In this document: positions 1 to 39,961 of the stretch, piece by piece
How positions within the stretch are numbered: the first letter of the stretch is position 1
How the letters are laid out: every line of letters starts with the position of its first letter
NCBI GenBank assembly: GCA_016188155.1
Contig: JACPIH010000021.1
Coordinates: 1-39,961 of the forward strand
DNA from: Candidatus Woesearchaeota archaeon
GTDB lineage: Archaea > Nanobdellota > Nanobdellia > Woesearchaeales > UBA10216
DNA length: 39,961 nucleotides
Reading direction: 5' to 3'
Notes under the pieces: generated by a model
Databases searched by the model: none
The model's input: only the letters and a program-made list of their open reading frames with translations
Told to the model about the DNA's origin: nothing
Position numbers and translations under genes: made by a program

Positions 1-450
1 GCAAAGCACTTCCTCTGGGAAACCTTTGCTTCCCATTACGTTGAGCTGGTGAAGAACAGGGCCTACAACACTGACGGCAGGTTCAGCGAAGAGGAGCAGA
101 AAGCCGCTGTTGCAACCCTCTACTACTGCCTGGAGAGGCTGCTGCTTGTCCTGGCGCCAGTAGTGCCGATGATAACTTACAGGCTTTACAGCGACCTTTA
201 CGGCAAGGATGTCCACTTCGAGGAATTCCCTGCTGCCGAGGACTATGAGCTGCCGGGCTTCACCGGCGCAGAGCTTGAGGACCTCAACAGGGCAATCTGG
301 AAGCAGCACACGGAAAAAGGGCTCTCACTGAAGACCGAGGTTAAGGAAGCTGTAATTCCTGAGAAGTTCAGGCCTGTTGAGAAGGACTTGAAAGCCGCGC
401 ACAACATCGTTAAGGTTTCTTACGGGAAGGAGCTGAAGCTGGTTTTTTAG
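1..450 (+). CDS. valS: Valyl-tRNA synthetase, C-terminal part (5' end outside window)
   Basis: The frame is open from base 1 and ends at TAG 448-450, giving the last 149 residues of a class I aminoacyl-tRNA synthetase that charges tRNA-Val. The opening residues (FLWETFASHYVELVKNRAYN) match the start of the helical anticodon-binding domain typical of ValRS. They are followed by the helical bundle (residues about 35-75) and a lysine-rich end. The ATG at 49 is internal, because the homologous sequence runs through it from the window edge. The catalytic domain is not in the window. A small minus-strand frame overlaps the last 40 bases tail to tail. LeuRS or IleRS are less likely from the spacing of the visible motifs. 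Confidence 0.9.
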   Translation, partial: AKHFLWETFASHYVELVKNRAYNTDGRFSEEEQKAAVATLYYCLERLLLVLAPVVPMITYRLYSDLYGKDVHFEEFPAAEDYELPGFTGAELEDLNRAIWKQHTEKGLSLKTEVKEAVIPEKFRPVEKDLKAAHNIVKVSYGKELKLVF

Positions 451-583
451 GAGCGGTGGCTGGCAAATATTTCCATGCTTCTTCGTCTTCTTTGCTAAGC
501 CAATCCTTTGCTAAAGCTTTCTCGCTTGCAATAGCGGTAAATAAAGATTCATCAAAACGTTTTGATTCCTTGGCTCGTTTAAT
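410..583 (-). CDS. Small antitoxin-like reading frame, possibly a remnant
   Basis: About 57 residues can be read from ATT 583 to TAA 410, including the protein-like stretches RFDESLFTAIASEKALAKDW and LSKEDEEAWKYL. The acidic, tryptophan-containing tail resembles the C-terminus of small archaeal antitoxins, but I recall no named family. There is no ATG, GTG or TTG in a convincing place. The frame is the same as that of the upstream ion-channel gene, from whose TGA (590-592) it is separated by only two codons. It could start at ATT, be reached by readthrough, or be an N-terminally truncated remnant. Its end overlaps valS by about 40 bp on the opposite strand. Confidence 0.35.
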   Translation of the reverse strand: MKRAKESKRFDESLFTAIASEKALAKDWLSKEDEEAWKYLPATAPKKPASAPSRKKP

Positions 584-589
584 TGTGCT

Positions 590-1123
590 TCACCTTTTTC
601 TCTTCTTCCCAACGCCAAGCAGCGTTGCCGGCGACCCCAGAAGGAGCACTGTCGAGCCAGACTTGACTTTAGTGTTTAAGGGAACATTGATGTCAAAGCC
701 GGCCCTGTGCTTTATGCCAACAACCACAGCGCCATAATTCTGAAGTATCTGCGCCTTGCTCAGGCCTGAGAGGGAGCTTTTTTTATTAACGCTGACCTCT
801 TTCATGATGAGGTTTTCCTGGCCTGAAGCGCCGAAAAAGCCGGTAAGGGTTTCCTCACTGTCCTCTATTGGAGGGTTAAAGAATCTGGCAACTGCCGCGA
901 CTACAATGCCAACTGAAGCGAGCAGGAGGGCTGCGGTGAAAAGCTTGCCCGGCTGGCTTAGATTTCCGGGAATGCCCGTAGTCGTCATAACAGCGGCTGT
1001 TGAAAGAAGCGCGTCAGCAAACTGCTGCTTTTCAATGAACGTGTATCCTGCTATCCCAAGCGCGAGCACAGCCAAAAGTGCACCCAAAACCTTCCTCAAA
1101 ATAAAACACCCCTTTTTCCCCAA
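590..1123 (-). CDS. Two-TM ion-channel-like protein with RCK_C (TrkA-C) domain
   Basis: A 177-residue protein with TM1 (about residues 10-30), a re-entrant pore-like segment with the filter-like stretch VMTTTGIPGN (about 45-55), TM2 (about 62-82) and a cytoplasmic domain. Residues about 130-170 (GAVVVGIKHRAG, LNTKVKSGSTVLLLGSP) have the pattern of an RCK_C ligand-binding domain. Function is probably ligand-gated cation flux, but the canonical TVGYG selectivity filter is absent, so K+ selectivity cannot be assumed. The longest start is TTG at 1123; a second TTG at 1099 (TTG AGG AAG) just before the hydrophobic segment is also possible. A palindromic repeat (1118-1166) lies at the 5' end, and the frame stays open back through it, so the N-terminus may have been altered. 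Confidence 0.6.
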   Translation of the reverse strand: MGKKGCFILRKVLGALLAVLALGIAGYTFIEKQQFADALLSTAAVMTTTGIPGNLSQPGKLFTAALLLASVGIVVAAVARFFNPPIEDSEETLTGFFGASGQENLIMKEVSVNKKSSLSGLSKAQILQNYGAVVVGIKHRAGFDINVPLNTKVKSGSTVLLLGSPATLLGVGKKRKR

Positions 1124-1166
1124 GTCGCTGCGGCGACTGGGCCCAATCGAGCACTCTCGATTTGGG
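1118..1166 (-). repeat. Double-hairpin palindromic element, copy A
   Basis: Read on the minus strand, this is two back-to-back hairpins. The first has arms CCCAAATCGAG and CTCGATTGGG; the second has arms CCCAGTCGC and GCGACTTGGG. Loops are four bases. The outer ends (CCCAA and TTGGG) also pair, so the element is a palindrome made of two palindromes. Copy B (8350-8400) has the same arms and different loops. Copy A lies at the 5' end of the channel gene and in its reading frame would encode SIGPSR, the same peptide copy B encodes. No other copy was seen in the window. Confidence 0.75.
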
Positions 1167-1220
1167 TTTCCTGCCTCTGCTACGCCATGATGAAAGGGGG
1201 TTTATTAATGTTTTTGTTTG

Positions 1221-2627
1221 TCAGCTGACTTTCTTCCACCTGACGCCTTCAGGCGTGTCATCAAGCTGGATGCCCAATTCCCTCAGCTTCGCCCTTACCT
1301 TATCGGCTTCTGCAAATTTCTTTTCCTTCCTGAGATTCTCGCGCTCCTCAATAAGCTTCGTTAACTCCGTCGGCAGCTCTTCTTCGGCTGCAAAGTTCAT
1401 CACGCCCAGGACAGTATCAACATTTTTCAGAAAATCGATAGCCGCTACTGCTGATTTTTTATCTATAGTGCTGTTGTCGATGTGGTTGTTCATTGACTTA
1501 ACAAAGTCGAAAACCGCAGCCAAAGCTTCGCTTATGTTAAGGTCGTCGTCCATCGCTTTTTTAAATGCTGCTTCTGCAGCTGCAATTTCTTTTTTGATTA
1601 AAACGCTCTTCTCTCCATCCTTAACGTCCTGGAGCTTTCTTACGAGCTCATTAAGGCGGCCAATCGATGCCTTTGCAGCATCAATCCCTTCAAAAGTGAA
1701 GTTCAATTGCTGCCGGTAGTGCGTTGACAGCAGCAGGTATCTTATTGCGACAGCAGGGTGTCCTTTCGCCAAAACATCCCTTAAAGTGTAGAAGTTGCCA
1801 AGTGACTTAGACATCTTCTGGCCGTTGACGAGCAGCCACTCGTTGTGAAGCCAATATTTGACGAATGGCTTGCCTGTCCAGCCCTCTGACTGCGCAATTT
1901 CGTTTTGGTTGTGCGGAAATATGAGGTCAATGCCGCCGCAGTGGATGTCAAACGTCTTGCCTAAATATTTCATTGACATGGCAGAGCATTCGACATGCCA
2001 GCCTGGCCTGCCGCGACCAATGCTTGTTTCCCAAAAGACGTTGCCGTCAGCTTTGTCATAGGCCTTCCACAAGGCAAAATCCTGGCAGTCCTCCTTGCTG
2101 TACTCGTCCTTTTTAACGCGGCCTGAAGCTCCTGCCTTGAGCTTGCTTGTGTCAATGTTTGCCAGCTTTCCGTAATCCTTGAACTTGCCTATGTCATAGT
2201 AGATGGAGCCATCATCGCCCTTGTAGGCAATTCCCTTCCTCATCAGGGCTTTTGTTATAGCAACCATTTCCTTGATGTGGTTTGTGGCCTTGGGATACTT
2301 GTCTGCTGGGAGGATGTTGAGGGTTTTGATGTCCTCAAAGAACGCCTTCTCATACCTTGTTGTGAATTCCTTCAGGCTGATGCCTTCCTTTTGGCTGTCG
2401 CGGATTGTCTTGTCATCGACATCAGTGATGTTCATTATGTGCTTTACCTTGTACCCCTTGTAAAGAAGGTAGCGCTTCAGCAAGTCAACGAAAATGTAAG
2501 CCCTGTAGTTGCCGATGTGCGGGTAGTTGTACAAAGTTGGGCCGCAGCTATACAAGCCGACAGTCTTGCCTTTAAGCGGCTTAAAGGGCTCATTTTTCCT
2601 TGTGAGCGTGTTGTGAAAGGTGAGCAT
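1221..2627 (-). CDS. cysS: Cysteinyl-tRNA synthetase
   Basis: A 468-residue class I synthetase that charges tRNA-Cys using ATP. The N-terminus carries the zinc ligand C28 and the HIGH-type motif PHIGN (36-40). Further zinc-site and active-site segments are GWHVECSAM and HCGGIDLIFPHNQNE, and the KMSKS loop is NGQKMSKSLGN. The helical DALR-like anticodon region ends with a lysine-rich segment and DDTPEGVRWKK. Length is normal for the family. The ATG at 2627 lies 24 nt downstream of a TATA-like box, consistent with a leaderless mRNA. The channel gene lies about 100 bases downstream on the same strand beyond the palindromic element. Confidence 0.96.
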   Translation of the reverse strand: MLTFHNTLTRKNEPFKPLKGKTVGLYSCGPTLYNYPHIGNYRAYIFVDLLKRYLLYKGYKVKHIMNITDVDDKTIRDSQKEGISLKEFTTRYEKAFFEDIKTLNILPADKYPKATNHIKEMVAITKALMRKGIAYKGDDGSIYYDIGKFKDYGKLANIDTSKLKAGASGRVKKDEYSKEDCQDFALWKAYDKADGNVFWETSIGRGRPGWHVECSAMSMKYLGKTFDIHCGGIDLIFPHNQNEIAQSEGWTGKPFVKYWLHNEWLLVNGQKMSKSLGNFYTLRDVLAKGHPAVAIRYLLLSTHYRQQLNFTFEGIDAAKASIGRLNELVRKLQDVKDGEKSVLIKKEIAAAEAAFKKAMDDDLNISEALAAVFDFVKSMNNHIDNSTIDKKSAVAAIDFLKNVDTVLGVMNFAAEEELPTELTKLIEERENLRKEKKFAEADKVRAKLRELGIQLDDTPEGVRWKKVS

Positions 2628-2650
2628 GTGGTAAAGTGCTGGCGGAGGGC

Positions 2651-2658
2651 TTTTAAAG
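2651..2658 (-). promoter_or_regulatory. TATA-like box of cysS
   Basis: CTTTAAAA on the minus strand, 24 nt upstream of the cysS ATG (2627). This spacing puts the predicted transcript start at or beside the start codon. No ribosome-binding site is seen between box and ATG. Confidence 0.5.
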
Positions 2659-2730
2659 TTTTGCTGTCAAAGCTGATAACTTGGGAATAGCAACAAATAA
2701 AAAGCAAACAGGATTCCCTGATATGAGAAC

Positions 2731-3432
2731 ATGGCAAGTCTTATTTATGTTACACAGGGCAATAGTTCTCTTTTTGTTAGGCGTTACCCTTTGTGGTATG
2801 TTGGTCTCTTGCCACCTGGTGAAACAGTACTTACAGCCATAATAAGGCAGCATGGCGAACCAACTCCTGAGCTGGGGAAGCGGACGAAACTTAAATGGCA
2901 CAAACCTCGAAGAGTTAGAAACCTTGAAGTTATTGTTGCAGAGAATTCTCAGTTCGAGATGCATAGGCCTAGACAATCAGGTTCTGATGATTCTGATGCC
3001 CTTTACTTTGGTAAAAATGATAAGCTAGGCATACTGCTACAGTACCTGGGCCGTGATGCTTGGCGCACTAACGATGCAGTAGCTCACACTTCTATCCATC
3101 ATCATGAAATAAGCAGTGAAACATATTATCTGCTGGATGGTGCAGCTTCAGTTTTGTGGCATGATGTTGAAAGAGGGAATAGGAGACTAGTTTCACCAAC
3201 AGAACTAGGAAACCAAGTCGGCGGATATTTAAGAGGGTTTACTGTACGACCTTACGTGCAGCATCCTGTTGTGGCATGCAACAGCAAACATTCAGTCATG
3301 CTTCTAGTTACAGACCCTCCCAACAACACAAGAGACGACCATCACCCAGATGGTCTCTTCCGAAAGTTGTTACCACCAGAAGTTATTGCTTTTTACACAC
3401 AAAGAACGCGTGGTCCTTCTGCAACGGGCTAA
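2731..3432 (+). CDS. Cupin-fold protein of unknown substrate
   Basis: A 233-residue protein. Residues about 125-205 have the two cupin motifs: a histidine-rich first strand (TSIHHHEISSETYYLLDG) and a later RGFTVRPYVQHPVVA with the second-motif histidine. A metal site formed by the HHH cluster, the glutamate and that histidine is likely. The N-terminal 100 residues are unrecognised. No signal peptide is seen, so it is probably cytoplasmic. Cupins cover isomerases, dioxygenases and sugar-nucleotide enzymes, and nothing here points to one. The gene is divergent from cysS, and its last 50 bases overlap the fibrillarin gene tail to tail. A TATA-like AAATAAAAAG lies about 28 nt upstream of the ATG. 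Confidence 0.65.
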   Translation: MASLIYVTQGNSSLFVRRYPLWYVGLLPPGETVLTAIIRQHGEPTPELGKRTKLKWHKPRRVRNLEVIVAENSQFEMHRPRQSGSDDSDALYFGKNDKLGILLQYLGRDAWRTNDAVAHTSIHHHEISSETYYLLDGAASVLWHDVERGNRRLVSPTELGNQVGGYLRGFTVRPYVQHPVVACNSKHSVMLLVTDPPNNTRDDHHPDGLFRKLLPPEVIAFYTQRTRGPSATG

Positions 3433-4036
3433 GGAGGCGGTAGTCAATAACAGCGAATTTCTTTTCCAGCTCCTTTTTGGCTGCAAGAAATATCCCTTGT
3501 GGCTGCTGCAGCACGTCTATGCTCCTTGCCTTTAATGCGAGCAGGCCATAGCCGCCAGGCTTAAGGAAAAGGCTGCAGTTTTTGGTAAAGATTTCAATCT
3601 GGTTCTTCTGTGCAACGTCCTGGTAGACTATGTCGACAGAGCCAACGAGGTTGTAGTACGACTCCGGGTGGTTTGCGTCAGCCAGAATAGGGAAGATGTT
3701 TTTCCGTTTCTCAGAAACGAAGACTAAATCTCTGACTACCCTTGGTGCAAAATCAACTGCGAAAACAACGCCTTCTGGCGCTATGTCTGAAATGAATGAA
3801 GGCGTGTAGCCGTGGGCAGCACCGAGGTAGAGCACTCTTGAATTCTTGCCTATTGGCAGCTGAGGCAGGCCTTTGACAATTGCAGCTGCCAGCTTGCTGC
3901 GCATAGGGCTCCAGCTTCTGTATTCACTGCCGTCAACTGTGAGAAGCTCTTCGTCAAACAGCTGCTGCTTAGGAATGCCGTTTAGCGTGTACAGTCTCCT
4001 GTCCTCTTCAAAAACGCCCTCGAAGATTTGCCTCAT
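3383..4036 (-). CDS. flpA: Fibrillarin-like rRNA/tRNA 2'-O-methyltransferase
   Basis: A 217-residue S-adenosylmethionine-dependent methyltransferase, the catalytic subunit of archaeal box C/D RNPs that place 2'-O-methyl groups on rRNA and tRNA. The SAM-binding motif VLYLGAAHGYTPSFISD (about residues 64-80) is followed by the acidic strand VVFAVDFAPR, then SVDIVYQDVAQKNQ and LLALKARSIDV, as in archaeal fibrillarins. Its ATG overlaps the nop5 stop in the ATGA arrangement (4033-4036), so the two partners are translationally coupled. The 3' end overlaps the cupin gene convergently by about 50 bp. Length is usual for archaeal members, without the eukaryotic GAR domain. Confidence 0.96.
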   Translation of the reverse strand: MRQIFEGVFEEDRRLYTLNGIPKQQLFDEELLTVDGSEYRSWSPMRSKLAAAIVKGLPQLPIGKNSRVLYLGAAHGYTPSFISDIAPEGVVFAVDFAPRVVRDLVFVSEKRKNIFPILADANHPESYYNLVGSVDIVYQDVAQKNQIEIFTKNCSLFLKPGGYGLLALKARSIDVLQQPQGIFLAAKKELEKKFAVIDYRLLSPLQKDHAFFVCKKQ

Positions 4037-5151
4037 TTTTTCCTTCCAGCTACAGCAGTAGCTTGTGATGTTGCCCTTTCCTGCAGCCGCTTCTTCAAGT
4101 CTGAGAGGAGGGAATCACCAACGAATTTGCCCTTGAAGTAGTCAACCCTTGCGGCTATGGATACCTTGTCTGCCAGCAGCTTTGCTATCCTGCCTTGCTG
4201 CTGTTTAGGGGCTGATGTTACCAATGGGTGGCCCTGCAGTATGCCTGCCTTTGGTGGTTTTTGCTTCTTGTCTTTCAGGTGCCTGAACAATTCACGTTCA
4301 GCGCCCAAAAGCTGAATAGTTGAGGAAGGCAGCATAGCCAGCCTTTGGAGGGAGCCTGCCTGAGTGATAAGCTCTGCGCCCGTTGATGAGCCAGCAACAG
4401 CTGCAATGTTAAGGCAGTGCCGCTTCATTACTGATTCAAGGTATTTCACCAGGGAGTCACGGCTGTCGTACAAGCCCTTTACTGTTGCTGCAAACGCGAG
4501 AATCCTGTCAACGTCACCCTTGCTGATGGCGGCGCCCATGCTGTCCTTCTCAAGAATTTTCAGCTTCCTAAGCAATTCTGCCTTGCTGCTGGCAAGGATT
4601 TCGCTGACAAACTCCTCATGATTCTGGGTTGCTGCTGAGAACTCAGGGCAGTAAAGCTCATACCACTCCCTAACACATTTTATCAACAGGCTTATGGCCT
4701 TATTTATTCCCCCAATGGAAGAAGATGCCTGAATTATCAGGTTGTCATCGCTTACAGACCCCGAAACAGCTTTTTTCGTGAAGCTGATTACAATGTCACG
4801 CAGCTTTTTGAGCTCGTCCTCCGCGGCTGAAGATGCAGACGCAAGCTTTTTGGCATCCTGTGAGAATGAGACGCCAGGCATTTTATCCTCCTTGAAGCCG
4901 AGAACGACAACAGCTTTTCCATCTGCAACGGCTTTTTTAACAGCAGATGCTTCTTCCGGAAGCCACTCGTTCCTTGTAAGCGCTGTAATCGCAGTTTCAG
5001 GATTGGCAACCTTTATTTTCTGAAGCAGCTTAATGTTGGCGTCAAACAGGAGAACCGCAGTTGGAACAGAGTAGAGAAATACGGCTTCTTTAGGCGCTTC
5101 AGCCTTTTCTAAGGGCGCTTTCGCATGCTGCACTATACGGGAGTTTTCCAT
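4033..5151 (-). CDS. nop5: Nop5 (Nop56/58) core protein of box C/D RNP
   Basis: A 372-residue scaffold that bridges the L7Ae-bound k-turn and fibrillarin in archaeal C/D guide RNPs. The N-terminal domain (about 1-130) would bind fibrillarin and a central helical region forms the dimerising coiled coil. The Nop domain (about 245-345) contains NIAAVAGSSTGAELITQAGS, LGAERELFRHLK, GILQGHPLV and ARVDYFKGKF, which match the conserved RNA-protein interface. The ATG at 5151 is 24 nt from an AT-rich box shared with the divergent E1-like gene. It is the first gene of the nop5-flpA operon. No guide RNA was identified in the window. Confidence 0.95.
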   Translation of the reverse strand: MENSRIVQHAKAPLEKAEAPKEAVFLYSVPTAVLLFDANIKLLQKIKVANPETAITALTRNEWLPEEASAVKKAVADGKAVVVLGFKEDKMPGVSFSQDAKKLASASSAAEDELKKLRDIVISFTKKAVSGSVSDDNLIIQASSSIGGINKAISLLIKCVREWYELYCPEFSAATQNHEEFVSEILASSKAELLRKLKILEKDSMGAAISKGDVDRILAFAATVKGLYDSRDSLVKYLESVMKRHCLNIAAVAGSSTGAELITQAGSLQRLAMLPSSTIQLLGAERELFRHLKDKKQKPPKAGILQGHPLVTSAPKQQQGRIAKLLADKVSIAARVDYFKGKFVGDSLLSDLKKRLQERATSQATAVAGRKK

Positions 5152-5175
5152 TACCGGAAGGCGAGTTGGCGAAGG

Positions 5176-5183
5176 TTAATAAA
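5176..5183. promoter_or_regulatory. Shared bidirectional TATA-like box, nop5 / E1-like gene
   Basis: TTAATAAA lies midway between the divergent ATGs at 5151 (minus) and 5208 (plus), about 24-25 nt from each. It reads as a TATA element on both strands, and no other AT-rich box exists in this 56-base gap. Two further divergent pairs in the window have the same geometry. Confidence 0.5.
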
Positions 5184-5207
5184 TGTTTGCAACCTCCACG
5201 CCATGAA

Positions 5208-6212
5208 ATGACACGGATTTCACGCTACAACAGGCAAGAACTACTTTCTTTTATTGGAAAGGAAGGGCAGACGCGGCTAAGCAGAAACACAGTAGTCGTT
5301 GTTGGGATGGGCGCCCTGGGCACAGTTGCAACCGAGATTCTCGCACGAAGCGGAGTGGGCAAACTCGTTGTTGTTGACCGCGATGTTGTCGAACTGACTG
5401 ACCTGCAGCGGCAGCTGTTGTATGACGAGGGCGATGTGGGAAAGCCCAAGGCTCTGGTTGCTGCCGAGAAATTGAAAAAAATAAATTCTGAAATAAAAAT
5501 TATGGCTGCTGCTGCGGATATTGACTACAAAAATATTGCAAAGCTCATTGGGACGCCTGAAGTTGTTTTGGACTGCACCGACAACCTTGAAACGCGCTTC
5601 CTAATTAATGAATACTGCCTCAAGAACAAGCTGCTCTGGATTCATGCCGCAGCAATAAGGGAAACTGCGCAACTGATGGTATTTGATTTCAGGAAAGGCA
5701 GCAGCAATCTGCCTTGTTTTGCGTGCGTATTCGGAGCTTCATCAGCTGCTGAAACTTGCGATACTGTTGGGGTTTTTGTGGCTGCGACAACAACAATTGC
5801 GGCAATGCAGGCAACAGAGGCCTTGAAAATATTGCTGGGTAAGGAAAACGAAAAAGTGAAAGGGCTTTTGCGGCTGAACGCTTGGCAAAATAAGATGACA
5901 GAAATCGCTGTTAAGAAAAATAAAAAATGCAGCAGCTGTGGCAACAGCAGCAACTACGAATATTTAAGCGGGAAAAAAGGTTCTAAAATAGTTAGCCTGT
6001 GCGGCCGAAACTCATTCCAGATAAAAGGCAAGCAGATTGATTTGCAGGAGCTTAAGCAGCGGCTGCTGCGGTTAAAAGAAGGAGAAGTTAAAGATTTTGG
6101 GGAATGCGTAAGCTTTGGCAACCTGACTGTTTTCAGGGACGGAAGAGCCCTCGTAAAAGCTAATTCGGTTGAGGAGGCAAAGGCTGCTTATGCGAGGTAT
6201 GTTGGCTCATGA
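5208..6212 (+). CDS. ThiF/MoeB/HesA-family E1-like adenylyltransferase
   Basis: A 334-residue enzyme of the ubiquitin-activating-like family, which adenylates the C-terminal glycine of a ubiquitin-like or sulfur-carrier protein. The ATP site is VVVVGMGALGTVATEILARSG, with the family pattern VDRDVVELTDLQRQ and the DCTDN stretch (VVLDCTDNLETRFLIN). A cysteine pair (KKCSSCG, about residues 255-258) may belong to a zinc site. The last 70 residues (after YEYLSG) look like an appended beta-grasp-like domain. An in-frame TTG exists at 5166, but ATG 5208 (MTRISRYNRQ) is preferred: it aligns with the family start and lies 25 nt from a TATA box. The partner carrier protein is not in the window. Confidence 0.88.
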   Translation: MTRISRYNRQELLSFIGKEGQTRLSRNTVVVVGMGALGTVATEILARSGVGKLVVVDRDVVELTDLQRQLLYDEGDVGKPKALVAAEKLKKINSEIKIMAAAADIDYKNIAKLIGTPEVVLDCTDNLETRFLINEYCLKNKLLWIHAAAIRETAQLMVFDFRKGSSNLPCFACVFGASSAAETCDTVGVFVAATTTIAAMQATEALKILLGKENEKVKGLLRLNAWQNKMTEIAVKKNKKCSSCGNSSNYEYLSGKKGSKIVSLCGRNSFQIKGKQIDLQELKQRLLRLKEGEVKDFGECVSFGNLTVFRDGRALVKANSVEEAKAAYARYVGS

Positions 6213-6234
6213 AAGCTCATGAAAGCTCATGAGC
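6205..6234. repeat. Three GCTCATGA units supplying stop codons for two convergent genes
   Basis: GCTCATGAAA occurs at 6205 and 6215, followed by GCTCATGAGC at 6225. The core TCATGA is its own reverse complement, so each unit contains TGA on both strands. The E1-like gene uses the first unit (TGA 6210-6212) and the convergent membrane-protein gene uses the last one (6227-6229). The unit ends also form an inverted repeat (GCTCATGA / TCATGAGC), which could fold as a weak bidirectional terminator. Confidence 0.6.
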
Positions 6235-6928
6235 TGTGAACATCTTTCTTCCTTTTGCCTTTTTTCTTCTCATGCTCCTTTTCAAGAGGCCTGAACAGTG
6301 AGCTTATTACCCTCTCTGCTTTGCCGACGTAGTAGCGCTCAGCCGGCTTTGGCTCAACTCTACGGACTAAAGCGAAGAAAGCAGCTGCTGTGACGAACAA
6401 GAGCAAGCCAGCAAAGAACGTATACCAGTCAAGCCCTACGCTCGTGTAAATGATTACAATCGCCAAGTAAGCTGTGAGGTTTACTGCCAGGGAAGAGGAT
6501 ATAGTGAACGCGAACCTTTTCGGAAGAAGGTGGAAAAAGTCGTAATAGAGTATCAGCAGCCCGCTCAGCCCAACAGTGGCTGCTATTATCGTTTTCCCCG
6601 GATAAAGTGCGAACACTTCTGAAATACCTGCAAGCCCGCTGCTGCCGTAAAGCTGCCTTAACAGGTCAAGAGAGACAAACACAAGCACAAGATTGTTTCC
6701 CACTGCTGTGCTCCAGCCAAGCTGCTCCTTCCTGTACCTCCCGAAGTAGACCTCCATCATAACCAGCGTTATGAGCAGAGGCAGTGTAATCCAGAGCATG
6801 TCCGGAGTCCTGAAAGGCGCGCTGACTATCTCTGAAAACCTTTCCCGCAGGCTCGGCAGGATGTGCTGCAAGAAGTATGGGGTGCTTATCGGAGCAGTTG
6901 CCAGTGCTGCACCAACTGCGAAAAACAT
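6227..6928 (-). CDS. Multi-pass membrane protein of unknown function
   Basis: A 233-residue protein with about five to six hydrophobic segments (near residues 1-20, 45-65, 75-95, 110-130, 140-160 and 168-190). It ends in a strongly basic cytoplasmic tail (KEHEKKKGKRKKDV). No catalytic motif or transporter signature was recognised. It is the second gene of a minus-strand pair, 35 bases after the putative winged-helix gene, so co-transcription is likely. Its stop codon lies in the GCTCATGA repeat shared with the convergent E1-like gene. Confidence 0.6.
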   Translation of the reverse strand: MFFAVGAALATAPISTPYFLQHILPSLRERFSEIVSAPFRTPDMLWITLPLLITLVMMEVYFGRYRKEQLGWSTAVGNNLVLVFVSLDLLRQLYGSSGLAGISEVFALYPGKTIIAATVGLSGLLILYYDFFHLLPKRFAFTISSSLAVNLTAYLAIVIIYTSVGLDWYTFFAGLLLFVTAAAFFALVRRVEPKPAERYYVGKAERVISSLFRPLEKEHEKKKGKRKKDVHSS

Positions 6929-6963
6929 GCTTTCCTCTTTTTCCCGTTACTCTATCCCTGGTC

Positions 6964-7386
6964 TTAGGACCTGGTTTCCTTAATCCTGAACTCGGAAGCC
7001 GACTTCTTAAGCTCGCGAAGCCACAGAAGCCCAATCTTAATCATCTCCTTGTTGAAGGCGTCAGAAACCTTGTAAGTCTTCTTGTAAAGGTCATAGTCAA
7101 TCATGCCCATGCTCTTCATCGGAGTAAGAATCCTGTCATAAAACTGCCTTTTGTTGTAAGAAAGCTTGACCTTCTTGCCCTCATAGCCCGGCTCGTCTAT
7201 TTCAGTAACAAACTGGCCCTCATGCAGCTTGGTGGCAAAGAAAGACATCTCTGTCTTGTTCATTTCGCCATTCTTGTCTTTCATTGTTTTTATGAGAACC
7301 TTGGCAACTATCTTTTGCTGCGTGGTAGCAAAAACTACCTCAAAAATATCTTCCGGCATGTGGAACTGGTCAAACAGTATTACCAT
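6964..7386 (-). CDS. Hypothetical protein, possible winged-helix fold
   Basis: A 140-residue basic protein that I do not recognise as a named family. The C-terminal half (KVKLSYNKRQFYDRILTPMK, then SMGMIDYDLYKKTYKVSDAF) has the helix-helix-wing rhythm of a winged-helix DNA-binding domain, here only an inference. The N-terminal half mixes beta-like and charged segments. It is the first gene of a two-gene minus-strand unit with the downstream membrane protein. A TATA-like CTTTATATAG at about 7452-7461 gives a leader of roughly 40 nt with GATGAG before the ATG. Confidence 0.55.
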   Translation of the reverse strand: MVILFDQFHMPEDIFEVVFATTQQKIVAKVLIKTMKDKNGEMNKTEMSFFATKLHEGQFVTEIDEPGYEGKKVKLSYNKRQFYDRILTPMKSMGMIDYDLYKKTYKVSDAFNKEMIKIGLLWLRELKKSASEFRIKETRS

Positions 7387-7565
7387 AACAGCTCATCTCG
7401 CAGACTCCTCTCTGCAAATCCACCCCAACAGCACCGAGAGCAGAATACCACTATATAAAGATTACGCTTATCTATACTGATATACTTATTTAAGGTATTC
7501 ACTCATATGATCAAGGATTCTCAGCAGCTGCATTTGATGGAAATCAATTAATACTACACCCAGAT

Positions 7566-8696
7566 ATGCTGTCCAAGATGGGATTAACGCAAAAAGAGTA
7601 CGAAACAATCAGGAGCGAACTCAAAGCTTCTGAAAAGCCTTTCTTCCTGTTCCACGATGACCCTGACGGGCTGACTTCATTTCTCTTGCTGAAGCGCTTT
7701 GTTGGAAAGGGCTACGGCATGATGGTCAAGGCAGAGCCAAATGTCAACGACCGCTTTTTGGCCGCTGCAAAAGCTGCCAGACCAGACACTATTTTTGTTG
7801 TTGACGTTGCGCTGATGCAGCAATCGTTTGTTGACACTGTCAAAAGCGGGCTTTACGGCGTAAAAAACATCGTCTGGATAGACCACCACCAGCCTGTGAA
7901 GCTTTCCGGAGTCAAGTACTTCAATCCCAGGATTCACCAGCCGCAAAACAACCCGCCAGCAAGCTACCTTTGCTACAAGACAGTTGAACATTCTGACAAA
8001 GAAAAGAAAGACCTGTGGCTTGCGATGGCAGGAATTGTGAGTGATTGGCACATGCCTGAGTTTGCCGATGAATTCAGAAAGCTCTATCCTGATTTGCTGC
8101 CAAAGCCCATGACGGCAGAAGAAGCGCTCTTCACAACACAGCTTGGGAAACTTGGAAGGATATTCTCATTCATGCTCAAAGGCCCGACTTCGGAAGCAAT
8201 GGCCTGCATAAGGGCGCTTGAGAAGATAACCTCGCCGTATGACATACTCAACAGGCTCACAAAGGAAGGAAGGTTCATCTACAGCAAGTTCAAACAGATA
8301 AATGACGATTACGAAAAACTCCTTGCAGCCGCAAAAGAAGCTGCGAACACCCAAATCGAGGCCAGCTCGATTGGGCCCAGTCGACAGCAGTCGACTTGGG
8401 ACAGCAATGACAAGAAATTCCTCATATTCACCTATAAAGGAAAGCAAAGCTTCTCAGGAGACCTTGCGAACGAGCTGCTGTTCCTATACCCTGACAGGAT
8501 ACTGGTGGTCGGGAGGGAAAGGCAGGACTACTTCATGCTGAGCTTCAGGGCCCGCCACGTTCAGGTGCTGCCGGCCCTCAAGAAAGCGCTTGTTGGCATT
8601 GACGGCTACGGGGGAGGCCACGAGCAAGCCAGTGGAGGCTCTGTCAACAGGAAAGATTTTGAGAGGTTTATTGAGAGGTTTAAGGGGGAGTTTTGA
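7566..8696 (+). CDS. DHH-DHHA1 family phosphoesterase (RecJ/NrnA-like)
   Basis: A 376-residue protein with the DHH-family metal-binding motifs: HDDPDGLTS (30-38), VVDVA (79-82 region) and IDHHQPV (DHH at 106-108). The DHHA1 substrate-binding signature is GGGHEQASGGS near the C-terminus. Members are Mn-dependent exonucleases (RecJ, archaeal GAN) or nano-RNase/cyclic dinucleotide phosphodiesterases (NrnA, GdpP types), and the sequence alone does not separate these. Residues 262-278 are encoded by a double-hairpin repeat (8350-8400) inserted in frame in the linker between the DHH and DHHA1 parts. Start is ATG 7566 or the in-frame ATG 7578. Its possible activity on c-di-AMP products is of interest because a diadenylate cyclase lies in the window. 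Confidence 0.87.
   Translation: MLSKMGLTQKEYETIRSELKASEKPFFLFHDDPDGLTSFLLLKRFVGKGYGMMVKAEPNVNDRFLAAAKAARPDTIFVVDVALMQQSFVDTVKSGLYGVKNIVWIDHHQPVKLSGVKYFNPRIHQPQNNPPASYLCYKTVEHSDKEKKDLWLAMAGIVSDWHMPEFADEFRKLYPDLLPKPMTAEEALFTTQLGKLGRIFSFMLKGPTSEAMACIRALEKITSPYDILNRLTKEGRFIYSKFKQINDDYEKLLAAAKEAANTQIEASSIGPSRQQSTWDSNDKKFLIFTYKGKQSFSGDLANELLFLYPDRILVVGRERQDYFMLSFRARHVQVLPALKKALVGIDGYGGGHEQASGGSVNRKDFERFIERFKGEF
8350..8400 (+). repeat. Double-hairpin palindromic element, copy B, in frame in a coding gene
   Basis: Arms CCCAAATCGAG / CTCGATTGGG and CCCAGTCGA / TCGACTTGGG with loops GCCAG and CAGCAG. It is 51 bases long, exactly 17 codons, so it preserves the DHH gene frame and adds 17 residues including SIGPSR. 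Copy A (1118-1166) has the same arms in the opposite orientation on the window. The arms are conserved while the loops differ, as expected if the hairpin structure is what is maintained. Confidence 0.8.
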
Positions 8697-8709
8697 CTTT
8701 CAAAGAAAC

Positions 8710-8717
8710 TTTTTAAA
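8710..8717 (+). promoter_or_regulatory. TATA-like box of the 131-residue hypothetical gene
   Basis: TTTTTAAA, 25 nt before ATG 8742, predicts a leaderless transcript. Confidence 0.45.
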
Positions 8718-8741
8718 TGCATTAAGATTCCCCAAAAGGCT

Positions 8742-9137
8742 ATGAAAGTTAACTTAACTTATGATGCAGGCAGTATAAATCGTGGACTAAACCTTAGGAG
8801 TTCTTTAGAAGCCGCTAAGTTAGCTATAGATCCAACCCAAAGGCGAGACATCGGTATACAAATTAATTATGGCAGCGATAGCAGCGTTGCTGTTGTTAAA
8901 ATTGATGCGCCAAACAAGGGTAGACTAGAAGCAATTGTGAATCAATATGTGAGGATAGCTTCTACCAAAGGGGTTGCCCTTTCGTATGTAAGACCTGGCG
9001 GAACCGAGGCTTACGCTGCCGTAGCTAATGCCTTGAAAAGTCTTGGTTTAAGCCTAGGAAATTTTGAATTTTTTGACCTAAAACGATGGTCCGGGTACAA
9101 GAGTGTAATGCCTCTTGAGAGTTTAGCTAATAATTAA
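8742..9137 (+). CDS. Hypothetical protein, 131 residues
   Basis: Not recognised. The product alternates beta-like segments (IGIQINYG, SVAVVKIDAP) with helices (LRSSLEAAKLAI, GRLEAIVNQYVRIA), suggesting a small alpha/beta fold. A distant resemblance to Pcc1-like folds was considered but is too weak to name. There is no signal peptide or TM segment. The gene has its own TATA-like box 25 nt upstream and is followed by the msrB remnant on the opposite strand. Confidence 0.6.
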   Translation: MKVNLTYDAGSINRGLNLRSSLEAAKLAIDPTQRRDIGIQINYGSDSSVAVVKIDAPNKGRLEAIVNQYVRIASTKGVALSYVRPGGTEAYAAVANALKSLGLSLGNFEFFDLKRWSGYKSVMPLESLANN

Positions 9138-9142
9138 ACTTG

Positions 9143-9226
9143 TTACTTTTTCTTCTCAAAACTCAGTGCTACAGAATTAATGCAGTACCTTTTCCTTGTT
9201 GGCTCTGGCTTCCAATAGAACAAAGC
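9143..9226 (-). pseudogene. Remnant of an msrB 3' end
   Basis: On the minus strand the frame reads FYWKPEPTRKRYCINSVALS followed by FEKKK and TAA. This matches the C-terminus of methionine sulfoxide reductase B, including the catalytic-cysteine motif RYCINSVAL. It is very close to the intact msrB end (GKRYCINSVALRFEKL) at 9892-9960. Upstream the frame meets a stop after two more codons, so only the last 27 or so codons remain. Its residues before RYC differ from the local msrB, so it may derive from a second msrB allele. It forms one side of the direct repeat around the DUF433/DUF5615 module. Confidence 0.7.
9152..9190. repeat. Direct repeat, left copy (msrB 3' end sequence)
   Basis: 39 bases from CTTCTCAAA to GCAGTACCT, matching 9898-9936 in the same orientation at 35 of 39 positions, with the last 20 bases identical. 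The two copies are 746 bases apart and enclose a complete toxin-antitoxin pair, like attachment-site duplications of an integrated element. Confidence 0.7.
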
Positions 9227-9271
9227 TTAAATAATAAAGCTTCTACTATAAGCATAAAACAGTGAAGCAAT

Positions 9272-9508
9272 ATGAAACAAGAACTGAACAGGCACAACGA
9301 AAGGATAACAATAGATCCGAAAGTTATGATTGGAAAACCCGTAATCAAAGGAACAAGAATCCCAGTCTATGTAGTGTTGAATCTCTTAGGGGAAGGGCTT
9401 GCATTTGAGGAAATCATACGCCAGTATCCAGACATCACAAAGCAGGACATATTAGCAGCGATAAAATTTGCAGCCAGGTTCACCAATTTTGAAGAAGTGG
9501 AAGCATAA
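9272..9508 (+). CDS. DUF433 antitoxin
   Basis: A 78-residue protein with the DUF433 hallmark: RITIDPKVMIGKPVIKGTRI, then PVYVVLNLLGEGLAFEEII and a C-terminal helix-turn-helix-like part (YPDITKQDILAAIKFAARF). DUF433 proteins are antitoxins paired with DUF5615 PIN-like toxins and are expected to bind DNA for autoregulation. The stop and the toxin start overlap (TAATG, 9505-9510), so the two are translationally coupled. An AT-rich TTAAATAATAAAG element lies 35-45 nt upstream. The pair lies between two copies of the msrB 3' end. Confidence 0.88.
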   Translation: MKQELNRHNERITIDPKVMIGKPVIKGTRIPVYVVLNLLGEGLAFEEIIRQYPDITKQDILAAIKFAARFTNFEEVEA

Positions 9509-9876
9509 TGCAATTCTTGATAGATGAAAGCTTATCGCCTCAGCTCGCAACTTTCGTTAAGGGGCTTGGGTACGATGCTCTCTCTGTAAGAGAAGCTAGT
9601 TTGAAAGGATGTTCAGATATCCAAATAATTGAATGGGCGCAAAAGAACAACAGTGTCATAATAACAGGTGACCTTGACTTTGGCGAACTATGGTACTGGC
9701 ATTATAACGGCACAGTAAGCATCATAGTCCTACGGCTCAAATCATACAAGACAGAAGCTCAAGAGAAGATTATAGAATTTCTGCACATGAACAAAATGCT
9801 TGCCGAAGAAAAAATAAAGAATGCCCTCATTATGAGCACAGGCAGGAAGTACAGAATCAGAACCGCAACAAAGTAA
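9508..9876 (+). CDS. DUF5615 PIN-like toxin
   Basis: A 122-residue predicted ribonuclease of the PIN-like superfamily. Acidic residues expected for the Mg site are visible: D5/E6 in FLIDESLSPQLA, the SDIQIIEWAQ segment and ITGDLDFGEL (about residues 55-62). The start LIDESLSPQ and the pattern VITGDLDFG are characteristic of DUF5615. It overlaps the DUF433 antitoxin by one base. The family is thought to cleave RNA, but the target is unknown here. Intact length and motifs suggest it is functional. Confidence 0.88.
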   Translation: MQFLIDESLSPQLATFVKGLGYDALSVREASLKGCSDIQIIEWAQKNNSVIITGDLDFGELWYWHYNGTVSIIVLRLKSYKTEAQEKIIEFLHMNKMLAEEKIKNALIMSTGRKYRIRTATK

Positions 9877-9891
9877 GTGGTTATCTCCTTG

Positions 9892-10287
9892 CTATAGCTT
9901 CTCAAATCTCAAAGCAACAGAATTAATGCAGTACCTCTTGCCGCCCTTTGCCTTTGGACCGTCATCAAACACATGCCCAAGGTGGCTGCCGCACTTCCTG
10001 CACATTACCTCGATACGATGTATGCCAAGGCTGAAGTCGTTATGTGTGATAATGCTTTTTTCGTTGGCTGCAAAGAACGCAGGCCAGCCGCATCCTGAGT
10101 CAAACTTTGTTTCTGAAGTGAAAAGGATGGTGCCGCAGGCTGCGCACTTGTAATTGCCTTTGTCAAAGAACGTGTCGTATTTGCCGCTGAAGGGGAGTTC
10201 GGTGCCTTTTTCCCGCAGTATGTGGTATTGCTCTGGCGTGAGCTTTTTCTTCCATTCGGACTCTGTTTTTGGCATAGGATTCAGCAT
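9892..10287 (-). CDS. msrB: Methionine-R-sulfoxide reductase B
   Basis: A 131-residue enzyme that reduces methionine-R-sulfoxide in oxidised proteins. Zinc-binding pairs YKCAACG and VMCRKCGSHLG, the GCGWPAF motif, HLGHVFDDG and the catalytic-cysteine motif RYCINSVALRF are all present. The frame extends to a TTG at 10302 that overlaps the aroA end. ATG 10287, directly after the aroA stop, is preferred; ATG 10275 (MPKTESEW) is also possible. It is likely co-transcribed with aroA. A second, truncated msrB end lies beyond the adjacent toxin-antitoxin module. Confidence 0.94.
   Translation of the reverse strand: MLNPMPKTESEWKKKLTPEQYHILREKGTELPFSGKYDTFFDKGNYKCAACGTILFTSETKFDSGCGWPAFFAANEKSIITHNDFSLGIHRIEVMCRKCGSHLGHVFDDGPKAKGGKRYCINSVALRFEKL
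9898..9936. repeat. Direct repeat, right copy (inside the msrB 3' end)
   Basis: 39 bases matching 9152-9190 at 35 positions. This copy is the functional 3' end of msrB, encoding the CINSVALRFEKL region on the minus strand. Confidence 0.7.
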
Positions 10288-10288
10288 T

Positions 10289-11572
10289 TCATAACCTGTC
10301 AAACAATTGATAAAATGTAGGGAGCGACTTTGAAACGCAGCTTGGGTCCAGTATTGAGATTTCGGGAACCCGTAGCCCTAAAACTGAAAAGCTCATTGCC
10401 ATTCTGTGGTCGCCATAAGCGGCAATAGCAGCTCCATGCGGGGTTCCGCCATGAATGGTTAAGCTGTTCTCAGTTGCCACAGCGATTATCCCGACCTTTG
10501 CCAACTCTGCCTCTAACGCCTTTATCCTGTCGGTTTCTTTCTCCTTCAGGTTTCCTATTCCTCTTATTACTGTAATGCCTTGGGCGGTGGCGGCAAGGAC
10601 TGCGAGGGTTTGAACTGTATCGGGCATAGAATTCATGTCCACTTCGTCAACTGGCTGCAACTGTTGAGGGCCAACTACTTCCACATAGTCTTTACCTCTT
10701 GTTATTGTACACCCCATCCTTTCAAGCACGTCAACAAAGCGCATATCACCTTGTACAGAATTCGGATTAACATTTCCAACCTTAACTCTGCCACCTGTAA
10801 TTGCTGCTGCTGCAAAAAAGTAGGAAGCGCTGGAAGCGTCGCCTTCTATCTGGTAATCCCTGCCGTGATACCTTTGCCCTGCTTTCACGAAAAACCTTTC
10901 GTAACCATCTCTCTCAACGTTGACTCTAAATTGCTGTATAATGTCTATCGTCATATCAACGTACGGTTTTGAAGTCAACTCATTAACAACCTTGATTTCT
11001 ACATCGCTGCTTGCATAGGGAGCAATCATTAGGATGGAGCTGAGGTATTGGCTGCTCGTATCGCCTTTTAACGTTGTCCGGCCGCCTTTAAACCAGTTTG
11101 ACTTTATCATGACGGGCGGGCATTTTTCACCTTTGGAATTTTCTCCTATTGCTTCAATTGAGCCGTTAATTAAAGGTTTTAAAGCGCTAACAAGATCTTC
11201 GATTGGCCTCTGGTGCATCTTTTCATCCCCTAAAAGGGCAACTTCGCCTGAATTTAAACAGCAAAACCCTGTCAGGAACCTCATGGCAGTGCCTGCATCA
11301 CCTACGAAAATGTTGCCGCTGTAACTCAGCCTCTGTGCCGGCGTGACAAGCACAGCCCCATCAGCTAATTCAATTCCTACCCCAAACTTTGATAAAGCTC
11401 GCATCATATGATCTGTATCATCGCTTGAGAGAAATTTTTCTAATCTGGAAGGCCCTTCTGCAAGGGCTGCGATCATTAAAGCCCTGTTCGTGTAGCTCTT
11501 CGAACCAGGGATTTCGAGTTCTGCATCAACTTTTGACTTCGGCACTATCTCCTTTATTTGTGCGGTCTGCAT
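10289..11572 (-). CDS. aroA: 3-phosphoshikimate 1-carboxyvinyltransferase (EPSP synthase)
   Basis: A 427-residue shikimate-pathway enzyme joining shikimate-3-phosphate and phosphoenolpyruvate. Family motifs are clear: PGSKSYTNRALMIAALAEG near residue 22, DAGTAMRFLTGF, GDEKMHQRPIEDLV, LKGDTSSQYLSSIL, EGDASSASYFFAAA, KEKETDRIKALEAEL and AYGDHRMAMSFSVLG. Length is normal. The ATG at 11572 lies about 23 nt from a palindromic TATATAA box. No other shikimate-pathway gene is in the window. It appears to head a short operon with msrB. Confidence 0.96.
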   Translation of the reverse strand: MQTAQIKEIVPKSKVDAELEIPGSKSYTNRALMIAALAEGPSRLEKFLSSDDTDHMMRALSKFGVGIELADGAVLVTPAQRLSYSGNIFVGDAGTAMRFLTGFCCLNSGEVALLGDEKMHQRPIEDLVSALKPLINGSIEAIGENSKGEKCPPVMIKSNWFKGGRTTLKGDTSSQYLSSILMIAPYASSDVEIKVVNELTSKPYVDMTIDIIQQFRVNVERDGYERFFVKAGQRYHGRDYQIEGDASSASYFFAAAAITGGRVKVGNVNPNSVQGDMRFVDVLERMGCTITRGKDYVEVVGPQQLQPVDEVDMNSMPDTVQTLAVLAATAQGITVIRGIGNLKEKETDRIKALEAELAKVGIIAVATENSLTIHGGTPHGAAIAAYGDHRMAMSFSVLGLRVPEISILDPSCVSKSLPTFYQLFDRL

Positions 11573-11594
11573 AGAGAACTGGTAATCTGTATGC

Positions 11595-11602
11595 TTATAT
11601 AA
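11595..11602 (-). promoter_or_regulatory. TATA-like box of aroA
   Basis: TTATATAA inside the 12-base palindrome GCTTATATAAGC, about 23 nt upstream of the aroA ATG on the minus strand. Confidence 0.5.
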
Positions 11603-11623
11603 GCATTTTCTTGAGCAAGCACC

Positions 11624-13471
11624 CTACGCCTTCATCTTCTTCTGCTGCCTGTACAGCCTTTCCACGTCTTTGATTGTGTTTATGTCGCCAATGCCCTTTT
11701 CATCAGTGCGGTTGCGGATTACCCTTGGAAAGCGCAAGGCGTAGCCTGACTCGTATGTGGGGCTTTTCTGGATTTCCTCGTAGGCTACCTCAATGACTAT
11801 TTTTGGCTTGACTTTAACGAGGCGGCCTGTTTCCTCAACAACCAGCGGCTTGAGAAGCTCTGTAACTTCGTCAAAGCTCAGACCTTCCTCCCTTTTCTCC
11901 TTGAGGCCTGTTGAGACTTTTCCTATTTCAAGCAGCTTATCATGCCCGTGGTCCCTGCACGCAAGATAGTAGCTGCTGAGCCACTTGGCGCGCTTGCCCT
12001 CGCCCCACTCGGCAGCAACAATGGCAAGGTCAAGGTTTTCCATGACCTTCTTGAATTTTAGCATATAGCCAACCCTGGCACCGGGCTGGTAAGGCGCATC
12101 GAGCTTCTTCAGCATAAGGCCTTCTGTGCCGTCTGCCTTGGCTTTCTTGAAGAATCTTTCAATCTCGGCTTCGCTGCCGGTAACAATCGCTTTTGATACC
12201 ACGATTTTCCTTTCAGTATCCTTGACGAGCTTCTCAATCAGCTCCCGCCTTTTCCTGAAAGGCTCGCCTGTCAGGTTCTTGCCCTCATAGCTGAGGATGT
12301 CAAACACGTTTACCTCGACAGGAAGCTCCCTGGCCGTTTTGCCTATGTCGTATTTTCTCTTGATGCGCTGCGAGATATTCTGGAACGGAACGTATTTCTG
12401 GGTCTTTGGGTCGTAGCCTACAGCTTCTGAATCAAGAATGTAGTTGTCACCCTTAACGTATTTCCTCAGGTATTCAACAACGTCAGGGAACTGGTGGGTG
12501 ACGTTTTCAAGCCTTCGCGTATACAGCCATACTTTATCCTTGCTGCGGTGGCATTCAAGACGGAAGCCATCATACTTGTACTCGCACTGTGCTGGCCTGC
12601 CAACTGTCTCAAGGGCTTCTTCTACCGTTTCTGCCTTTAGCGCAAGCATAACCTTTATTGGCGTCCCAATCCTTATCTCGACCTTCTCAAGGCCTGCGGC
12701 TCCCTCAGTTTTTGCCTTCCTTGCAACAACCCCGAAGTCGTTTGTGAGGTCGTAGGCCTGCTGTATCTTGTCAAGAATCTGGTTGTATTCCTCCCTTGCC
12801 GCTTCAGTTTCAGCAGCAGCTGCTTTTGCTTCCTTGCTAAGTTCCTTTCCGCATTCGACACAGTTATCAGCCTGAGGGACTGTGCTGTGGCAGCTGCCGC
12901 ATTTTACAAACACCTTCTCAACTGCTTTTGGAAAGTACGCCCATGCGATGGCATCCCTCAGGATTCCTGCTCCTGTGCCCACCCTCAGCTGACCCAGTAT
13001 GGTTCGGGTGATGTACCTTGCCTCTGCTCCTTTTGCCGAGCTAAGAAGCTCAGCTATGAGCTGCAGCTTCCTGTCAACGCTGCCCTGCCCTGTTAGTTCG
13101 GTAAGCTTGCGCAGGTTGTCAAACACCTTTTTTACCGTCAACTCAGCAGCAGCCAATGTGGCCTGCCTTTTGCCTTTTATGAGCTGCTCTGCTACATTTC
13201 CCAAATCTCCGGTTTTAGCCCATTCCTTTTCTATGGCTGCCGAGGCAATTCCAGAAGCCACATTAATAGCTTTCACAACCAGCTGGTTGGCAACGCCAAG
13301 CTCGCGCTCGTCGTAAGAGGGGAATACCCTTCCCTGAACCAGCAGTATTACAGGCTCAATATCGTCAGCGGCGGTTTTTTTGAGGAATTCTGACAGGTAA
13401 TAGGTCTTTTCAAGGCGCTTTGTTGTGCTGTCAAGCTGCCCATACAGCTCCACAAGCTCAGAGTATTTCAT
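11624..13471 (-). CDS. lig: ATP-dependent DNA ligase with zinc-ribbon-like insertion
   Basis: A 615-residue archaeal-type DNA ligase that seals nicks with ATP. It has an N-terminal DNA-binding domain (about 1-240), then the adenylation domain with the nucleotidyl lysine in YKYDGFRLE (K299), TRRLENVTHQFPD, LDSEAVGYD, EGLMLKK and YMLKFKK. The OB-fold part carries ALRFPRVIRNR. Odd feature: four cysteines (C191, C194, C204, C207; KCGSC, NCVECG) followed by an alanine-rich helical stretch are inserted in the DNA-binding domain between AWAYFPKAVEKVF and QAYDLTNDFG. They look like a small zinc ribbon that standard archaeal ligases lack as far as I know. ATG 13471 follows a TATTTAAAG box. Confidence 0.95.
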   Translation of the reverse strand: MKYSELVELYGQLDSTTKRLEKTYYLSEFLKKTAADDIEPVILLVQGRVFPSYDERELGVANQLVVKAINVASGIASAAIEKEWAKTGDLGNVAEQLIKGKRQATLAAAELTVKKVFDNLRKLTELTGQGSVDRKLQLIAELLSSAKGAEARYITRTILGQLRVGTGAGILRDAIAWAYFPKAVEKVFVKCGSCHSTVPQADNCVECGKELSKEAKAAAAETEAAREEYNQILDKIQQAYDLTNDFGVVARKAKTEGAAGLEKVEIRIGTPIKVMLALKAETVEEALETVGRPAQCEYKYDGFRLECHRSKDKVWLYTRRLENVTHQFPDVVEYLRKYVKGDNYILDSEAVGYDPKTQKYVPFQNISQRIKRKYDIGKTARELPVEVNVFDILSYEGKNLTGEPFRKRRELIEKLVKDTERKIVVSKAIVTGSEAEIERFFKKAKADGTEGLMLKKLDAPYQPGARVGYMLKFKKVMENLDLAIVAAEWGEGKRAKWLSSYYLACRDHGHDKLLEIGKVSTGLKEKREEGLSFDEVTELLKPLVVEETGRLVKVKPKIVIEVAYEEIQKSPTYESGYALRFPRVIRNRTDEKGIGDINTIKDVERLYRQQKKMKA

Positions 13472-13556
13472 AATACTTTTTATGCTTCGGCGCTTTAAAT
13501 ACTTTTACAAAGGCCTTTCAAAAAGTTATTAAGCTGCCGCGAATTCCCGTTTAAGC

Positions 13557-13940
13557 ATGCCTTTAGGGAATAGTGAAAGCGGTGCCGGTTCTGGCAGAGA
13601 GTTTATGCTACGCCATTACAGGCTTGAGAAGCAGCTAATCGTTTTTACAGATTCCGGAAGAGAGTACTTGGCTGCAGCCGTTGAGAAGCTGCGGAAAAGG
13701 CCAGGGCGCTACATAGACGTGACCGTGTATGGCGCGCAGCCTCCCTTTCGTGGAACATCAATGGAAAAATACGAGCCGCCGTTCGCAACGCGTGCTGTTG
13801 TTGAAATCCAGCCCAGGATTAAGCGTTTGGCTTCTCATCAGGGCAGGCTTGAAGAGGCTGTTAACGATGTGCTCGGAATAGTGCAGGGGCGATGCGCCGT
13901 CTGGAACGATCATGGCGAACTTTACAGGCGCGGCTTGTGA
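13557..13940 (+). CDS. Hypothetical protein, 127 residues
   Basis: Not recognised. A basic, arginine-rich soluble protein with no TM segment or signal peptide. It contains the turn-rich stretch YGAQPPFRGTSMEKYEPPFA and a helical C-terminal half (RLEEAVNDVLGIVQGR). A TATA-like AAGTTATTAA lies about 25 nt upstream, so transcription independent of the divergent ligase gene is likely. It ends 53 bases before the antiporter start and might be co-transcribed with it. Confidence 0.55.
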   Translation: MPLGNSESGAGSGREFMLRHYRLEKQLIVFTDSGREYLAAAVEKLRKRPGRYIDVTVYGAQPPFRGTSMEKYEPPFATRAVVEIQPRIKRLASHQGRLEEAVNDVLGIVQGRCAVWNDHGELYRRGL

Positions 13941-13993
13941 ACCGCAACTTTTTTTAACCTGTTCCTGAATTGAAATGCCAAAAAGAGGCAAAA

Positions 13994-15658
13994 ATGACTT
14001 ATTCCCAGTTTTATGATGTTGGCATTGCGGTGGCAGCAGCCACCATACTGGCGGTTATTTTCAACCTGCTTAAGCAGCCAACAATCCTTGGCTATATAGT
14101 TGCAGGGCTGCTCATAGGCCCGGTGCTTGGCATTGTAAAGGACACGGCGGTGCTGGGCAACTTCTCTGAGCTGGGCATAGCCTTGCTGCTGTTCATAATA
14201 GGTATTGAGCTTGACATAAAGCGAATAAAGCAGCTTGGGCTCTCCTCGTTAGGTGTAGGATTCCTGCAGGTTTTAGCCACAGCAGTCATCAGCTATTTCC
14301 TGGCCACCATGGTGGGGTTCTCGCCCTTGCAAGCGATTTATGTCGGCCTGATCGTCACGTTCTCAAGCACAATGGTTGTAATCAAGCTCCTTTCTGACAA
14401 GAACGAGCTTGATTCCCTGCATGGCGAGCTGGTTCTTGGCATACTCATAGTGCAGGACCTCTTGGCTGTATTTGCGATGGCACTTCTTGGCACGATAAGC
14501 AACTTCACTCCTGCAGCAATAGGCGCGGTTGTGGGGAGAGGCGCCGTGCTCATCCTTAGCGCAATCGCAGCAGGCTACCTCCTGAATAAAGTCATGAAAT
14601 ACGCAGTGCGCTCAAAAGAGCTTCTGTTCATATTTGCGCTGTCAGTCTGCATGGTATTCGCAGCATGGGCAGCATTCCTTGATTACTCGCTTGCCATTGG
14701 TGCATTCGTTGCAGGCATAATACTTGGCAACACGCAGTACAATTATGAGGTGGCTGGCAAGGTAAAGCCTCTCAGAGATTTTTTCCTGACTCTCTTCTTT
14801 GTCAGCCTTGGGATGCAAATCACGCTCAGCAACTCAAACGGCCTGCTTGCCAAGACAGCTGCAGCAGCCCTTATGGTAGTCGTGCTCAAACCAGTAATAA
14901 CCTTCCTTATTACAAAAGCGTTCAGGTTCGGCAACAGGACTGCGCTTCTGGCATCAGCCCAGCTTGGGCAAGTAAGCGAGTTCTCGCTCATAATTGTGGC
15001 GGGGGGAATCTCACTTGGCCACATTGGCAAAGAGTTTTTCTCGATAACAGCCTTGCTGACAATGGCCACTTTTGCATTGACAGCGTATGTGATAAAATTT
15101 GACAACGCCATATACTCAACGCTTAGCCCTTTCATGAGAGTGTTTGAAAGGCTTTCAGCAAAGGAGGAGCACCTCAACAACCTGCCTAAAAAGCTGAAGG
15201 GGCACATTATAGTCTTTGGCGTGTATAAAATGGGTGGCAAGCTGATACAGCTTCTGAGGCAGAAAAAGAAGAAAATTGTCGTGCTGGACTACAACCCCGA
15301 AAAGATAAGAGGCCTGATAAAGGAAGGCGTTAGCTGCATCTGCTCAGACATGGGCAACTGGGACATAGACGAGATGCTCGAGTACAGGGCTGCAAAAGCC
15401 ATTATTTCTACTGTTAGGGACAAGGACAACAACATTGCGCTTATGAGGCGAATAAGGGCGTCAGGCTCCAAGGCCGCCATAATCGTTGCAGCCTTTTCCG
15501 AAGAAGAGGCAGCTGAGCTCTACAAGAAAGGCGCAGACTACGTTGTGCTGCCGGACCAGATGGCAGGGGAACACATAGTATCTGACTTGATAGGAAAAAA
15601 GACTTCAGATTTGAGGAAGCTTGCCAAAAGCAACGTGAAAAGGCCGGGAATAAGATAA
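13994..15658 (+). CDS. CPA2 cation:proton antiporter with C-terminal RCK_N domain (KefB/TrkA-type)
   Basis: A 554-residue membrane protein. Residues 1-380 form a 12-13 segment antiporter domain with family stretches (LKQPTILGYIVAGLLIGP, LGIALLLFIIGIEL, SSTMVVIKLLSDK, LVLGILIVQDLLAV, SLAIGAFVAGIILG, ASAQLGQVSEFSLI). A Rossmann-type RCK_N/TrkA_N domain follows (HIIVFGVYKMGGKLIQLL, then VVLDYNPEKI, CSDMGNWDI and AIISTVRD). Role: K+ or Na+ exchange for protons with nucleotide gating. The dinucleotide loop is GVYKMGG rather than GxGxxG. The frame extends to ATG 13970, but ATG 13994, with GAGG six bases upstream, gives the family-like start TYSQFYDVGIAVAAA. Confidence 0.93.
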   Translation: MTYSQFYDVGIAVAAATILAVIFNLLKQPTILGYIVAGLLIGPVLGIVKDTAVLGNFSELGIALLLFIIGIELDIKRIKQLGLSSLGVGFLQVLATAVISYFLATMVGFSPLQAIYVGLIVTFSSTMVVIKLLSDKNELDSLHGELVLGILIVQDLLAVFAMALLGTISNFTPAAIGAVVGRGAVLILSAIAAGYLLNKVMKYAVRSKELLFIFALSVCMVFAAWAAFLDYSLAIGAFVAGIILGNTQYNYEVAGKVKPLRDFFLTLFFVSLGMQITLSNSNGLLAKTAAAALMVVVLKPVITFLITKAFRFGNRTALLASAQLGQVSEFSLIIVAGGISLGHIGKEFFSITALLTMATFALTAYVIKFDNAIYSTLSPFMRVFERLSAKEEHLNNLPKKLKGHIIVFGVYKMGGKLIQLLRQKKKKIVVLDYNPEKIRGLIKEGVSCICSDMGNWDIDEMLEYRAAKAIISTVRDKDNNIALMRRIRASGSKAAIIVAAFSEEEAAELYKKGADYVVLPDQMAGEHIVSDLIGKKTSDLRKLAKSNVKRPGIR

Positions 15659-15709
15659 ATTAATAAACGCTGCAGTCAAAAAGAGTTGTAAGTGCTCTTG
15701 AGGATTATG

Positions 15710-16450
15710 ATGGATGTTTTTGAAGCAATAAGGAACAGGAGAAGCATAAGAAAGTACCTTGACCTGCCAGTGGAATGGGACAAGGTCGGGAGCGTCCTTG
15801 AGGCGGGAAGGCTTGCTCCCTCATCCGGAAACCTGCAGGCCTGGAAATTTGTTGTCGTAAGGGACTTGAAGAAAAGGAAGGCCCTTGCGGAGGCAGCAGC
15901 CCAGCAGTTCTGGATGGAGCAGGCGCCAGTGCACATCGTGATTGTTGGAGTGTTTAACAAGCACCAGCGGTTTTTTGGCGACAGGGGGAAGGACCTTTAC
16001 GTGATACAGGACTGTGCCATGGCGGCAATGCAGATGATGATAGCAGCAACCGCATTGGGGCTGGGAAGCTGCTTTGTCAGCGCGATAAATGAGGAAAGGG
16101 CTGGAAGCACAATCCTGATAAGGGGAGGCGCAAGGCCAATGGGCATACTAACGCTTGGCTACGCTGCAGAAACGCCAAAGATGCCGTTAAGGTACAGGCT
16201 CGAAAACATTTCTTATCTTGAGGTTGACGCAGGGCTGGCTTATGTCCACGGCTACACGCCAGGAAGGATTGCCGACTTTGACTCCTCAGTAGGCAACTGG
16301 AGGTTTGCGCAGCGAGGCATAAGCTATGTCAAGCAGGCAGCGGAAGACATCGACAAGGCAACCAAGGAAAAGAGGAAAGGGCTCCTTCAGAAGCTTGTTG
16401 AAAAGGCAAAGCCAAAAGAGAAGCAAAAGGAAGAAAAGCACCGCAAGTGA
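15710..16450 (+). CDS. Nitroreductase-family flavoprotein
   Basis: A 246-residue FMN-dependent oxidoreductase. The FMN-binding start DVFEAIRNRRSIRKYL is classic, followed by LEAGRLAPSSGNLQAWKFVVV, the central DCAMAAMQMMIAATALGLGSC (split as DCAMAAMQMM and ATALGLGSC) and MGILTLGYAAETP. A lysine-rich tail (about 210-246) is longer than usual. The substrate is unknown; members reduce nitro compounds, quinones or flavins. ATG 15710 is chosen because GAGG lies just upstream and it begins the conserved region; an in-frame GTG at 15692 and ATG at 15707 also exist. It lies 50 bases after the antiporter. Confidence 0.88.
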   Translation: MDVFEAIRNRRSIRKYLDLPVEWDKVGSVLEAGRLAPSSGNLQAWKFVVVRDLKKRKALAEAAAQQFWMEQAPVHIVIVGVFNKHQRFFGDRGKDLYVIQDCAMAAMQMMIAATALGLGSCFVSAINEERAGSTILIRGGARPMGILTLGYAAETPKMPLRYRLENISYLEVDAGLAYVHGYTPGRIADFDSSVGNWRFAQRGISYVKQAAEDIDKATKEKRKGLLQKLVEKAKPKEKQKEEKHRK

Positions 16451-16471
16451 AAGCAACGAAAAGCCAACAGC

Positions 16472-18103
16472 TCAAAGCCCGCTTCCAGGCCCGATTTCTC
16501 CCCTCATTACATTTTCCCCTTCCTGCTGCATGGCACGCTCTCTTCTCCCTTTAATAAATGAGAAGATTACTATGAAAAAAACTATGACGGCAACAACAAT
16601 CACCGCTGCCCTGAACTGAGACTTAACAGGCTGCTGCGGCTGCTCGGCTTTTGGCTGTATGGCTGCCGGCTGAGTAACCTGAGGCTCTACTGGCGCGTTG
16701 CTCTCAGAAGCAACTTTTTGTTCTTCCTCTGTCTTCTGCTCTGGCTTAGAAGAGGAGTTTAGCGGCAATGAAGATACTGCTGCCAGTGCCTGCCCGTATT
16801 GGGTGTAATAAAGGATTGTGCCTGTGTGATTCCCGGTGCCGGCAGAGCCAAGGGCAAGTTCAAAGCTTGCGTGGCTGAGGCTGCTGATGCTGTCAGCATG
16901 CAATGCCTGGCCATTAGAGCCTGAAAAGGCACTGGAAACAATAGAGACGTTATAAATCGGAAGATGGGAAGGGTTAACAACGTCTATTGATGCGGTCATG
17001 GTTTGGCTGTCGAACTTAATAAGACGAATGTAAGGCCTCGCAAGGGTGACGTTAACAGGGAAATAAGCCGCGATTTTCTGCCTCAAATCATTATATAGCC
17101 ACGTTGCATTGCCCTCAATGAGGAAAACACCGGCATTATTGGCTTCGGCGCTGACTTTTATCTCAATACTACCGTTGAGTTTTGTAAACGCATCACCGTA
17201 AAGTACCTTAAGCCCGCTCTTGTCAGCCTCGGTTAGGGCAATCTTGCCAACAGAAATGACCTTGATGCCCTTTGGGATAAATGCATTAAAAATAAGTGAC
17301 TCAACCTCATCACTTGAGGAAAGCAGCAGGCTGATGTTTAACTTTTCCCCCAGAGGCATCTCCTGAGGATAGGCCGTGCTTATTGTTATAGGAAGAGCCT
17401 TGACCGTGAGACTGGATGGCACTTCTACCCTCTCCCTATTTATTGAATCAAACTCAGCAGTTGAAACCAAGGAATAAGTGCCAGGGCTTGCCGGGACAAC
17501 CCTGTAGTTGCAGCGCTTAACCTGCCCAGAGTCCAAGTCCACAATCATGCTTAGGGTGTTGCTGTGGGAGAGCTGGCATGGCTGGTCAGGAAGCTCAACA
17601 ATCCTGAGCTCAGGAGGTATTTTTTCTGAAAAATAGGCAGTTCCCGTTGCTGAACCAGTATTGCTAACATTTACGTATACTGTTGTTCCCTCCCCGACAT
17701 CAACAGACTGCTTTTCAATGAGCTTTGCAATCTTCATGTCAGGGGCAAACAGCGTCAACTTGACGCTAAACTCATAAACCACCCTGTCAGGCAGCGTGTA
17801 ATTATAACCCTTGAACTTTGCCCCATTATAGCAGCCCCGGAACTTTTTTCCATTCGAACAGCTGTTGTTTTCAACAACAAAGCTCTCACCAGGCAGGTCC
17901 ATTACAATCTTGTCCAGAGGGGGGGCGGAGACGATACTGAATACATCCCCTGTTGAGGTCGTATACCCGGAGCCGGCAAGAACCTGGCCGTCAAAGACAG
18001 TGGTGTCAGCAGCCAAAATGCCCTCTGCAAAAATAGAGAAAGCCATAACCGCTGCTACGGCAAGGACAAGCCTGCCAAACAACACACTCTTTTTACTATG
18101 CAT
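16472..18103 (-). CDS. Secreted, C-terminally anchored surface protein
   Basis: A 543-residue protein with a signal peptide (basic HSKK, hydrophobic core about residues 11-29, likely cleavage after EGILA). The extracellular region is beta-rich and DUF11/CARDB-like (VYVNVSNTGSATGTAYFSEK, then PPELRIVE). A Glu/Pro/Gln-rich stalk follows (about 455-497), then a single TM helix (about 500-520) and a basic cytoplasmic tail (KGRRER). It is probably a cell-envelope protein or adhesin, but the binding partner is unknown. It is convergent with the nitroreductase gene. Several NxS/T sites in the ectodomain could be glycosylated. Confidence 0.72.
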   Translation of the reverse strand: MHSKKSVLFGRLVLAVAAVMAFSIFAEGILAADTTVFDGQVLAGSGYTTSTGDVFSIVSAPPLDKIVMDLPGESFVVENNSCSNGKKFRGCYNGAKFKGYNYTLPDRVVYEFSVKLTLFAPDMKIAKLIEKQSVDVGEGTTVYVNVSNTGSATGTAYFSEKIPPELRIVELPDQPCQLSHSNTLSMIVDLDSGQVKRCNYRVVPASPGTYSLVSTAEFDSINRERVEVPSSLTVKALPITISTAYPQEMPLGEKLNISLLLSSSDEVESLIFNAFIPKGIKVISVGKIALTEADKSGLKVLYGDAFTKLNGSIEIKVSAEANNAGVFLIEGNATWLYNDLRQKIAAYFPVNVTLARPYIRLIKFDSQTMTASIDVVNPSHLPIYNVSIVSSAFSGSNGQALHADSISSLSHASFELALGSAGTGNHTGTILYYTQYGQALAAVSSLPLNSSSKPEQKTEEEQKVASESNAPVEPQVTQPAAIQPKAEQPQQPVKSQFRAAVIVVAVIVFFIVIFSFIKGRRERAMQQEGENVMRGEIGPGSGL

Positions 18104-18214
18104 GCCACAACCAGTATAAGAGGGGTATTTTTATCTTTTGCTTTTGGCAGCAAGGGTCTCTTCGCTAACAGGCTCAACAAGCTCGGACATTGCCTTCAAG
18201 CCCTAGCCAGAATG

Positions 18215-18874
18215 TCAGAACTCACCAAGCTTCTTCTGCCACTTGCCATCAGCCTTCTTCCTGTAAGGGGCCCAGCTTTTCCTGAAAATATCCGGATAAA
18301 CCTCAAAGTACTTGTCAAAAAACTCAATCGTCTTCGGATCAGTGAGGTAGCCGCTGCCGAAGTCCTCAACAACCACTTTCTTAATCTTTTCTATTTCCTC
18401 ATCCCTGGTAACTTTCGCTAGTATTGAAGCGGCAGAGCACTCAACATGGTTAACGTCAGCCTTGTGCTCAACAACGGCCTCAACCTTCTTGTTATCAAGC
18501 AGCTTCATAAGGTATTTCTTGTAGTTAACAACGTTGTTGCTGGGGCTGTCGATGATGATTTTTTCAGGATTCAGGGAATTGATAATCTCTGCTGACTTGT
18601 GCGCCTCAAGCCAGTTGAGGTTCATGCCGTCATCAGACTTAACAGAAGCATCAATCTCGGCGGGGCTTATAATGACGATTTTGTAATCTTTGACAATCCT
18701 GACTATCTTGCCAAACAGCTGCTCCCGCTGCTTTGGAGTTAAAAGCTTGGAATCCTTAGTGCCAATCTTTTTCAACTCGGTTGCACCGGCTTCATCAGTC
18801 AGCACGCCGCACATCACCATCGGGCCGATGACCGGGCCGCGACCGGCTTCGTCAATGCCGCACACCAAAACCAT
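18215..18874 (-). CDS. rnhB: Ribonuclease HII
   Basis: A 219-residue endonuclease that cuts RNA in RNA-DNA hybrids and at misincorporated ribonucleotides. Metal-binding residues sit in GIDEAGRGPVIGPMV (D8, E9), in IIIDSPSNN and in ECSAASILAKVTRDEE, the archaeal/eukaryotic type pattern. The reading frame extends 5' into the initiator tRNA gene, but ATG 18874 (MVLVCGIDEAGRG) is the family-consistent start, leaving 62 bases to the tRNA 3' end. It could be co-transcribed with the tRNA upstream. The downstream 110 bases hold no convincing gene. Confidence 0.95.
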   Translation of the reverse strand: MVLVCGIDEAGRGPVIGPMVMCGVLTDEAGATELKKIGTKDSKLLTPKQREQLFGKIVRIVKDYKIVIISPAEIDASVKSDDGMNLNWLEAHKSAEIINSLNPEKIIIDSPSNNVVNYKKYLMKLLDNKKVEAVVEHKADVNHVECSAASILAKVTRDEEIEKIKKVVVEDFGSGYLTDPKTIEFFDKYFEVYPDIFRKSWAPYRKKADGKWQKKLGEF

Positions 18875-18936
18875 GACGCAACAATCGTGGTTGCTGTTTT
18901 TAATGTTGACGGTTTTGCAAAAGAAAGTGAAAATAT

Positions 18937-19085
18937 AGCGGGGGTAAGATTTGAACTTACGACTTCCACCCCAGACGGCTTTTAACCCTCTGGCGTCTGT
19001 GGGTCTCCCAACCAAAAGTGGTTATGAGCCTTCCGAAGCAGCAGGTCTCTGCTACACCGGGCACTCCTGGCTGCCCTACCCCGCT
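18937..19085 (-). tRNA. Initiator tRNA-Met (CAU) with three predicted introns
   Basis: The 149-base gene begins AGCGGGG and ends CCCCGCT (acceptor, minus strand), has the archaeal initiator D-arm sequence AGCCAGGAGT between GGGC and GCCC, anticodon loop CTCATAA, and T-arm GTAAG TTCAAAT CTTAC. Removing three segments gives a 74-base tRNA with anticodon stem GTGGG/CCCAC and variable loop AGGTC. Intron 1, 19054-19031 (24 nt), interrupts the anticodon stem between positions 29 and 30. Intron 2, 19022-19005 (18 nt), lies at canonical 37/38. Intron 3, 18996-18964 (33 nt), lies in the variable loop. Each cut fits a bulge-helix-bulge: CCGG:TCGG with bulges TGT and AAG; CTCA:TGGG with TAA and AGA; CCAC:GTGG with AGA and AAG. 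No CCA is encoded. Confidence 0.9.
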
Positions 19086-19110
19086 ATGCCTTTGAGGTTT
19101 TGTCCAAACG

Positions 19111-19118
19111 TTTATAAA
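19111..19118. promoter_or_regulatory. Palindromic bidirectional TATA box, tRNA-iMet / EamA gene
   Basis: TTTATAAA reads identically on both strands. It is 26 nt from the tRNA 5' end (19085, minus) and 24 nt from ATG 19142 (plus), and is the only AT-rich box in the gap. Confidence 0.6.
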
Positions 19119-19141
19119 GGTTTAGGAAACAAATTGCAGCC

Positions 19142-20044
19142 ATGGTCCTGCCTGAATTGCTGCAGTCAAAAACCGCTGAACTTATGGCAGTAGCCTCTGC
19201 AGCACTCTTTCCGCTCGGGCTGATTTTTCTCAAAAAGGGTTACGACCACTCCACTCCGCTTTACGGAACGCTAATTGTCACGGCAATTAATGCGGTCTTG
19301 TTGTGGCTTTTTGCACTGCTTTTTTCGTCCCTGCCGATAACTGTAATATTCTCATCTGCAGTAATATTCTTCATAATCGCTGGTGCAATCGGCCACGGCA
19401 TAGCCAGGCTGCTGCAATTTACAGGCGTTGACAAGGTTGGACCGGCAAGAAACACAATAGCATTAGCGACTTCAGCGCTGTTTGGGGCAGTAATAGCCAT
19501 ACTTTTTAGGGGAGAAAAGTGGACCCTGCCAATATTTTTAGGAACGATGGCAATAGTTGGAGGAATAGCTGTTCTAGCCAGGGAGAGCAAGAAGACAAAA
19601 TGGAATCCTGCCTACCTTGCTTTGCCAATAACCGCAGCATTTCTTTACGGAATCATGACCAACATCTACAAAGTGGGGCTTGAGAAAATACCTGATGCTG
19701 CAATAGGGGCAGCTGTGGGTCTAACTGCAGCGTTATTTACGCTTACGGTTGTGGCTGCTGCATCAGCAGTGAAAGGACCTGGCAGAATCAAAATTCCCAG
19801 CTTAGGAAAAGCAATGCCATTGTTCCTGGCAGCAGGCATCATAAACAGCCTGGGATTGATTCTCAACTTTGAAGCCATAAAGCTTGGCGATGTTACGGTT
19901 GTTTTTCCGCTGATAAGCGCGCAGCCGTTATTTGCAACGGTTTTTGGGCATTTATTTTTACGTCAGACTGAAAGAATAAGCTGGCACGTAGTTCTTGGAG
20001 CAGTTATCGTTGTGGCTGGTATTGTCATGATTACGGCGTTTTAG
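19142..20044 (+). CDS. EamA/DMT-family permease
   Basis: A 300-residue integral membrane protein with about ten hydrophobic helices in two repeats, ending with the DMT-type LGDVTVVFPLISAQPLFATV and VVLGAVIVVAGIVMI. DMT permeases export or import small metabolites such as amino acids or nucleotide sugars; the substrate is not predictable here. The transcript is probably leaderless because the ATG sits 24 nt from the TATA box shared with the divergent initiator tRNA. A second EamA-type permease lies at 24414-25307 and is not closely similar. Confidence 0.88.
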   Translation: MVLPELLQSKTAELMAVASAALFPLGLIFLKKGYDHSTPLYGTLIVTAINAVLLWLFALLFSSLPITVIFSSAVIFFIIAGAIGHGIARLLQFTGVDKVGPARNTIALATSALFGAVIAILFRGEKWTLPIFLGTMAIVGGIAVLARESKKTKWNPAYLALPITAAFLYGIMTNIYKVGLEKIPDAAIGAAVGLTAALFTLTVVAAASAVKGPGRIKIPSLGKAMPLFLAAGIINSLGLILNFEAIKLGDVTVVFPLISAQPLFATVFGHLFLRQTERISWHVVLGAVIVVAGIVMITAF

Positions 20045-20052
20045 CCCAAAAC

Positions 20053-20060
20053 CTTTAAAA
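20053..20060 (+). promoter_or_regulatory. TATA-like box upstream of the tRNA-Ser leader
   Basis: CTTTAAAA, 90 bases before the tRNA-Ser 5' end. No better TATA element lies closer to the tRNA, which suggests a transcript starting near 20085 with a 5' leader of about 65 nt. Confidence 0.35.
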
Positions 20061-20077
20061 GCCCCCCGAATATTCGC

Positions 20078-20148
20078 AGGGTTGATAAGGGCGTGCACAG
20101 CCTTATCGGCTCGTAAGGGTTGATAAGGGATGCCGCAGCGGCCCTTAT
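20078..20148 (+). other. Tandem hairpins forming the 5' leader of tRNA-Ser
   Basis: The 14-base sequence AGGGTTGATAAGGG occurs at 20078 and again at 20116. Each copy starts a hairpin: GATAAGG (20084) pairs with CCTTATC (20101-20107), and ATAAGGG (20123) pairs with CCCTTAT (20142-20148), the latter strengthened by an inner GCCG/CGGC pairing. The second hairpin ends one base before the mature tRNA-Ser. Function is unknown; it could be a processing signal, a fused small RNA or a transcription terminator of the preceding EamA gene. Confidence 0.5.
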
Positions 20149-20149
20149 T

Positions 20150-20274
20150 GCCGCGGTCGCGTAGCCTGGTATCGCGGTGGATTGCTAAAAACCTCGTGTT
20201 TTTCAGAGACCTACGATACCACACAGAAATTCACTGTCCGAAAGGACTCGGGGGTTCAAATCCCTCCCGCGGCG
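20150..20274 (+). tRNA. tRNA-Ser (GCU) with one intron
   Basis: Acceptor GCCGCGG pairs with CCGCGGC, discriminator G. D-loop is AGCCTGGTA, anticodon stem GTGGA/TTCAC, loop TTGCTAA with anticodon GCU, a class II variable arm containing GTCC GAAA GGAC, and T-arm GGGGG TTCAAAT CCCTC. Removing 41 bases (20188-20228) at the canonical 37/38 position gives 84 bases. The bulge-helix-bulge is relaxed (three of four central pairs). The intron has a hairpin AAAAAC/GTTTTT and an eight-base stretch, CGATACCA, exactly complementary to TGGTATCG in the D-arm. CCA is not encoded. Confidence 0.9.
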
Positions 20275-20302
20275 CTTATTATTTTTGGATGAGGTGGTGA
20301 TT

Positions 20303-20455
20303 ATGATGAGGTATGTATGCACAGGCACATGCGGCGGCTCAGTAAGCGAGGAAGAGTTCAAGAAAGGCAAGAACAAGTGCGCAACGAAAGGCTGCCCTAG
20401 GCATGGGAAGCCGCTTGTGAGAAAGGAAGAAGAGCAAGAGTCAGGCAGCCGTTAG
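20303..20455 (+). CDS. Small cysteine-rich putative zinc-binding protein, 50 residues
   Basis: The product starts MMRYVCTGTCGGSVSEEEF and continues KKGKNKCATKGCPRHGKPL. Four cysteines in two pairs (CTGTC and CATKGC) plus a histidine indicate a compact zinc-binding fold. Similar small proteins occur in DPANN archaea in my recollection, without known function. A good ribosome-binding site (GAGGTG) precedes ATG 20303, and the next codon is another ATG. It lies 28 bases after tRNA-Ser and may share its transcript. Confidence 0.75.
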   Translation: MMRYVCTGTCGGSVSEEEFKKGKNKCATKGCPRHGKPLVRKEEEQESGSR

Positions 20456-20512
20456 TGAATTTCTTTTTTACTGCAGCAAAGGTTAATAAGCAGCAGAGGT
20501 CTCCTAATTTAC

Positions 20513-21028
20513 ATGATGACGAATGGCTTGGAAGCTGCTATACAAGCTGCTGGAGGCAGGGCAAAGAGTGAGCTTGGCCGCCTAAAAATAGTTATGCAGA
20601 AAGTGCAAGGTCAACCGGTTGAGCAGTGGAGCCTTGCAGCTGTTGTGAGCATTCTTAATTCTGCCGTAACGTTCCTGGGAGAAACACACCTAATCACTAA
20701 ACTTGGAACTCAGGCAGCAGCTGACGAGATAATGTCCAAACTAAAAACCGGCTGGATAGACGCTTTGGAGTATGTCATTCAAACCGGCTGGCTGAATGAG
20801 GAAATAACGGCTGTTGACAGGGAAAGATTAATACAGGCAAAGAAGTTCTACGAAGAATTTCTCGGGAACTACAGCACAATTGGCCAAGTGGCGGAAGCCA
20901 TAAGAAAGAGGGAGCTGCCTCCCATAATGGTCGCGGACGCTGCCCCGACTGCCTACCTGCACGCTCCTGTCAGAAACGCCATAGAAGAAACGTACGGCTT
21001 AAAGACCCTTGAACGTCCACGGCGCTAA
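20513..21028 (+). CDS. Hypothetical protein of the 20.5-23.2 kb cassette, 171 residues
   Basis: Not recognised. A mostly helical soluble protein with the segments LGRLKIVMQKVQ, AAVVSILNSAVTFLGETHLI and RLIQAKKFYEEFLGNYSTIG. It has no cysteines, signal peptide or TM helix. TTAATAAG about 23-26 nt upstream suits a leaderless start at ATG 20513 or 20516. It precedes two further unrecognised genes on the same strand, and its end is 42 bases from the next start, which has its own TATA box. Confidence 0.6.
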   Translation: MMTNGLEAAIQAAGGRAKSELGRLKIVMQKVQGQPVEQWSLAAVVSILNSAVTFLGETHLITKLGTQAAADEIMSKLKTGWIDALEYVIQTGWLNEEITAVDRERLIQAKKFYEEFLGNYSTIGQVAEAIRKRELPPIMVADAAPTAYLHAPVRNAIEETYGLKTLERPRR

Positions 21029-21039
21029 GCCTAGAAAGG

Positions 21040-21047
21040 TATTTAAA
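21040..21047 (+). promoter_or_regulatory. TATA-like box of the 543-residue hypothetical gene
   Basis: TATTTAAA, 24 nt before ATG 21071, predicts a leaderless two-gene transcript covering 21071-23187. Confidence 0.45.
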
Positions 21048-21070
21048 ACTAGCCAGATTCACTTTTTCTT

Positions 21071-22702
21071 ATGTACTTGAGGGTGGGGCAGGTAGCTACG
21101 GAAAGGAAGGTTAAGGATGACAGCGTCGTAGTTGTAGGGGTGCCTGGAACAGACAGGTTAACAGCCACACGCGCAGGCCAGCTTTACCATGATAACCAGC
21201 TACAATACCCCGGGCTTCCTATTGTAATGATGCTCACTAATTCTAAGACCGTTACTAAAAAGCTTGGAGAGAAAATGCCCTGGCTTTCTCCCAAAATGCA
21301 AAAAGGGATGGAAGAACGGCTGCATGAAGCAGAAGTGCAGATGGAGGACATTAAAGCACAAGTTGCTCCTTTGCAAACAAGTAACGTCAACCGAGCCAAG
21401 CTGTTCTTGGACTATGGTGGGAAGGTCCAAGGCGGTCAGGAACTGAGCAGGAAAGAGATTGACGAAGTCGTCAGGGCTGTGCACGAAGCGTTGAGGCGGG
21501 AGAGAATGATGACTCCGCCAACCAAGGAACAGGTAAGAAACTACATTCGCGAAGGACAAGCCGATGAGCAAACACTCAGCCGCCTGCAAATGGTGAACCC
21601 CGCATTTGGCAAACTCATTGAGTATGCAGAGCTTGGACGTGAGGTGGAGCAAATTAGGGGCGAACTTGAACAGGTTAGCAATTTGCAGCGGATAATGGCA
21701 ACTCAGAGTGGTAAAACCCATGGTTTAAACGGGTTAGAGGTAGTTGTTCAGGCAGTTTCGGCAATAAAGTCTGGAAATGTGCCTCATGATGGCATTGTGA
21801 TTGACGGCCCTGAAGTGAAGGTTTACAGGTATACGAGGCAGATGCTTAAACTGCTGGTCGGTGCAGAGCCCGGAAAGCAGTTCCTGTGCAGGCTTGATGC
21901 AATCGTAGGGAAGGAGGAAGGTAATGGAATACTGGTTCCTTTCCCATTCAGAGCAGCCAATGGCACGAATCTTCCTGAAGAGCTGAGGCAGCGCTATCTG
22001 CCAACAGAAGATTTTGCAGCATATGCAATGGTCTTAGCCGGAGCCCTGACTAACATACTCTTAGCCTACATTCGTGCAGGCGAGACTGTGCACAAAGGCA
22101 TGGAAGGGCACGTCGGGCTTCTAATCAGAAGCCTGATGCCAGCAAACAGGGCAATCCAAACTTTATACCCTGAGGATTTAGTAGCCATCCCAAGCCAACC
22201 ACACCTAGCTGCCGAAATCGCTGCAAGGGCTGTTGAGCGCTTCAAAAACGGTGAAATGGCAGGGCTGGCCGCTAGGCAACTTGGGCTGACCGAGAAAGAG
22301 CTAAGCCAGGAAGGGCTTGAAAGGCTTGTTTCGCTGCAAAACCAGGTAATGCCTATACTGCCTATGGACGTTTACCAGCTCGCAACCACAAACACCCGCA
22401 AAGAAGTGACTGAACAAAAGCTTCGCACGACAGAAGGTTACATAAACAAATCACTCAACTCTCCATTTGCGGATATCAGAGAATATGGCAAACTTCAGGA
22501 GTTACATGGAACTTTCACTCGCCAACGCGATCAACTAATCCAAGAAGGCAGGACAGTGGAGAAAACTTTACGCGACGAATTCGGAGTAAATACGGAGCGC
22601 CTTGCAGACTACGAGGCTAGAGTTGAAGACGCGATAAAATTTTTCGGTGAAGGAATCGGCTTCATAAGGCACGTTTTTGAAGCAGCCGGGGAAGCAGCAT
22701 GA
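21071..22702 (+). CDS. Large hypothetical helical protein, 543 residues
   Basis: Not recognised. The N-terminus (about 1-60) looks alpha/beta (DDSVVVVGVPGTDRLTATRA, then LPIVMMLTNSK). Charged helices with coiled-coil rhythm follow (RLHEAEVQMEDIKAQVAPLQ; LGREVEQIRGELEQVSNLQR) and a long C-terminal helical region (LQELHGTFTRQRDQLIQEG, then EKTLRDEFGVNTERLADYEA). No TM helix, ATPase or nuclease motif is visible. It overlaps the next gene in the ATGA arrangement (22699-22702), so the two products are probably made together and may form a complex. Confidence 0.65.
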   Translation: MYLRVGQVATERKVKDDSVVVVGVPGTDRLTATRAGQLYHDNQLQYPGLPIVMMLTNSKTVTKKLGEKMPWLSPKMQKGMEERLHEAEVQMEDIKAQVAPLQTSNVNRAKLFLDYGGKVQGGQELSRKEIDEVVRAVHEALRRERMMTPPTKEQVRNYIREGQADEQTLSRLQMVNPAFGKLIEYAELGREVEQIRGELEQVSNLQRIMATQSGKTHGLNGLEVVVQAVSAIKSGNVPHDGIVIDGPEVKVYRYTRQMLKLLVGAEPGKQFLCRLDAIVGKEEGNGILVPFPFRAANGTNLPEELRQRYLPTEDFAAYAMVLAGALTNILLAYIRAGETVHKGMEGHVGLLIRSLMPANRAIQTLYPEDLVAIPSQPHLAAEIAARAVERFKNGEMAGLAARQLGLTEKELSQEGLERLVSLQNQVMPILPMDVYQLATTNTRKEVTEQKLRTTEGYINKSLNSPFADIREYGKLQELHGTFTRQRDQLIQEGRTVEKTLRDEFGVNTERLADYEARVEDAIKFFGEGIGFIRHVFEAAGEAA

Positions 22703-23187
22703 ACACTACGAACCGAAGTTACAGCTTTACACTGAGCAGCAGGCCCATGAGCAGAGTTATAGAGCTAGTGTCAGGGCCTTTTCATGACATCTTTGATGAA
22801 AAACATACATTCAACGGCAAGCTTGAAAGGATAGTCCTTGAGTTTACTGTAAAAAGACAGGAGCCTGGACCCGGCATGGCATTCGCAGGCGCGGCAACGC
22901 CGCAAAGCTTCGACTACATGCCGATAGCTTACAAAGCCTTTGAGACGCCTAAAAAGGTTTTGTTCTGGAAAACAGGCGGCCTAGTTGCTTTCTGCTTAAC
23001 CAATATGGGGCCGTGGACGTTTGATGGGAAGTTGCTGCGGCCTGAAGAGCTGGTAGACTTTGTAGTGTCAGAAGCTAAGTCACTTGCAGAGAGATATGCA
23101 GTGCCAGTAGAAATCATATACCACGGCGACAACGTCTATGCAAAAAAATATTTGCAGCCAAAGCAACAAAAACAGCAACAGACTTAG
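22699..23187 (+). CDS. Hypothetical protein, 162 residues, coupled to the 543-residue protein
   Basis: Not recognised. A beta-rich soluble protein (RSYSFTLSSRPMSRVIELVS; ERIVLEFTVKRQ; KKVLFWKTGGLVAFCLTN) with an alpha/beta C-terminus (VDFVVSEAKSLAERYAVPVE) and a glutamine/lysine-rich tail. Its ATG overlaps the upstream stop (ATGA), so it is translationally coupled. It ends six bases before the convergent zinc-ribbon gene. The ATGA coupling is the main clue that it works with the upstream protein. Confidence 0.62.
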   Translation: MNTTNRSYSFTLSSRPMSRVIELVSGPFHDIFDEKHTFNGKLERIVLEFTVKRQEPGPGMAFAGAATPQSFDYMPIAYKAFETPKKVLFWKTGGLVAFCLTNMGPWTFDGKLLRPEELVDFVVSEAKSLAERYAVPVEIIYHGDNVYAKKYLQPKQQKQQQT

Positions 23188-23193
23188 ACAACT

Positions 23194-23376
23194 TCACTTT
23201 TTAGCCAACGTTTCCCTGAGCTCCCTGTACTTCCTGTACCGCTTTGGGCTCATGCCGAGCTTTTCCATCTCCTCAATGCAGGCTGTGCAGTAGAGGGGAG
23301 TGTCCAGCTTGATGTTGCCGAGGTCTGCGGTGCAGATTTCGCAGCGGCTGTACTTTTTCGGGAGCTTTGGCGTCAT
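23194..23376 (-). CDS. Small zinc-ribbon protein, 60 residues
   Basis: Two CxxC pairs (RCEICTADLG and LYCTACIEEM) form a probable zinc ribbon in residues 12-33, followed by a basic helix (SPKRYRKYRELRETLAKK). Such proteins are often nucleic-acid binding or part of larger complexes, but no named family is recognised. It is the last gene of the minus-strand series starting at dph2, though 62 bases separate it from the membrane-protein gene. Confidence 0.7.
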   Translation of the reverse strand: MTPKLPKKYSRCEICTADLGNIKLDTPLYCTACIEEMEKLGMSPKRYRKYRELRETLAKK

Positions 23377-23438
23377 AGAACTACTTTTTCCTTCTGTTAA
23401 GATATAAAAATTTTACTTACAGCAAATGCAACAGCCAA

Positions 23439-23918
23439 TCATACGTAATTAAGCACCAGAAACAAAACCACGGCAACAACAAGGTAAGACGCGTTGCTGA
23501 TTAGAAGCTTTTCAACTTCACCCAGAACTGGGCTTTTCTTCTTAACCTTGCTGTCAAAGTGAATGCTGCCAGTCAAAAGGCCGAACAGGAACACCATTGA
23601 CGATACAATCAGCAGCGTATTTTGGTTTTTGGAAACGACAAAAAGCAACACTCCAAAGGCAGCATAAAAAAACTGAAGGTTTAAGCCAACAGCTATGACC
23701 GCAAGCAACAGCGCATACGCAGCTACCTTCAAACCGGTGTTAAAATTAAAAGAATCCATTACAACTGCAGCGATTGCTATTATAACAAGCCTTTGCAGCC
23801 AGGGGAAATATTTCCTTGCTGTAGGAAGCTCTTCTTTTGTTGCAGAGGCAAGAAAAAAGCCAGCCAGCAAACCAAGATATGAGACTGCAACTGCCGCAGC
23901 GAATTGCCAAAGCTGCAT
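23439..23918 (-). CDS. Multi-pass membrane protein, 159 residues
   Basis: Five or six hydrophobic helices (LWQFAAAVAVSYLGLLAGFF; LVIIAIAAVV; VAAYALLLAVIAVGLNL; YAAFGVLLFVV; LIVSSMVFLFGLL; VAVVLFLVLNYV) separated by short loops. There is no transport motif and the function is not recognised. ATG 23918 is four bases after the rpiB stop; a longer frame overlapping rpiB exists but adds an unneeded basic extension. It is in an operon with rpiB and an EamA permease. Confidence 0.6.
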   Translation of the reverse strand: MQLWQFAAAVAVSYLGLLAGFFLASATKEELPTARKYFPWLQRLVIIAIAAVVMDSFNFNTGLKVAAYALLLAVIAVGLNLQFFYAAFGVLLFVVSKNQNTLLIVSSMVFLFGLLTGSIHFDSKVKKKSPVLGEVEKLLISNASYLVVAVVLFLVLNYV

Positions 23919-23922
23919 TTTG

Positions 23923-24408
23923 CTACTTAAACACCTTCTTTTCAAACTCTGTTATCTTCTGAAGCCTTCTGGCGTGGCGCTCTTCCATGCTAAAAGGCGT
24001 CTCCAGCCAAGCTTCAACAACCTTTTTTGCTTGCACAGCGCTCATCCGGTCACCGGACAGGCCAAGGACATTGGCAGCGTTGTGCTCCCTCGAATGCCTT
24101 GCGGATGTCTCGTCAAAGGCAGCAACTGCCCTAACACCCTTGACTTTATTGGCTGCTATTATCATACCGGCTGCTGACCTGCATACAAGGATGCCAAAAA
24201 CTTTCGGAAACGGGCTTAAATCACTGCTGTTGCCAACCTTCTCAGAAACCTTGAAAGCGTAGTCCGGATAGTCGCAGCTTTCCTCGCTGTTGGTGCCAAC
24301 ATCTTCTACTTTGTATCCCAGCTGCTGCAAAAACGGCTTTAACTCTTCCTTAAGCTTGTAGCCGCCGTGGTCGGCGCCGATAATGATTTTTGGTTTTTTC
24401 TGTTCCAT
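23923..24408 (-). CDS. rpiB: Ribose-5-phosphate isomerase B family (RpiB/LacAB)
   Basis: About 161 residues. RpiB interconverts ribose-5-phosphate and ribulose-5-phosphate. The start IIIGADHGGYKLKEELKPFL is typical, as are DVGTNSEESCDYPDYA, the catalytic-cysteine region LVCRSAAGMIIAANKVKG and NVLGLSGDRM. The usual GSGIG anion loop reads RSAAG, a deviation from the family norm, so activity on R5P or a related sugar phosphate is likely but not certain. ATG 24408 is preferred; an upstream GTG at 24417 overlaps the permease stop (GTGA). It is in an operon with the permease. Confidence 0.85.
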   Translation of the reverse strand: MEQKKPKIIIGADHGGYKLKEELKPFLQQLGYKVEDVGTNSEESCDYPDYAFKVSEKVGNSSDLSPFPKVFGILVCRSAAGMIIAANKVKGVRAVAAFDETSARHSREHNAANVLGLSGDRMSAVQAKKVVEAWLETPFSMEERHARRLQKITEFEKKVFK

Positions 24409-24413
24409 CTTTT

Positions 24414-25307
24414 TCACAAGTTTATTGCAAAAACACCGGCAATAACCATAGCAATCGCTACTGCTTTTGTTAATAAAGCTTTCTTATCAATTTCTTCTTT
24501 CAGAACGCCTGGCCACCAATGGCTCAAAACAGTTGCTATAATGAAAACAAAAAGGGCAGCAAGCTGTATAAGCGCTGCACTTAACGAAGCTGGGCCAGTC
24601 ATAAGGGCTAAACCAAAAATAAGGAAAGCCGCTGTTATGGTAAGCTGCCTGAGCCCTAACTGCAGAATAGTTGCTTTCTTCAGCTGCAGGAGTTCACTCA
24701 CAAACTTCTTTCTCTTGCCGCTAAGAACAACCAAAGCCAGCAGCGCTGCTGAGCCAGTGCCTAAACCCATTAAAAACTGGACAGTCCAATAAGACGTTTC
24801 CGAATAAAGCCACTTGCTAAGGACTATGCCCACTGACGTCAGAGAAGACGCCAGAAGCATAAGGAAAAAAGCCCTGTTAGGCTTCAGCACGTCGCTAAGC
24901 TTCTTAGTCATAACCAAAAAAGCCCCAGCCACAACCAAAACAAAGCCTGCATAATCGTTAATGACCAACCGCTCTTTGAGAAAAACAAAGGCCAAAATCA
25001 GGACTATGGGAGCTTCAAAGGCCCAAAGCGGAATAACCCTGGAGGCTTCCTCAATAGCTAAAGCCTGAAAATATGGAAAGGCATTAAGGAAAAACACCAG
25101 TCCAACAATCAAGCCGCCAATAACTATTGCAGGGGAAAAATCAAGCTCGACAAAGGGCATTATGGCCAAAACCCAAAAGCCGCCAAGACCAACGAAAACA
25201 GATAAGGTGAAAGTGCCTAAGTGCTTATCCCTCACAAACTTGTCAAAGACGTTGACGAAGGCAAACATCAAAGGAGCCAGCAAAGCGTAAAAAAGCCAGG
25301 CAGACAT
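24414..25307 (-). CDS. EamA/DMT-family permease
   Basis: A 297-residue ten-helix transporter, with family-like segments ASRVIPLWAFEAPIVLILAF, VFLKERLVINDYAGFVLVVA and the C-terminal ALLTKAVAIAMVIAGVFAI. The substrate is unknown. ATG 25307 (MSAWLFYALL) follows GGTGAGG, a ribosome-binding site overlapping the dph2 stop; an in-frame GTG at 25325 would overlap dph2. It is the second gene of the operon dph2' - permease - rpiB - membrane protein. Confidence 0.87.
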   Translation of the reverse strand: MSAWLFYALLAPLMFAFVNVFDKFVRDKHLGTFTLSVFVGLGGFWVLAIMPFVELDFSPAIVIGGLIVGLVFFLNAFPYFQALAIEEASRVIPLWAFEAPIVLILAFVFLKERLVINDYAGFVLVVAGAFLVMTKKLSDVLKPNRAFFLMLLASSLTSVGIVLSKWLYSETSYWTVQFLMGLGTGSAALLALVVLSGKRKKFVSELLQLKKATILQLGLRQLTITAAFLIFGLALMTGPASLSAALIQLAALFVFIIATVLSHWWPGVLKEEIDKKALLTKAVAIAMVIAGVFAINL

Positions 25308-25315
25308 GTGATTCC

Positions 25316-25576
25316 TCACCGCCACTCAGCGTGGCCCCACTGGATAAGAAGGTCAACACCCAGCCTTTGAGCTTCTACGGCAGCATCGCAGGCACCATAG
25401 CAACTGCCAGCCCAAATAACAACTTTGGCTTCAGTGTTTTTTTCCAGCTGCTGCTGAATCTCCGCAGCGTAAGGCTTCAACCCATCAGGAAGCTGGATAC
25501 AAACAAGTTTGGCATTTTCTTCCTTTATTTTGGCTACTGCTTTTTCAATCTCTAAGTCGTATTGGGAGGTTTGCAT
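25316..25576 (-). CDS. Truncated Dph2-like protein (N-terminal domain only)
   Basis: An 86-residue product that matches only the first of three domains of archaeal Dph2, the 4Fe-4S enzyme making the first C-C bond in diphthamide on elongation factor 2. The characteristic stretches are AKLVCIQLPDGLKPYAAEIQ and WAGSCYGACDAAVEAQRLGV, with the first cluster cysteine in CYGACD, and it ends DLLIQWGHAEWR. Full Dph2 is over 300 residues and supplies two more cluster cysteines downstream, absent here. It may be a 3'-deleted pseudogene or a single-domain derivative. ATG 25576 lies 24 nt from a TTTTTAAAG box; a longer in-frame ATG at 25624 would run through that box. Confidence 0.7.
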   Translation of the reverse strand: MQTSQYDLEIEKAVAKIKEENAKLVCIQLPDGLKPYAAEIQQQLEKNTEAKVVIWAGSCYGACDAAVEAQRLGVDLLIQWGHAEWR

Positions 25577-25599
25577 GTTAGAAAAAGCAATTGTTACCG

Positions 25600-25608
25600 C
25601 TTTAAAAA
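25600..25608 (-). promoter_or_regulatory. TATA-like box of the truncated dph2 operon
   Basis: TTTTTAAAG on the minus strand, 24 nt upstream of ATG 25576. Confidence 0.45.
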
Positions 25609-25681
25609 GATGTTGGCGTAACATAGTGACTGTGGTGACTTTCGCTAATCTTTAAATACGCGCCCATTGTAGGACAAGCTT

Positions 25682-26014
25682 ATGGCATTTCACGTTTTTA
25701 TACCAGAACCCGTGCAAAAAGGTATAGATAAGCTAGACAAATCCGGGCAGGCAAGAGTTGAGAAAATTTTAAAGCATCTGCACGAAAGAGGCAGCGAAGT
25801 TGGCAAGCCCTTGGCAGGCCTCAGCTTTCTGCGCGAGAAGAAATTCAACGGCAAAAGGCTCTACTACTTAGTCTACGGTCAATGGTCTACCGTTCTTGTA
25901 GCCGCAATAAGTGATAAAAAGGCCCAGCAAGCAACAATAAACCGCCTTATTATAGAATCAAGTCAGAATCAGATGTATGTCTTCGATCTTTTGAAGAAGA
26001 AAGGCATTATTTAG
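25682..26014 (+). CDS. RelE/ParE-superfamily toxin-like protein
   Basis: A 110-residue product with the archaeal RelE-like pattern GKPLAGLSFLREKKFNGKRL followed by YYLVYGQWSTVLVAAISDKK and AQQATINRLI. This is typical of mRNA-interferase-fold toxins. A CTTTAAATA box at 25650-25658 puts ATG 25682 at a leaderless start. No antitoxin precedes it. The likely antitoxin is encoded on the opposite strand and overlaps this gene's last eight bases tail to tail, an unusual arrangement for type II modules. Confidence 0.8.
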   Translation: MAFHVFIPEPVQKGIDKLDKSGQARVEKILKHLHERGSEVGKPLAGLSFLREKKFNGKRLYYLVYGQWSTVLVAAISDKKAQQATINRLIIESSQNQMYVFDLLKKKGII

Positions 26015-26147
26015 GCTTCCACTCTGTTACTTTTCCCTGCTTCACAGCTTCAAAGCTCTCCCTAAATTTTGCAACCAGTTCTTCATCTACTTCGGCTTTT
26101 CTCTTAAGTTCCTCGTACTCTGCTTTAGATATAGTAACTGTTTCCAT
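26007..26147 (-). CDS. Small antitoxin-like protein, 46 residues
   Basis: The product METVTISKAEYEELKRKAEV continues DEELVAKFRESFEAVKQGKV and ends TEWKPK. The short beta start plus acidic helix plus tryptophan-containing tail is typical of small archaeal antitoxins paired with RelE-like toxins. ATG 26147 lies 22 nt from TTATATAAA (26170-26178). It is convergent with the toxin and overlaps it by eight bases, so both genes have separate promoters. Confidence 0.72.
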   Translation of the reverse strand: METVTISKAEYEELKRKAEVDEELVAKFRESFEAVKQGKVTEWKPK

Positions 26148-26219
26148 ACAGTCAATATTTATCCTGCCGTTATATAAAGATTTCTCTTCAGATTGTGGCT
26201 AAAGAGGAAAGAACACGCC

Positions 26220-26399
26220 TTAAAGCATGACCTCGTCAAGCTCGTGCCTGCTGAGCTTCTTCTTGTTAACGACAGAGATAAAGTTCTTTCGCCTCTCCCT
26301 GCGCTTCTCAGCCAGCTCTTCAAGTATCTCTTCATCCCCCTCCTGGCTCTCGAACTGCTCAAGGAGGCTTGTTTCATCATCAAAGACTGCTTTTGGCAT
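26220..26399 (-). CDS. Small charged hypothetical protein, 59 residues
   Basis: The product is MPKAVFDDETSLLEQFESQE, then an acidic/basic helix (EEILEELAEKRRERRKNFIS) and a basic end. There is no cysteine or TM helix. It is unrecognised, and its size and composition could suit an antitoxin or RNA-binding adaptor. ATG 26399 is preferred to the longer frame at 26420. An opposite-strand frame over the same bases is serine-rich and judged a shadow. Confidence 0.5.
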   Translation of the reverse strand: MPKAVFDDETSLLEQFESQEGDEEILEELAEKRRERRKNFISVVNKKKLSRHELDEVML

Positions 26400-26549
26400 A
26401 TTAACTAATCCCCCAAACAACTCATTTTAACTGCATTTTCACTACTCTGAGGTAGTTTAAACACTTTAAAAAGATTGTTGTGGTGGAGAATATAGGTACT
26501 TTATTGTCTTCTTTAGCTGATTAGCTGGCCCAGCTGAAATATTTAGAAG

Positions 26550-26882
26550 TTAAGTGCAGGTAGGATCGTCGTAAACGCTGCAGGTATTATCAAACATCTT
26601 GCCTGGACCTGCGCAAGTCCATGGTTTACAGCCTATGTTGATGCAGCACATTTTGCCCTTATCAACCTGGGCAGCATAATCCTGCCTTTCATCAGCCGCA
26701 CAACCTTGTGATTCAGTAACTACTTTTCCCTTGCAATCTGTGCTTGAGAGCTTATCGAAGTCAGGTCCGAACTTCTTGCCGAAAAAGCCGGTAGTCATGC
26801 CAACAAGAATCAGGAGAACAAGAAGCACCAACGCTGCAATTATTATTGTATTCAGGGACAAGCCCTGGGCTTTGGATGGCAT
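26550..26882 (-). CDS. Pilin-like membrane-anchored protein with cysteine-rich ectodomain
   Basis: A 110-residue product. The N-terminus (MPSKAQGLSLNTIIIAALVL) is a short basic leader followed by a hydrophobic helix, as in archaeal type IV pilin-like precursors (class III signal). About seven cysteines in the remaining 75 residues suggest disulfide bonding outside the cell. It is paralogous at its N-terminus to the gene just upstream (26917-27357). The two likely form an operon, 34 bases apart. Confidence 0.68.
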   Translation of the reverse strand: MPSKAQGLSLNTIIIAALVLLVLLILVGMTTGFFGKKFGPDFDKLSSTDCKGKVVTESQGCAADERQDYAAQVDKGKMCCINIGCKPWTCAGPGKMFDNTCSVYDDPTCT

Positions 26883-26916
26883 TTTTGGAAATTAAAATAA
26901 AATAATAAGGCTGTAC

Positions 26917-27357
26917 TTATTTGCAGCACATCGTTCCGCTTGGACATCCTGGAGCGCCAAACGCGGCCATGCCGTAATCAGTGCACGTTGCAGTTACAGT
27001 TACTTCCTTACCTTTGTCATCAATCTCTTTAGCTGTTGCAGATTTACAACTGCCGGACTGTGCGGTGCAGCTTTCAGCTTTGTCTTTTATGTCAACACCA
27101 AATCCAACATCCTTTACTTTTGCGCAGCAGGTGGTGCCGGTTGGGCAGTCGCCGCCTGGAACAGAGCCGCCATAGGAGCCTTCATTGCACTTGACAACGC
27201 ACGCTCCTCCCTGAGTGGCGCAGCTCTTAACAGTAGGCGTGAATATCTTTCCAAAGTAGCCTGTGAAAATCATGACCAGGACAACAAGGACAATGAGAAC
27301 AATAATCGCGATTATGATAGTGTTCAAAGAAAGACCCTGGCCTTTTTTTGTTGTCAT
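26917..27357 (-). CDS. Pilin-like membrane-anchored protein with cysteine-rich ectodomain
   Basis: A 146-residue product beginning MTTKKGQGLSLNTIIIAIIV, a type IV pilin-like leader and helix, then a disulfide-rich ectodomain with repeated patterns (CATQGGACVVKC; CPTGTTCC; CPSGTMCC). The CPxGTxCC motif occurs twice, suggesting duplicated mini-domains. GAGGTG precedes the ATG. The transcript probably begins near 27440 from a TATATAAAC-type box (about 27465-27475), giving a leader with a strong hairpin (27395-27442). Confidence 0.7.
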   Translation of the reverse strand: MTTKKGQGLSLNTIIIAIIVLIVLVVLVMIFTGYFGKIFTPTVKSCATQGGACVVKCNEGSYGGSVPGGDCPTGTTCCAKVKDVGFGVDIKDKAESCTAQSGSCKSATAKEIDDKGKEVTVTATCTDYGMAAFGAPGCPSGTMCCK

Positions 27358-27394
27358 CTAAAGTGCACCTCTTTCGCAAAAATTGATTAAATAA

Positions 27395-27442
27395 CAAAAG
27401 GCATAGCCAGAATTTCCTGCCTCCTGGGCGTATGCCCTTTTG
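27395..27442 (-). promoter_or_regulatory. Hairpin in the 5' leader of the pilin-like operon
   Basis: On the minus strand, CAAAAGGGCATA (27442-27431) pairs with TATGCCTTTTG (27405-27395), eleven pairs with one bulged G. Inside it, GCCCAG pairs with CTGGC. The hairpin lies between the predicted TATA box and the GAGGTG ribosome-binding site at about 27365. Confidence 0.5.
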
Positions 27443-27561
27443 CTGTTTTACAACACTCTGCAATCAGGTATATAAACTTTATGCTGCGCTTTTTCCTTTG
27501 ACAGAAAAATAACCTGTATTCTATAGAATAGCAATTATTAAAAGCAAAGCCAGCCGCTGTT

Positions 27562-27942
27562 ATGAAGGTTGGGCAAAAAATGGTACAAAACCTGAAAATA
27601 CTCGTTTTCCTGATGATGGCTATCGGAGCCCTGTATGCCTTTGACAACCTTAACCAGGGCCCACTCTCAGCAAACAGCGTTACTGGGTTTGCCATTTCAG
27701 AGCAGAGGATTGTGCAGCAGGACGTCAACTGCTACGATTCTGATAACAGGGACCATTACAGCCAGGGAACGACCTACGCAAGGCTGTTTGCAGTTAATGG
27801 CGAAGCTCCAAAACAGGACGTTTGCGAAGGCTCAGCTCTTATAGAGTACTACTGTGTCTTTGACGAGCCGCAAGTTGAGTTCTACGACTGCGAGAACGGC
27901 TGCGGAGATGGGGCTTGCATGTATAGAACAATAATCCAATAA
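27562..27942 (+). CDS. Secreted cysteine-rich protein, 126 residues
   Basis: An N-terminal hydrophobic segment (LKILVFLMMAIGALYAF, about residues 11-27) acts as a signal peptide or anchor. It is followed by six cysteines in an acidic, tyrosine-rich domain ending YDCENGCGDGACMY. Two cysteine clusters suggest disulfides outside the cell. No family is recognised. TTATTAAAAG upstream gives a leaderless start. It is divergent from the pilin-like operon and convergent with the 797-residue surface protein, so it belongs to a surface-protein cluster. Confidence 0.6.
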   Translation: MKVGQKMVQNLKILVFLMMAIGALYAFDNLNQGPLSANSVTGFAISEQRIVQQDVNCYDSDNRDHYSQGTTYARLFAVNGEAPKQDVCEGSALIEYYCVFDEPQVEFYDCENGCGDGACMYRTIIQ

Positions 27943-27951
27943 TCATCCGAT

Positions 27952-30345
27952 TTACCTTCTGCCTGTTTTTCTCCTCAAATGCTCAAACAGTTCCTCGCCG
28001 CTTAGCCTTGAGTAATCTTTTTCGAGCTGCTCAAAAACAGCGTGAGGGTGGCTGTGGCTGCGGCTCTCTGGCTGGCGAGCGGGCTGTTGTGAATGTTGAG
28101 GCGGCTGCCCGGGCTGCCTATTCTGGCTGGTTTGGCGCTGCTGCGGGTACTGGTAAGGTCCGCCTCCTGAATGGCTGTACTCAAGCTTATGGTTGCCCCT
28201 GCCTTTTCTTTTCAGAGCTGAAACTAATGAGACTAAAGCGATTCCTGCAGCAATAATGATAAGGAAAACAGTTGCCTTTGCAGCCAAGCTGCTTCCGGGC
28301 TTTGATTTGGGATTCTTCGGGTCAGTGCCTTTCGCAACCTCCTTTCCATCATCAGCGCCATCATGGTCAGTGTCCTTAAGATTTGGTGAGGTTCCGGCTT
28401 CGAATTCTTTCAGGTTAGTTAAGCCATCATCGTCAGAATCAACCAATGCATCGCTGCTGCTAAAAGGGTTAAGGCCGTACTTCCTCTCCCACTCGTCAGG
28501 CATGCCGTCATTGTCGTTATCAGTGTCGCAAGCATCGCCTAGGCTGTCCTTGTCAGAGTCCTTCTGGTCTTTGTTGGACGCATCGCGGCAGTTGTCATCA
28601 ATGTTAAGTATTGTGTCGCCGTCAATGTCGTTAGCGTTAACGCACTTTCCGTTTGTGCCGCAAACTCCTGTGGTGCAGTCAGAATTCTCAATGCACTTCA
28701 GGCTTGCAGTGCACTTCTTATTCTTGACAGTAACGCAAAGCCCGCCGCAGTCAACGTCTGTTTCGCCAGCATCAAGGCGCTTGTTGGAGCATGGGCCTTC
28801 AGCCACGCACACGCTGTCAGTGCAGAGCAAGGTTTCGCAGTCAGAGGCTTTTTTGCACTTGCTGCCAAGGTCGCACTTCTTGCCGCATCCACCGCCACAG
28901 TCAATATCAGTCTCGTCCTGGTTCATGTAGCTGTCGGTGCAGTTTCCTGCTTTGCAGGTGCCAGAAACGCAAAAATTGTTTCTGCAGTCGCTGTTAATGC
29001 CACAGCTCTTGCCGTTTGCACATTTTGAGCTGCAGGTTCCCCCGCAGTCAACATCGGCCTCATCCCCATCTTTTATTCTGTCGCTGCAGGCATACTCCCT
29101 GTTAAGAAGCACGTTAACAGTGATACCCGTGCTGGTGGCAACATCTGTCCTCATGCCTGCCTTGTTCTGGGCGTAGGCCTGGACATAATACTTTTCGCCA
29201 TCCTTCAGCCTAAGGTCACGCACTGTTATGCTGCTGTCCTTTGTGGTTGTCCAGCCCTGCACGAGCCTTCCGGAGAAGTCCTCGACTATTGAGTAATTGT
29301 AGAAGTCGATGCCGCTTTCAGCATCTTCTGCCTTGAACTTTATGGCTATGCGGTCTAGATAGTATGTGAAGCCTTCCTCAACACCCTTCAATTCCTGAGA
29401 GTCATTTACCTCGAAAGAAGTGGGGGGGCTGTTGTCAACCGAAAAGGAGGTTTCTGCGGTTGCTTCCTTAGGGCCTTCGAAAAGGCACTTTACGTAGTAC
29501 TTGTACTGCCTTGGCTCAAGCTTCAGAGTAACCTGGTGGTTAACAGTGGTTAAAGAGAAATTTCCGTTTGTTTCCTTGTATTCTGTAGTGTTGCCATAGC
29601 TGCACACAGACTTCTTGTTTGTGGTTACAGAAAGGTTGACTTCCTTCGAGGTTGTCGCAAGGCCGCTCGTGGGCAGAATCTCAGAAACCGCTGGCAGAAC
29701 TGAGGTATCAACGCTAAACGCTATTCTTGAAATTGGCGAGGTCAGCTGGGCCAGGTTGCGGCAGCTAACATTGTAGGCGTAAGATGTCTTGTCAGACAAA
29801 CCAGAAATCGCGGCTTCGTGGTAGTTCTCATAGTTCGCCTTGTCTACGTCATTTACCTTGAAGAAGTTTCGCATCGATTCGTAAGTGTAAAATTCTGCAT
29901 CGTACTTGCAACTCGTGTTCTCATTAGTCTCAACAACCAGCTTAGTTTGCAGCGGCGTTTCAATTACCTGCGATGGGGAAGCAATAGCCTTTACGATTGC
30001 TGGCGGTGAGCTATCAACAGAGAGGTCAAAATTCCCCTTCTCGGCATTTGAGCATTCAACGTAAAACTTGTACTGCTGGCCGGTATCCGGAAGGTTGAAG
30101 TTGAGCAGCTTATGGGTAGTTGCGCCTGTTTCTGTGAACGCAGTCATCTCAGCAAAGCTCTTTTCAAAGGGGCTGCTGTACTTGCAGGTTGCAGCAGCAG
30201 AGCTGGTTACAGTGACGTTGAAGATTGACTGGTTCGCAACACTGAATTTAGGCTCTGTCAGTGAGACAGCAGCAGAAACAAAAGAAGGAACGACCAACAG
30301 CGCAATAAGGATTGCAACTGCTAGCGCTAAAGCCCCTTTTTTCAT
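27952..30345 (-). CDS. Large surface protein with Cys-rich modules and thrombospondin-3-like Ca-binding repeats
   Basis: A 797-residue product with a signal peptide (about 1-25, ending VPSFVSAA) and several beta-sandwich-like domains (about 26-410). Three cysteine modules sharing DETDIDCGGGC-type cores follow (about 420-570), then calcium-binding repeats rich in DxDxDG (DIDGDTILNIDDNC; DSDKDSLGDACDTDNDNDGM; DSDDDGLTNLKEFE). One TM helix (about 690-710) leads to a cytoplasmic tail that is Gln/Pro/His-rich and ends in a charged helix. Role: probably an adhesin or envelope protein whose ectodomain is stabilised by Ca2+ and disulfides. The partner of the tail helix is unknown. Confidence 0.82.
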   Translation of the reverse strand: MKKGALALAVAILIALLVVPSFVSAAVSLTEPKFSVANQSIFNVTVTSSAAATCKYSSPFEKSFAEMTAFTETGATTHKLLNFNLPDTGQQYKFYVECSNAEKGNFDLSVDSSPPAIVKAIASPSQVIETPLQTKLVVETNENTSCKYDAEFYTYESMRNFFKVNDVDKANYENYHEAAISGLSDKTSYAYNVSCRNLAQLTSPISRIAFSVDTSVLPAVSEILPTSGLATTSKEVNLSVTTNKKSVCSYGNTTEYKETNGNFSLTTVNHQVTLKLEPRQYKYYVKCLFEGPKEATAETSFSVDNSPPTSFEVNDSQELKGVEEGFTYYLDRIAIKFKAEDAESGIDFYNYSIVEDFSGRLVQGWTTTKDSSITVRDLRLKDGEKYYVQAYAQNKAGMRTDVATSTGITVNVLLNREYACSDRIKDGDEADVDCGGTCSSKCANGKSCGINSDCRNNFCVSGTCKAGNCTDSYMNQDETDIDCGGGCGKKCDLGSKCKKASDCETLLCTDSVCVAEGPCSNKRLDAGETDVDCGGLCVTVKNKKCTASLKCIENSDCTTGVCGTNGKCVNANDIDGDTILNIDDNCRDASNKDQKDSDKDSLGDACDTDNDNDGMPDEWERKYGLNPFSSSDALVDSDDDGLTNLKEFEAGTSPNLKDTDHDGADDGKEVAKGTDPKNPKSKPGSSLAAKATVFLIIIAAGIALVSLVSALKRKGRGNHKLEYSHSGGGPYQYPQQRQTSQNRQPGQPPQHSQQPARQPESRSHSHPHAVFEQLEKDYSRLSGEELFEHLRRKTGRR

Positions 30346-30366
30346 ACAAGCAATGACAGCGATTTT

Positions 30367-31314
30367 TTAGTATATAAAACTTTGTAACTTTTGTGGATGC
30401 TGCACTGCGGCAACAGCTGGACTTTTCAAGGAATTAACGTAAATGCACGCCTTGCACAGCTCATTGCTTGAAGGCTCGCCGCAGCCGCGGCAGTAGCTTA
30501 TGCTTGAGGACGCAGCGTATTTCTCCTTTAGCTTTGGCAGAACCTTAATGAAATTGCTGACTATGTTCTGCTTTGCACCTGGATGCTGCTGCTCCAGGCC
30601 GTTAATAAAGTCCCTTATCGCTGCCCTGAAGGAGATGCGGGCGTGAGGGCACTCGTTGAACCGGATTCCAAAATTCTGCAGGAAAGCGTAGGCTGCGACC
30701 TCCTTCTCATGGCAGAAGTAAAGCGGCTTCACCCTTTGCACAAACTTCCTGCTCTCAACAACTCCAGTAAGGGGCCCGAGCCTGGCAGCCAGCTCGAGGT
30801 TACCCTTCATGAAATTCATCACAATCGACTGGGCTTCGTCATCGAGGTTATGGCCTGTGGCAATCCTCGTAAAGCCCTTTGCCCCGGTGTTCAGGAGGTA
30901 TCTTCGTAGTGTGCCGCAGATGTTGCATGGCAGCACATCAACCTTCTTCAGGGCATCATGCAACGAAAAGCCAAATGTCTCTTTGTACGACAAAGTTTTC
31001 AGAGGAATATTGTTGCGGCTGCAGAAGCTGCTGAGGTCTTCCAGCGTAACGTTGCGGTAGCCTGGGATGCCCTCGTCAATGGCCAGAGCGGTCACGTTGC
31101 CAAACCATTTATTAAGAAGATAAAGGACTGTGGTGCTGTCCTTGCCGCCGCTGCACGCAACAATAACCCTGTCTTTTTTGCTGATAAGCTTGTATTTCTT
31201 TACCGTTGCGGCCACTTTTGACTCGAAATAGCTAATAAAGTGGCTCTTGCAGTAGGGTTTTGTCACGTTTATAACCGCAGATTCGCCGCATTTGCTGTGG
31301 CTGCAATTTACCAT
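30367..31314 (-). CDS. TtuA/Ncs6-family tRNA 2-thiolation protein
   Basis: A 315-residue ATP pyrophosphatase-type enzyme that adenylates uridine or ribothymidine in tRNA and inserts sulfur (TtuA/Ncs6/Ctu1). The N-terminal zinc finger is C4, C9, C22, H25; the PP-loop is VACSGGKDST (51-61). Then come CNICGTLRR, ATGHNLDDEAQSIVMNF and a C-terminal zinc finger (YCRGCGEPSSNELCKACIY). An upstream in-frame ATG (31425) lies inside the divergent gatB coding region, so ATG 31314 is correct. It lies 24 nt from the box shared with gatB. The ubiquitin-like sulfur donor is not in the window, though an E1-like enzyme is (5208-6212). Confidence 0.92.
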   Translation of the reverse strand: MVNCSHSKCGESAVINVTKPYCKSHFISYFESKVAATVKKYKLISKKDRVIVACSGGKDSTTVLYLLNKWFGNVTALAIDEGIPGYRNVTLEDLSSFCSRNNIPLKTLSYKETFGFSLHDALKKVDVLPCNICGTLRRYLLNTGAKGFTRIATGHNLDDEAQSIVMNFMKGNLELAARLGPLTGVVESRKFVQRVKPLYFCHEKEVAAYAFLQNFGIRFNECPHARISFRAAIRDFINGLEQQHPGAKQNIVSNFIKVLPKLKEKYAASSSISYCRGCGEPSSNELCKACIYVNSLKSPAVAAVQHPQKLQSFIY

Positions 31315-31337
31315 CCCGCCTGATTGTTGTGGAAAAG

Positions 31338-31345
31338 TATAAAAA
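31338..31345. promoter_or_regulatory. Shared bidirectional TATA-like box, TtuA-like / gatB
   Basis: TATAAAAA on the plus strand and TTTTTATA on the minus strand, 25 nt from ATG 31370 and 24 nt from ATG 31314. It is the only AT-rich box in the 55-base gap. Confidence 0.55.
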
Positions 31346-31369
31346 GATTCGCAACAGGGCAGGAAAGAT

Positions 31370-32800
31370 ATGCAACAAATGTCAGTAACTGCAGGGAAAG
31401 ACAAACCTGCCGATTCTAACCGCAAAATAATGATAGGGCTGGAAGTCCACGGCTACCTCAACATGGCTGAGAGCAGGGCAAAGCTGTTCTGCAACTGTGC
31501 CATTAATGCAACTGCCGAGCCGAACACCACAATCTGCCCTGTTTGCACAGGCCAGCCTGGAAGCAAGCCCATGCTGCCGAACAGGGAGGCGATAGACAAA
31601 ATCGTTGCAATTGCTGCCATGCTGGACTGCAGGATAAATGAGAGGCTTATATTCCAGAGGAAGCACTACAGCTGGCCGGACATGCCTACTGGATACCAAA
31701 GGACTATGTCTGGCAGCTACTCAGTGCCTGTTGGGCAGGAAGGCAGCTTCCTGGGAATTGGGATTGAGGAAGTGCACCTTGAGGAAGACCCGGCAAGGTG
31801 GGACCCTGAAACAGGCCAGGTTGACTACAACCGAAGCGGATACCCGCTTGTTGAGATTGTCACAAAGCCGGATTTTGCATCATCAGAAGAGGTGAGGGTG
31901 TGGCTCAGGAGGCTTACTGCAACATTAAGCTACATAAAAGCCGTAAACCCGGACCTGGGAATCAAGTCTGATGTCAACGTTTCTGTTGCTCCTGATTTCG
32001 GAAGGGTTGAAATAAAAAACGTAAACTCGTTCAGGAGCATAGTAAGGGCCATTGAATATGAAACGGCAAGGCAGCAGCGCGAGGTAAAAGAAGGCAAGAA
32101 AGTCTCCATGGAAACAAGGGCATGGCGCGATGGCGAGGGCATTAGCGTCTTCATGAGGCAGAAGGAGACCGCTGTGGATTACATGTTCATTCCGGACCCT
32201 GACCTTCCAGCCGTAAAAGTTACGGCATCTGAGATTAAGAAAATAGCCGAAAAGCTGCCTGAAAAACCAGCAGCAAAAATAGAGAAATACGTCAAGCAGT
32301 GGAAGATTGACCACGTCGATGCTGAAGTATTAAGTTCAGAAATACTTCTGGCTGGGCTGTTTGAAAAGGTTGCTGTTGTTGTCAATCCGATTCTGGCGGC
32401 AAGGTGGCTCAGAAGGGAGCTGCTGCGTGTTTTGAATTACAACAAAAAAGAGCTGGAAGAGGTAAAACTGGATGAAAGGCACATGATTCAGCTGCTGAAG
32501 CTTGTTGAAAGCCGCAGGATAACAGACGAAACAGCAAAGGGCATTCTGGAAAAGCTTGTTGAGAAACAGTTTGATGTAGGGGAGTATGTAAGGAAAAATA
32601 ACCTATTCGCAGTTGCCGCAACTGATATTTTGGAAAAGTACTGCGAGGAAGCCATAGCAGAGAACCCGCAGGCAGTTGCCGACTTTAAAAACGGCAAAGA
32701 AAAAGCGCTGAACTTCATTATAGGTTCGGTCATGAAAAAATCAAGGGGAAAGGCAACTCCGCAGCAGGTTACTGAGATACTTAAGCGGCTGATAAAGTGA
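31370..32800 (+). CDS. gatB: Asp/Glu-tRNA amidotransferase subunit B
   Basis: A 476-residue subunit of the GatCAB complex that converts misacylated Asp-tRNA(Asn) or Glu-tRNA(Gln) to the amide form. Motifs: MIGLEVHGYLNM at the start, the zinc site LFCNC with TTICPVCTGQPGSKPMLPN, the catalytic-region RKHYSWPDMPTGYQRT, and EDPARWDPETGQVDYNRSG. The C-terminal YqeY-like helical tail ends KAAPQQ-like TPQQVTEILKRLIK. Length is normal. ATG 31370 or 31379 start; the former lies 25 nt from the TATA box. gatA and gatC are not nearby. A hydrolase gene follows one base after the stop. Confidence 0.95.
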   Translation: MQQMSVTAGKDKPADSNRKIMIGLEVHGYLNMAESRAKLFCNCAINATAEPNTTICPVCTGQPGSKPMLPNREAIDKIVAIAAMLDCRINERLIFQRKHYSWPDMPTGYQRTMSGSYSVPVGQEGSFLGIGIEEVHLEEDPARWDPETGQVDYNRSGYPLVEIVTKPDFASSEEVRVWLRRLTATLSYIKAVNPDLGIKSDVNVSVAPDFGRVEIKNVNSFRSIVRAIEYETARQQREVKEGKKVSMETRAWRDGEGISVFMRQKETAVDYMFIPDPDLPAVKVTASEIKKIAEKLPEKPAAKIEKYVKQWKIDHVDAEVLSSEILLAGLFEKVAVVVNPILAARWLRRELLRVLNYNKKELEEVKLDERHMIQLLKLVESRRITDETAKGILEKLVEKQFDVGEYVRKNNLFAVAATDILEKYCEEAIAENPQAVADFKNGKEKALNFIIGSVMKKSRGKATPQQVTEILKRLIK

Positions 32801-32801
32801 A

Positions 32802-33374
32802 ATGACAAACTTCATTCTGATTCACAGCACAGGCGGCAACCCTAGCGAGGTATTTTACCCTTGGCTACGGAAAGAGCTGGAAAAGAAGAAGCACAAAGTC
32901 TATGCCCCGTTCTTCCCGACACCAATAGGGCAAACGCTTGAAAACTGGATGCGGGAGTTTGAGCCGTACTGGGAATTTGTCAATGAAGAAACAATTTTTG
33001 TTGGCAGAAGCATCGGGCCCGCTTTCATACTTAGACTGCTCGAAAGGACTGATGTTAAAGTCAAAGCCGCATTTCTTATAGCAGGATTCTGCTCAGACAT
33101 AGACCTAGACGAGTTCAAGCCCCTGACATATTCTTTTATCAAAAAGCCATTCAACTGGCAGAAGATAAGGAAAAACTGCGGCAGGTTTTTTGTTTACAAC
33201 TCAGACAACGACCCATATGTTCCTTTAGAAAGAGGTGAAGAGTTGGCAAATAACCTAGGCACAGAACTGGCTCTAGTGAAAGGAGCTGAACACTTCTGGT
33301 TTAAGAAGTTTCCAAAGATTTTAGATGATATCCGAAAATGTTGCCAGGTTAAAAATTTCAGGAAAAGCGTATAA
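32802..33374 (+). CDS. Alpha/beta hydrolase of the RBBP9/YdeN family
   Basis: A 190-residue serine hydrolase-like protein. The nucleophile is in FVGRSIGPAFI (GxSxG), the acid in YNSDNDPYVPL and the histidine in GAEHFWF. The N-terminal HSTGGNPSEVFYPWLRKELE provides the oxyanion region. The substrate is unknown; relatives include small serine hydrolases of no fixed role. Its ATG follows the gatB stop after a single base, so it is co-transcribed, with no obvious functional link. It is probably cytoplasmic. Confidence 0.82.
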   Translation: MTNFILIHSTGGNPSEVFYPWLRKELEKKKHKVYAPFFPTPIGQTLENWMREFEPYWEFVNEETIFVGRSIGPAFILRLLERTDVKVKAAFLIAGFCSDIDLDEFKPLTYSFIKKPFNWQKIRKNCGRFFVYNSDNDPYVPLERGEELANNLGTELALVKGAEHFWFKKFPKILDDIRKCCQVKNFRKSV

Positions 33375-33498
33375 TTTTCACAAAAACAGCTTTTTCTCGT
33401 AAAGTTTCTTGGCAACAACGAATATTTTGCGAATTCTCCGTCGTATTTTCGGCTTTTTCGCCGCAAACCACTTTAAGTTCTAAAACACGTTGTAGTCC

Positions 33499-34839
33499 AT
33501 GCAGCGCAAAAACAACGATAACAGAAACTCGTTACATGCGAAGCGAAGCCACGCCTTGAATGAGGCAATAGCTGCCGCAAAAGAGAACAAAAGCGAGCTT
33601 GAGATAATAATCAGGGCTGAAGAGGGAAGGAAAGAGGATGTTGCAAGGCAGCTGCAGAGGATAGGCACAGTAAGGCACGTTTATGAGCTTGTTCCATACC
33701 TGAGCCTGAGGTGTGATGCAGACTACGCTGACATTCTGAGGAAGGCCTCTTCAGGCAAGGTCAGTGACAGCGTGTTTGAGAAGGGCTTCAGGAGCATAAT
33801 CTCGGCAATAACTGCTGTTGATGTTTCTAACAATTTCACGATTCCAAAATTATCGGCTGCAGCAGTGGTTATTCCAAAACCGAGAATTCAGACAGGGTTG
33901 TGGAACCTTGAAGCGATTGGTGCGTATGAGGCAAAGCAATATGGCAGCGGTGAAGGCGTATCTGTTGCAGTTATTGACAGCGGCGTTGACTATAACCACA
34001 GCCAGCTGAGGCAGAGGTTTGGCAGCGTAAAAGGCTACGACTTTGTCAGGAATAATGATGAGCCATTGGATGAGAATGGCCATGGCACTCATGTTTCTGG
34101 AATTGCGGCAGCTGCTGATTACGGCATTGCAACATCGTGCAGGCTTTATTCTGTGAGGGTGCTTGATGCAAATGGTTCAGGGACTGAGGCAGATGCCATA
34201 GCTGGTATAGAATGGTGCATCAAAAACGGCATTGCCGTTGCAAACATGAGCTTTGGCGGGCCGGTCGCGTCGCAGGCGCTGGAAGAGATTTGCCAGTATG
34301 CCTGGCAGCAGGGAATCCTTCTTGTTGCGGCTGCAGGCAACAACGGCTACGGCGCAAACTACCCTGCTGCCTTTGGCGAGCCGGTGATAGCCGTTGCCGC
34401 TGTTGACGAAAACCTTGAGCACCCTGACTTCAGCAGCATCTGGGAAACAAACGACATTTCAGCCCCAGGCGTCGGTATAGCTTCAACTTATATCAATGAG
34501 GGCTACGCAAGGCTGTCAGGTACTTCTATGGCAGCCCCGCACGTTACAGGCAGCCTTGCACTGGCCCTTTCAATTGCATCTGGCGAAGAGGAGAGCCTTG
34601 AAGAAATTATGAAAGAAACAGCTGACAAAAAAGGCGAGCCGGACGTATTCGGGGCAGGCGTTATCAGAGCTGATAGGATAGCTAAATATCTTACAGAGCA
34701 TCAGCATCAGAATGGAAGGTACAAATTGCCGCTGCCGCAGCTTGCAAAAAATTATTTGCAGCTTGAGAAAGCAGCTGATGCCGCACTGAACAGCTTCGTA
34801 AAAGATGCCGCTGCCGAAGTAAGGAGGTGGCTACGATGA
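33499..34839 (+). CDS. Subtilisin-family serine protease without signal peptide
   Basis: A 446-residue S8 peptidase. The catalytic triad is visible: Asp in VAVIDSGVDYNHSQL, His in NGHGTHVSGIAAAA and Ser in LSGTSMAAPHVTGSLA. The N-terminal 130 residues resemble an inhibitor-like propeptide (ELEIIIRAEEGRKEDVARQL, then RIGTVRHVYELVPY). No signal peptide or TM helix is visible, so it looks intracellular, or is exported by an unusual route. The C-terminal 60 residues form a helical extension. A TATA-like CTTTAAG lies 21-28 nt upstream. It overlaps the next small gene in ATGA style. Confidence 0.9.
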   Translation: MQRKNNDNRNSLHAKRSHALNEAIAAAKENKSELEIIIRAEEGRKEDVARQLQRIGTVRHVYELVPYLSLRCDADYADILRKASSGKVSDSVFEKGFRSIISAITAVDVSNNFTIPKLSAAAVVIPKPRIQTGLWNLEAIGAYEAKQYGSGEGVSVAVIDSGVDYNHSQLRQRFGSVKGYDFVRNNDEPLDENGHGTHVSGIAAAADYGIATSCRLYSVRVLDANGSGTEADAIAGIEWCIKNGIAVANMSFGGPVASQALEEICQYAWQQGILLVAAAGNNGYGANYPAAFGEPVIAVAAVDENLEHPDFSSIWETNDISAPGVGIASTYINEGYARLSGTSMAAPHVTGSLALALSIASGEEESLEEIMKETADKKGEPDVFGAGVIRADRIAKYLTEHQHQNGRYKLPLPQLAKNYLQLEKAADAALNSFVKDAAAEVRRWLR

Positions 34840-35156
34840 GCGGAACAAGGCCAGAGCTTGAACGCATGGTTCAGGATAACTACATTATTTACGTGCAGCG
34901 CGACGCAGCAAAGGCAAAGCCAGAGGCCGATGCAGAAAGGCTGCAAATGTTCAAAACGCTTATTGAACGGACAGAGCAGCTCCAGCAGCAGTACGGGGAA
35001 GGCACATTCATCTGCTACAGAAGGTTTGAATACCTGAAGGCGATAGCTGCCGTAATAAAAGACAACAGCATCGTTGATGCGCTAAAGAGCGAGGGCTATG
35101 TTGTTGAGAAACAGGGAATCATGAGAGCACAGCAACAAGAACTGGAACATGATTAA
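34836..35156 (+). CDS. Small hypothetical protein coupled to the subtilase, 106 residues
   Basis: Not recognised. A charged helical protein (SGTRPELERMVQDNYIIYVQ; DAERLQMFKTLIERTEQLQQ) with a short alpha/beta stretch near EGYVVEKQG. The start ATG 34836 overlaps the protease stop (ATGA) and is preceded by the strong ribosome-binding site AAGGAGGTG at correct spacing, which rules out the longer start at 34827. Its coupling to the protease suggests a regulator, inhibitor or adaptor, which is inference only. It overlaps the mre11 3' end by four bases convergently. Confidence 0.68.
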   Translation: MSGTRPELERMVQDNYIIYVQRDAAKAKPEADAERLQMFKTLIERTEQLQQQYGEGTFICYRRFEYLKAIAAVIKDNSIVDALKSEGYVVEKQGIMRAQQQELEHD

Positions 35157-36391
35157 AGGCGAATGCCAAGAACACTTGCAAAATCAGCCCTGACGCGCTT
35201 CTCAAAATCAGCGACTGTCTCGCCTTCCTCTTTTTCCTTTGCGAGGATGTGAAGCAGCTTATGGGCAATCTCTTTTTCCTTATCGGCGCTAAAAGCCTTT
35301 GACTGGCCCACGTGCTCGCCAATCAGCTTCTGCTCAATGTCCTCAACGCTGTGGTAGTCAACCTTGACCTCTTCAAAATCCTCGCCTGAAAGCTTGCTGA
35401 TGTTCCGGGTAACGTAAACCGCGCCCTTGCCATAAGCGGCATCAAAAAACTGCTTGAAGTTAATGTCCCCGGGCTTCCCTGACTTTAGCGTACCAGCCAC
35501 CCTCAGGAGAACTATCGTGTTGTAAAATTCCTTGCGTTCAACAGCCGAGAGCAGCTCGCTGCTAACCTCCCCAGGACTCTTCTTATCAGCATCAATGGCA
35601 ACGGTGAAAACATTGTGGATGATTATTGGATGATGAGTTATTTTTACGCCGCTCGCATCATTGCTGCTTTCTGCCTCAACTATGTAGAAGCCGCCGCTGC
35701 CAAGAAGCTCAAGTTCATCAAAGCTGTTCGGAAAAAGAGGCCCGGGCATTGTTATCAGGCCATAACCCTTAACGTTCCTCTCGAAAACCCTGTGGATGTG
35801 GCCCCCGGCGTAGTAGCCAAAGCCCTTCGGAAACATTGCCAGGGGAACAGCCTCCATCTGCTCCAGGCCCTTCGGCTTGAACTCCTCAATCGCTGTGTGG
35901 AACATGAAAATCTTGAAGCCAGGCTCCTTCTCAAGACTTTCCAGAAGAAGCTGCTCATAGTAATGCTTGTCCAGCATGCCCTTCTTCCCGCCAATCCCAG
36001 TTATCTTGGCGCCTGTTCTTTCATCAACCGTGAACTTTAACTCTATTTTTCCATCATCATTGCTGCTGCCACGCATTACATTCGTGAAAAGCCCTGCGTT
36101 CTCAAGCACATCAAGCATTGTTTTGCCTGTTGGCGAGTAGTCGTGGCTGCCTGGGATAATGTAAACCGGAAGCTTCCTGTCACTCAGTTCTTTTAATTTG
36201 CTGGTGACCTCCTTAAGCCTGTCAATTGACGGCAGCGAGGTGTTGAAGAAATCACCTGAGATAAGGATGAAGTCAACGCACTTTTCAATACAAATGTCAA
36301 TGGCCTTGGCAAAAGCCCTGGTGCTGGCCTCCGCAAGCCTGTCATCAGCCCATGAACCTATATGGATGTCTGCAAAGTGCGCAAATTTCAT
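35153..36391 (-). CDS. mre11: DNA double-strand break repair nuclease Mre11
   Basis: A 412-residue manganese-dependent nuclease of the SbcD/Mre11 type, which with Rad50 processes DNA ends. Metal-binding motifs: FADIHIG (D8, H10), LISGDFFNTSLPS (D47), IPGSHDYSPTG, MFHTAIEEF and GGHIHRVFER. The C-terminal cap and Rad50-binding part are divergent. Start ATG 36391 is the conserved MKFAHFADIH. A GTTAAAAAC box lies about 22 nt upstream, just inside a set of ACTG-type repeats (36428-36458). Rad50, usually adjacent in archaea, is not next to it here. Confidence 0.93.
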   Translation of the reverse strand: MKFAHFADIHIGSWADDRLAEASTRAFAKAIDICIEKCVDFILISGDFFNTSLPSIDRLKEVTSKLKELSDRKLPVYIIPGSHDYSPTGKTMLDVLENAGLFTNVMRGSSNDDGKIELKFTVDERTGAKITGIGGKKGMLDKHYYEQLLLESLEKEPGFKIFMFHTAIEEFKPKGLEQMEAVPLAMFPKGFGYYAGGHIHRVFERNVKGYGLITMPGPLFPNSFDELELLGSGGFYIVEAESSNDASGVKITHHPIIIHNVFTVAIDADKKSPGEVSSELLSAVERKEFYNTIVLLRVAGTLKSGKPGDINFKQFFDAAYGKGAVYVTRNISKLSGEDFEEVKVDYHSVEDIEQKLIGEHVGQSKAFSADKEKEIAHKLLHILAKEKEEGETVADFEKRVRADFASVLGIRL

Positions 36392-36427
36392 GAGATTTGG
36401 GAATACTGCGGCGTTTTTAACGTTTTT

Positions 36428-36458
36428 GTACTGTTAAACTGTACTGCTTGTTCAGTAT
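36428..36458. promoter_or_regulatory. Repeated GTACTG motifs between mre11 and the Lrp-like gene
   Basis: GTACTG occurs at 36428 and 36441, and the reverse-oriented CAGTAT at 36453. The set lies just upstream of the mre11 TATA-like box, on the side of the divergent Lrp-like regulator. It could be an operator, but with only three imperfect units this is weak. The rest of 36392-36613 is AT-rich with no convincing gene. Confidence 0.28.
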
Positions 36459-36613
36459 AAGACACCTTATACCCCTTATGAAAAAAGATTATCTAATTCT
36501 TTGGACAATATACGGTTTAGGCATAAGATGTTTCGGCAACAACCGCGAATTATTCGCTGTTGCAGAATAAAAGCCAGGCCGTAAGAAAAACGATTGAAAA
36601 AGAGGTGGTTTTG

Positions 36614-37132
36614 ATGATAGAGAAGGATAATGCGGTGCTTCTGGCGCATTTGCGCAGGAACGCCAGGATTAAGCTAACTGCAATTAGCAGGAAGACAGAC
36701 GTGCCCGTGTCAACGATATTTGAGAAGATAAACGGCCCACTGCGAAGCTACGTGCAAAGGTACACCTGCCTGCTAAACAACAGCGAAATAGGGTTTAGCT
36801 CAAGAGCCACAATAATACTGAAGGTTGACAAGGAACAGAAGGCCGAGATAGGGCAGCACCTTGAAAGGCACCCAAACGTGAACTCCCTATACAGGATAAA
36901 CAACGGCTACGACTTTATGCTGGACGTGATATTCAAGCAGATGATGGACCTTGAGGAATTCATCGAGCAGCTTGAGCGCAGGTTCAGGATAAAGCACAAG
37001 GAAGTCTACTTTATCATCAGCGAGGTAAAGCAGGAAAGCTTCCTTTCGGATCCGGAAGCAGTCAAGCTTGTTCTGGAAAAGCAGCAGGACTCTCAAGGCC
37101 CAGCCAAAAAAAGCCGCCGCACAGCTAAGTAA
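36614..37132 (+). CDS. Lrp/AsnC-like transcriptional regulator
   Basis: A 172-residue protein. The N-terminal winged helix-turn-helix (AVLLAHLRRNARIKLTAISR, then KTDVPVSTIFEKI) is followed by an alpha/beta ligand-binding part (ATIILKVDKEQKAEIGQHLE; NVNSLYRINNGYDFMLDVIF; DLEEFIEQLERRFRIKHKEV) in the manner of Lrp/AsnC effector domains. It may regulate amino-acid or DNA-repair genes; the divergent mre11 is the nearest candidate. The longer TTG frame at 36560 is rejected because GAGGTGG lies just before ATG 36614. The C-terminus is a basic, disordered tail. Confidence 0.8.
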   Translation: MIEKDNAVLLAHLRRNARIKLTAISRKTDVPVSTIFEKINGPLRSYVQRYTCLLNNSEIGFSSRATIILKVDKEQKAEIGQHLERHPNVNSLYRINNGYDFMLDVIFKQMMDLEEFIEQLERRFRIKHKEVYFIISEVKQESFLSDPEAVKLVLEKQQDSQGPAKKSRRTAK

Positions 37133-37182
37133 AGGCAGCAAAACCACAAAATATTAATACGTGTATGTTTAAACGTATGTTT

Positions 37183-37413
37183 ATGGTGACTAAGACGTTG
37201 ACAATAACAAAAGACGCATATGAAAGGCTCAAAATGCTCAAAAGGCCAGATGAGAGCTTCAGCAAAGTGATAAAGCGCATAACAGAAGACAAGCAGGACA
37301 TCATGAGGTTTGCGGGTATTTTAAGCGATTTAAGTGAGAAAGACTTTGAGGAGATGAAACAATCAATACGAGAACTGCGTAAGCGAGGCGTGAGCAGGCT
37401 GAGGGACCTCTAA
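37183..37413 (+). CDS. vapB: VapB-like antitoxin (DUF217 type)
   Basis: A 76-residue product with the archaeal VapB start MVTKTLTITKDAYERLKMLK and RPDESFSKVIKRITEDKQDI, a ribbon-helix-helix-like DNA-binding domain, plus a C-terminal helix that would wrap the toxin. An in-frame ATG at 37165 exists, but ATG 37183 lies 25 nt after AAATATTAATAC and starts at the conserved TKTLTIT. Its stop overlaps the toxin ATG by one base (TAATGG). Confidence 0.87.
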   Translation: MVTKTLTITKDAYERLKMLKRPDESFSKVIKRITEDKQDIMRFAGILSDLSEKDFEEMKQSIRELRKRGVSRLRDL

Positions 37414-37805
37414 TGGAACAGGTATGCCTTGACAGTACGTGGATTTACGATTTCCTCAGGGGCAAACAGAATGCTTCAGCCGAACTTGAGGCAGCAAAAG
37501 GCACGCACAGCATAGCAACAACATCCATCAACGCTTATGAAGTCATCTACGGACTTCTGCGCAAAAATGAAGGGAAGAAGCTCCTCGCGGTTATGCAGTT
37601 CTTTAAATCAGTAAGAATGCTTGATTTTAACTTAAGCGCTGCGGACAAAGCTGCACAGATAGGAGCTACCCTCGAGAAAAAGGGGAAAATGATTAATGAA
37701 TTTGACATCCTGATAGCTGGCGCAATGCTGGCTAACGGCTGCAGAAAGATAATAACCGAAAACATTAAGGATTTTGAAAAAGTTGATGGAATAACAGTAT
37801 TTTGA
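37413..37805 (+). CDS. vapC: VapC-like PIN-domain toxin
   Basis: A 130-residue predicted Mg-dependent ribonuclease. PIN acidic residues: D7 in VCLDSTWIYDFLRG, E in INAYEVIYGLL (about residue 43), D in INEFDILIAGAML (about residue 98) and the closing KIITENIKDFEKVDGITV. Family targets are often tRNAs or rRNA; none is predictable here. It is translationally coupled to the antitoxin by the TAATG overlap. It is the third TA module of the window and unrelated to the DUF433/DUF5615 and RelE types. Confidence 0.9.
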   Translation: MEQVCLDSTWIYDFLRGKQNASAELEAAKGTHSIATTSINAYEVIYGLLRKNEGKKLLAVMQFFKSVRMLDFNLSAADKAAQIGATLEKKGKMINEFDILIAGAMLANGCRKIITENIKDFEKVDGITVF

Positions 37806-37897
37806 ATTGTCGTTGCATTCCTTGATTCGTCTATTCAGCTTCTAAAGGCAGTAGACGTAACAGGCTAGTTCGTATTCTAGTATACAAAAACGTAACA

Positions 37898-37905
37898 TTT
37901 ATATA
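37898..37905 (+). promoter_or_regulatory. TATA box upstream of the putative small RNA
   Basis: TTTATATA, predicting transcription start near 37930, in front of the hairpin-containing stretch rather than of an ATG. Confidence 0.5.
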
Positions 37906-37929
37906 TTGGAAGCGCCATAGTGCATTGCA

Positions 37930-38001
37930 TTTGAAAAAAGGGGCTCCCTAAGGATTTCTCTCCCATACCCCCAACTCACGTTAGGGAGCCTTACTTTTTT
38001 T
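37930..38001 (+). ncRNA. Putative small RNA or mscS-dacZ leader with C-rich loop
   Basis: A perfect ten-base inverted repeat, GGCTCCCTAA (37942-37951) and TTAGGGAGCC (37981-37990), closes a 29-base loop rich in pyrimidines (TTTCTCTCCCATACCCCC). It is followed by a run of seven T (37995-38001). With the TATA box at 37898 this gives a discrete transcript of about 70 nt. No ORF is contained. The position 30 bases before the mscS start also permits an attenuator or leader role. It does not match any riboswitch class I know. Confidence 0.5.
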
Positions 38002-38030
38002 ACCAACGGGCTAAAAAATGAGGCACAACG

Positions 38031-38927
38031 ATGAAGAGTCTCATGAAGAGTATCGGGTTTTGGCTCCTTTTTCTCCTGACAGCCGCAGTTGGAGCAGCTG
38101 CATATTTAACCAAGCAGCTTGACTTATCAAACGTTTTCAGCTTTAACACCCCGCTAACCAGGATTCTGCTAATTATGATGGTAGTGCTGGCTTCTCAGGT
38201 TGTTATCAAAATCGGCGTGTGGTTGATAGAAAAATACGCCAAAGGAAAAGACAAGGCCCAGCTTAAGCAGATAACTTCTATTTACAGGTACGGAATAGAC
38301 CTTGTGCTTATCTTCGTCGTGTTGGGCCTTCTTTATGGCGTAATAGGGCCTGTCGTAACTTCTATAGGCTTTATGGCAGCAGGCTTAACGGTGGCTTTGC
38401 AGAAGCCCATACTTAACCTCGCAGGATGGTTGACTATAGTCACTAAAAGGCCGTATAAGATTGGCGACAGGGTAGACATTGGCAACATTGGAGGGTATGT
38501 GCACGAGATAGCACTTATGCATACGTACCTGAGCCTTATTGAGCAAAATGAGCAAACAGGCAAAGTGTCATATGTGCCGAATGAGCAAGCATTAACGCAG
38601 CCAATAGTAAATTACACAAAAGGCTCAGCACTTGTGTGGGACAGTGTACGGGTAAAGGTGCCTGCCACAGCAGACGCCCAAATCATAGGAAAAAAGCTGG
38701 CTGGGTGCGTGGAGGAAGTAGTTGGAAAAGAAATGAAAGAAGCTGCCAAAAAATGGAAAGCGGACATAAGGCCGGAGATAAGGGCGGCTATTGAGTATAC
38801 GTCAACTCTACAGCCCTTCCTTGAAGTATCTGTCAGGTACCTTGTCAACGCAAAAATTGTAGCGTCAACAAAAACAGAGATAACGAAAAAAGTCTTGGCA
38901 AGGTTCAGTAAAGAGCTTAAACGCTAG
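38031..38927 (+). CDS. MscS-family small-conductance mechanosensitive channel
   Basis: A 298-residue membrane protein that would release solutes on hypo-osmotic shock. Three TM helices (about 10-27, 42-63, 83-120), with the pore-lining third helix and the MscS signature AAGLTVALQKPILNLAGWLT and KRPYKIGDRVDIGNIGGYVH. The cytoplasmic beta domain has YVPNEQALTQPIVNY, and an alpha/beta C-terminal domain completes it. GAGG lies upstream of ATG 38031. The dacZ-like gene follows after 22 bases, so the two are probably co-transcribed. Confidence 0.92.
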   Translation: MKSLMKSIGFWLLFLLTAAVGAAAYLTKQLDLSNVFSFNTPLTRILLIMMVVLASQVVIKIGVWLIEKYAKGKDKAQLKQITSIYRYGIDLVLIFVVLGLLYGVIGPVVTSIGFMAAGLTVALQKPILNLAGWLTIVTKRPYKIGDRVDIGNIGGYVHEIALMHTYLSLIEQNEQTGKVSYVPNEQALTQPIVNYTKGSALVWDSVRVKVPATADAQIIGKKLAGCVEEVVGKEMKEAAKKWKADIRPEIRAAIEYTSTLQPFLEVSVRYLVNAKIVASTKTEITKKVLARFSKELKR

Positions 38928-38949
38928 AAACGCCAGGGAATGATTGTGG

Positions 38950-39961
38950 ATGATTCAAACAACAACTGACAAAAAAGCGGCAGGAAGGCTGAAGGCAGAC
39001 GAAGAGGAGTTCAAGGGCTACAGGGTCACAGTAATACAGAAAAAGGCAATAAACCCCAAAGACGTCATCCCAAAACACGTGCTGGAAGAGATAGACAGGG
39101 TCTACAACCAGAAAAAGCTCAACTCATTCTTCAATGCCGCAATGCCTGAAAAAAACACACTTTCCAAGACAACCACGCAGCAGCAGATGCAGCAGCAACA
39201 GCCTCAGCAATACCCACCACAGCCTAATCAGCAACCAATTGCAAAGACGGTAACAGAACGAGTCCTGAAAATCCAGGCTGTGCCGCAAAGCCAGACCCTT
39301 TTCATATCAGAACAGCTCAGGCAGCTACAGCAAAAAGAAACCCAAAGCGGGAAAGCAAAAAGCGACAACCTGTCACAGCTTAAAGACCCCTACAGCCAAA
39401 CCAATGTAGAGGAGCTGATAGGAAAAGCAGCAGCACGGCTATCGAAAGATGTTGGTGCAGACTGCATAATTTCGATAGAGAAAGCCCAGAAGGAAGCGCA
39501 GGATTTCAACTTCATTTACGTAAAAGCAGCAATATTCAAGAAAACAGCGAAGAACGTCCACACGAAGCTCAGCTACAACACAAAAATGAGGAAGCAGATA
39601 GGCGGCTCAACCCTGCCTGTAAAGGAGCTGCTGATGGAAGCAGTCAACAGGCACTTCGTCAACAAAGGCGAAAGAATAGTCTGCGTTGCTGATGAAAGCC
39701 TCGGCATGGGCTACAAAGGGCTCATATTTGTGTTCGATGTTGACAAGATATTCTTCAACATGAGCATCCACAACCTAACAGAGAAGATAAACAGCGACGT
39801 GCTTGAGGCAATACTAAATGTTGCCATGGAGATAGTAAGCGAAGGCCGCGAGGGAAGAAAAATCGGCACAGCTTTCATTGTTGGCGATGCCGGGGAGATG
39901 TCAAAATACGCCAGGCAGCTCATAATAAACCCGTTCCAGAATTACCCTGCGGAAATGAAGC
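38950..39961 (+). CDS. dacZ: DacZ-type diadenylate cyclase, 5' part (runs off window)
   Basis: 337 residues are visible. The N-terminal 100 residues are followed by a Q/P-rich stretch (about 75-100) and a pyruvate-kinase-C-like alpha/beta domain (about 140-200). Then the start of a DisA_N (DAC) domain appears (NKGERIVCVADESLGMGYKG and IGTAFIVGDAGEMSKYARQL). The catalytic DGA and RHR motifs should lie beyond base 39961. DacZ makes c-di-AMP from ATP in archaea. The pairing with MscS suggests osmotic control. ATG 38950 is the only reasonable start after the mscS stop. Confidence 0.85.
   Translation, partial: MIQTTTDKKAAGRLKADEEEFKGYRVTVIQKKAINPKDVIPKHVLEEIDRVYNQKKLNSFFNAAMPEKNTLSKTTTQQQMQQQQPQQYPPQPNQQPIAKTVTERVLKIQAVPQSQTLFISEQLRQLQQKETQSGKAKSDNLSQLKDPYSQTNVEELIGKAAARLSKDVGADCIISIEKAQKEAQDFNFIYVKAAIFKKTAKNVHTKLSYNTKMRKQIGGSTLPVKELLMEAVNRHFVNKGERIVCVADESLGMGYKGLIFVFDVDKIFFNMSIHNLTEKINSDVLEAILNVAMEIVSEGREGRKIGTAFIVGDAGEMSKYARQLIINPFQNYPAEMK

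Follow-up and report, generated by a model that had tools for sequence, protein, structure and literature searches.

A dispersed family of double-hairpin DNA elements in a genus of Woesearchaeota, with in-frame copies in protein-coding genes

A family of short double-hairpin elements (DHEs) is dispersed through the genomes of one genus of Woesearchaeota, at positions that are largely species-specific. The DHE, in which two inverted hairpins stand back to back, is probably a mobile DNA element of the non-autonomous kind. The stretch of DNA analysed here (the window, 39,961 nucleotides of one Woesearchaeota contig) carries two copies, one of which lies in frame within a phosphoesterase gene.

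A double hairpin within a DHH-DHHA1 gene and its relatives

The features of the window that concern us are as follows.

7566..8696, plus strand: host gene, a DHH-DHHA1 phosphoesterase of 376 amino acids; the insert is residues 262-279 (codons partly shared)
8350..8400, plus strand: DHE, 51 bp, an in-frame insertion of 17 codons
8350..8375, plus strand: hairpin 1 of this DHE; foot CCC/GGG, bulged A on the 5' side, stem AATCGAG/CTCGATT, 5-base loop
8376..8400, plus strand: hairpin 2 of this DHE; foot CCC/GGG, bulged T on the 3' side, stem AGTCGAC/GTCGACT, 4-base loop
1119..1166, minus strand: a 48-bp DHE, the second copy, within the 5' leader of a gene on the minus strand
590..1123, minus strand: open reading frame downstream of the second copy, the channel gene of the first-pass annotation

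The element at 8350-8400 reads CCCAAATCGAGGCCAGCTCGATTGGG followed by CCCAGTCGACAGCAGTCGACTTGGG, and its hairpins abut without a single spacer base. Folded as single-stranded DNA it reaches -17.3 kcal/mol, compared with -5.8 +/- 1.7 kcal/mol for shuffled sequences (z -6.7; 0 of 200 as stable), and either strand forms two hairpins of about -17 kcal/mol (z -6.7 and -5.6). A search of the window against Rfam returned tRNA and no other match. The tRNA gene at 20150-20275 is predicted to contain an intron of about 41 nt.

Pfam assigns residues 30-150 of the host protein to the DHH domain and residues 295-373 to DHHA1, with the insert between both. Exactly these 17 codons (51 bp) are missing from all six DHH orthologues compared (other Woesearchaeota records, 73-84% identical). 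In an AlphaFold2 model of the host protein pLDDT falls below 50 only at residues 1-6, 123-128 and 264-280; the last segment is the insert, bounded by a helix that ends at 261 and a strand that starts at 285. The model thus predicts that the 17 residues form a disordered linker, and the DHH protein would tolerate the insert because this linker is disordered. The tryptic peptide predicted from the translated insert is EAANTQIEASSIGPSR.

A first-pass annotation, made from sequence alone, had described a 51-base double hairpin that adds 17 codons to this gene. This held, with coordinates and sequence both right, and neither of the two checks it proposed refuted it: the orthologues all lack the residues, and the genome search finds tens of further copies. 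Its account of a second copy, placed at 1118-1166 at the 5' end of a channel gene whose frame also reads SIGPSR, held only in part. The copy spans 1119-1166, is inverted relative to the first and lies in a 5' leader rather than clearly inside the coding part, and SIGPSR merely reflects how the shared core reads in that frame. The listed TTG start of the 590..1123 frame falls inside the DHE and is a mechanical call, with the true start probably further in. This copy is common to a sister species (G007, at L107:2877-2924).

The core CGAYTGGGCCCARTCG, allowing at most 2 mismatches, has 31 matches in the 1.08-Mb genome to which the window belongs (G000), and 49, 9, 4, 29, 20, 1 and 50 in its seven congeners (G001 to G007, respectively). 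Genomes outside the genus have 0 or 1, with the exception of G010, where a sister variant has 8. At up to 3 mismatches the core pattern gives 25 + 28 matches in G000, against 0 for the same pattern read backwards, which excludes a chance origin of the repeats. A covariance model trained on 42 copies and searched in 352 genomes of the order is positive in 13: all eight of the genus, three in other genera of the family and two elsewhere. The counts per genome from this search seem to stop near 16, and copy numbers are taken from the pattern search. In stretches taken around core matches, 151 copies could be mapped with both boundaries; flank and ORF statistics cover these stretches and not whole genomes, and the genomes themselves are incomplete metagenome-assembled genomes (67-97% complete). 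Simple copies are mostly 46-54 bp long. They occur in spacers as well as in genes, tRNA introns, other hairpins and one another's loops.

Pairing, the conserved bulge and the unit

Each DHE follows one plan. The first hairpin has the form NNN-A-ARTCG(stem)(loop)(stem')CGAYT-N'N'N', and the second is the reverse complement of this form, with its bulged T on the 3' side, so that the whole element is dyad-symmetric. The foot triplets are mostly CCC, also CAC and CGC, and the partner triplet changes to match. In an alignment of 42 rows 98.2% of cells are paired and 12 of the 20 pairs show changes on both sides; covariation is 0.350, compared with 0.091 in shuffled alignments (0 of 500 as high), and sliding the partners gives no more than 0.053. 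Copy detection used 8 arm bases per side, and the fairest test, independent of detection, is the ninth pair, which is Watson-Crick in 97% of cases (shuffled, 28%) and shows all four pair types. The bulged A beside the 3-bp foot is kept in 275 of 281 hairpins (98%), with the qualification that in copies with AAA its exact place can slide.

All 34 exact hairpin matches in G000 belong to paired elements. A broader scan yielded 40 candidate single hairpins, one of them clearly truncated by eye; by the same inspection nearly all 40 are halves of sister double hairpins, or of copies whose second half is nested or cut. The unit is the pair itself: both hairpins have a 3-bp foot, a conserved bulged base (A in one, T on the other side) and a distal stem that changes freely yet stays well paired. 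The first-pass reading of 'same arms, different loops' is correct only in part, as the inner stem varies too, with compensation; its suggestion that a structured element with constrained arms and free loops is being copied is supported by these data.

The pairing constraint appears to act at the level of DNA. Among 2758 cells there are 15 G.T cells and 55 other mismatches. Departures from pairing in structured RNA are usually wobble pairs more than any other kind. We infer a DNA-level constraint because G.T is rare here, whereas RNA would usually favour wobble.

A rival account, in which hairpins are created in place by template switching at replication forks without any copying of an element, would also keep the arms complementary without G.T. 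However, it would not produce a common core with its foot and bulge at tens of sites that are unrelated, and the bulge, which is 98% conserved, would be erased. We regard it as all but excluded.

In a sister subfamily that was also observed, the feet are CAC/CGC and the centre is shorter, with GTGCA or GCGCA replacing GGGCCC (for example, CACAATTCCGC..GCGGAATGTGCAATCGG). Representative loci are the following.

L125:7801-7881: sister subfamily
L087:4051: sister subfamily
L092:19636: sister subfamily

Insertion sites, reading frame and targets

The evidence for movement is presence or absence between species; movement itself was not seen directly. For 48 copies a comparable locus exists in another species, and it is empty in 31 cases and filled in 13. 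At 12 of the 16 best-aligned empty sites (each side of the junction matching at 17 or more of 24 bases) the gap is exactly 0 bases. The inserted DNA begins with the outermost base of one foot and ends with the outermost base of the other, and no target duplication accompanies it. Two examples are given here.

G005 L152:8605-8655, against G004 L127: empty-site example, flanks 95/90% identical
L153:16077-16126, against L145: empty-site example, a CAC..GTG copy

Positions -3 to -1 of copies in genes are each 79% A, compared with 36-38% at random positions treated alike, and at most clean sites the A-rich sequence is already there in the empty site. It remains possible that some flanking bases change together with insertion, because at L090 and L152 the bases adjoining the insertion differ from those of the empty site.

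Within genes, the length of the element is tied to the reading frame. Defining deep copies as those at least 100 nt inside an ORF of at least 200 amino acids (simple ORF caller), 29 of 33 have a length divisible by 3, against 46 of 87 outside ORFs (Fisher p = 3e-4). Among the four exceptions is an orthologous pair that lies in a collar (a second type of dispersed element, described below) and probably not in a real ORF. DHEs in genes are kept almost only where the frame survives, including in essential genes; two aminoacyl-tRNA synthetases are among the in-frame hosts. The hosts identified with Pfam include aminoacyl-tRNA synthetases of class I and class II, glycosyltransferases, a D-aminoacyl-tRNA deacylase, an intein-domain protein and one with a metallo-beta-lactamase fold. 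We infer that the insert is translated and not spliced from the mRNA, because splicing would make divisibility by three irrelevant; on these 29 of 33 lengths mRNA splicing was rejected. All three frames are used (for example, PKS..DWAQS..RLG, TQV..TGPSR..TW and NPNR..IGPSR..DLG), and since no single peptide is preferred among them, selection for the inserted peptide is unlikely.

Two of the host genes merit separate mention. In the D-aminoacyl-tRNA deacylase gene two species have a DHE, each at its own place (L072:14145-14192 and L121:569-661). At L152:8605-8655 an in-frame DHE lies within a stretch that Pfam assigns to Intein_splicing in a 622-aa protein, and would be one mobile element inside another.

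The collars are a second dispersed element, a single hairpin of the form TTTYTT-GA-TTGACC-TTYTT-nnn-AARAA-GGTCA. Their 5' tail runs parallel to the purine arm, with T opposite A, and C or G opposite G, and at the tRNA loci listed below they adjoin the 5' end of predicted tRNA genes at a distance of 0-2 bases.

L119:8707-8739 (-), L115:7166-7197 (-) and L074:14200-14233 (-): collar examples; about 50 more
L074:14069-14233, L096:2135-2298, L105:3461-3674 and L160:4501-4665: collar/tRNA loci

In informative copies the tail and arm agree at 143 of 150 positions, compared with 108 when reversed and a shuffled maximum of 129; such a parallel pattern is the code by which bases pair in an intrastrand DNA triplex (compare with PMC4666352).

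Under a strict collar definition, 34 of the 151 DHE copies lie inside collars, as against 0.13% of random positions, and several collars are occupied by a DHE in one species and free in another. This strict test was used in place of a shuffled-partner test of flank complementarity, which was uninformative because the flanks share the collar motif. A hairpin loop holds a further structured insert in 17 of the 151 copies; the three of these that were folded show nested hairpins, with the outer hairpin intact in two. Fourteen copies lie in a predicted tRNA or within 150 nt of one, where about 2 would be expected, and six are in predicted tRNA introns. tRNA genes were predicted with ARAGORN, whose anticodon calls are unreliable for intron-bearing genes. 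We infer that hairpins and loops attract insertion, and part of the enrichment may reflect tolerance of insertion there.

Some of the sequences nested in DHE loops belong to other double-hairpin families: ATGTYGCC..GGCRACAT with TTCGTCTCGAGACGAA, and GCATCGGC..GCCGATGC with ATCGACCCGAGGTCGAT. The predicted tRNA introns that hold a DHE measure about 110 nt instead of about 50.

L121:569-661, L110:10577-10715, L104:10413-10505 and L074:8205-8330: nested copies of other families

The copies could instead be resident functional signals of DNA or RNA structure, such as protein-binding sites, that are under selection and have little present mobility. In favour of this, three orthologous copies common to two species carry seven substitutions, all seven in or next to the apical loops and none in the arms, although the 80-nt flanks have diverged (57-95% identical). 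Against it, positions are mostly species-specific and copy number runs from 1 to 50 within one genus; placement in genes, in tRNA introns and in each other's loops is unlike regulation; and gene orientation does not fit terminators. A terminator role in particular was rejected, with 28 divergent and 10 convergent gene pairs around copies. We consider a purely resident function very unlikely. The constancy of arms in these three resident copies nevertheless counts against our preferred reading of a mobile element, as a purely selfish element would not need it; it may hint at a host function, gene conversion or recent exchange, and three pairs are few.

One further site is seemingly filled in two species by copies whose stems differ (L070:6790-6840 and L123:2472-2519). 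It could be an old shared copy with compensatory turnover or the product of independent insertions.

Mechanism and comparison with known systems

Because insertion is clean, targets include loops, the unit is a pair of bulged hairpins and pairing appears constrained in DNA, we infer that folded DNA is recognised in trans. By analogy with TnpA on IS200/IS605 ends and RAYTs on REPs, a trans-acting protein would bind the bulged hairpins when the DNA is single-stranded or forms a cruciform, and would then join the hairpin pair into single-stranded, A-rich or loop DNA.

The enzyme responsible has not been identified. In 17 genomes searched with the Pfam profiles Y1_Tnp, RVT_1, Phage_integrase, PF07282 (TnpB/Cas12f type) and PF02371 (IS110), none of these families tracks DHE presence. 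Nearly every genome, carrier or not, has one strong XerA-like integrase, and additional tyrosine recombinases do not track the element either. The 20 genes between neighbouring copies belong to housekeeping families or have no match, and include no transposase. The enzyme may have been lost after a burst, been missed, or belong to an unrecognised family. In genomes that are 67-97% complete a single absence is weak evidence; a pattern over several genomes is less so.

In G001, two DHEs lie near a TnpB-type (Cas12f-like) gene (L215:670-861 and 1549-2595). This proximity is probably a coincidence; the TnpB-type gene has no match in G000, G004 or G005, and most carriers lack one.

One specific candidate is that DHEs are REPIN-like elements served by a Y1 (HUH) transposase, its gene having either been lost following a burst or fallen in parts of the genomes that were not assembled. 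This enzyme class fits bulged hairpins in inverted pairs and the absence of duplication, and Y1_Tnp (PF01797) is present in G002 and G004. However, these are the only two genomes of the genus that have it: it was not found in G000, G001, G003, G005, G006, G007 or G010, so that six genus genomes lack it, among them G001 and G007 with 49-50 copies. G009 and G016 have Y1_Tnp without any covariance-model match, no DHE core occurs in the loci around Y1 genes, and there is no GTAG foot. This origin is unlikely.

Less likely still is spread through RNA, in which a transcribed double hairpin would be reverse-transcribed and land in RNA or DNA hairpin loops. It would suit the lack of target duplication and the copies in tRNA introns and transcribed genes, and it was proposed for the Allomyces elements, also for lack of duplication (PMC2800124). 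Against it, reverse transcriptase (RVT_1, PF00078) was found only in G002, G003 and G006 and not in the carriers with most copies, G.T is not favoured, and the dyad symmetry makes the two DNA strands equivalent, which RNA does not require. We hold this very unlikely and retain the non-autonomous DNA element as the preferred reading.

Among known systems, DHEs are probably best described as REPIN-like in architecture and similar to Rickettsia palindromic elements (RPEs) in their tolerance, while belonging to neither. RPEs are about 150 bp long with an ORF for a conserved peptide (PMC10969869), a trait that DHEs do not meet. Both are palindromic, dispersed and found in frame in unrelated genes (a trait met by 29 of 33 DHEs), with their residues tolerated, whereas simple DHEs have mostly 46-54 bp, and DHEs have two hairpins, three frames, no single conserved peptide and an archaeal host. 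The likeness to RPEs that the first-pass annotation drew is borne out for in-frame tolerance; membership fails on length, the double hairpin and the lack of a preferred frame.

With REPINs or REP dimers of the GTAG and CGTC families, DHEs share two inverted hairpins as the unit, compensatory changes and some intragenic copies (PMC3116915, PMC3733652). REPs have a GT[AG]G foot and belong with RAYTs, and CGTC REPs have no transposase-gene association but are tagged (PMC3116915, PMC3733652, PMC6006769). DHEs differ in having no foot tag, no spacer, clean ends at the feet and hairpins that are almost never single. No GT[AG]G or CGTC foot is present; hairpin 1 is preceded by the A-rich flank and hairpin 2 by the GGG of hairpin 1. 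In most carriers there is also no Y1/RAYT gene, a cognate PF01797 gene being missing in six of the eight (incomplete) genus genomes, including the richest.

DHEs lack the target-site duplication of MITEs (DDE-transposon derivatives), with a gap of 0 at 12 of 16 well-aligned empty sites. As to an autonomous relative, the exact hairpin matches in G000 are all in paired elements, with missing genome parts outside the count, and no longer element with DHE ends was seen. IS200/IS605 ends resemble DHEs in being hairpins of about 20-25 nt recognised in single-stranded DNA (PMC6006769). These insertion sequences insert next to a short target without duplication. DHEs differ in lacking TnpA in most carriers and a guide tetranucleotide at the feet. 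The GC clusters of yeast mitochondria (GC42) are likewise mobile and short; their hairpins combine constrained stems with free loops, and they merge and shuffle (PMC4478555). They have putative target-site duplications, of which none was seen for DHEs.

The best match in form and in lack of duplications is the mitochondrial double-hairpin elements of Allomyces (PMC2800124), a comparison that we make second-hand; elements of this size are too short to establish homology across genomes so far apart. Two hairpins, clean insertion without flanking duplication and variable number between close relatives are all met by DHEs, which differ in their archaeal chromosomal location, conserved bulge and foot, and dyad symmetry. 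In the literature searched there was no earlier report of such a family in DPANN archaea, which is not proof of absence.

A bolder reading, which we raise only as a possibility, is that DPANN archaea harbour a new class of mobile DNA, to which DHEs would belong. These minimal double hairpins would be moved by an unknown non-Y1 enzyme that recognises the bulged foot and prefers hairpin loops as targets; they would build nested hairpin trees and provide near-minimal genomes with material for protein linkers and tRNA introns.

Rickettsia offers the best-known cases of palindromic insertion in frame, and mitochondria those of double-hairpin elements. The 151 mapped copies, with their free stems and fixed bulge, define what is recognised, and the clean empty and filled pairs in sister species make movement without an evident transposase directly testable. 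A reduced archaeal genome that combines both properties suggests that DNA of this short, structured kind becomes mobile repeatedly and is tolerated in essential proteins.

What the first reader, a model, noticed from the sequence alone, without database searches (positions are those of the whole stretch)
18937..19085. Initiator tRNA gene with three predicted introns, one inside the anticodon stem
Seen: the gene is 149 bases where about 74 are needed. Removing 24, 18 and 33 bases restores an archaeal initiator tRNA (D-loop AGCCAGGAGT, anticodon stem GTGGG/CCCAC, variable loop AGGTC). Each cut pair falls in three-base bulges around a four-base-pair helix. Intron 2 is at 37/38. Introns 1 and 3 are at non-canonical sites (29/30 and variable loop). 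Because intron 1 splits the stem that forms the outer helix of the intron 2 BHB, an ordered splicing pathway is implied. Several introns per tRNA are known in Thermoproteales and related archaea; three in the essential initiator tRNA of a DPANN-like genome would be notable.
Basis: partly seen in the sequence, partly recalled or inferred. Interest (0 to 1): 0.8.

Follow-up and report, generated by a model that had tools for sequence, protein, structure and literature searches.

The report
Initiator tRNA gene with three introns
In a tiny Woesearchaeota-type archaeon the one gene found for the tRNA that starts every protein is cut into four pieces by three small removable inserts, close relatives carry up to five, and the gene for the enzyme that should rejoin the pieces seems to carry the same kind of insert, so the cell appears to depend on RNA splicing to start any protein.

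Summary
Confirmed and extended. Window 19085-18937 (minus strand) encodes a 74-nt archaeal initiator tRNA (21/21 stem pairs) interrupted by introns of 24, 18 and 33 nt at 29/30, 37/38 and 45/46, each with a strict 3-4-3 bulge-helix-bulge (BHB). A splicing-aware parser scores 101 (best of 1000 shuffles: 77). Routine scans miss or misname the gene. Orthologs in dozens of Woesearchaeota MAGs carry introns at the same and further sites. The 29/30 BHB covaries strongly. Three relatives, two of the same genus, carry FIVE introns; the reviews I could read give three as the archaeal maximum. No uninterrupted copy was found in this (88.7% complete) genome. It has one endonuclease gene, an alpha subunit without the loops (CSL/ASL) tied to broad specificity, and no detectable beta.

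Unexpected extra: the ligase gene rtcB of this genome also carries a 32-nt BHB intron. Unspliced it gives 67 aa; spliced, a full RtcB. Eight family members share the site, four have a second one near the metal-binding DVNCG motif.

The 'ordered pathway' is plausible, but folding energies do not settle it. No RNA data exist; all splicing is inferred.

The parts
18937..19085 (-). interrupted initiator tRNA-Met(CAU) gene, positions 1-72 (A73 at 18936, CCA not encoded)
19055..19085 (-). exon 1, tRNA positions 1-29
19031..19054 (-). intron 1, 24 nt, at 29/30; BHB H=CCGG:UCGG, bulges UG^U and AA^G, inner helix AGCAG/CUGCU, loop AGACCUG
   Evidence: covariation
19023..19030 (-). exon 2, positions 30-37 (GGCUCAUA)
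19005..19022 (-). intron 2, 18 nt, at 37/38; BHB H=CUCA:UGGG, bulges UA^A and AG^A, weak inner helix
18997..19004 (-). exon 3, positions 38-45 (ACCCACAG)
18964..18996 (-). intron 3, 33 nt, at 45/46 (variable loop); BHB H=CCAC:GUGG, bulges AG^A and AA^G
18937..18963 (-). exon 4, positions 46-72 (T arm and 3' acceptor strand)
19111..19118 (-). archaeal TATA box TTTATAAA about 33 nt upstream of the gene; a TATA-like element is present upstream of 36 of 42 parsed initiator genes
18913..18935 (-). T-rich stretch downstream (TATTTTCACTTTCTTTT), possible terminator
   Evidence: inference

Best explanation
This is the functional initiator tRNA gene of a Woesearchaeota-type archaeon. It is transcribed as a pre-tRNA of about 150 nt. 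The tRNA splicing endonuclease, probably a homotetramer of the single alpha subunit, cuts both strands of three strict 3-4-3 BHB motifs, and RtcB joins the exons into a 74-nt initiator tRNA. Shown: the anatomy, the conserved splice positions and the covariation of the BHB helices across relatives, the promoter element, and the presence of both enzyme genes. Inferred: transcription, cleavage, ligation, subunit composition and any order. Likely course (weaker): introns 1 and 3, whose motifs are built mainly on their own inner hairpins, leave first; intron 2, which leans on the anticodon stem as its outer helix, leaves last. In this family rtcB itself carries one or two BHB introns, so the ligase mRNA appears to need the same splicing machinery.
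For: Perfect mature initiator and strict BHBs; null test; 29/30 intron BHB in 28 distinct sequences: 96.9% of cells paired, 61 two-sided changes against 19.1 shuffled, covariation 0.718 against 0.184, slid controls at most 0.141; 45/46 and 53/54 motifs also covary; introns at the same mature sites in 29 of 288 genomes of the order and in 40 named contigs, nearly all titled Woesearchaeota or Nanoarchaeota; only one of those 29 genomes (G141) also has an uninterrupted initiator; TATA box; endonuclease with Y-H-K triad and closest PDB relative the N. equitans alpha subunit; RtcB restored by splicing matches P. horikoshii RtcB over 2-473 at E=1e-178.
Against: No RNA-level data. The assembly is a MAG (88.7% complete, 3.9% contamination), so a second initiator copy could be missing. 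Intron 2 has a poor inner helix and its covariation is weak. Folding calculations do not favour the BHB conformers in the full precursor of this gene.
Confidence: 0.95

Rival explanations
1. A decayed initiator pseudogene with insertions, the real initiator lying in an unassembled part of the genome.
For: The MAG is incomplete; one relative, G008, has a damaged-looking initiator-like sequence (L041).
Against: All 21 stem pairs and all initiator identity positions are intact only after exact BHB splicing; orthologs in independent assemblies keep the same splice sites while intron sequences diverge with compensatory changes; a TATA box is kept.
Confidence: 0.03
2. A tRNA gene with fewer, longer introns or another identity, for example the tRNA-Phe(aaa) with one 68-nt intron that ARAGORN reports.
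For: ARAGORN with introns allowed reports it.
Against: That fold discards the CAU loop and the initiator anticodon arm conserved in all orthologs; the three-intron parse is perfect and matched by uninterrupted initiators of the same order.
Confidence: 0.01
3. Self-splicing (group I or II) or mobile introns rather than endonuclease-processed BHB introns.
For: Group I introns are reported in archaea, in a paper whose full text names Woesearchaeota (PMC6125680, found; not read further).
Against: Introns of 18-33 nt are too short for a ribozyme; each junction has a 3-4-3 BHB; no Rfam intron family matches the region.
Confidence: 0.005

Closest known systems
Multiple-intron tRNAs of Thermoproteales (Pyrobaculum and relatives; Sugahara et al. 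2008)
   Same: BHB introns at canonical and non-canonical sites, several per tRNA; reviews give a maximum of three (PMC4033280; PMC8450103)
   Different: Other phylum and, by sequence, another endonuclease type (alpha only, without CSL); here the initiator carries three, and up to five in relatives
Nanoarchaeum equitans split initiator tRNA (two genes joined at 37/38)
   Same: Disrupted initiator tRNA in the same broad archaeal group, junction at 37/38 (PMC3218864 table); endonuclease alpha subunits are closest relatives
   Different: N. equitans trans-splices two half genes with an (alpha beta)2 enzyme; here one gene, cis introns, no beta found
Thermofilum pendens permuted initiator tRNA (permuted at 59/60, intron at 37/38)
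   Same: Initiator tRNA disrupted at 37/38 and 59/60, the same sites used as introns in the relatives
   Different: Permutation rather than added introns
cbf5 pre-mRNA introns of Desulfurococcales and Sulfolobales
   Different: Here the gene is rtcB, the ligase of the splicing pathway itself

Membership tests
Archaeal initiator tRNA (tRNAiMet) | A1-U72, AGCGGGG acceptor, GGG/CCC in anticodon stem, CAU anticodon, conserved D arm and AGGUC variable loop | tested here: met
   same consensus in uninterrupted genes of the order
Archaeal BHB tRNA intron | two 3-nt bulges flanking a 4-bp helix, cut inside each bulge | tested here: met
   H 4/4 at all three junctions; covariation at 29/30 and 45/46, weak at 37/38
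Archaeal BHB tRNA intron | cleaved by the splicing endonuclease and ligated in the cell | not testable with these tools
   needs RNA or enzyme; genes for endonuclease and RtcB present
Multiple-intron archaeal tRNA | two or more BHB introns in one gene | tested here: met
   three here; five in G007, G002 and, by a hand-forced parse, G012
Split or permuted tRNA | halves in separate genes or in swapped order | tested here: not met
   all exons in order within 149 nt
alpha4-type splicing endonuclease | single alpha gene with catalytic Y/H/K, no beta subunit, no CSL or ASL loop | tested here: inconclusive
   one gene per genome in 18 of 20 genomes, none in the other two, no credible second hit; no insertion against M. 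jannaschii at the CSL site and acidic L10-like loop kept; quaternary structure not tested
BHB intron in protein-coding gene (rtcB) | BHB at the junction, reading frame and conserved motif restored on removal | tested here: met
   12 introns at two sites, H 4/4 in all, junctions HEG-Y-GFPIGG and GGIG-Y-DVNCG

The most novel reading that the evidence does not exclude
In this Woesearchaeota family the splicing pathway closes on itself. The essential initiator tRNA needs three to five splicing events, and the rtcB mRNA needs one or two BHB splicing events close to the codons for the active-site loop, so functional RtcB can only be made where RtcB (or a substitute ligase) already exists. Translation initiation capacity would then depend on a self-sustaining ligase loop, served by a loop-less alpha-only endonuclease. 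I also do not exclude that the conserved GACCU in the intron-1 loop pairs transiently with the AGGUC variable loop and organises the splicing order.
Probability: 0.4. Interest if true: 0.86.

Novelty: new variant of a known kind. Interest (0 to 1): 0.72.

Why it matters
It shows that a tRNA present as a single gene and needed for every protein can tolerate three to five introns, beyond the maximum of three stated in reviews, in organisms with very small genomes. It challenges the proposed link between broad-specificity endonuclease loops (CSL, ASL) and intron-rich tRNAs, because the enzyme here seems to lack both; strict BHB motifs may be the alternative route. Routine annotation misses the gene, so 'missing initiator tRNA' in such MAGs can be an artefact. 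The rtcB introns add a further candidate for archaeal mRNA splicing after cbf5, and a possible feedback loop that can be tested directly.

Tried and rejected
Duplicate intact initiator in the genome: not found. Divergent beta endonuclease subunit: not found with Pfam or a clade profile at E up to 10; the weak second Pfam hit in G000 lies in an unrelated frame. Splicing order from thermodynamics: inconclusive. First automatic parse misplaced introns 2 and 3 in this gene and was replaced by one that scores stems and BHB. The 51-nt '43/44 intron' of G012 resolved into separate 37/38 and 45/46 introns when forced, with a higher score. L044 was rejected as a false parse and L053 left out of the refined set; L079 is cut by its contig end, L041 looks damaged. 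Sigma-70 promoter and terminator scan: not meaningful for archaea. First rtcB junction alignment was built wrongly and redone.

Full report
OBSERVATION. The minus strand of 19085-18937 reads AGCGGGGTAGGGCAGCCAGGAGTGCCCGGTG|TAGCAGAGACCTGCTGCTTCGGAA|GGCTCATA|ACCACTTTTGGTTGGGAG|ACCCACAG|ACGCCAGAGGGTTAAAAGCCGTCTGGGGTGGAA|GTCGTAAGTTCAAATCTTACCCCCGCT. The exons form a 74-nt archaeal initiator tRNA with 21 of 21 pairs. Each junction has a strict bulge-helix-bulge: 29/30 CCGG:UCGG, 37/38 CUCA:UGGG, 45/46 CCAC:GUGG, bulges of 3 nt, cuts after the second bulge base. A dynamic-programming parser that allows introns anywhere scores the gene 101; 1000 dinucleotide shuffles of the part behind the D-arm reach at most 77. 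A TATA box lies about 33 nt upstream. Ordinary scans miss or misname the gene.

WHERE IT COMES FROM. The genome is a 1.075-Mb MAG in 41 contigs, 88.7% complete. The initiator locus of the same-genus genome G003 (L046) is identical to a named record of Candidatus Woesearchaeota (L113, JACPBZ010000020.1), and the 40 contigs found with a 29/30 intron pattern are nearly all titled Woesearchaeota or Nanoarchaeota. The lineage name is inferred from these relatives.

COMPARATIVE EVIDENCE. A 29/30 initiator intron occurs in 29 of 288 genomes of the order; a contiguous initiator through the variable loop occurs in 116 of 288; only G141 has both. I parsed about 55 distinct initiator genes. Intron sites recur: 29/30 (43), 37/38 (38), 59/60 (12), 45/46 (11), 43/44 (10), 15/16 (9), 53/54 (6), 13/14 (5). 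Because the set was largely collected with the 29/30 pattern, these counts are not unbiased frequencies. In most junctions the exon-intron helix is 4/4 or 3/4 paired; 45/46 is the least regular (5 of 11 below 3/4). On 28 distinct 29/30 junctions 96.9% of cells pair, with 61 two-sided changes (shuffled mean 19.1, 0 of 500 as high), and the slid controls collapse. Site 45/46 (6 sequences) and 53/54 (5 sequences) behave likewise. Site 37/38 is weaker because its exon side is nearly invariant and the inner helix is short. The parser gave small weight to BHB pairing when placing boundaries, but the 29/30 boundary was already fixed by the mature sequence in the first parse without that weight.

NUMBER OF INTRONS. 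Within the genus of the window G000 and G003 have three (29/30, 37/38, 45/46), G001 four, and G007 and G002 five (15/16, 29/30, 37/38, 45/46, 59/60; genes of 211 nt). G012, another genus of the family, also resolves to five when the parse is forced, with a higher score. These five-intron genes also appear in named contigs from different projects (L122, L137, L117), which argues against an assembly error. Four-intron genes occur in several further families. Reviews state a maximum of three introns per archaeal tRNA (PMC4033280; PMC8450103); over half of the tRNA genes of Asgard Atabeyarchaeia and Freyarchaeia have multiple introns, but I could not read the supplement that gives their numbers (PMC11291895). 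So 'five exceeds the published maximum' holds only for the literature I could search.

MACHINERY. G000 has one endonuclease gene (C28:41987-42517, minus; about 200 aa), closest in the PDB to the N. equitans alpha subunit 3IEY_A. The candidate catalytic Tyr, His and Lys are invariant in 13 relatives. There is no insertion where A. pernix carries its CSL, and none where N. equitans has extra residues between Tyr and His; an acidic stretch near the C terminus that looks like the L10 loop is kept, unlike in N. equitans alpha (the structural reading of L10 rests on PMC6379350, and my own knowledge). No beta subunit appears in 20 genomes. I therefore predict an alpha4 enzyme. Published work links non-canonical introns with CSL or ASL loops and (alpha beta)2 or epsilon2 enzymes (PMC12397907). 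Here the junctions are mostly strict BHBs, which fits a strict enzyme at non-standard sites.

RTCB. Searching for the ligase showed that rtcB of G000 is interrupted in its coding frame (C15:3814-3845). The same break recurs in relatives. At one site (HEG-Y-GFPIGG) eight genomes of the family carry 29-32-nt inserts, and at a second site (GGIG-Y-DVNCG) four do; all 12 have a 4/4 central helix with 3-nt bulges and restore the frame inside a conserved Tyr codon, while other relatives are intact at the same site. A pattern scan finds the first site in 8 of 353 genomes of the order, all in this family, with no control hits. Helices covary, including AAGG:CCUU to AGGG:CCCU (one search pools both sites). 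Unspliced, the G000 frame ends after 67 aa; spliced, the 473-aa protein aligns end to end with P. horikoshii RtcB. As of 2009 splicing of archaeal pre-mRNA had been confirmed only for cbf5 (PMC2738675); my later searches found no rtcB case, which is not proof that none exists.

ORDER OF SPLICING. Intron 1 sits in the anticodon stem that is the outer helix of intron 2, and intron 3 borrows C40-C43. The outer helix of intron 2 is 2 bp with intron 1 present and 5 bp after its removal. Intron 2 of this gene has almost no contiguous inner helix, so it may need that outer helix, while introns 1 and 3 rely on their own hairpins. This favours intron 2 last, but the energies of the intermediates do not show it clearly. 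That close introns may need sequential removal is already noted for archaea (PMC8450103).

A SMALL PUZZLE. 17 of 40 distinct 29/30 introns contain GACCT, usually in or beside the hairpin loop, against 0.7 expected by shuffling and 4 of 97 in the other introns; it goes with an intron near the variable loop (13 of 17 versus 6 of 23; Fisher p=0.003, not corrected for shared ancestry). GACCU is complementary to the variable loop AGGUC. Descent from one ancestral intron may explain part of this.

VERDICT. The finding is real. The single gene is a new member of the multi-intron tRNA kind; the five-intron relatives, the loop-less alpha-only endonuclease and the rtcB introns make the system a new variant. 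Everything about processing is inference from sequence.

Noticed in passing
G000 contig C15:3814-3845 (minus; L156, L180), outside the window: A 32-nt BHB intron in the rtcB gene (RNA ligase); shared by eight genomes of the family, with a second site at DVNCG in four.
   Followed up: yes
window 20150-20274 (+): A second interrupted tRNA about 1.1 kb away, divergently oriented: probably tRNA-Ser(GCU) with an intron of about 41 nt at 37/38 and a long variable arm.
   Followed up: partly
L151, L153, L117 (G007, G002, G012): Initiator tRNA genes with five introns, including one in the D loop (15/16) and one in the T loop (59/60).
   Followed up: yes
window 19031-19054 and orthologs: Conserved GACCT in the intron-1 hairpin region, complementary to the AGGUC variable loop.
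   Followed up: partly
G000, L001-L030: Many other tRNA loci of this genome seem to carry insertions of 32-68 nt in the anticodon loop (Gln, Ala, Glu, Leu, Lys by ARAGORN); identities were not curated.
   Followed up: no
G005 contig C15 (L169): RtcB lies in an open frame of 1001 aa, with the family match in two parts (1-58 and 49-426): probably an intein.
   Followed up: no
L041 (G008:C26): Initiator-like sequence with damaged acceptor stem and anticodon CGU, possibly a pseudogene that still keeps a 37/38 BHB insert.
   Followed up: no
window 18215-18874 (-) and 19142-20044 (+): Neighbouring genes: ribonuclease HII and an EamA-family transporter.
   Followed up: partly
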